Shown: piece after piece, positions 1 through 23,295 of the stretch
Layout: the number at the start of each line of letters is the position of its first letter
Position numbering within the stretch: position 1 is the first letter of the stretch
Origin: a virus
Reading direction: 5' to 3' (one strand)
Virus record (IMG/VR): IMGVR_UViG_3300025728_000348
Coordinates: 1-23,295 of that record
Length of the DNA stretch: 23,295 nt
Notes under the pieces: model-generated
Database searches by the model: none
What the model was told of the DNA's origin: nothing
Seen by the model: only the letters and a program-made list of their open reading frames with translations
Position numbers and translations under genes: made by a program

Positions 1-1389
1 TTAGATATGTGGTGGTATTTTTCTAAATGCAGTCGGGGAATCTTCTCCTTGATAATGTTGTAATCGATAAGCTATCTCAAGTAGAGCAATTCGAGAAAAA
101 TATGCTGCATCAGCACACTCTTTTTCAAATGACTGCAAACGATCTACATGGTTACCATGCAAAATCTGTGAGCGTCCATAGTTATATAATTTTGCAATAA
201 CATCCCTTAACTTTATTTCTCTTTTATTTGTTTTAAGTATGTAATTTTCATCCACATCTAATAAGTGACAAATTAAATTCGTTATGCCAACTTTTTTCCC
301 TCCACAAGACAGTATATCAAGGCAAGTCCCAAGTTTTGCTAAAGCAATTGATTCGTTAGTTTCACGCTGGGCTTCAGCATACCATTCCAATGCAGTAGCC
401 CATCGGTTAGCAAGTTGAGGGTATTGATGAGTATCTGGTTGAGATAACCCAGAAAGAATAAATGCGAAACCATCGATAATATTTTTATATTCGTCTAAAT
501 CATCAAGAAAATCAGAACCATTCCTATGTGGTATTCTTTTCGATAAAGTGAATCCAGCAGTAGTTAAATAACCATCGCGGGATTTTATTATTTTATATGA
601 TATAGGTGGCTGTCTGTCTTCATAAAGTGTATTTTGATAAAAATAGTTCTTGTCACCAAATAGAGCTGATAATGCGTCCAAGGTTGTTTTACAGATTATC
701 TTGGATAGCTTTGATGATAATTCGCTCTCAATGTTATTTAATTTTATTGATACTACCGAGTTGCCTGTTTTAGTGAATTCATAGATATCTGATGCAAGTG
801 CGCTAATTGTTTCTTCTTTATTGTTATGTAAGTATTGAATTACATGCTCTTTCCATTTGTAATTTAATTCTTTCTGATTGTAGTGGTTGTTAAGTGTCTG
901 ATTATTAAATTCATTATTTTTAATCCAGTCTTCTCTGTTGTTAATTTCAACTGGACCAATCGTTATTGATCGATGGTGATGTAAAAAAACAGTATTTGCA
1001 GAATAGTGATGGGTGAGTTCTCTTGAGTTCAAGATTATCAGTTCTTCAATTCTTGTTTTTAGATTCTTCTCAATATCTCTCTTTACGTTTTCGGTGTCTG
1101 TATCAGTGTATTCATGGAGTTTGCCAGATGAAAAAAGATTAGCAATGGCATTTCTCATGAATGAATATATCTTTTTTAACTCAGTTTTATATATAGTTCT
1201 GTCTAGATTAGTGAAGATTAATTCGCTAAGCTCAAGCATTTGTATTTTTGCATCTTTGCTAAAGCTTACTTGGTAACCTTCGTCAGACGTAGTAAAATCG
1301 GGGAATGTCATTTCAGACCAGTTGAAATCTTTAGAATGGATTCTAACTAATTCTTTAGTTAGTTTGGTTAATATATCTTCTATGGTCAT
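1..1389 (-). CDS. Accessory protein with C-terminal HEPN-like domain (candidate abortive-infection RNase)
   Basis: A 462-residue protein that I do not recognise as a named family. Near its C-terminus is a helix around residues 346-360 (NESIALAKLGTCLDIL) and then R406-SQIL-H411, which fits the R-x4-6-H motif of HEPN ribonucleases and resembles the ApeA-type HEPN layout. The first 320 residues are polar, mixed helix and strand, with no signal peptide or membrane segment, and could be a sensor part. The gene starts one base after the integrase stop codon on the same strand, so it probably shares the cI-int lysogenic transcript and would be expressed in the lysogen. It is clearly more AT-rich than the phage core, a sign of separate acquisition. 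HEPN proteins in such positions are often anti-phage toxins; that role here is inference. The window begins at its stop codon. Confidence 0.75.
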   Translation of the reverse strand: MTIEDILTKLTKELVRIHSKDFNWSEMTFPDFTTSDEGYQVSFSKDAKIQMLELSELIFTNLDRTIYKTELKKIYSFMRNAIANLFSSGKLHEYTDTDTENVKRDIEKNLKTRIEELIILNSRELTHHYSANTVFLHHHRSITIGPVEINNREDWIKNNEFNNQTLNNHYNQKELNYKWKEHVIQYLHNNKEETISALASDIYEFTKTGNSVVSIKLNNIESELSSKLSKIICKTTLDALSALFGDKNYFYQNTLYEDRQPPISYKIIKSRDGYLTTAGFTLSKRIPHRNGSDFLDDLDEYKNIIDGFAFILSGLSQPDTHQYPQLANRWATALEWYAEAQRETNESIALAKLGTCLDILSCGGKKVGITNLICHLLDVDENYILKTNKREIKLRDVIAKLYNYGRSQILHGNHVDRLQSFEKECADAAYFSRIALLEIAYRLQHYQGEDSPTAFRKIPPHI

Positions 1390-1390
1390 G

Positions 1391-2392
1391 TTATATCTCT
1401 TCGCGTAACGGGTTTAATTTGATAACACTTTCGAAATGATCTGGCGCAAAGTGTGCGTATCGCATCGTCATTTTTATATCGGTATGGCCGAGCACACGTT
1501 GTAAGACTAAAATATTTCCACCATTCATCATAAAGTGACTGGCGAAAGTGTGACGCAAAACGTGAGTAAGCTGACCAGCAGGTAGTTCGATGTTCGTTCT
1601 TTCCAGCGCAGACCGGAACGCGCCATAACAATCACTAAACAACCGACCTTTTTTATTATCAGGCAGAGAATTGTAAAGCTCTTGGCTGATGGGAACGGTG
1701 CGGTTTTTTCTGCCTTTCGTGTTGGTATAGGTGATTTTATATTTTGCGAGCTGGCTTTTTCTCAAGCTCTCGGCCTCAGACCACCTAGCGCCGGTAGCGA
1801 GACAAATTCTTACTACGGTTTCTAAATCAGGGTGATCATGTCGATTGCACTCGCTGAGCAACAGTGCAATTTGTTCCTGAGTTAGCCAGGCCATTTCCAT
1901 TTCTTCCGTGCGGAATGGGCGCATATTTTTGAGTGGATTTTCACCCTTCCATTCTCCGAGGCGGTTCAGCTCATTGAACACCGCCCGAAAGTAGGCCAGC
2001 TCAAGATTAAGCGTGCGAGGTGATACCTCTTTCACTCTGTTTGAACGAGCATACTCACCTTTTAACCGCTTTTCCCGGTAGCGAGAAAACATCTGCGCAT
2101 CGAAATCTCGTGCGAGTGGTTCGCCCATACACTCAAAGGCATGGTGCATCGATAACTGACGTTTTAGACCGTCTTTCAATGTAATACCGTGAGCACTAAA
2201 CCATGCGTCAACTAACTCTTTGACTGTGCGCCTGTCTTCGTTTTCTGCCTGCCACGGATTTTGTACGGTGTACTGTTCAAAGGCCAGTGCCTCGCCTTTG
2301 GTGGCAAATTTCTTTCTAATGCGTTTACCTTTTGCGCCGTTCGGATAGAGCTCGCAAACCCAGCCGCCAGCGGGATTTTTACGGACGGCCAT
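1391..2392 (-). CDS. int: Tyrosine recombinase integrase, P2/186 type
   Basis: A 333-residue site-specific recombinase that integrates the phage DNA at the bacterial att site and, with the Apl-like protein, excises it. The N-terminus (AVRKNPAGGWVCELYPNG) is the short arm-binding strand region of P2-type integrases. The catalytic domain shows the first Arg in CLATGARWSEAESL, the HxxR box in THVLRHTFASHF, a GHT motif, and the nucleophilic Tyr in MTMRYAHF. Length is normal for the family. Its ATG overlaps the cI stop codon by one base (TAATG), so translation is coupled to the repressor, as in the 186 cI-int operon. The attachment site should lie beyond this gene, and the accessory gene at 1-1389 has been inserted between them. 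Confidence 0.97.
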   Translation of the reverse strand: MAVRKNPAGGWVCELYPNGAKGKRIRKKFATKGEALAFEQYTVQNPWQAENEDRRTVKELVDAWFSAHGITLKDGLKRQLSMHHAFECMGEPLARDFDAQMFSRYREKRLKGEYARSNRVKEVSPRTLNLELAYFRAVFNELNRLGEWKGENPLKNMRPFRTEEMEMAWLTQEQIALLLSECNRHDHPDLETVVRICLATGARWSEAESLRKSQLAKYKITYTNTKGRKNRTVPISQELYNSLPDNKKGRLFSDCYGAFRSALERTNIELPAGQLTHVLRHTFASHFMMNGGNILVLQRVLGHTDIKMTMRYAHFAPDHFESVIKLNPLREEI

Positions 2393-2964
2393 TAGTTAAC
2401 CTCGCTGTATATACCCACTACACGACCAATCGTTTTTATCTCATCAATCCCGCACTCAAACGGCACTTTGCCGCCTGCCACGTGCAACCTTTTGCCGGGG
2501 AGAACCGTTAACTCGCGGAGGCTAATAGCGCCTTCAATATCAACTAACCAAAGACCGTCAGACAAAGAGGATTCCTGTTCGATGACATAAGTACTGTTAT
2601 CACTTTTCACACAACTACCTTTTTTAGGCTGCTTAGCGAAAAACTGATAATCGAACGAGAGAGTTCCAATATTGATTAGTTCACCTTCACTTAATTCGAA
2701 TAAAGAAAGCTCGATTGAGGATGGGGTTTCCTTAGCTGAAAGGTTTTTATCTCCTTCACCTGTCATAAGCCATTTAAGACTCACACCAGTTTCAAGTGCG
2801 CAATGTACCGCAAAATCGTACGACATGTTGCCCCGCGTATAGCGATTCTGTAAGGAACTTGCGGCGATTTTGAAGTGATTGGCGAGTTGGATTTTCTGAG
2901 TAAACCCGTATACCTCACAAATTCTATTTAGTAACGCTTCGTTATTAAAATTGGCTTCAATCAT
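2392..2964 (-). CDS. cI: 186-type CI lysogeny repressor
   Basis: Maintains lysogeny by repressing the early lytic promoter. The N-terminal helix-turn-helix domain (about residues 10-65, with TQKIQLANHFKIAASSLQNRYTRG) is of the Phage_CI_repr type. The C-terminal oligomerisation domain (SDGLWLVDIEGAISLRELTV through FECGIDEIKTIGRVVGIYSEVN) is very close to 186 CI as I remember it, while the middle and N-terminus differ more, suggesting different operator specificity. It is not a RecA-cleaved LexA-type repressor: no Ser/Lys autoprotease region is apparent, consistent with induction through an antirepressor. I chose the ATG at 2964 (MIEANFNN) because it gives a 186-like N-terminus; the in-frame ATG at 2976 would add four residues (MLIL). 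int follows with a one-base overlap. Confidence 0.95.
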   Translation of the reverse strand: MIEANFNNEALLNRICEVYGFTQKIQLANHFKIAASSLQNRYTRGNMSYDFAVHCALETGVSLKWLMTGEGDKNLSAKETPSSIELSLFELSEGELINIGTLSFDYQFFAKQPKKGSCVKSDNSTYVIEQESSLSDGLWLVDIEGAISLRELTVLPGKRLHVAGGKVPFECGIDEIKTIGRVVGIYSEVN

Positions 2965-2983
2965 TAAAATTAGCATTCCAATG

Positions 2984-3012
2984 TTGCGTGATACTAATAT
3001 TGATATTAATAT
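2984..3012 (+). promoter_or_regulatory. Probable early lytic promoter pR
   Basis: TTGCGT at 2984-2989 and TAATAT at 3007-3012 are separated by 17 bp and point at apl. A perfect 12-bp palindrome, GATATTAATATC at 3002-3013, covers the -10 and is a plausible repressor operator. The start site would be near 3019. Inferred from consensus and from the 186 layout. Confidence 0.7.
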
Positions 3013-3013
3013 C
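3002..3013. promoter_or_regulatory. Palindrome on the pR -10 box, candidate CI operator
   Basis: GATATTAATATC is its own reverse complement. It overlaps an adjacent inverted repeat AATAT-TG-ATATT (2996-3007), so several half-sites lie on the pR -10 region. This is where a 186-type CI would need to bind to block RNA polymerase. CI binding itself is inferred. Confidence 0.5.
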
Positions 3014-3024
3014 GCTATAAATGG

Positions 3025-3049
3025 TGGCAGTGTGTGGCAAGCGTTGGCA
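3025..3049 (+). promoter_or_regulatory. Three TGGCA direct repeats at 10-bp spacing, probable Apl binding array
   Basis: TGGCA occurs at 3025-3029, 3035-3039 and 3045-3049, exactly one helical turn apart and in the same orientation. 186 Apl is known to bind a series of direct repeats at 10-11 bp intervals between pR and pL and again at attP. The position just downstream of pR fits repression of both promoters. Confidence 0.65.
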
Positions 3050-3089
3050 AATACTATGCACTCACTGTCTGAAAACTATCAATTTAGGG

Positions 3090-3118
3090 ATCATGCTATA
3101 TGGCTTCTGAAATCGCAA
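3090..3118 (-). promoter_or_regulatory. Tentative lysogenic promoter pL
   Basis: On the minus strand TTGCGA (3118-3113) and CATGAT (3095-3090) are 17 bp apart, each matching four of six consensus bases. The implied start near 3083 faces the pR start near 3019 across about 64 bp, close to the face-to-face spacing of about 62 bp known for 186. The match is weak, so the call rests mainly on geometry. Confidence 0.35.
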
Positions 3119-3363
3119 TCCTCAAAGTGCCTGCACCTATCGTTACTCTGCAACAATTCGCAGAGCTTGAGGGTGTTTCTGAACGCACCGCTTACCGCTG
3201 GACAACTGGCGACAACCCTTGTGTACCAATCGAACCCCGCACCATCCGTAAAGGCTGCAAGAAAGCAGGTGGCCCGATTCGCATTTATTACGCACGCTGG
3301 AAAGAAGAGCAGTTGCGTAAGGCGTTGGGTCATTCCCGTTTTCAACTCGTTATCGGCGCTTAA
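3100..3363 (+). CDS. apl: Apl/Cox-like excisionase and transcriptional regulator
   Basis: An 87-residue basic DNA-binding protein. Residues 18-45 (TLQQFAELEGVSERTAYRWT) form a MerR/excisionase-type winged helix-turn-helix, and the C-terminal half is basic (RTIRKGCKKAGG, YYARWKEEQLRK). Length and position, as the first gene of the rightward early operon and divergent from cI, match 186 Apl. That protein is required for excision with Int and represses pR and pL by binding spaced direct repeats, which are visible upstream at 3025-3049. Function is assigned from family and context; sequence identity to 186 Apl could not be measured here. Confidence 0.88.
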   Translation: MASEIAILKVPAPIVTLQQFAELEGVSERTAYRWTTGDNPCVPIEPRTIRKGCKKAGGPIRIYYARWKEEQLRKALGHSRFQLVIGA

Positions 3364-3380
3364 TTCACTTTATGTGAATT
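3362..3380. repeat. Inverted repeat between apl and cII
   Basis: AATTCAC (3362-3368) and GTGAATT (3374-3380) are perfect 7-bp arms around TTTAT, starting inside the apl stop codon. It is too AT-rich and lacks the U-tract of a terminator. It sits where the 186 establishment promoter pE would lie, just ahead of the CII site, so it may be an operator or part of pE. Confidence 0.5.
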
Positions 3381-3393
3381 GGAAGGGTGCAAC

Positions 3394-3420
3394 ATGTTTG
3401 ATTTTCAGGTTTCCAAACAT
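3394..3420. promoter_or_regulatory. CII operator ATGTTTG-N13-CAAACAT for pE
   Basis: ATGTTTG at 3394-3400 and CAAACAT at 3414-3420 are inverted half-sites 20 bp apart centre to centre, the geometry I recall for 186 CII binding. The site is made of the first nine codons of cII itself. It would activate the leftward promoter pE upstream of cII, whose transcript runs antisense through apl into cI. Confidence 0.7.
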
Positions 3421-3903
3421 CCCCACTATGACGAAGCGTGCCGGGCTTTTGCACAGCGTCACAACATGGCGAAGCTGGCCGAGCGTGCGGGTATGAACGT
3501 TCAAACGTTACGTAACAAGCTCAACCCGGAACAGCCCCACCAGTTTACACCGCCTGAATTGTGGCTACTGACTGACCTGACAGAAGACTCAACTCTCGTT
3601 GATGGTTTTTTGGCGCAGATTCATTGCCTGCCATGCGTACCGGTTAATGAGTTGGCTAAAGAAAAATTGCAGTCTTATGTCATGCGCGCAATGCGTGAAC
3701 TCGGCGAACTGGCGAGCGGCGCGGTCTCTGATGAGCGACTGACCTCTGCCCGGAAGAACACCATGATTGAAAGCGTTAACTCTGGTATTCGCATGTTGTC
3801 TTTGTCGGCACTGGCGCTGCATGCACGTCTGCAGACAAACCCAGCTATGACGAGTGTGGTCGATACCATGAGCGGTATTGGCGCGTCATTCGGTCTGATT
3901 TGA
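3394..3903 (+). CDS. cII: 186-type CII lysogeny-establishment activator
   Basis: A 169-residue protein nearly identical over its first 100 residues to 186 CII as I recall it (MFDFQVSKHPHYDEACRAFA, MAKLAERAGMNVQTLRNKLN, LLTDLTEDSTLVDGFLAQIH). The helix-turn-helix lies at about residues 25-45. In 186 this protein activates the leftward promoter pE, giving a burst of cI and int transcription after infection. It is not related to lambda CII. The C-terminal part after residue 95 diverges more. The ATG at 3394 is preceded by GGAAGGG at 3381-3387 with good spacing. A TTG five codons upstream is open but has no comparable ribosome site. Confidence 0.95.
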   Translation: MFDFQVSKHPHYDEACRAFAQRHNMAKLAERAGMNVQTLRNKLNPEQPHQFTPPELWLLTDLTEDSTLVDGFLAQIHCLPCVPVNELAKEKLQSYVMRAMRELGELASGAVSDERLTSARKNTMIESVNSGIRMLSLSALALHARLQTNPAMTSVVDTMSGIGASFGLI

Positions 3904-3910
3904 GGTGCTT

Positions 3911-4111
3911 ATGCTGAAAAGTGAACCGTCATTCGCGTCGCTGCTCGTTAAACAAAGCCCCGGCATGCACTACGGACACGGCTGGATTGCAGGTAAGGAC
4001 GGCAAGCGCTGGCACCCGAGCCGCTCACAGGTTGATTTATTGGCTGGCCTTTCCACTCAAAAGCAGGGGGAGTCATGGCTATCGAAGCTGTTTCCGCGAC
4101 TGTTCCGCTAA
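3911..4111 (+). CDS. fil: Fil-like phage filamentation protein (DUF2724)
   Basis: A 66-residue protein of the Fil family found directly after cII in 186-like phages. The segment SFASLLVKQSPGMHYGHGWI followed by GKDGKRWHPSRSQVDLL is the family signature. In 186 expression of fil inhibits host cell division and causes filamentation. The target is not evident from sequence. The ATG at 3911 follows GAGG at 3902-3905; a GTG at 3905 would add two residues but lies on the ribosome site. Its end overlaps the next gene by 37 bases, typical of this packed operon. Confidence 0.85.
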   Translation: MLKSEPSFASLLVKQSPGMHYGHGWIAGKDGKRWHPSRSQVDLLAGLSTQKQGESWLSKLFPRLFR

Positions 4112-4413
4112 AAGCGGGTGAACGTCTGGCCGGTCTCAATCATGTGGCTGAATTGCGCGCGAGATATTGGGGCGATAGCTGGAAAGAGGTTGAGCGCTTT
4201 GTCGATGATATGCGCGATAAACGCGATCCACAATTTGAAGAAAATAACCGGGCGCTGGCCGCTATTTTCTTTCTGGCAAAAATACCGGCGGCTCGTCATG
4301 AGCTCGAATTAAGTGAGCTGACTACTGACGAGAAAAAGGCGCTTATTACAGCGATGAATCATTTTCGTGCAGTAGTGAGCTTATTTCCCAAACGGCTAAC
4401 CATGCCGAATTAA
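4075..4413 (+). CDS. DUF5347 family early protein
   Basis: A 112-residue mostly helical, acidic-basic mixed protein (ELRARYWGDSWKEVERFVDDM, DKRDPQFEENNRALAAIFFL) found in the early operon of 186-like and Salmonella P2-like phages. The family has no established biochemical role that I know of. It starts inside the end of fil behind GGGGGAG at about 4065, so translation is probably coupled. By position it could correspond to 186 dhr, the gene that depresses host replication, but I cannot confirm this from sequence. Confidence 0.85.
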   Translation: MAIEAVSATVPLKAGERLAGLNHVAELRARYWGDSWKEVERFVDDMRDKRDPQFEENNRALAAIFFLAKIPAARHELELSELTTDEKKALITAMNHFRAVVSLFPKRLTMPN

Positions 4414-4480
4414 TCCAAACAGAAATTTAATGGCGTAAACCCGCCGGGCTTCTTATTGCCCGAAATCAGGAGAGTTAATT
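4414..4480 (+). promoter_or_regulatory. Intergenic leader with small hairpin before the DUF2732 gene
   Basis: CGGGC at 4445-4449 and GCCCG at 4458-4462 form a short stem over TTCTTATT, followed by AGGAG at 4468-4472 ahead of the ATG at 4481. There is no U-tract, so it is not a convincing terminator; it could tune mRNA stability or translation. This is the only notable gap inside the early operon. Confidence 0.35.
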
Positions 4481-4708
4481 ATGCGTAATACCGAGTTTCG
4501 TAGTTTTAACACTGATAGCGATGCGCTTGCCGTATTGCTGACCGATGCAAAAAAAGAAGAGCGTAAAGACCGCGCGCTCGCTGTTTCAATCCGTCTTGAG
4601 GCACTGGCTATCCATATCACTAAAGAGGGTATGAGCGGCACCGAAGCCGCTGAACTGCTTCGCCGTGAAGCCACCCGCTTTGAGAACGAATCACAGGAGC
4701 TGCACTAA
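4481..4708 (+). CDS. DUF2732 family protein
   Basis: A 75-residue helical protein (NTDSDALAVLLTDAKKEERK, then ALAIHITKEGMSGTEAAELL) matching the DUF2732 family of P2-like early regions. Function unknown. It has a strong ribosome site (AGGAG) and its stop codon overlaps the next start (TAATG), so the next three genes are translated in series. Confidence 0.85.
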   Translation: MRNTEFRSFNTDSDALAVLLTDAKKEERKDRALAVSIRLEALAIHITKEGMSGTEAAELLRREATRFENESQELH

Positions 4709-4926
4709 TGAAAACCAGCCACTTAAAGCCTAACCAGCGGGTAATCATTACTCGCAAAGACGGCTCTCGGCCACCTCGCCTCGGTACCTTTTTACGCCGT
4801 GATGGGCGTATGGCTGTCTTTTATATCGATGATTTCATCGGCATTCGTGGAGAAGACGACAAGGGAATAACCACCATCTCCATCAACAGCAAAGATTTTG
4901 AAGTGATAGCGGAGGAAAAGCGCTAA
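4708..4926 (+). CDS. Small conserved early protein of unknown function
   Basis: A 72-residue protein that I do not recognise. The sequence (KPNQRVIITRKDGSRPPRLGTFLRRDGRMAVFYIDDFIGIRG) looks like a small beta-barrel, perhaps SH3-like, with a basic surface. Start and stop overlap both neighbours by one base, which strongly supports it as a translated gene of the early operon. Confidence 0.8.
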   Translation: MKTSHLKPNQRVIITRKDGSRPPRLGTFLRRDGRMAVFYIDDFIGIRGEDDKGITTISINSKDFEVIAEEKR

Positions 4927-5147
4927 TGGCCGACGCAATGGATTTAGCACAACAGCGTGAGCAGGAAGACCGCGAGAGCCATATCAACACCGCACGCAGC
5001 CGCATCGCTGCGCCATCTCGTTTCCTCTGCGAAGAATGCGACGCACCAATCCCGGAAGCACGCCGCGCTGCAATTCCGGGCGCGACCTATTGCGTCACCT
5101 GCCAGCAAATAGCAGAGCTCAAATCAAAACATTACAGGGGCGTTTAA
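4926..5147 (+). CDS. TraR/DksA-family C4 zinc-finger protein
   Basis: A 73-residue protein with the C-x2-C...C-x2-C finger (FLCEECDAPIPEARRAAIPG, then YCVTCQQIAE) of the TraR/DksA family, like P2 Orf82. Family members bind in the RNA polymerase secondary channel and change promoter choice in a ppGpp-DksA-like way. The short form has only the N-terminal helix (LAQQREQEDRESHINTARSR) and the finger. It could shift host polymerase activity during infection, an inference from family. Coupled to the previous gene by a one-base overlap. Confidence 0.92.
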   Translation: MADAMDLAQQREQEDRESHINTARSRIAAPSRFLCEECDAPIPEARRAAIPGATYCVTCQQIAELKSKHYRGV

Positions 5148-5444
5148 ATGAGTACAGTTCATAGTTTAAAAATTGGATCGATGTTTTTTGCAGATGTTTT
5201 ATCTGGTTATAAAAAAGCTGAATTCAGAATCAATGACCGTGATTTTAAACGCGATGATTTTCTGTTACTGCGGGAATGGGAGGGGGGATACACTGGTAAT
5301 AAACTTATTGTAAAAATCACTCACATCTTACCAATTGATAACTTAATTAGCGGTTGTGGCAGTTGGGTGATGTTATCTATCACTCCTATCAGTACTACTG
5401 ACACATTATCGATAATTGAAGCAATGGTAGGGGGTGAGTTATGA
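5148..5444 (+). CDS. DUF3850 (ASCH/PUA-like) protein
   Basis: A 98-residue protein with the DUF3850 pattern: an N-terminal HSLKIGSMFFADVLSGYKKAEFRINDRDF segment (two pieces of it, HSLKI and FRINDRDF, are diagnostic), then LLLREW, YTGNKLIVKITHIL. The fold belongs to the ASCH/PUA-like group thought to bind RNA or modified bases. The first ATG directly follows the zinc-finger stop codon. The C-terminal third (SGCGSWVMLSITPISTTD) is family-typical strand sequence. The gene is more AT-rich than those before it, so this cassette may have been exchanged. Confidence 0.8.
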   Translation: MSTVHSLKIGSMFFADVLSGYKKAEFRINDRDFKRDDFLLLREWEGGYTGNKLIVKITHILPIDNLISGCGSWVMLSITPISTTDTLSIIEAMVGGEL

Positions 5445-5722
5445 GCCTCTGCATCGGAATTGGTGATAAATGGGTTATTACCAGCGACCAATATCAATTT
5501 ATCTTGAATGAAAAGAAAGTAGTTAAGTCAGGTAAAAAAGCTGGTGAGGAATGGCTCGATACAATCGGCTATTACCCGAAGATTAATCAGCTCATTTCAG
5601 GCCTGATACACCATCATATTCATAGCTCGGATATTGCTGCCATAGACGCTATGGCGGCAGAAATTGAGCGGGTAGGGCAACTATGCATAGCAGCCATTGA
5701 AGGGGCTAACGCTGATGCATAG
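5441..5722 (+). CDS. DUF5405 family protein
   Basis: A 93-residue protein (GDKWVITSDQYQFILNEKKV, EEWLDTIGYYPKINQLISGL, ending in a helix AAIDAMAAEIERVGQLCIAA) that fits the DUF5405 family found immediately upstream of gene A in P2-like phages. Function unknown. It overlaps the previous gene by four bases (ATGA) and its last eight bases overlap the start of gene A. Confidence 0.82.
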   Translation: MSLCIGIGDKWVITSDQYQFILNEKKVVKSGKKAGEEWLDTIGYYPKINQLISGLIHHHIHSSDIAAIDAMAAEIERVGQLCIAAIEGANADA

Positions 5723-7940
5723 CTCTACGGTTGCTTATGCTTATGCGTGGAATGCCCCACGATCGGCAATAGCCAGCCCATATCTTACCTACGACCAACA
5801 GTATCGCCGCGACCGTATGTTCGCGGCTTCGCTGCATGCGAAAAAAGTGCTTTCTCTTCAGCCCGAGTGTGTGCGTTTTGACGTTTATCGTACCGTTACG
5901 GTGCTGGAGCAAAATCAGGGCAGTCAACGAGCCAATACTTTTTTGATCAGTTTCTGCAAAAAAGCATTGCCACGTCTTGAACTGGTCGCAAAAAAATACA
6001 AGAGCGCGGGTATCAACAGCAATGTATCAACCGCCGTTTTCGGTGGTCATTTTGACACCCGACTAATGCAATATCTGGCGTCACGTATGGTTAATCTGGT
6101 CGCCAGATATAACCGCCTCCCTGATATGTCGCGCGCCGATGTTGACCTGCTGGCCGATGACATTGCTAATTTCATTCGTTCTGAGCTGGCAAATATTGAT
6201 GATTCAGGTTGTGGTGAACTCAAAACGCTATACGCTTGGTACATGCACGCTGGTTTTATTTCTCTGCAATTTAATGTCACCCCTCCCCATTGGGAGCGCG
6301 TGGCAAATAAATACTTCAACAAAGATGATATTGCCCCCGCTGTAATCCGCATGTTTACTGAGTCATGGTGGCGTAATCGTCTGCGTCGTGTCGCCTCGGC
6401 ATGGCGCGAACATCTACACATTGCTGTCGGCAACGTCAGCAAGAATAAGCACGCCTACGCGAGTAAAAACTGCGTCACCGACTGGCGCGAACAGAAGCGC
6501 CGCACGCGTGAGTTTCTCAAGGGGCTGGATCTCGAAGACGAAGACGGCAACCGCATCAGCCTTATCGAAAAATACGACGGTTCGGTCGCCAACCCTGCGA
6601 TACGCCGCTGCGAACTGATGACCCGCATTCGTGGGTTTGAAAACATTTGCAATGAGCTCGGTTATGTAGGGGAGTTTTACACCCTGACTGCACCGTCTAA
6701 ATATCACGCCACGACTAAAGCGGGATACCGTAACAGCAAATGGGATGGTGCCAGCCCATCGGACACGCAGAGCTATCTAACTAGCCTTTGGGCGCGCATA
6801 CGCGCCAAGCTGCACCGGGAAGAAATCCGCATTTTCGGCATACGTGTTGCCGAGCCTCATCACGACGGAACGCCGCATTGGCACATGCTTATGTTCATGT
6901 TGCCGGAAGACGTCGAGCGCGTACGTCTCATTATCCGTGATTATGCGTGGGAGGAAGACCACAACGAACTGAGAAGCGATAAAGCCAAAAAAGCCCGTTT
7001 TCATGCCGAGGCCATTGACCCGGAAAAAGGCAGCGCTACCGGCTATGTCGCTAAATACATTTCGAAAAATATCGACGGCTATGCCCTCGATGGTGAAACC
7101 GATGACGAAAGTGGTGAGCTGCTGAAAGAGACAGCCCCAGCCGTATCAGCATGGGCGGCGCGCTGGCATATCCGTCAATTCCAGTTTATCGGCGGTGCGC
7201 CGGTGACGGTCTACCGTGAATTGCGTCGCCTCGCTGATACCGAGACTGCGCACGGTCTAAGCGTTGAGTTTGCCGCCGTCCATGATGCAGCCGACGCCGG
7301 TGACTGGGCTGGTTACGTTAATGCGCAGGGTGGCCCGTTTGTCCGTCGCGATGATTTGCAGGTGCGCACGCTGTATGAACCGCGCGCCGAGTTTAACCAG
7401 TATGGCGAGGAAACCGTCTGCATTCGTGGCGTGTACGATTCCGCCGTCGGCGCTGACACCCCGATTTTAACCCGGCTAACGCAGTGGAAAATTGTGCCGA
7501 AGCGTGCCGTTGATTTGGCCGTTGACGTTAAGGGCGCTCCTGCGCCCTCTCGGAGTTCTGTCAATAACTGTACGGGAAGCAAAAGCGATCCATCGGAACT
7601 CGATCTATCAAAACCTCTAAGTCGACGCGAAAGGCGTGAGCTGACAAATCGACTAAGGAAGAAAAAGCTGGGAATAAGGAGAAAATTCATCCACGGAAGG
7701 GATGAGCAAAACGGCGCGATAGAGAAAACCATCGACGAGATACACCTGACAACCGGCGTAACCATCAGCCGTGGAGAAGCCCTGCATCTGATGGCAGGTG
7801 GTAAGAGCTGTTTTGATGGCAAATGGCTGCGAGGAACGGCAAAAGGCGAATTATTTTCCGCAGCGCCATCGCATCAGGCTAAAGCTAGGAAAATCCTCAG
7901 TCGTGTCGCGGCTTTAGCGGAGCTGGCAACGAAAATATAG
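5715..7940 (+). CDS. A: Replication initiation endonuclease gpA (HUH rolling-circle)
   Basis: A 741-residue single-strand nicking enzyme that starts rolling-circle replication and acts in cis on the origin inside its own gene. The HUH metal site is PHWHMLMF (H388, H390), and the two catalytic tyrosines are in GYVAKYISKNIDGY (Y444, Y448, a Y-x3-Y pair). The N-terminal 350 residues are the family-specific part; the C-terminal part after residue 590 is basic (RRERRELTNRLRKKKLGIRR). The ATG at 5715 is preceded by AAGGGG; a TTG six codons upstream is open but less likely. It needs host Rep helicase, and P2-type A proteins are expressed from the early operon. Confidence 0.96.
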   Translation: MHSSTVAYAYAWNAPRSAIASPYLTYDQQYRRDRMFAASLHAKKVLSLQPECVRFDVYRTVTVLEQNQGSQRANTFLISFCKKALPRLELVAKKYKSAGINSNVSTAVFGGHFDTRLMQYLASRMVNLVARYNRLPDMSRADVDLLADDIANFIRSELANIDDSGCGELKTLYAWYMHAGFISLQFNVTPPHWERVANKYFNKDDIAPAVIRMFTESWWRNRLRRVASAWREHLHIAVGNVSKNKHAYASKNCVTDWREQKRRTREFLKGLDLEDEDGNRISLIEKYDGSVANPAIRRCELMTRIRGFENICNELGYVGEFYTLTAPSKYHATTKAGYRNSKWDGASPSDTQSYLTSLWARIRAKLHREEIRIFGIRVAEPHHDGTPHWHMLMFMLPEDVERVRLIIRDYAWEEDHNELRSDKAKKARFHAEAIDPEKGSATGYVAKYISKNIDGYALDGETDDESGELLKETAPAVSAWAARWHIRQFQFIGGAPVTVYRELRRLADTETAHGLSVEFAAVHDAADAGDWAGYVNAQGGPFVRRDDLQVRTLYEPRAEFNQYGEETVCIRGVYDSAVGADTPILTRLTQWKIVPKRAVDLAVDVKGAPAPSRSSVNNCTGSKSDPSELDLSKPLSRRERRELTNRLRKKKLGIRRKFIHGRDEQNGAIEKTIDEIHLTTGVTISRGEALHLMAGGKSCFDGKWLRGTAKGELFSAAPSHQAKARKILSRVAALAELATKI
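7531..7564 (+). other. Probable origin of rolling-circle replication inside gene A
   Basis: A perfect hairpin, AGGGCGC (7531-7537) with GCGCCCT (7542-7548), is followed at once by CTCGGAGTTCTGTCAA (7549-7564). The latter is very close to the P2/186 nick region as I remember it (CTCGGAGTCCTGTCAA), with one difference. P2-family origins lie in the 3' part of A, as here. The exact nick position is not provable from sequence alone. Confidence 0.65.
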
Positions 7941-8020
7941 TCGTTAATATTCATCCTTATCATGTACATACAGTGTATTTAACCGTGATTTTTTTCTTCA
8001 CACCTTTTACCGATACATGC

Positions 8021-8040
8021 TACTGTGTATTTATACAGTA
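8021..8040. promoter_or_regulatory. LexA operator (SOS box) of tum
   Basis: TACTGTGTATTTATACAGTA has perfect CTGT-N8-ACAG core and perfect TACTG/CAGTA arms, the 20-bp LexA consensus. It lies 18 bp ahead of the tum start, as at the LexA-controlled p95 promoter of 186. GTGTATTTA in the box also occurs 52 bp upstream (7973-7981), but without a second CTG arm. Confidence 0.93.
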
Positions 8041-8058
8041 TCTCGTAGTGGGGGTTGT

Positions 8059-8499
8059 GTGGAAAGAGAACTAAATGAGCACGTTATGATTGAGCGGGTC
8101 GAAATGATTGCGCGCCTGACGGCTGAAGGTGCTTGCCAGGAAAGAGACCGAGAAATCGCATTGAACCTTATAGCGGAGATAGCAAAGGGCAACCTGATGA
8201 AAAACAATAATTTTTCTGTTGTTTTTTCCGCGCCGCCTGTAGATGAAACTTTTGCAAAGATTGGCAATGTGAAAGTAAATATCACGTTAGATAAAGACCA
8301 AAAAATAGGCCAGCCGGTAATTGAAGCTTTTCAATGCGAATTGACTAGGAGAATACAGTCTGTTTTCCCGTCAACGCGGGTTACTGTTAAAAAGGGATCA
8401 ATGACCGGCGTCGAGTTGATGGGGTTCGATAAGGATTCAGACCGCGAAGCACTTGATAGTATCCTTCAAGAAGTCTGGGAAGATGAAAGCTGGCGTTAG
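8059..8499 (+). CDS. tum: Tum-like SOS-induced antirepressor with DinI-like domain
   Basis: Residues 60-146 form a DinI-like domain (CELTRRIQSVFPSTRVTVKK, then LDSILQEVWEDESWR). The N-terminal part (ERVEMIARLTAEGACQERDR and a following helix) resembles the conserved short N-terminal region seen in P2-like genomes. In 186, Tum is made when LexA is cleaved and inactivates CI, which is how the prophage is induced by UV. Position after A and the LexA box support this. I chose GTG at 8059 behind GGGGG because an open ATG at 8017 lies upstream of the operator and would not be on the transcript. ATG at 8086 is an alternative. Calling it simply a DinI family protein is the cautious version. Confidence 0.85.
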   Translation: MERELNEHVMIERVEMIARLTAEGACQERDREIALNLIAEIAKGNLMKNNNFSVVFSAPPVDETFAKIGNVKVNITLDKDQKIGQPVIEAFQCELTRRIQSVFPSTRVTVKKGSMTGVELMGFDKDSDREALDSILQEVWEDESWR

Positions 8500-8521
8500 G
8501 CTCTGAAATTTGTACAAACCT

Positions 8522-8555
8522 TGACCCTATGTTTGATATCATAGGGTCAGTTTTT
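8522..8555 (+). terminator. Rho-independent terminator after tum
   Basis: TGACCCTATG (8522-8531) pairs perfectly with CATAGGGTCA (8540-8549) over an 8-base loop, followed by GTTTTTG. It isolates the SOS operon from the accessory genes downstream. Confidence 0.9.
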
Positions 8556-8574
8556 GTTGGACTGTAGCTATAAT
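8546..8574 (+). promoter_or_regulatory. Probable promoter of the accessory gene pair
   Basis: A perfect -10 box TATAAT lies at 8569-8574, with a poor -35 (GGTCAG at 8546-8551, 17 bp away). It sits just after the tum terminator and 42 bases ahead of the next ATG, as expected of a moron with its own promoter. Runs of AT make other -10 boxes possible (TTATTATAT at 8582-8590). Confidence 0.5.
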
Positions 8575-8616
8575 ATCGTTTGTTATTATATCCAAAAGAC
8601 TACTGGGTAGGAATAA

Positions 8617-9519
8617 ATGGATAAGGCCGTATCAATAGGTTGGTGGAATACAGGGTTATCCCCAGCAGTAAAGAGAGACCGCTCAACTAAGGATGAGTTA
8701 ACAATAGCCTTTGCCCTTATTATCGATATGTTGCTTACTCATCGCGTAGATGTTTTATGTCTTGGTGAGATATCGCCTTTAGATGTTGAGTTGTTTAGTT
8801 TGAGTTTTGCTAATAGTGATTTTTATATTTATGATGGAACATACACAGATGGAAATATAAAGCATGATATGTGTGTGTTTATTAATAAAAATAAATTCAC
8901 GTACATTGATAGTAAAAGTATTATCGAGCAAACATTGCTCGGTAAGATAAGAGCCGGTCAAGAAATCCAACTCATGCATAATGATAGTGGGGATTATATA
9001 TTTTTTTATATTTCTCACTGGCCAATGAGAGGAAACGACACCAATGAGGAAATGCCAAAAAGATATGAGCTTGGAAAAGCTTTGCGTGGAGCCCTCAATC
9101 GGTGTGTTGAAGATAAGTCAGGTAAATATTTTATTTTCTTAGGCGATTACAATGATGACCCATTTAATAAATCGCTTACTCATGCTCTTGGTGCCACAAG
9201 GGATAGAGATTTAGTTCTTAAAAATAGCGCTTTTCTATACAACCCATTCTGGAATTTTATGGGGGCATCAGTTAGCTTCCCATCAACTGACCACAAGTTA
9301 AGCACATATGGGACGTATTACTATAAAGGCGGATCAACTACTCGCTGGCATACTTTTGACCAAATCATGTTTTCGTCATCATTCCTATCCGGTGGGGATT
9401 GGAGTCTTTTGGAAGAAAAGGTTAAAATTATTAACGGTGAAGAGATAAAAGCGTTAGTCACAGGTTCTAAAACACACTTTGATCATTTGCCAGTTATTGC
9501 TGTGATAAAGAGAGGTTAA
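8617..9519 (+). CDS. Endonuclease/exonuclease/phosphatase (EEP) family accessory protein
   Basis: A 300-residue protein with the complete EEP/DNase I-like active site in order: W-N at residues 10-11 (SIGWWNTGL), metal-binding E51 (LCLGEIS), H134 (ISHWP), D177 and N179 (FLGDYNDDP), D248 (FDQIMFSS) and D289-H290 (FDHLPVIAV). It should therefore cut phosphodiester bonds of DNA, RNA or a signalling molecule; the substrate is not evident. No signal peptide or membrane segment. The gene is AT-rich, has its own promoter, and lies in the tum-cos slot where P2-family phages carry genes such as old and tin that exclude other phages. A partner gene follows after 4 bases. An anti-phage effector role is inferred. 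I do not recognise this pair as a named system. Confidence 0.88.
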   Translation: MDKAVSIGWWNTGLSPAVKRDRSTKDELTIAFALIIDMLLTHRVDVLCLGEISPLDVELFSLSFANSDFYIYDGTYTDGNIKHDMCVFINKNKFTYIDSKSIIEQTLLGKIRAGQEIQLMHNDSGDYIFFYISHWPMRGNDTNEEMPKRYELGKALRGALNRCVEDKSGKYFIFLGDYNDDPFNKSLTHALGATRDRDLVLKNSAFLYNPFWNFMGASVSFPSTDHKLSTYGTYYYKGGSTTRWHTFDQIMFSSSFLSGGDWSLLEEKVKIINGEEIKALVTGSKTHFDHLPVIAVIKRG

Positions 9520-9523
9520 TGTA

Positions 9524-9976
9524 ATGGATTTCAAAAATTCGCTGACCGCTGGCTTACAAGCAGCACGAAAAGCAAGAGATAACAAAGAAGAAATACTTGG
9601 TGTAATCAAAGATCTAGGCGACAGTATCGCAGATTACAGCGAAGGTCGTGTATCGCTGGAGATTACGAGCGAAAGAAAACTCGCGACTAATCAAACGGTT
9701 TTAACTGCCGCGGCAAGTGCATTTACAGGCGTTAACCCTTATATCGACTATAAAGCATTATCTCTCATTACAAGGAAAGACCAGGCTAAAGTTAAAGAGA
9801 TTATCGCTGAGTGGCGACTAAATGAATCGGATGGCTATCCATGTGTTATTTCGTATGGCAAGGAAGATGTTAACTGTAGAAATAAAGACATGTTAGTCAA
9901 AGCTTTAAACGAGCTTATGTCCAATGCCAGTACTGGAGAAGTGCTCTTGAAATTAATGAACATTGAAGAAGCATGA
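9524..9976 (+). CDS. Partner of the EEP protein, unknown function
   Basis: A 150-residue protein that I do not recognise. The first 40 residues are helical and charged (KNSLTAGLQAARKARDNKEE, then ILGVIKDLGDSIADYSEGRV); residues 45-65 look like strands; residues 80-100 and the last 30 are helices (DMLVKALNELMSNASTGEVL). No catalytic motif, signal or membrane segment is visible. The start lies 4 bases after the EEP stop codon behind GAGAGG, so the two genes are almost certainly cotranscribed and their products may form a complex, for example nuclease and regulator, sensor or immunity protein. Base composition is less AT-rich than the nuclease gene. Confidence 0.85.
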   Translation: MDFKNSLTAGLQAARKARDNKEEILGVIKDLGDSIADYSEGRVSLEITSERKLATNQTVLTAAASAFTGVNPYIDYKALSLITRKDQAKVKEIIAEWRLNESDGYPCVISYGKEDVNCRNKDMLVKALNELMSNASTGEVLLKLMNIEEA

Positions 9977-9991
9977 TTTTTAGCGGACGGA

Positions 9992-10210
9992 CTAATAAGT
10001 TACTTCGATGATGTTTAGGTTATCAACTGTAGCGTATATTTGAAAAACATAACTATCATCGGCAAAGTTTATACTGGTGATAGTTATATCATTTCCTGTG
10101 ATTTTTCCGTTTCTTAGCTGTGCATGCATCAGGTGCATTGTTTCGCATGCTTCAGGATTGCCCTTTGTGGGTGGGCGTCGCCAGATCTGGCGTGGGTCCG
10201 GAGCTGTCAT
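9992..10210 (-). CDS. Doubtful small leftward ORF beside cos
   Basis: An open frame of 72 codons running toward the accessory pair. The C-terminal 45 residues (NGKITGNDITITSINFADDS and DNLNIIEVTY) read like real beta-rich protein, while the N-terminal part crosses the conserved cos-proximal DNA. It may be a small accessory gene or the remnant of one, starting at an internal Met such as residue 25 or 28. P2 old and tin are also transcribed leftward from this side, so the direction is plausible. No clear ribosome site was seen. Confidence 0.35.
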   Translation of the reverse strand: MTAPDPRQIWRRPPTKGNPEACETMHLMHAQLRNGKITGNDITITSINFADDSYVFQIYATVDNLNIIEVTY

Positions 10211-10244
10211 GCAACTGCATTAAAACCGCCCCATAAAGCGGGCA

Positions 10245-10263
10245 GGCGTGGCGGGGAAAGCAT
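10245..10263. other. cos core (19-base cohesive end sequence)
   Basis: GGCGTGGCGGGGAAAGCAT agrees with the 19-base cohesive end of coliphage 186 as I remember it and differs slightly from P2. It is flanked by the expected cos surroundings, between the accessory slot and the portal gene Q. Here terminase (P and M) makes staggered cuts to package DNA monomers. Confidence 0.88.
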
Positions 10264-10407
10264 TGCGCGCCAGCGGTGGTGCGCATTATTAAATAATTGC
10301 GTCTGAGCGCGTCGTGCTGGCGCGGTCGTGGTCGCTGTCGGCTCGTTGGTGGTCTGGTGTGGTCGTGCGCGTGTGGCGCGCCTGATGCGCAATGGTGGCA
10401 GGGTATG
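10264..10407. other. cos-flanking packaging region, GT-rich with short repeats
   Basis: This stretch has no credible gene. It contains an AT-rich dyad (ATTATT-A-AATAAT, 10285-10297) and a strongly GT-biased tract of about 80 bases with GGTCGTG twice (10324-10330, 10361-10367) and several GGTC/GGTG variants. In P2 and P4 the DNA next to the cohesive end is required for packaging, so terminase or capsid recognition is the likely role. Confidence 0.55.
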
Positions 10408-10431
10408 AAAAAGCCGCCATGATGGCGGCTT
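10408..10431 (-). terminator. Rho-independent terminator of the Q-P operon
   Basis: Read on the minus strand, AAGCCGCCAT and ATGGCGGCTT form a perfect stem with a tiny loop, ending in a T-run. It lies 9 bases after the Q stop codon and keeps late leftward transcription out of cos. Confidence 0.92.
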
Positions 10432-10439
10432 GTGGGGGA

Positions 10440-11486
10440 TTATTCCGGGTTGTCGAGGGTGTACTCTTTGAACCTGATGACCTCCATGCCGAGCCAGTCG
10501 TTTACCTCCCTGAACCGGTCCTGTAGCGGTGACAGCTCGTTACGCACAAATACCCTTGCCACCTTCTCAACATCGCCTAGCGAGCCGATATTCTCGGGCT
10601 TGCCGCCCATGAGCTGGAACGGCACCCGGTGTGCATCCATCAGGTCAGCGGCGCTGGCCTTTTTGATATTGAAAAAATCATCTTTGGTGGCGACTTCACT
10701 CAATGGCACGATTTTAACGCCGTCGGGTTTTCCGCCAGGTGCGTAGAAAAACAGGTTCTTAAAATTGCCGAGTCCTTTCGAGCTGCGCATTGCATCGCGC
10801 AGCGCCTCGACGTCGGTCGCACTTTGCGCCGGGTCGGTCACATACATGATGTACCCAGCGTGTGCGCCGTTCTGGTAATACTTCCGACGAAACAACGTGG
10901 CCGACTCATTCAGCCAGGCGGAATTAAGCGCGCTGAGATATTCGGGCAGGCCGTAAATCTCCTGATTAATATCAGGCTCCAGCAGATGAAACACGGTATC
11001 AGGTGCGAACTCATGCGGGGTGACGAAGTTTTCCACAAACCAAAAAATCGAATCATCGACGCCGCAGCGGGTATATTTCGCCGGTGACGTCAGCAGTTTA
11101 ATTAACTGGCCGGTGACGCTATGGCGCTGCTCAAGAAAGGCGTTACCAAACACCAGATAGTCGAGGGCGAAGCGGCTGAAATCCTGACGGGATAACAGCG
11201 GGTGCGGAATATAGGTGCTGGCGAGCACGTTGCGTTTAACGTAAATCGGCGAGCTGTGATGCACCGCCGAGCGCAGGCTCTTTGCGAGCCCCGAGAAACT
11301 GACCGGCGGCTCGTACCATTTGCCGTTACTGGTGCATTCGACGTAATCCAGAATGTCGCGCTTATCGAGCACCGGCACCGGCTCACCAAAGGTGAACGCT
11401 GTCGTTTTTGGCGGTGCGCTGACGGTCAGTTGCTGTGGTTTGCTGGCCTTCTGCGCAGCGGCTTTGCGGGATTTTTGCTTACCCAT
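10440..11486 (-). CDS. Q: Portal protein gpQ
   Basis: A 348-residue P2/PBSX-type portal protein, which forms the dodecameric ring at one capsid vertex through which DNA enters and leaves. Recognised by its overall sequence: FTFGEPVPVLDKRDILDYVE near the N-terminus, SVTGQLIKLLTSPAKYTRCG, GLPEYLSALNSAWLNESATL, FRRKYYQNGAHAGYIMY and the C-terminal LSPLQDRFREVNDWLGMEVI. Length matches P2 Q (about 344). The basic Ala/Lys-rich N-terminus is usual. It is the second gene of the leftward late operon; its start overlaps the P stop codon by one base. Confidence 0.97.
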   Translation of the reverse strand: MGKQKSRKAAAQKASKPQQLTVSAPPKTTAFTFGEPVPVLDKRDILDYVECTSNGKWYEPPVSFSGLAKSLRSAVHHSSPIYVKRNVLASTYIPHPLLSRQDFSRFALDYLVFGNAFLEQRHSVTGQLIKLLTSPAKYTRCGVDDSIFWFVENFVTPHEFAPDTVFHLLEPDINQEIYGLPEYLSALNSAWLNESATLFRRKYYQNGAHAGYIMYVTDPAQSATDVEALRDAMRSSKGLGNFKNLFFYAPGGKPDGVKIVPLSEVATKDDFFNIKKASAADLMDAHRVPFQLMGGKPENIGSLGDVEKVARVFVRNELSPLQDRFREVNDWLGMEVIRFKEYTLDNPE

Positions 11487-13255
11487 TAGTTGAACTCCAG
11501 AATAGATTTAGGGTGCATGCCGCTACCGGCGGAAAGTGGCTCATTTAACAGGGCGTGCATGGTGGCCCATGCGATATCGGCGTGACTGGCTTCCTCAGTG
11601 CGGCTGGCCTCATAGGTGGTGCTGCGCCCACTGCTGGTCATGGTTTTACGAATCGACATAAACGACTGAGTGACGTCGGTTGCCCCGGCGTCGTATTCCA
11701 GACAACCGCGGCGAATGGTGTCTTTTGCCTTGAGTACCATTGCGGTTTTCATTTCAGGCGTGTAGCGGATGCCGCGTGCCGCCGGGAAGAATGACCGCAC
11801 CAGTTGATACACCCCGAGGCCGAGGCCGGTCGCATCAATGCCGATGTACTCGACGTTGTATTTTTCGGTCAGCTTACGGATGCCCTCCGCCTGTGCGGCG
11901 AAGTCCATACCTTTCCACTGGTGACGCTCCAGCATGCGGAATTTGCCACCCGACACCACCGGCGGTGCGAGAACCACGCATCCGGCGCTGTCGCCTGTAT
12001 GTGACGGGTCGTAGCCAATCCAGACCGGACGCGAACCGAACGGGCAATCGGAATACGGCGCGTAATCCTCCCATTCTTCCAGCGCATCGACCATGCAGCG
12101 CTGTAATTCTTCGAACGGGAATACCGACGCTTTGTCGTCGACAAACTCGCACATAAACAGGTTTTTAAAATCCTCACTGCTGTTTTCGCGCTTGAGCTGG
12201 TCGAGGTCGAACAAGGTGCAGCCACCGGCAAGGGCGTCCTCAATGGTGACAATCTGCCGCCACTGGCCATCGTCGCAGAGTTGACCCCCTGAAAGCGCGG
12301 TGTGGCTGATGTCTATATCGATACGGTCGGATACGCTGGCGCGGCCCTTGTTGAACAGTTCGCCAGACCAGAACGGATAAGCGCCGTGTGCCAGTGTCGA
12401 GGGCGTCGAAAAGTAGGTCGAGCGCAGGTGCTTTTGCGAGGCCATGCCCGAGGCGACTTTACGCAGCCGTTGAAAATTCGGGATCCAGAATATTTCGTCG
12501 ACATACAGGTCGCCGTTATGGCTCTGCGCGGTGTTGGAATTGGTGCCGAGAAATATCAGTTTTGCGCCATTGTTACCGATGACAATCGGGTCGCCGGTCA
12601 GGTCAACGTCGACCAGTCGCGCAAACTGGATGATGTATTCACGGAACACATATGCCTGCGTTTTACTGGCTGACAGGAATATTTGATTGTGGCCGGTCTT
12701 GAGCGCGCGCAGTAATGCCTCGCGTGAGAAGTAGAACGTCGCGCCAATCTGGCGGGATTTGAGAATATCGCGAATACGGTGCGCGAGCCCTGCCTGATAC
12801 CACTGCAATTGATAGTCGAACGACTGGTCGAAAAATAACTCCTCCAGCTTCTCGATAGCTTCATCGCTGAAAAAGTTCTTTTTCGGTTTCTTCCTGTCCC
12901 CTTTATTGCGGTTGGCGACATTGGGATTTAAATCAGCCTCGTTGCCGGTCTGGCTGTAGCGGTTCACCCGCGCCAGTCGCTCTATTTGCCGCCCGAGCAG
13001 GTCAATCTCTTTGAAGTCGCCGCCCGACTTTTGCGGCTTGGTGATGAGCTGAATCAGCCTGGCCTCAAGGCTGCTTTCGACGCGCGAAATCGGTGCAATA
13101 CCATCCCAGCCGTCGCGCTGCTTCCAGCTCTGAACGGTCGGGCGTTTCACCTGGAGCATGTCGGCAATCTGTGGCACGGAAAAGCCCTGCCAGTAAAGCA
13201 GTGATGCCTGTCGGCGCGGGTCATGCATTAGCGTTGTATCGGTGGAAATGGTCAT
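11486..13255 (-). CDS. P: Terminase large subunit gpP (ATPase)
   Basis: A 589-residue packaging motor that cuts cos and drives DNA into the head with the small subunit M. Residues 20-50 are a helix-turn-helix (FSVPQIADMLQVKRPTVQSW). The ATPase domain shows a Walker A-like SRQIGAT (168-173) and Walker B LYVDEIFW (D253, E254). The C-terminal RNase H-like nuclease has acidic residues in GYDPS (D416), GIDATG (D474) and HADIAW (D560). Length matches P2 P (590). The ATG at 13255 follows GCGAGGC. Transcribed leftward from the divergent late promoter region shared with O. Confidence 0.97.
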   Translation of the reverse strand: MTISTDTTLMHDPRRQASLLYWQGFSVPQIADMLQVKRPTVQSWKQRDGWDGIAPISRVESSLEARLIQLITKPQKSGGDFKEIDLLGRQIERLARVNRYSQTGNEADLNPNVANRNKGDRKKPKKNFFSDEAIEKLEELFFDQSFDYQLQWYQAGLAHRIRDILKSRQIGATFYFSREALLRALKTGHNQIFLSASKTQAYVFREYIIQFARLVDVDLTGDPIVIGNNGAKLIFLGTNSNTAQSHNGDLYVDEIFWIPNFQRLRKVASGMASQKHLRSTYFSTPSTLAHGAYPFWSGELFNKGRASVSDRIDIDISHTALSGGQLCDDGQWRQIVTIEDALAGGCTLFDLDQLKRENSSEDFKNLFMCEFVDDKASVFPFEELQRCMVDALEEWEDYAPYSDCPFGSRPVWIGYDPSHTGDSAGCVVLAPPVVSGGKFRMLERHQWKGMDFAAQAEGIRKLTEKYNVEYIGIDATGLGLGVYQLVRSFFPAARGIRYTPEMKTAMVLKAKDTIRRGCLEYDAGATDVTQSFMSIRKTMTSSGRSTTYEASRTEEASHADIAWATMHALLNEPLSAGSGMHPKSILEFN

Positions 13256-13420
13256 TGATGCCTCGCCGTGGTGGATTCAGGGCAAGGCTACTTAATGGCC
13301 GTCAGTGATTCGCTAAGGTGCTGTTGTGTAATGGGTCAGCCATTCGTCATCGGTGGTCTGGCATGCCCTGAGTCTGGAAACTGGCGTTGACCAGTAACCC
13401 CAACCTCAGGACTCCTGACA
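13256..13420. promoter_or_regulatory. Divergent late promoter region PP/PO
   Basis: This gap separates leftward P and rightward O. TGT-N12-CCA at 13325-13342 is one base off the TGT-N12-ACA site of the Ogr/B late activators. Its centre is about 55 bp from a start near 13388 for O and near 13278 for P, leaving leaders of about 30 and 23 bases, so one site could serve both directions. The -10 boxes are poor, as expected for activator-dependent promoters. The O ribosome site is AGGACTCC before 13421. Confidence 0.5.
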
Positions 13421-14275
13421 ATGGCAAAAAAAGTCTCAAAGTTCTTTCGTATCGGCGTCGAGGGTGACACCTGCGACGGGCGCATTATCGGCGCTAACGA
13501 TATTCAGGAAATGGCAGAATCCTATGACCCGCGCGTCTACGGTTGCCGCATTAACCTCGAACACCTGCGCGGCCTGCTGCCTGATGGTGTGTTCAAACGC
13601 TATGGCGATGTAGCCGAGCTGAAAGCCGAAAAGATTGACGATGATTCTGCGCTTAACGGCAAGTGGGCGTTGTTCGCCAAAATCACCCCGACCGATGACC
13701 TTATCGCGCTGAATAAAGCCGCGCAGAAGGTCTACACCTCCATGGAAATCCAGCCGAATTTTGCCAATACCGGCAAATGCTACCTTGTCGGCCTTGCGGT
13801 GACCGATGACCCGGCGAGCCTCGGCACCGAGTATCTGGAATTTTGCCGCAACGCGAAGCACAACCCACTCGCGCGCTTTAAAGCCAATCCTGAAAACGTT
13901 TTTTCTGTCACTACGCTGGCCGAGCTGGAATTTGAAGACCTGCCCGACACGGTGCTCAACAGCCTGGCCGATAAGGTGAAAGCCATTTTCAGCCGTAAGC
14001 AGGTCAGCGACGATGCGCGCCTGAACGATGTGCATGAAGCGGTGACCACTGTCAGCGAGCATGTGCAGACCAACCTCACCGCGCAGGATGAACGCCTTTC
14101 CAGTATGGAAACCGCATTCGCCACGCTCCGGCAGGAACTGACCGGCAAGGTTGAAGAAACCACCGAGGCATTTTCCTCCCTCAAAACCACCCTCGATGAG
14201 CAGGAAAGTTTCAGCCAGCCACGACGCACGAAATCCAGCGGCGGCGGTGGCGATGAAATGCTGACCGACTGCTGA
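13421..14275 (+). CDS. O: Capsid scaffold and maturation protease gpO
   Basis: A 284-residue protein with an N-terminal serine protease and a C-terminal scaffold, the same length as P2 O. The catalytic triad is at D19 (DTCDGR), H48 (INLEHLRG) and S107 (VYTSMEI), exactly the P2 positions. The C-terminal part (residues 190-284) is a predicted coiled coil (LNDVHEAVTTVSEHVQ, RLSSMETAFATLRQEL) that directs assembly of N. O cleaves N, Q and L and then itself. In satellite infections by P4-like elements this scaffold is the one modified to make small heads. Confidence 0.97.
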   Translation: MAKKVSKFFRIGVEGDTCDGRIIGANDIQEMAESYDPRVYGCRINLEHLRGLLPDGVFKRYGDVAELKAEKIDDDSALNGKWALFAKITPTDDLIALNKAAQKVYTSMEIQPNFANTGKCYLVGLAVTDDPASLGTEYLEFCRNAKHNPLARFKANPENVFSVTTLAELEFEDLPDTVLNSLADKVKAIFSRKQVSDDARLNDVHEAVTTVSEHVQTNLTAQDERLSSMETAFATLRQELTGKVEETTEAFSSLKTTLDEQESFSQPRRTKSSGGGGDEMLTDC

Positions 14276-14351
14276 TAAACCGCAGGCCCGAAACAGGGCG
14301 GTGACCCCGCCCGATGCTGTGACAAACCGATTAATTCAAACAGGAAATATT

Positions 14352-15425
14352 ATGCGTCAGGAAACCCGTTTTAAATTCAATGCCTATCTGACCCAGCTCG
14401 CCAAGCTGAACGGCATCAGCGTTGATGACGTCAGCAAAAAATTCACCGTCGAGCCGTCCGTCACGCAAACGCTGATGAACACCGTGCAGGCGTCCTCCGC
14501 ATTTCTGCAGATGATTAACATTTTGCCCGTTGCAGAAATGAAGGGTGAGAAAATCGGCGTCGGCGTGACCGGCACCATCGCCAGCACCACCGACACCTCG
14601 GGCGACGGTGAGCGTAAAACTTCCGATTTCACCGCGCTGGAGTCCAACAAGTACGAATGCAATCAGATTAACTTCGATTTCCATCTGACCTATAAACGCC
14701 TCGATTTGTGGGCGCGTTTCCAGGACTTCCAGCGCCGCATTCGTGACGCCATCATTCAGCGTCAGGCGCTTGATTTCATTATGGCCGGTTTTAACGGTGT
14801 GACCCGTGCCGACACCTCTGACCGCAGCAAAAATACGATGCTGCAGGATGTGGCCGTCGGCTGGCTGCAGAAGTACCGCAACGAGGCTCCGGCGCGCGTG
14901 ATGAGCAAAATCACCGCCGAAGACGGCACCGTTATTTCTGATGTGATCCGCGTCGGTAAAAACGGCGACTATGCAAACCTCGACGCGCTGGTGATGGACG
15001 GCACCAACACCCTGATTGATGAAATTTATCAGGATGACCCGAAACTCGTTGCCATCGTGGGCCGTAAGTTGCTGGCCGACAAATATTTCCCGCTGGTCAA
15101 CCAACAGCAGGAAAACAGCGAGTCGCTCGCGGCGGATATCATCATCAGCCAGAAGCGCATCGGCAACCTACCGGCAGTGCGTGTGCCGTACTTCCCGGCG
15201 AATGCCGTGCTGGTGACCACTCTGGAAAACCTCTCTATCTATTTCATGGATGAGAGCCATCGCCGCAGCATTGATGAGAGCCCGAAAAAGGACCGCGTCG
15301 AAAACTACGAGTCGATGAACATCGATTACGTCATCGAAGCGTATGCCGCCGGGTGCCTGCTGGAAAACATCACCCTGGGCGATTTCACCGCGCCTGAACC
15401 AGAAGTACCGGAAAGCGGAGAGTAA
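14352..15425 (+). CDS. N: Major capsid protein precursor gpN
   Basis: A 357-residue HK97-fold major capsid protein, the same length as P2 N. It begins MRQETRFKFNAYLTQLAKLN, whose first residues are removed by O during maturation. Other typical stretches are SSAFLQMINILPVAEMKGEK, YKRLDLWARFQDFQRRIRDA and IHSP-like C-terminal strands ending in NITLGDFTAPEPEVPE. The ATG at 14352 follows AGGAAA; an open frame extends 17 codons upstream but is not conserved in P2. Confidence 0.97.
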   Translation: MRQETRFKFNAYLTQLAKLNGISVDDVSKKFTVEPSVTQTLMNTVQASSAFLQMINILPVAEMKGEKIGVGVTGTIASTTDTSGDGERKTSDFTALESNKYECNQINFDFHLTYKRLDLWARFQDFQRRIRDAIIQRQALDFIMAGFNGVTRADTSDRSKNTMLQDVAVGWLQKYRNEAPARVMSKITAEDGTVISDVIRVGKNGDYANLDALVMDGTNTLIDEIYQDDPKLVAIVGRKLLADKYFPLVNQQQENSESLAADIIISQKRIGNLPAVRVPYFPANAVLVTTLENLSIYFMDESHRRSIDESPKKDRVENYESMNIDYVIEAYAAGCLLENITLGDFTAPEPEVPESGE

Positions 15426-15429
15426 GCCC

Positions 15430-16179
15430 ATGACGAGCCCCGCACAGCGTCACATGATGCGGGTCTCGGCCTCTGAAACCGCGCAGCGGGAAAAAGCCCC
15501 GCTGCGCCATGCATCCGCTTACGAACAGATGCTGGTAAAGCTGGCCGAAGACCGTCGCACGTTAAAAAACATTCGTTCAAACGAACGCAAAGCCGAGAAA
15601 AAGCGCGAGCTGCTGCCGTTCTATGCGCCGTGGGTCGCCGGTGTGCTGACTGATGGCCGTGGTGCGCAGGATGACATCGTCATGACCGTCATGCTCTGGC
15701 GTCTCGATGCCGGTGACGTTGCTGGCGCGCTGGAAATTGCCCCTTATGCCATGAAATACGGCCTCACCTCTGACCATCGTCGCACGACGCCCTACATGCT
15801 GGTTGAAGAAGTGGCGCTGGCCGCGCTGCGCCTGCGTGATGCCGGGGAGCCTGTCGACCTCGCATTGCTGCTGACCACCATCAGTCTGACCGACGGGGCA
15901 GACGTTCCCGATATGGTGCGAGCCCGTCTGCACAAGGTGACCGGCCTGACTCTGCGCGATGCCGGTCAGGATGCCGAGGCGCTGGCACAGTTTCAGCGTG
16001 CGATGCAGCTCGACCGCAATGCCGGTGTGCGTAAAGACATTGAGCGACTGGAACGGGCATTAAAGCCAAAAGCAGAAACGGCAACTCGCAAAACGACTAA
16101 ACCGCGCACGCGCAAACCTGCTGCAAAGCCAGCGGCAAAGCGCGGGCGTCCACCGAAGGCGGTCAAAACCGCCGGTTAA
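15430..16179 (+). CDS. M: Terminase small subunit gpM
   Basis: A 249-residue protein that recognises cos and works with P. The N-terminus TSPAQRHMMRVSASETAQRE and the body KKRELLPFYAPWVAGVL, GAQDDIVMTVMLWRLDAGDV are nearly those of P2 M (247 residues). The last 30 residues are Lys/Pro/Ala-rich with an AT-hook, KRGRPPK, which should grip DNA in the minor groove; P2 M has a similar tail. It starts five bases after the N stop codon. Confidence 0.96.
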   Translation: MTSPAQRHMMRVSASETAQREKAPLRHASAYEQMLVKLAEDRRTLKNIRSNERKAEKKRELLPFYAPWVAGVLTDGRGAQDDIVMTVMLWRLDAGDVAGALEIAPYAMKYGLTSDHRRTTPYMLVEEVALAALRLRDAGEPVDLALLLTTISLTDGADVPDMVRARLHKVTGLTLRDAGQDAEALAQFQRAMQLDRNAGVRKDIERLERALKPKAETATRKTTKPRTRKPAAKPAAKRGRPPKAVKTAG

Positions 16180-16272
16180 CCGAACGCTCCCCGAGCCGGG
16201 CGGCACGCCAGTCAAAGCAGGCATTGACCCTGACGGCGACCGGCGTCCACCGCCCAACCTAATGAGGTTGTC

Positions 16273-16779
16273 ATGACGACAGTGATACTGAATCCGCCCG
16301 ATGATTCGCTGGATGTTCCGGGGGTGGTCATCCCCCCGCCGGAGACGGGCGTTACGGTAATTAAAAACACGTTCTTTTTCCCGGACGTGGATCCGAAACG
16401 GGTGCGCGAGCTGATGCGCCTTGAGCACACGGTATCCGACGCACGTCTGCGCAATGCCATTAAAACCGGCATGGCGGAAACCAATGCTGAGCTTTACGAC
16501 TACCGCACACGCCAGATTAGCGCCGGTTTTAAGCTGCTGGCCGACGTGCCTGCGGAGGAAATCGACGGTGAAAGTGAGCGCCTTTTCCACTACCTGAGTG
16601 CCGTGACGGCAATGGCAACCGCCACCCTGTATGAGCGTTATCGTGGCGTGGAGGCTACCGGCAAAGGCGACAAAAAAGCCGACAGCGTGGAGTCAACGAT
16701 TGATGAGCTGTGGCGGGATATGCGCTGGTCGGTGGCACGCCTGCAGGATAAACCGCGCTGCATCGTGGGTCAGCTCTGA
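16273..16779 (+). CDS. L: Head completion/stabilisation protein gpL
   Basis: A 168-residue protein (P2 L has 169). Typical segments are VIKNTFFFPDVDPKRVRELM, RLRNAIKTGMAETNAELYDY and a C-terminal SVESTIDELWRDMRWSVARL. It joins the filled head to the connector after packaging and is cleaved by O in P2. It follows a 93-base gap after M that carries only the ribosome site GAGG, and ends by overlapping X by one base. Confidence 0.96.
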   Translation: MTTVILNPPDDSLDVPGVVIPPPETGVTVIKNTFFFPDVDPKRVRELMRLEHTVSDARLRNAIKTGMAETNAELYDYRTRQISAGFKLLADVPAEEIDGESERLFHYLSAVTAMATATLYERYRGVEATGKGDKKADSVESTIDELWRDMRWSVARLQDKPRCIVGQL

Positions 16780-16982
16780 TGAAAGTCTATGCGATGCAGG
16801 GCGACACCCTCGACGTGCTTTGCGCCCGGTATTACGGACGCACTGAGGGCGTGGTCGAGACGGTGCTGCAGGCGAACCCCGGCCTGTCGGAGTTGGGTGT
16901 CATTCTGCCGCATGGCACGGCGATTGACCTGCCCGACGTTGAAACCTCTCCCACGGCGGAGAGCCTGAATCTATGGGACTGA
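16779..16982 (+). CDS. X: Tail protein gpX
   Basis: A 67-residue protein, the same length as P2 X, with the compact LysM-like pattern MQGDTLDVLCARYYGRTEGV, VLQANPGLSELG, LPHGTAIDLPD. In P2 it is needed for tail assembly. The start overlaps the L stop codon (TGATG) and the end overlaps the holin gene by ten bases. Confidence 0.96.
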   Translation: MKVYAMQGDTLDVLCARYYGRTEGVVETVLQANPGLSELGVILPHGTAIDLPDVETSPTAESLNLWD

Positions 16983-17194
16983 CGATGGAAAAAATCAGCA
17001 CTTTTGTCACTTACTGGCTGGCGGTTTTGCTGGCGTTTTTTGGGGCACAGACGCCTGAAAAGCTTGCGCTCGGAGTCGGTAGCCTGTGCGCCATTTTTAC
17101 GGCGGCGGTGAATTTCTGGTACCGGCGCAAAACCTTTCGCTATCTGACCGATATGGGAATCGATAAAGGGGTAACCCGTGAGCTCAATCGTTAA
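16973..17194 (+). CDS. Holin, HP1-like
   Basis: A 73-residue membrane protein with two hydrophobic helices (about residues 8-24, TFVTYWLAVLLAFFGA, and 31-48, LALGVGSLCAIFTAAVNFWY) and a charged C-terminus (RRKTFRYLTDMG). This fits class II holins of the HP1/phage_holin_2_3 type rather than P2 gpY, so the lysis cassette has been swapped compared with P2. It lets lysozyme become active at lysis time. Start at 16973 overlaps X; an in-frame ATG at 16985 gives a 69-residue form and the pair could be a holin/antiholin dual start. Confidence 0.88.
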   Translation: MGLTMEKISTFVTYWLAVLLAFFGAQTPEKLALGVGSLCAIFTAAVNFWYRRKTFRYLTDMGIDKGVTRELNR

Positions 17195-17687
17195 ACGTTG
17201 CAGTGTGGCCGCAGTTCTGGCGCTGGCGGTACTGATGCCTGATTTTCGTCTGCTGCATACCTCGCCTGATGGTCTGGCCCTGATTGCCGACCTTGAGGGG
17301 TGCCGTTTGCGCCCCTACCAGTGCAGCGCGGGCGTGTGGACGTCAGGCATCGGCCACACTGCCGGGGTCGTACCGAAAAGCAATATCACCGAGCGCGATG
17401 CGGCGGCAAATCTGGTCGCTGATGTGCTGACGACTGAGCGACGCCTTGCTGTCTGCGCGCCGGTCACTATGCCGCAGCCGGTTTACGATGCGCTGGTCAG
17501 CTTCGCTTTTAACGTCGGCACCGGCGCGGCCTGTCGCTCGACGCTGGTCTCTTACATCAAGCGTCATCAGTGGTGGCAGGCATGCGACCAGCTTACCCGC
17601 TGGGTGTATGTCAACGGCACGAAAAACAAAGGGCTGGAAAACCGCCGTCAGCGTGAGCGTACTTACTGTCTGAAGGGAGTGAAATGA
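17178..17687 (+). CDS. SAR endolysin, GH24 lysozyme
   Basis: A 169-residue muramidase that takes the place of P2 gene K but belongs to the P21/P1 lysozyme family, not to P2 K. The N-terminus has a short hydrophobic stretch (CSVAAVLALAVLM, residues 8-20) of the signal-arrest-release type. The catalytic triad E40-C49-T55 lies in LEGCRLRPYQCSAGVWTSG, a cysteine replacing the usual aspartate, a known variant. Several other Cys residues (8, 42, 93 region, 118, 136) suggest disulfide control. It overlaps the holin and the Rz gene. Confidence 0.93.
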   Translation: MSSIVKRCSVAAVLALAVLMPDFRLLHTSPDGLALIADLEGCRLRPYQCSAGVWTSGIGHTAGVVPKSNITERDAAANLVADVLTTERRLAVCAPVTMPQPVYDALVSFAFNVGTGAACRSTLVSYIKRHQWWQACDQLTRWVYVNGTKNKGLENRRQRERTYCLKGVK

Positions 17688-18097
17688 AAGTGTTAACCGC
17701 GCTGTTGGTACTGGCTGTGCTCGGGTTGCTGTGGCTACACCATGAGAATGGCAATTTATCCCGCTCATTTGAGACGGCAAACCGCGTCGCCAGTGAGCAA
17801 AAAACGACGGTTGGCATGCTGAAAAATCAGCTCAGTGTTGCCGTTCAACTCTCACGACGCAATGAATCCGCGCAGGTGGCATTGCGCGAACAGCTCGAAA
17901 AGGCCAGCGAAGACGCCAGCCGCCGTGAGCAGACTGTAACGAGGTTACTCAATGAAAACGAAGCCTTTCGCCGCTGGTATAACACTCGCCTCCCTGACGC
18001 TGTGCGTCGCCTGCACACCCGCGCCGCCTGCGCCAGTGCCGGTGATTGTCGTCAACGGATGCCCGAGGGTGAGCCTTTGCCCGATGCCGGGAAGTGA
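17684..18097 (+). CDS. lysB: Rz inner-membrane spanin subunit LysB
   Basis: A 137-residue protein with one N-terminal membrane helix (VLTALLVLAVLGLLWLHH, residues 3-20) followed by a long periplasmic coiled coil (ASEQKTTVGMLKNQLSVAVQ, REQLEKASEDASRREQTVTR). P2 LysB is 141 residues. With Rz1 (LysC) it fuses inner and outer membranes in the last step of lysis. Starts within the lysozyme stop region (ATGA overlap) and holds the start of lysC in another frame. Confidence 0.93.
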   Translation: MKVLTALLVLAVLGLLWLHHENGNLSRSFETANRVASEQKTTVGMLKNQLSVAVQLSRRNESAQVALREQLEKASEDASRREQTVTRLLNENEAFRRWYNTRLPDAVRRLHTRAACASAGDCRQRMPEGEPLPDAGK

Positions 18098-18242
18098 TCC
18101 GGAAACCAATGGTGACCTGAGCGCGGATATTCGCCGCCTTGAGGGTGCACTCACTGCCTGCGCGTTGCAGGTTAAGACCGTCAAACACTGCCAGGACGAA
18201 ATCGATGCAGAAGCACAAAAGCCTGCGCAAAGCGCTGATTAG
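17952..18242 (+). CDS. lysC: Rz1-like outer-membrane spanin lipoprotein LysC
   Basis: A 96-residue lipoprotein encoded in the +1 frame across the 3' half of lysB, the usual embedded or overlapping Rz1 arrangement. The signal peptide ends in LTLCVAC, giving lipid-modified C21; the -3 position is Cys rather than Leu, a mild departure from the lipobox. The mature N-terminus is proline-rich (TPAPPAPVPV). The C-terminal part with LSADIRRLEGALTACALQVK overlaps the start of R by 38 bases. Confidence 0.9.
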   Translation: MKTKPFAAGITLASLTLCVACTPAPPAPVPVIVVNGCPRVSLCPMPGSDPETNGDLSADIRRLEGALTACALQVKTVKHCQDEIDAEAQKPAQSAD

Positions 18243-18672
18243 CGCCGTGCCGCAACTGAAAAACAACCCGGATATGCTGCGCCTTTTCGCTGATAACGGG
18301 CATACCGATTCACGACTCGCGAGCTCGCTGTCATTTGAAAAGGTGTATGTGCTGAACGTAGTGGTGACCGACTTTACCGGCGACCTTGATTTGATATTCG
18401 TGCCGGTGCAGGCGTGGCTGCGTGAACATCAGCCGGACATCATGACCACCGACGACGGGCGGGATAAAGGCTTTACCTGGATTATTGATATCAATAACGA
18501 CGATTCGCTCGATATCAGTATCAGCCTGAGACTGACCGAGCGCACGCTCGTCAAAGAAGTCGACGGGGCGCTGCACGTCAGCTATGCCCCTGAGCCGCCC
18601 CTGCCTGAACCGGTGACGCGCCCGATGGAGTTATACGTTAACGGCGAACTGGTGAGTAAGTGGGATGAGTGA
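18205..18672 (+). CDS. R: Tail completion protein gpR
   Basis: A 155-residue protein, the same length as P2 R, which terminates and stabilises the contractile tail at the head side. Typical stretches: LRKALISAVPQLKNNPDMLR, FVPVQAWLREHQPDIM, FTWIIDINNDDSLDISI, and the C-terminal ELYVNGELVSKWDE. The ATG at 18205 lies inside lysC; a longer frame from 18139 is open but would not match P2. Confidence 0.96.
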   Translation: MQKHKSLRKALISAVPQLKNNPDMLRLFADNGHTDSRLASSLSFEKVYVLNVVVTDFTGDLDLIFVPVQAWLREHQPDIMTTDDGRDKGFTWIIDINNDDSLDISISLRLTERTLVKEVDGALHVSYAPEPPLPEPVTRPMELYVNGELVSKWDE

Positions 18673-19120
18673 ATTAACCGCACTGCAGGAACGTCTTGCC
18701 GGTCTGATTGCCAGCCTGTCACCGGCGGCGCGCCGGAAAATGGCGGCTGACATTGCAAAGCGGCTGCGCACCAGTCAGCAACGGCGTATTAAGCAACAGC
18801 TGACCCCCGACGGCACCCCGTATGTCGCCCGAAAACGCCAGCCGGTGCGGAATAAGAAAGGCCGTATTAAGCGTGAGATGTTTTCCAAACTGCGAACCAA
18901 TCGCTATATGAAAGCCAAAGCCACCGACAGTGCGGCGGTGGTGGAGTTTACCGGCAAGGTGCAGCGCATGGCGCAGGTGCATCAGTACGGCCTTAAAGAC
19001 AGGCCAAATCGTAACAGTCTGGGTGTGAAGTACGAGGCTCGCCAATTGCTTGGCTTTTCTTCCTCAGATCTACAAAAAATAGAGATACTAATTATGGATT
19101 CTTTGAGCCGGAACCATTGA
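18665..19120 (+). CDS. S: Tail completion protein gpS
   Basis: A 151-residue basic protein (P2 S has 150) needed for correct tail length and head-tail joining. Conserved parts are LTALQERLAGLIASLSPAAR, RRIKQQLTPDGTPYVARKRQ, and VHQYGLKDRP...GVKYEARQLLGF. The last 20 or so codons (after about 19045) are markedly AT-rich and read SSSDLQKIEILIMDSLSRNH, so the 3' end seems to have been replaced when the accessory gene beside it was acquired. Overlaps R by eight bases. Confidence 0.95.
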   Translation: MSELTALQERLAGLIASLSPAARRKMAADIAKRLRTSQQRRIKQQLTPDGTPYVARKRQPVRNKKGRIKREMFSKLRTNRYMKAKATDSAAVVEFTGKVQRMAQVHQYGLKDRPNRNSLGVKYEARQLLGFSSSDLQKIEILIMDSLSRNH

Positions 19121-19174
19121 CTTTAGTTACACCGAGAATCATTATGCACCTTATCGATAGAGGTGGACTGGTGT

Positions 19175-20047
19175 CTAGGTGGGGTTACCCACTGAGTTGG
19201 GTTCGATTCCCTGACCTCGTACCCTCCCCCTGGATATCTTTATTGTTGAGTCCTCCGCTTTCATCTCAGTTTTTATCTGCTCGTCACAAATTAAATAATC
19301 TAGATTATTAGCCTTTATAAGATGTTGAACGTTGATATTTGTTGCGTTTAGCAAGTTTGCATTCCGCATGTTAGCGCCTTCATAGGTAACGGATTTAAAG
19401 TCACACCCTTTTAAAAGGCAACTTTTCATGTCGCTATTTGTAAAAAAACCGCCCTCGAGACTACAGTTTTCAAAAATAACATTTTGAAATTGAACATTAA
19501 ATGCCTTTATGTTTTTTAGCTTGCAGTTTGTGAATTTAACGGTCTTCATTCTGTTGTTTGTAATATTCAGGGCTTGAATTGTGCAATTTTCGAAAGAGCA
19601 TTCTCTGATGTAGGAGTCGCTCATGTTTAAACCGGTTAAATCAGCATCTTTAAATTTAAGGTATTTGATAGTGGACATCTTATCAAGCTCGATTCTAGGA
19701 ACTTGAATGTTATATATGCCTTTGGAATTTAGCTGGCGTATTATTTTCATTTTCATAATATTCGATTCGGGTGACGAATGTTTTGCTAGATTTTCAAGAT
19801 CTTCAATAAGATCGCGAATATCGTCGTTGTTTTGCCTTTTATTTTCAAAATAATAAAGTATCACACCAAGAACAAGGAAATCTAAAATTGATGAATTTGC
19901 ATTAACAAGGAAGTTCTCCATAAACGTGGAATTATAGTTGCCTGTATAAAGAGACAGGCTAACTATGAACCCTGAATATAGAAAAAAGACGCCAATTATA
20001 TATTTCATCTTTTTAATTGTGCGCCAGAATGATGACCATGCTTTCAT
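19175..20047 (-). CDS. Membrane-anchored pentapeptide-repeat protein (moron)
   Basis: A 290-residue protein on the strand opposite to the late genes. Two hydrophobic helices lie at about residues 15-35 (YIIGVFFLYSGFIVSLSLY) and 52-67 (SILDFLVLGVILYYF), then a charged linker, then pentapeptide-type repeats over about residues 125-240 (LKFKDADLTGLNMSDSYIRE, VIFENCSLEGGFFTNSDM, CDFKSVTYEGANMRNANLLN), which form a right-handed beta helix facing the cytoplasm. The gene is strongly AT-rich and interrupts the S-V junction, a known accessory site in P2-like phages. Function unknown; superinfection exclusion or defence is a plausible guess. The last 20 residues (RGRVRGQGIEPNSVGNPT) read through a tRNA-like T-arm sequence and look like non-native extension. 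Confidence 0.85.
   Translation of the reverse strand: MKAWSSFWRTIKKMKYIIGVFFLYSGFIVSLSLYTGNYNSTFMENFLVNANSSILDFLVLGVILYYFENKRQNNDDIRDLIEDLENLAKHSSPESNIMKMKIIRQLNSKGIYNIQVPRIELDKMSTIKYLKFKDADLTGLNMSDSYIRECSFENCTIQALNITNNRMKTVKFTNCKLKNIKAFNVQFQNVIFENCSLEGGFFTNSDMKSCLLKGCDFKSVTYEGANMRNANLLNATNINVQHLIKANNLDYLICDEQIKTEMKAEDSTIKISRGRVRGQGIEPNSVGNPT
19176..19225 (+). other. Possible tRNA 3'-half-like fragment
   Basis: GTGGG-GTTA-CCCAC (19179-19192) could be a variable arm, and GGGTTCGATTCCC (19199-19211) has the T-loop consensus with a GGG/CCC stem. No matching acceptor strand, anticodon arm or D arm is visible, so it is at best a remnant, perhaps left by an integration or recombination event. Confidence 0.25.
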
Positions 20048-20121
20048 TATTACCTACCATATGTTTCGTGTGGTTTTTGAATGAGTTAGACGTTCAAATG
20101 ATACATGAATGAATGCCTCAT

Positions 20122-20139
20122 TGTGTAGACGATCATACA
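20122..20139. promoter_or_regulatory. Late-activator site TGT-N12-ACA in the S-V gap
   Basis: TGT at 20122-20124 and ACA at 20137-20139 match the Ogr/B (Delta) late-activator consensus. It should belong to the V promoter. However, the usual -55 position would put the V start site at about 20186, on the V start codon itself, while in the other direction it would give a start near 20076, 28 bases ahead of the pentapeptide gene. The orientation of the promoter is therefore open. Confidence 0.6.
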
Positions 20140-20185
20140 GTCGAATCGTTTTGTTCAGATGCTTAACAAGAGGCATTCTTTGCAA

Positions 20186-20827
20186 ATGAATACACTAAAT
20201 AGCATACAAGAACTTGCGCGCGCGATACGTAACCTCATCCGCTCGGGTGTGGTGACTGAGGTCGACACGGCCGAAGGGCTTTGTCGCGTGCAAAGCGGCG
20301 GCATCCAGACAACCTGGCTGAACTGGCTTACCACCCGCGCCGGTCGTTCTCGGACGTGGTGGGCTCCTTCGGTGGGTGAGCAGGTGTTGCTGCTGGCGAT
20401 TGGCGGCGAGCTCGACACCGCTTTCGTGTTGCCGGGCATTTTCTCTGACGATAATCCCGCCCCGTCGGCCTCGACGGATGCGTGGCATGTGACGTTCCCC
20501 GATGGCGCGGTTATCGAGTACGAGCCCGAGACAAGCGAGCTGACGGTCAGTGGCATCAAAACCGCCAACATTACCGCATCGGAATCCATCACGGCAACGG
20601 TGCCAATGGTGCTGGTGAAAGCCGCGCAGCGCATCACCCTCGACACTCCCGAGGTGGTGTGTACCAACAAGCTAACGACGGCGACGCTGGAGGTGCAGAA
20701 AGGCGGCACTATGAGCGGTGATATCAAGCACAGCGGCGGCAAGTTCACCTCAAACGGCGTGCAGGTTGATGACCATGACCACGGCGGCGTTCAAAGAGGC
20801 GGAAGCCGTACGGAGGGAACTCAATGA
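20186..20827 (+). CDS. V: Baseplate spike protein gpV
   Basis: A 213-residue central spike that pierces the outer membrane at injection. The N-terminal OB-fold (MNTLNSIQELARAIRNLIRS, TTRAGRSRTWWAPSVGEQVL, LAIGGELDTAFVLPGIFSDD) and the beta-helical stem (FPDGAVIEYEPETSELTVSG, LVKAAQRITLDTPEVVCTNK) match P2 V (211 residues). The C-terminal DDHDHGGVQRGG contains the H-x-H iron-binding tip motif. I chose ATG 20186 by P2 homology; its ribosome site AAGAGG is rather far (12 bases), and ATG 20159 would add nine unlike residues. Confidence 0.96.
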   Translation: MNTLNSIQELARAIRNLIRSGVVTEVDTAEGLCRVQSGGIQTTWLNWLTTRAGRSRTWWAPSVGEQVLLLAIGGELDTAFVLPGIFSDDNPAPSASTDAWHVTFPDGAVIEYEPETSELTVSGIKTANITASESITATVPMVLVKAAQRITLDTPEVVCTNKLTTATLEVQKGGTMSGDIKHSGGKFTSNGVQVDDHDHGGVQRGGSRTEGTQ

Positions 20828-21171
20828 CCGTGCGCTATCAGGGCATGAATCGCAGCAGTGGCCGCAGCATTAGCGACACCGAGCACATCAGCCAGAGCAT
20901 GCGCGACATTCTGCTGACGCCGGTCGGGTCGCGGGTGATGCGCCGTGAATATGGCTCGCTTCTGTCAGCACTGATTGATATGCCGGAAAATCCGGCGCTC
21001 AGACTGCAAATCATGGTGGCGTGCTATTCGGCGATCCAGAAGTGGGAGCCGCGCATCAGGCTGACTTCCATCAGCTTTGAAGCCGGTGACGCTAGCGCGA
21101 TGTATGTCGATATTACCGGGGTGCATACCGATACCGGTACGCCAGTTTCAACCATCGTTTCACTGAGTTAA
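20824..21171 (+). CDS. W: Baseplate wedge protein gpW (gp25-like)
   Basis: A 115-residue protein, the same length as P2 W, of the T4 gp25/lysozyme-like baseplate family. Characteristic are DTEHISQSMRDILLTPVGSR, VMRREYGSLL (the EPR-like core), and IQKWEPRIRLTSISFE. It connects sheath to baseplate. Starts with an ATGA overlap on V. Confidence 0.97.
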   Translation: MTVRYQGMNRSSGRSISDTEHISQSMRDILLTPVGSRVMRREYGSLLSALIDMPENPALRLQIMVACYSAIQKWEPRIRLTSISFEAGDASAMYVDITGVHTDTGTPVSTIVSLS

Positions 21172-21177
21172 ATCACT

Positions 21178-22086
21178 ATGGCAACTGTTGACCTGAGTCA
21201 GTTACCCGTTCCCGATGTGGTGGAGGAACTGGACTATGAAACCATTCTTGCGGAGCGTATTGCGACGCTGATTTCGCTCTATCCCGAAGACCAGCAGGAG
21301 GCGGTCGCCCGGACGCTCGCGCTTGAGTCTGAGCCGATTGTGAAGCTGTTACAGGAAAACACGTACCGGGAAGTTATCTGGCGTCAGCGTGTCAATGAAG
21401 CCGCGCAGGCGGTGACGCTGGCGTATGCCACCGGTAACGACCTGGACGTCATAGCGGCAAACAACAACACCGAGCGTCTGACCATCACCCCGGCGGATGA
21501 CACTACGATTCCGCCGACGCCTGCCGTTATGGAGTCTGATGCCGACCTGCTATTGCGCACGCAGCAGGCATTTGAGGGCCTGAGCGTGGCGGGTCCGGTT
21601 GCGGCGTATGAATATCACGGTCGCAGTGCCGACGGGCGTGTCGCTGACGTCTCGGTCGAAAGCCCGACCCCCGCTTGTGTGACGATTTCCGTGTTATCTC
21701 GCGAGGGCGACGGCACCGCCAGTCCTGAGCTACTGCAAATCGTTGAAAAAGCCCTGAATGCCGAAGATGTGCGCCCGGTGGGTGACCGCGTGACCGTCCA
21801 GTCAGCCGAGATTGTGCCGTACCAGATTGACGCGACGCTGTACGTGTACCCCGGCCCCGAATCCGAACCCATCAGGCAGGCATCCGAGCAGAAGCTGCAG
21901 AGTTACATCAGCGCGCAGCACCGCCTCGGTCGTGATATTCGCCTGTCAGCCATTTATGCGGCGCTGCATGTTGAAGGGGTGCAGCGTGTCGAACTGGCTT
22001 CACCGCTGGCCGACATTGTGCTCAGTAAATCGCAGGCGTCGAGCTGCACCGATTACCAGTTAACTATCGGGGGCTCGGATGAGTGA
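21178..22086 (+). CDS. J: Baseplate assembly protein gpJ
   Basis: A 302-residue protein, the same length as P2 J, corresponding to T4 gp6 wedge proteins. Typical stretches: VDLSQLPVPDVVEELDYETI, VIWRQRVNEAAQAVTLAYAT, RTQQAFEGLSVAGPVAAYEY and the C-terminal LHVEGVQRVELASPLADIVL. It follows W after six bases and overlaps I by eight bases. Confidence 0.97.
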   Translation: MATVDLSQLPVPDVVEELDYETILAERIATLISLYPEDQQEAVARTLALESEPIVKLLQENTYREVIWRQRVNEAAQAVTLAYATGNDLDVIAANNNTERLTITPADDTTIPPTPAVMESDADLLLRTQQAFEGLSVAGPVAAYEYHGRSADGRVADVSVESPTPACVTISVLSREGDGTASPELLQIVEKALNAEDVRPVGDRVTVQSAEIVPYQIDATLYVYPGPESEPIRQASEQKLQSYISAQHRLGRDIRLSAIYAALHVEGVQRVELASPLADIVLSKSQASSCTDYQLTIGGSDE

Positions 22087-22687
22087 CCGGCTGTTACCCG
22101 TTGGCTCATCTCCGCTGGAAGTTGCTGCCGCCGATGCGCTGGCAGAGCTTGAGCGCGTGCCGGTGCCGCTGCGCACGTTGTGGAACTGGCGCACCTGTCC
22201 GGTAAACCTGCTGCCGTACCTAGCGTGGGCACTGTCGGTTGACCGCTGGGATGAAAAGTGGCCGGAGGCGACAAAACGCAGCGTCTGCGCTTCTTCATTT
22301 TTCGTTCATCAGCACAAAGGCACCATCAGTGCGTTGCGTCGGGTGGTTGAACCGCTCGGCTTTCTGATTGAAGTGCGGGAGTGGTGGCAGCTCGACGAGG
22401 AACCCGGCACATTCCGCCTCGTTGTCGGCGTGCTCGATAGTGGCATCACGGATGAAATGTATCAGGAGCTCGAACGCCTGATTGAAGACGCCAAACCCGC
22501 GAGCCGCCACCTGACCGGGCTGGCTATCAGCCTGAGCTCGACCGGTGAGTTTTATGTCGGCTCAGGCTGTTATCTCGGTGACGCGCTGACGGTTTACCCC
22601 TACACCCCCGAGGAAATTACCGTCGGCGGTGAGTTTTATCCGGCCTCGGCCATCCATTTGATTGATAACCTGAGAGTGAATGCATGA
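22079..22687 (+). CDS. I: Tail/baseplate protein gpI
   Basis: A 202-residue protein of the P2 gpI family (176 in P2), linking baseplate and tail fibres. Diagnostic parts are RLLPVGSSPLEVAAADALAE, NLLPYLAWALSVDRWDEKWP and HKGTISALRRVVEPLGFLIE. The extra length relative to P2 lies in the C-terminal part (SSTGEFYVGSGCYLGDALTV, YPYTPEEITVGGEFYPASAI), which is common in 186-like relatives and likely matches its fibre H. Overlaps H by four bases (ATGA). Confidence 0.95.
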   Translation: MSDRLLPVGSSPLEVAAADALAELERVPVPLRTLWNWRTCPVNLLPYLAWALSVDRWDEKWPEATKRSVCASSFFVHQHKGTISALRRVVEPLGFLIEVREWWQLDEEPGTFRLVVGVLDSGITDEMYQELERLIEDAKPASRHLTGLAISLSSTGEFYVGSGCYLGDALTVYPYTPEEITVGGEFYPASAIHLIDNLRVNA

Positions 22688-23295
22688 CTTCGAAATATTA
22701 TGCCATTCTGACCAATCAGGGCGCGGCAAGGCTGGCAAATGCGACCGCGCTCGGTACGAAGCTGAACCTGACGCAGATGGCGGTCGGTGATGCGAACGGC
22801 GTACTGCCTAACCCTGACCCCGCTCAGACAAAACTCATTAACCAGAAGCGCATCGCGCCGCTAAACCTGCTGAGTGTTGACCCTAACAACACCAGCCAGA
22901 TTATCGCGGAGCAGATTATTCCCGAGAATGAGGGGGGGTTCTGGATCCGCGAGATTGGTCTCTATGACGATGACGGCATCCTGATTGCCGTTGCGAACTG
23001 CCCTGAGACCTATAAGCCGCAACTGCAGGAGGGTAGCGGCCGCACGCAGACCATTCGCATGATTTTGATTGTGTCGAGCACGTCGGCTATTACCCTGAAA
23101 ATTGACCCGTCCGTCGTGCTGGCAACGCGCCAGTATGTCGACGACAAGGTTATTGAGGTAAAGGCCTACACCGACAGCGTGATGAAAGCTCACGTTGACG
23201 CTGCAAACCCGCATAAACAATATCCGCTGATTGCGAATGCGCTCAAGGAAATGGCCGATGCAGGTCTGGTGAGTCAGGTTCTCAAAAACCTTGGT
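22684..23295 (+). CDS. H: Tail fibre protein gpH, N-terminal part (cut by window end)
   Basis: The first 204 codons are present with no stop before the window ends. The N-terminal domain (MTSKYYAILTNQGAARLANA, LNLTQMAVGDANGVLPNPDP, IIPENEGGFWIREIGLYDDD) is the baseplate-attachment domain conserved in P2-like fibres (DUF3751/phage_tail_collar region). The DPHKQY-like segment (AANPHKQYPLI) that follows is a repeated linker in fibre shafts. The receptor-binding C-terminus and the chaperone G lie outside the window, so host range cannot be judged. Confidence 0.95.
   Translation, partial: MTSKYYAILTNQGAARLANATALGTKLNLTQMAVGDANGVLPNPDPAQTKLINQKRIAPLNLLSVDPNNTSQIIAEQIIPENEGGFWIREIGLYDDDGILIAVANCPETYKPQLQEGSGRTQTIRMILIVSSTSAITLKIDPSVVLATRQYVDDKVIEVKAYTDSVMKAHVDAANPHKQYPLIANALKEMADAGLVSQVLKNLG

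Follow-up and report, generated by a model that had tools for sequence, protein, structure and literature searches.

What are two tightly spaced, AT-rich genes, one for an enzyme of the EEP fold and one for a small partner protein, doing between tum and cos of a 186-type prophage? The question is raised by the window analysed here (the whole 23,295-nt stretch, positions 1 to 23,295 of IMGVR_UViG_3300025728_000348), in which a first-pass annotation had seen a self-contained anti-phage system. Among the best phage matches of the window are Erwinia phage EtG (77% coverage, 88.8% identity) and phage 186 itself (66% coverage, 86.8% identity), and its backbone is of the 186 type. Identity to 186 is 89% up to position 8547, inside the stem region of the terminator that follows tum, and homology is back at 10100, near cos, so that the blastn breakpoints delimit an exchanged cargo at about 8548..10099 (against EtG, they fall at 8561 and 10100). 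Because 186 homology ends at the tum terminator and restarts near cos, the EEP pair replaces 186 orf97, which occupies the matching place and carries in the 186 record the note 'expression from plasmid blocks 186 infection'. This slot between the replication gene or tum and cos is exchanged among relatives, and six of them have other genes in it. It holds one 243-aa gene in EtG, two 243-aa genes in EC-1639, one 69-aa gene in 81EVA, a 69-aa gene plus three opposite-strand genes in phage 613R3 and four annotated genes, on the opposite strand, in E. coli MRSN346647. The E. coli isolate SC487 has an EEP pair between gene A and portal, an interval in which, according to parts of PMC9122126 and PMC9519451, the defence genes of P2-like phages are located. 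The earlier claim that the slot holds exclusion genes is thus borne out both by the orf97 record and by these parts of the two papers.

Several other genes of the window deserve mention. A 72-aa ORF on the minus strand (9992-10210; PHROG 17882, 3.9e-16) spans the right edge of the cargo, its 5′ part lying within sequence common to phage 186. Beside the integrase, an AT-rich gene of 462 codons (1-1389, minus strand), which matches PHROG 38039 (7.4e-92), a family with no function, is likely to be another cargo gene. Between tail genes lies an AT-rich pentapeptide-repeat gene (19175-20047, minus strand; PHROG 12514), which NCBIfam links weakly to HalA, the Hailong effector (46 bits, for a cut-off of 250). 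In phage 613R3, these tail genes flank a gene named YjcF.

How might the pair be expressed? The DinI-like gene tum (8017..8499, plus strand; PF06183, 2.3e-17; phrog_189, 4.3e-79) belongs to the flank, outside the cargo, and a LexA-type operator, TACTGTGTATTTATACAGTA (8021..8040, plus strand), lies upstream of it; this box is an exact match and the counterpart of the annotated 186 p95 operator. With the LexA consensus used, the window has two matches at no more than two mismatches, against 0.36 expected. The tum start given here is the codon listed by the ORF tool, and the true one is probably downstream of the LexA box. After tum comes the terminator that had been noted ahead of the pair (8521..8550, plus strand; an 11-bp stem followed by a T run), which forms the left edge of the cargo and is the counterpart of t95a, annotated as a partial terminator in 186, where orf97 likewise lies downstream of LexA-controlled tum and t95a. 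The pair had also been credited with a promoter of its own; the TATAAT hexamer is there, as a possible −10 element (8569..8574, plus strand), but it has no usable −35 and is absent from the promoter-scan list, and an own promoter is therefore unproven. In a lysogen, expression may come from this upstream TATAAT or from the LexA-controlled tum promoter, through transcripts that run beyond the terminator as the 186 annotation has it. Read-through would tie the module to SOS, and given its position downstream of the LexA box, the cargo may be partly SOS-controlled.

That same position, downstream of tum and a LexA-type box, argues for a reading in which the pair plays a role in the life of the phage itself (replication, SOS induction or host takeover) rather than in exclusion. 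We consider this highly improbable: the pair is sporadic, with a near-full copy by DNA similarity in 1 of 5,426 complete E. coli genomes (a search that diverged copies, such as the one on E. coli plasmid pEC904, escape), the slot is filled differently in the six relatives, and the pair is also found on plasmids and in a filamentous phage.

The first gene (8617..9519, plus strand; 37% GC, against 51% for the window) encodes a 300-aa EEP-fold (DNase I-like) nuclease or phosphatase, with matches to PF19580 (9.9e-15), PF03372 (8.5e-9) and phrog_24714 (2.7e-34). The active-site residues read earlier from its sequence (N11, E51, H134, D177/N179, D248 and D289-H290) are all present where they had been placed, and the active site is complete. 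In a 74-row family alignment, W10, N11, E51, H134, D177, N179, P182, N209, G232, D248, Q249, H290 and P292 are invariant and D289 is at least 90% conserved; YNPFW, GTYYYK and FDQI are family motifs. Comparison with the E. coli copy L001 shows purifying selection (Ka 0.16, for a saturated Ks of 1.9). The structural model (pLDDT 93.7, 61 sequences) has Nocturnin as its best solved relative by Foldseek (E 3.6e-16), while PDE12, CNOT6L, Nocturnin, DNase I and TDP2 tie in VIA-align (Z about 22.6-23.3). The window enzyme has no NCBIfam match at E 1, and so none to the ExeM/NucH or ExoIII nucleases; among its relatives, at 0.001, the ExeM/NucH model matches 5 of 74 (best 2.2e-5) and xth 4 of 74 (best 5.2e-8). 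By fold and catalytic residues the protein is a member of the EEP superfamily, with a predicted phosphodiesterase or phosphomonoesterase activity. As modelled, the fold would suit a DNase, an RNase, a deadenylase or a nucleotide phosphatase alike; the enzyme is probably a nuclease acting in the cytosol, and its substrate would be DNA or RNA rather than a nucleotide.

In the 50 structural matches shown (Z 21-23, 226-258 residues aligned), the EEP fold covers residues 1-300, so that a receptor or translocation domain could not be accommodated. This speaks against a bacteriocin-like nuclease with its immunity protein, a reading that is barely credible even though a small protein encoded after the enzyme, on ColRNAI-type plasmids, would fit it.

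The second gene (9524..9976, plus strand; 40% GC, against 51% for the window) starts 4 bases after the enzyme stop, and the description of two AT-rich ORFs in this arrangement was accurate. Its 150-aa product had been taken to be of no recognised family, which proved wrong, since it is a member of PHROG 10179, whose function is unknown (2.3e-9; the match comes in two stretches that cover most of the length, the best being residues 50-147). Among 89 partner relatives, at 0.01, 73 match PHROG 10179 and 38 match PHROG 24185. For the window partner, Pfam gives nothing at E 1 and NCBIfam a lone match at chance level (HpnN, 12.7 bits, cut-off 751.85), while among its relatives Pfam matches are limited to single members at 0.004-0.01. 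In the model (pLDDT 93.0, 77 sequences), a long N-terminal helix (3-38) is followed by a sheet with a short helix (59-68) and two C-terminal helices. The N-terminal helix and a GYP motif (G104-Y105-P106) are conserved, the most conserved residues being P106, G104 and G10 and the least conserved segment 54-72. As for the enzyme, selection is purifying relative to L001 (Ka 0.20, for a saturated Ks of 2.8). The partner model matches no PDB structure at E 0.001 or better and the best PDB match of its sequence has an E of 0.086. A Mediator subunit (VIA-align Z 7.4 and 7.2) and CapZ (about 5) were set aside as partner folds, being common arrangements. Six partners (of L035, L111, L113, L119, L120 and L150) are extended at the C-terminus by long Ala-Lys-Pro-rich, histone H1-like tails, which the window partner lacks.

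The EEP gene and its partner form a real module. Among 131 EEP clusters at 90% identity, the partner adjoins 103 of the 104 that score at least 140 bits (a line drawn after viewing the cluster list) versus 2 of the 27 lower-scoring ones (L157 and L158), and in the lone exception, L010, it lies beyond the point where the circular plasmid record begins. These relatives were gathered by EEP sequence, except L001, which was found with the DNA of both genes; as the relative query and profile were built from 11 EEPs (set A2) that all have a partner, the sampling favours the partner-linked branch. Relatives came from alignment-based scans, one of which retained the best 80 of 506, while single-protein pattern scans returned none. 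The partner frame is at least 120 aa long in 99 of the 103 linked clusters and short or broken in four, namely L064 (40 aa, frameshifted), L006 (106 aa, interrupted), L021 and L029 (88 and 83 aa, both near contig ends). The enzyme comes first in 102 of the 103, L038 having its partner upstream, with the order swapped and the linkage kept. Most downstream partners (77 of 102) begin −8 to +11 bases from the enzyme stop, 24 overlap further when read from their first start codon, and L006 alone is 98 bases away.

The linkage holds from the other side as well. A partner-first search took four genomes as centres, and the partner profile matched 5 of 398 genomes in the family of the Pseudomonas centre, 5 of 394 in the order of the Serratia centre, 4 of 399 in the order of the Burkholderia centre and 5 of 175 in the genus of the Acinetobacter centre; a nineteenth match, L172 (E 7e-4, inside an 822-aa frame), was dropped as chance. 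An EEP gene is adjacent in 17 of the 18 bacterial loci, a count that includes the four centres as well as L187 and L188, which are near-copies of plasmid loci already counted (13 of 14 without the four centre genomes). In L191 there is a stop inside the matched partner frame. The eighteenth locus, L165 (also L192), from the order of Serratia, has the partner without an enzyme, as judged by tblastn with 74 family enzymes over the surrounding 8.5 kb. The self-contained two-gene module seen by the first-pass annotation is supported from both sides, and also by plasmid pEC904 (3,066 bp), where the pair, with an interrupted partner, makes up the whole set of annotated genes.

A quick tree was built from 130 EEP rows (105 with partner, the window's own row left out); in it, EEPs with a partner fall on one side of one branch (support 74), which requires 1 change against a shuffled mean of 23.3; none of 500 shuffles was as low. 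Enzyme and partner distances are correlated (r 0.82 over 72 pairs, the maximum of 1,000 permutations being 0.16), which shows co-inheritance, not contact. Broken genes occur in both directions, with an intact enzyme beside a broken partner in L064 (frameshifted) and L006 (interrupted), the reverse about equally often in L004 and L148 (one lineage), and both genes broken in L044 and L062. Some of these few cases may be sequencing errors, and since they go both ways there is no asymmetry favouring an antitoxin. In L157 and L158 (4974-6422), what comes after a distant EEP (89 and 96 bits) is again a GYP-motif protein, of 141 aa, and the family may accordingly be wider than counted. Klebsiella plasmid pKpvST101_7 (L008, 8379 bp) has one intact pair and fragments of further EEP and partner copies.

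Where else does the pair travel? Judging from record names, its carriers belong to at least five named phyla (Pseudomonadota, Myxococcota, Spirochaetota, Planctomycetota and Candidatus Electryoneota). P2-like phages are among them: gene A and portal are found on either side in 9 of 177 loci scanned, and portal, downstream only, in 8 more. The pair is also found in a filamentous Vibrio phage, in an Acinetobacter phage with an FRG gene after it, in Acinetobacter genomes and plasmids, which carry it whole, and in E. coli, Klebsiella and Edwardsiella on 3.0-3.5 kb plasmids. In two Acinetobacter plasmids (L013, 1934-2956; L014, 3234-4148) the EEP gene is immediately preceded by one with an Abi-family annotation, with a 14-base spacing in one and an overlap in the other, which makes a three-gene variant; Abi_2 was confirmed in L013. 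A scan of 118 of the 173 script-picked neighbour genes (43 of the 46 loci of the genome collection) gave by Pfam four integrases, two portals and an otherwise mixed set. By PADLOC at 1e-5, 132 models matched, including reverse transcriptase, TIR, 2TM and methyltransferase, and each in at most 2 of the 118 genes, so that no defence family is common among neighbours; as there is no control set, no neighbour enrichment is claimed.

Carriage by very small plasmids with little else annotated is what speaks for an addiction (toxin-antitoxin) module that retains the prophage or plasmid and has no anti-phage role. We regard this as improbable, first because the 186-type and P2-like slot serves exclusion genes, and second because addiction leaves unexplained the copies of the partner that some phages carry without the enzyme, IME-AB2 (described below) having no integrase in its annotation.

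These solo copies are the strongest hint at function, with phages holding the controlling half of a pair of their host genus. Among viral structures, the partner is best matched by a 115-aa protein from Acinetobacter phage IME-AB2 (E 1.7e-4), assigned by size and profile (profile E 1.7e-16) to the gene at 18290-18637 of JX976549. The protein occurs in 58 phage records, all from Acinetobacter (GenBank and RefSeq copies counted apart), and in 56 of these a single place covers at least 80% of the protein. The window enzyme finds relatives in six phage records (three of them from Acinetobacter), all different from these 58. A profile test of seven of the solo-partner records, some of which are probably the same phage, found the partner in all seven and the enzyme in none, while in two of two control records the enzyme profile finds its gene. 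Phage and bacterial partners align in a profile-profile comparison (98.7%, E 4.6e-16, 112 columns, 15% identity), with the phage copies missing about 33 residues of the variable middle and retaining the conserved N-terminal helix and the C-terminal part. The IME-AB2 group is presumably virulent. In viral contigs, the Acinetobacter phage protein has six matches, in contigs of 44-45 kb. BLAST against named phages gave no solo partner for the window partner (at 1e-5) or for a Klebsiella partner, and only Synechococcus phage S-H9-1 (E 0.4) for a partner from an Acinetobacter plasmid; because such searches also missed the Acinetobacter phages, solo copies may exist in other phages. A match in a Brevundimonas phage (Pseudomonas partner as query, E 0.05) was dropped, as the strand has no annotated gene there. 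Occurrence of the small gene without the nuclease, raised earlier as a point against a defence module, is thus found in 1 of 18 bacterial loci and otherwise in one Acinetobacter phage group, where it would have the look expected of a counter-defence protein.

We propose that the pair is a prophage exclusion module in which the partner binds and controls, and most likely restrains, the EEP enzyme, a reading that we hold to be about evenly balanced between right and wrong. The first gene would provide an EEP-fold enzyme, probably a cytosolic nuclease, and the second a small protein that would bind and control it. In a lysogen, the partner would most likely keep the enzyme inactive; upon infection by another phage, the enzyme would be freed or triggered, nucleic acid would be cut and the infection would fail, unless phage-borne copies of the partner were to keep the enzyme restrained. 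We infer that (i) the pair excludes phages, (ii) its two proteins bind each other, (iii) the partner is an inhibitor and not an activating or targeting factor and (iv) the solo phage copies are counter-defence proteins. In favour of exclusion are the near-obligate linkage, the co-inheritance, the invariant active-site columns, the replacement of orf97 in a slot used by exclusion and defence genes, the carriage by 3.0-3.5 kb plasmids, the Abi_2 gene that immediately precedes the pair in an Acinetobacter plasmid and the enzyme-free partner of Acinetobacter phages. Against it are the enzyme-first order, contrary to most type II toxin-antitoxin operons, the absence of antitoxin-like asymmetry among broken genes together with the partner without enzyme in L165, the lack of a common defence family among neighbours and the many substrates of EEP enzymes, the best structural matches including NADPH and RNA enzymes.

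The main rival turns the role of the partner around, making it a subunit that the enzyme would require for activation, sensing or targeting, with the short phage copies acting as dominant-negative decoys. Such a role agrees with the place of the enzyme gene, first in 102 of the 103 linked clusters, and with L064 and L006, where an intact enzyme adjoins a broken partner; the histone H1-like tails of six partners may bind nucleic acid and the variable middle (54-72), in which the phage copies miss about 33 residues, could be a recognition surface. That these copies keep the helix and the C-terminal part fits plain inhibition equally well, which is not direct counter-evidence, and we find an activating partner somewhat unlikely. 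Returning to a restraining partner, a broader version of exclusion can be put forward as a tentative possibility, namely that the pair is an unnamed anti-phage system of many phyla, made of an EEP nuclease and an inhibitor of unrecognised fold that Acinetobacter phages would have captured and trimmed in its middle for use as anti-defence.

Should this multi-phylum reading be true, system and counter-system would come from one protein family. An exclusion role would put the EEP fold of DNase I, deadenylases and Nocturnin at the core of a dedicated phage-exclusion pair. It would also give a function to PHROG families 24714 and 10179, for both of which none is known, and the pair may explain the content of some cryptic plasmids of 3 kb. 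The solo phage partner makes the idea directly testable, by mixing one protein with one enzyme.

Is the pair new? The two window proteins have no component match in PADLOC-DB 2.0.0 at E 1; scanning 74 EEP members (the window's partner being the only partner scanned) gave two models with one member each, at 0.005-0.006. No system name for the pair is found in PADLOC, NCBIfam or Pfam, which agrees with its earlier designation as undescribed. Among the papers listed by literature searches, none describes it in its title or the opening of its abstract, or in the passages on nucleases and phosphatases of PMC9122126, PMC9519451 and PMC13092281; it may be listed in supplementary tables, notably among the 169 P2-slot systems of PMC9122126. 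The term 'EEP' stands for early exponential phase in part of PMC12724215 and for a phage name in part of PMC11341870, not for the enzyme fold. EEP domains are known from a prokaryotic immune system, ARMADA type II (YprA helicases), in which, according to part of PMC12458937, they sit in a large helicase and are predicted to be inactive, whereas the window EEP is stand-alone with complete active-site residues.

With the EEP superfamily (Nocturnin, PDE12, CNOT6L, TDP2, ANGEL2 and DNase I), the window enzyme shares fold and catalytic residues, but identity is 11-18% and its branch is a separate one, tied to a small partner. P2 old and tin and 186 orf97 share the position of the pair, as prophage cargo between gene A (or tum) and cos. 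OLD is an ATPase-Toprim protein, and Pfam finds nothing at 0.01 in 186 Orf97, unlike in the window enzyme. Type II toxin-antitoxin and colicin-immunity pairs are similar in joining an enzyme to a small, tightly linked protein through touching or overlapping genes. Most type II toxin-antitoxin operons begin with the antitoxin, however, while here the enzyme gene is first, and the partner differs from both kinds in having no PDB fold match at E 0.001. Phages may encode solo antitoxins, as T4 does with Dmd, which Acinetobacter phages carrying the partner without the enzyme recall; the difference is that their protein is a shortened homologue of the partner itself, with a putative inhibitory role. 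As a kind, a slot-borne exclusion pair is therefore known, whereas its members here, an EEP enzyme and its partner, are new.

Follow-up and report, generated by a model that had tools for sequence, protein, structure and literature searches.

The window, i.e., the whole 23,295-nucleotide stretch of viral record IMGVR_UViG_3300025728_000348, contains between genes S (18665-19120) and V (20159-20827) only a pentapeptide-repeat ORF and a tRNA-like RNA. The ORF (19175..20047, minus strand) is encoded against both S and V, begins with ATG with AGGT ~6 nt upstream, and encodes 290 aa as it stands, while the conserved protein is of ~278 aa and ends near 19214. The GC content of the gene was 33-35% as compared to 55-60% in its flanks, and the original prediction of an AT-rich gene running opposite to late transcription was confirmed. 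A promoter-like sequence TACACA-18-TATCAT for the protein gene was located at 20098..20127 (minus strand), and most of it is conserved in the E. coli relative TUM14697. The product matched Pfam Pentapeptide_4 (1.4e-16, above gathering) and Pentapeptide (2.7e-9), and phrog_12514, a PHROG with function not assigned, covered nearly the full ORF length (1.5e-128). In a comparison with phage vB_EcoM-613R3, whose protein is 81% identical, dN was 0.11 and dS was 1.25, which indicated purifying selection on the protein.

The window protein folded from its single sequence gave a pLDDT of 43, and AlphaFold2 with a 10-sequence alignment gave 83.8. The latter model contains helices at residues 2-35, 40-88 and 93-108, followed by a beta-solenoid spanning ~118-233 (pLDDT ~90-97) and a C-terminal helix. 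Transmembrane (TM) helix 1 (19946..20005, minus strand; ~residues 15-34), placed from the model helix 2-35 and the sequence, follows basic residues that point to an N-in orientation. TM helix 2 (19844..19891, minus strand; ~residues 53-68) runs on as a presumed cytoplasmic helix to residue 88, and the alignment and model place the family motif Y...F..N.LV......D in its region. No recognisable channel signature was found in the two-TM (2TM) segment. The solenoid (19343..19696, minus strand; ~residues 118-235 from Pfam, AlphaFold2 and Foldseek) has the features of pentapeptide repeats folded as a right-handed quadrilateral beta-helix, and the top Foldseek matches of the AlphaFold2 model were pentapeptide solenoids (MfpA, AlbG, Qnr and designed ones). 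Because both the N-terminus and a stretch after TM2 are basic, the solenoid is presumed to lie on the cytoplasmic side of the membrane. Thus, the two hydrophobic N-terminal helices and the pentapeptide repeats read earlier from the letters alone are upheld by Pfam, PHROG and AlphaFold2, and the repeat helix is present in the predicted structure, again on the presumed cytoplasmic side. The accompanying idea of nucleic-acid mimicry was not supported, as the solenoid region was basic, with a net charge (not a surface charge) of +3 to +9, in 13/13 relatives computed.

Comparison of the DNA beyond the gene 3' end revealed a conserved GGTTCGATTCCC, the T-arm of a tRNA-like element, which was found on the opposite strand at the 3' end of the protein gene even in distant relatives. 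In the window, this element is of 60 nt (19160..19219, plus strand), convergent with the ORF and overlapping its 3' end. On the same plus strand, the acceptor-like stem has the 5' strand GAGGU (19160..19164) pairing with ACCUC (19214-19218), the D-like hairpin is GAC-UGGU-GUC (19166..19175), a covarying hairpin GUGGG-GUUA-CCCAC (19179..19192) without a 7-nt anticodon loop takes the anticodon-arm place, and the T-arm is GGG-UUCGAUU-CCC (19199..19211), with a loop invariant across the members aligned. Across the loci, the acceptor-like stem occurs as GAGGU:ACCUC, AACUG:CAGUU, AACGG:CCGUU or GAG-GC:GCCUC with a bulged U, and the D-like hairpin as GAC-UGGU-GUC or GC-UGGU-GC. The number of hairpins at the anticodon-arm place ranges from one to three, some of them having GNRA loops, and the discriminator place is filled by an unpaired A (or G, U). 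The T-loop and the D-like UGGU, i.e., the tRNA elbow, are the best-conserved parts. Thus, the element has the tRNA-like UUCRAUU T-loop, the D-loop-like GG and a closing acceptor-like stem, and it lacks the decoding cloverleaf of a tRNA, a tetraloop hairpin replacing the anticodon arm. ARAGORN called no tRNA at the element, no Rfam family matched it at the gathering score, and single-sequence folding of the window RNA was no better than shuffles (z about -0.1 to -0.4). YrlA (bacterial Y RNA), the tRNA-like domain of tmRNA and mascRNA likewise combine a T-arm with a D-like loop and lack an anticodon arm that decodes, mascRNA being about the same length as the 60-nt element. The cassette RNA differs from these tRNA mimics in having no Rfam match at gathering and in its linkage to a membrane protein gene.

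The orthologues end in ...RG followed by a stop codon, which lies inside the 3' half of the tRNA-like RNA. At this position (19211..19213, minus strand), the relatives have TAG and the window has CAG, so the window ORF extends by 12 codons, antisense through the RNA gene, to 19175. As judged from the aligned sequences, these final 12 codons (QGIEPNSVGNPT) are outside the protein family and are a read-through into the RNA gene. The acceptor-like pairs of the window RNA are intact despite the CAG. In locus L021, tandem copies of the RNA 3' end (CGATTCCCTAACCT units) follow immediately after the protein stop at 4922, and the stop codon therefore falls outside the RNA. Separately, a leader upstream of the RNA in L010 and L022 (e.g., ACGCCAGTC...GACTGGCGT), and also in L020, was found to be complementary to the D-like hairpin, making an alternative precursor fold possible.

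The RNA has a promoter-like sequence of its own, TTGACT-17-CATTAT at 19117..19145 (plus strand), which occurs at the same place in the P2-type relatives. The P2-type loci contain TTGACT (TTGACA in L010) 17 nt before a -10-like hexamer that ends 13-15 nt from the RNA, and most of the non-P2 loci have a -10-like hexamer ending 8 nt upstream of the RNA; for some loci the agreement with a -10 is weak. In a scan of the window, promoter-like sites were no more numerous than in shuffles.

P2-like phages have three moron regions, and the S-V junction is one of them, orf30 (PMC6823313; PMC3091744). It behaves as a non-essential and variable cargo site. The pentapeptide gene occupies it in the E. coli prophages TUM14697 and JKHS016; SF-468 has a HIT-domain gene with a hypothetical, ESBLEC_MG48 has two hypotheticals, and in D3 the junction is empty, with just 68 bp and no tRNA-like RNA. 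The cargo genes were oriented against S and V in every cargo case examined. The placement of the gene as a moron at this accessory site was thus as originally predicted, and other P2-like phages and prophages also have homologues between S and V. The full-length homologue URE76610.1 of phage vB_EcoM-613R3 has both the S-V site and the convergent RNA element in common with the window. The gene is rare in E. coli, with a close copy in 13/5,426 genomes and a divergent copy in 4/5,426, and three further viral contigs contain protein copies that are 55-62% identical. RefSeq lists the P2-like prophage homologues as 'pentapeptide repeat-containing protein'. The P2-like homologues are annotated as a single protein with no assigned function or as YjcF, and the RNA was not annotated in any homologue record examined. 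Two other cargoes also run opposite to S and V: in L011 (4366-5485, minus strand) a HIT-domain protein is accompanied by a hypothetical one, and in L012 (4343-5277, minus strand) there is a two-gene hypothetical operon. Both are candidates for additional moron functions at this hotspot.

Other accessory genes were noticed elsewhere in the window. Between gpA and gpQ, at the P2 old/tin hotspot, an AT-rich gene at 8617-9519 (plus strand) encodes an Exo_endo_phos_3 family protein (Pfam 9.9e-15) and is directly followed by an AT-rich gene for a small protein of phrog_10179 (9524-9976, plus strand). This pair had no PADLOC match and is therefore a candidate for an undescribed defence pair. A 72-aa ORF of phrog_17882, with no assigned function, lies between the pair and gpQ (9992-10210, minus strand). 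Adjoining the integrase, an AT-rich accessory ORF of 462 aa (1-1389, minus strand) belongs to phrog_38039, also with no assigned function; its C-terminal part has RSQILHGNH, which resembles the HEPN R-4x-H motif, and no Pfam or PADLOC match was obtained for it.

Homologues of the pentapeptide protein with ~22-30% identity were found on small plasmids of Psychrobacter and Acinetobacter pittii and in Variovorax, Uliginosibacterium, Comamonas, Synechococcus and a cyanobacterial MAG. In the alignment, they keep the same plan of TM1, Y...F..N.LV......D, TM2, acidic/basic residues, helix and solenoid. Several have defence-like neighbours: in Variovorax (L014, 1808-4501, plus strand) the pentapeptide gene is immediately preceded by genes for a D12 (type II) methyltransferase, a DUF2726 protein and an AbiZ-like DUF6161 protein, the A. 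pittii plasmid has an Mrr-type restriction endonuclease and RelE/NadS, and a Psychrobacter plasmid has a SinI restriction-modification system. In L020 the homologue sits between SRAP and umuDC-type genes, and some chromosomal homologues stand singly among ordinary housekeeping genes. The Variovorax cluster adjoins a DNA polymerase III alpha gene. Hence, the homologues are not limited to metabolic contexts, a distribution that would have spoken against the earlier reading, but occur on plasmids and beside restriction and Abi genes. No members other than the known ones were found in 401 genomes of the Variovorax family and 369 of its class, or in 300 Uliginosibacterium-order, 244 cyanobacterial-phylum and 100 Anaerolineae-class genomes, which indicates that the family is rare and sporadic. 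Two viral scans, one using the non-P2 protein alignment and the other the non-P2 RNA pattern, gave no matches.

The tRNA-like RNA was present at the 3' end of the protein gene in 16/16 close-homologue loci outside the window, a count that does not represent 16 independent events since the loci are related and four are near-identical P2-type copies. These loci come from P2-like phages, Moraxellaceae plasmids, Burkholderiales, Uliginosibacterium and cyanobacteria, with protein identity down to ~22%, and in all 16 the T-arm motif lies on the opposite strand between -25 and +60 nt from the stop codon. Among 430 ORFs of at least 100 aa (21 loci, 185 kb), a convergent motif was found at the end of 16, every one the pentapeptide gene. 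Elsewhere in these loci the motif was at one other ORF end, on the same strand, and 16 of its 18 copies were at pentapeptide genes. The P2-type RNA pattern searched without the protein gave 5 matches in 2.9 million viral contigs, exactly the five that carry the protein gene. Similarly, BLAST with the RNA region hit 13/5,426 E. coli genomes, the same 13 strains that have the close protein gene. A looser pattern (CTGGYGY...GGTTCGATTCC) returned many ordinary phage tRNAs and no further member among the matches listed from viral contigs. The pairing of the RNA and protein genes in this protein clade is therefore well supported. A more distant 2TM pentapeptide protein from Anaerolineae (L019) had no such RNA at its locus, and so a membrane protein of such a kind can exist alone.

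The structure of the RNA is conserved. The eight non-P2 elements were 92.0% paired as against 83.7% for shuffles and 37-58% for slid versions, and the seven P2-type elements 88.7% as against 44-56% for slid versions, with the caveat that structures drawn from the same sequences are favoured over slid ones and that kinship inflates the shuffle test. The central hairpin varies in sequence and stays paired, and six base pairs of the non-P2 set have changed on both sides; such two-sided changes are the stronger part of the covariation evidence. The RNA was 88-93% conserved across the compared loci where the CDS was 64-80% (at the nucleotide level, 88% vs 64% between the window and L021, and 93% vs 65% between L010 and L022). 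The convergent overlap with the ORF is usually 3-9 nt, is 3-31 nt in most loci, and does not exist in L015 and L021, where the RNA is ~20 nt beyond the protein stop codon; coding overlap was therefore rejected as the cause of RNA conservation. The RNA and protein distances were correlated (Mantel r 0.86), as is expected with co-inheritance. The 14-pair covariance model R1 of the non-P2 elements was weak, finding P2-type elements at E 0.02-0.9 with ordinary tRNAs equal, so the homology of the P2 and non-P2 RNA types rests mainly on position and the T-arm. Integron attC sites were also considered, as the non-P2 elements start with AAC and end with GTT like attC core sites, and were rejected by inspection: the P2-type elements have GAGGU/ACCUC, and the invariant part is the T-arm.

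This conserved opposite-strand RNA had been missed in the original prediction, and it turns what was taken for one moron protein into a protein-RNA pair. The locus is better described as a protein and tRNA-like RNA cassette, apparently new in kind, with a putative function. The nearest known systems were compared. In Hailong, the HalA membrane effector is blocked by HalB-made oligo-dA, as summarised in PMC13275509. The window protein resembles HalA as a membrane protein with pentapeptide-type repeats, and restraint by a nucleic acid is the proposed analogue. The HalA model, however, matched the repeats only (46.1 bits against a cut-off of 250), HalA was absent among the best 50 Foldseek matches listed, no HalB nucleotidyltransferase is adjacent, and the nucleic acid here is a genome-encoded RNA instead of a synthesised DNA. 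Membership was rejected on the absence of HalB and a HalA score far under the cut-off. The type III toxin-antitoxin systems (ToxIN, CptIN, TenpIN) and AbiF are similar in combining a protein with a small structured RNA on mobile elements in an anti-phage context. They differ in having an RNase toxin where a membrane solenoid protein is found here, with no domain of the ToxN or AbiF kind, and the type III RNAs are upstream co-transcribed tandem repeats, unlike the single convergent tRNA-like RNA at the 3' end. With neither an endoRNase nor an upstream repeat RNA, type III membership was also rejected. No PADLOC match to a known defence family was obtained for the window protein, and searches of the open-licence literature gave no report of pentapeptide proteins being associated with a tRNA-like RNA. 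The presence of the RNA wherever close relatives of the protein were found suggests a protein-RNA system of a kind not previously described.

Both components, their constant pairing in the clade, the conserved RNA structure and the carriage on mobile or accessory DNA were computed directly. The reading we prefer, to which we give a probability of roughly 40%, is that of a two-part accessory cassette whose RNA holds a cytoplasm-facing 2TM pentapeptide membrane effector in check. The non-decoding tRNA-like small RNA would be transcribed from its own promoter, bind the net-basic beta-solenoid and the linker, and keep the membrane part inactive. Infection would strip or alter the RNA through host transcription shut-off, RNA degradation or disturbed tRNA processing, and the freed 2TM part would damage the membrane so that infection aborts. 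In P2 prophages, the RNA runs along late transcription and the protein gene against it, and read-through upon induction should raise both the RNA and the antisense to the protein mRNA, which may shield the resident phage's own lytic cycle. The defence-like neighbours, the promoter-like sequence of the RNA and the net-basic solenoid count in favour of such restraint, and an anti-phage role of the cassette is probable. A toxin restrained by an RNA has precedent in type III toxin-antitoxin systems and AbiF (PMC12373285), and a membrane effector blocked by a nucleic acid in Hailong, as cited in PMC13275509, each being a precedent for one half of the gating idea. The more specific proposal of RNA-gated membrane immunity, with the tRNA mimic as the guarded molecule and phage attack on host tRNA or transcription opening the 2TM effector and killing the cell, is tentative and on balance doubtful.

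The main rival to the inhibitor reading is that the pair is real and the RNA works as a sensor or activator. Here an imitation of tRNA would be cut or modified by phage or stress enzymes and the altered RNA would activate the protein, or, in a variant, the RNA would recruit a tRNA-binding factor to the membrane. The strongest conservation being at the T-loop and D-like UGGU agrees with this, since the tRNA elbow is described as a recognition surface in PMC4810234, as does an RNA conservation exceeding the need of coding overlap; an additional partner or trigger would be required, and we hold this rival to be rather unlikely. Less likely still is a single-protein moron for superinfection exclusion or stress, with the RNA merely a convergent antisense or 3'-end element limiting expression of the protein gene. 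Prophages often use antisense control, and the 3-31 nt overlap in most loci fits it, but such control needs no conserved tRNA-like fold with compensatory changes, and would not account for an RNA lying past the stop codon in L015 and L021. The nucleic-acid mimic of the original prediction, blocking incoming phage DNA or acting on gyrase-like targets, is improbable. Its appeal lies in a beta-solenoid fold nearest to MfpA, AlbG and Qnr. Qnr and MfpA are acidic, gyrase-targeting pentapeptide proteins; the window protein differs in its two TM helices, and instead of an acidic DNA-like surface a positive net charge (net charge only) was computed for the solenoid region of every member analysed. All the curated-family scores were far below the cut-offs, no Qnr or MfpA model reached its own, and mimicry would leave the RNA unexplained. 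Finally, tRNA genes are frequent integration sites of mobile elements, and such elements often bear tRNA 3' ends, but a functionless tRNA gene fragment left by integration and carried by the cassette is the least probable reading and already largely excluded, as ARAGORN calls no tRNA, both halves are present with covarying stems and higher conservation than the CDS, and the same RNA occurs in phages, plasmids and chromosomes while the empty S-V site is without it.

If the preferred reading of an RNA-restrained membrane effector is true, the locus would represent a protein-RNA cassette with a layout unlike those known for toxin-antitoxin systems and CBASS/Hailong, one that partners a tRNA mimic with a membrane protein. 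Its range takes in enterobacterial phages, Moraxellaceae plasmids, Burkholderiales and their relatives, and cyanobacteria. ORF-only annotation of phage morons can overlook such RNA partners. The finding would yield an undescribed RNA family and a role for one clade of membrane pentapeptide proteins, and would connect abortive infection to the state of a tRNA-like RNA in a way that can be tested.
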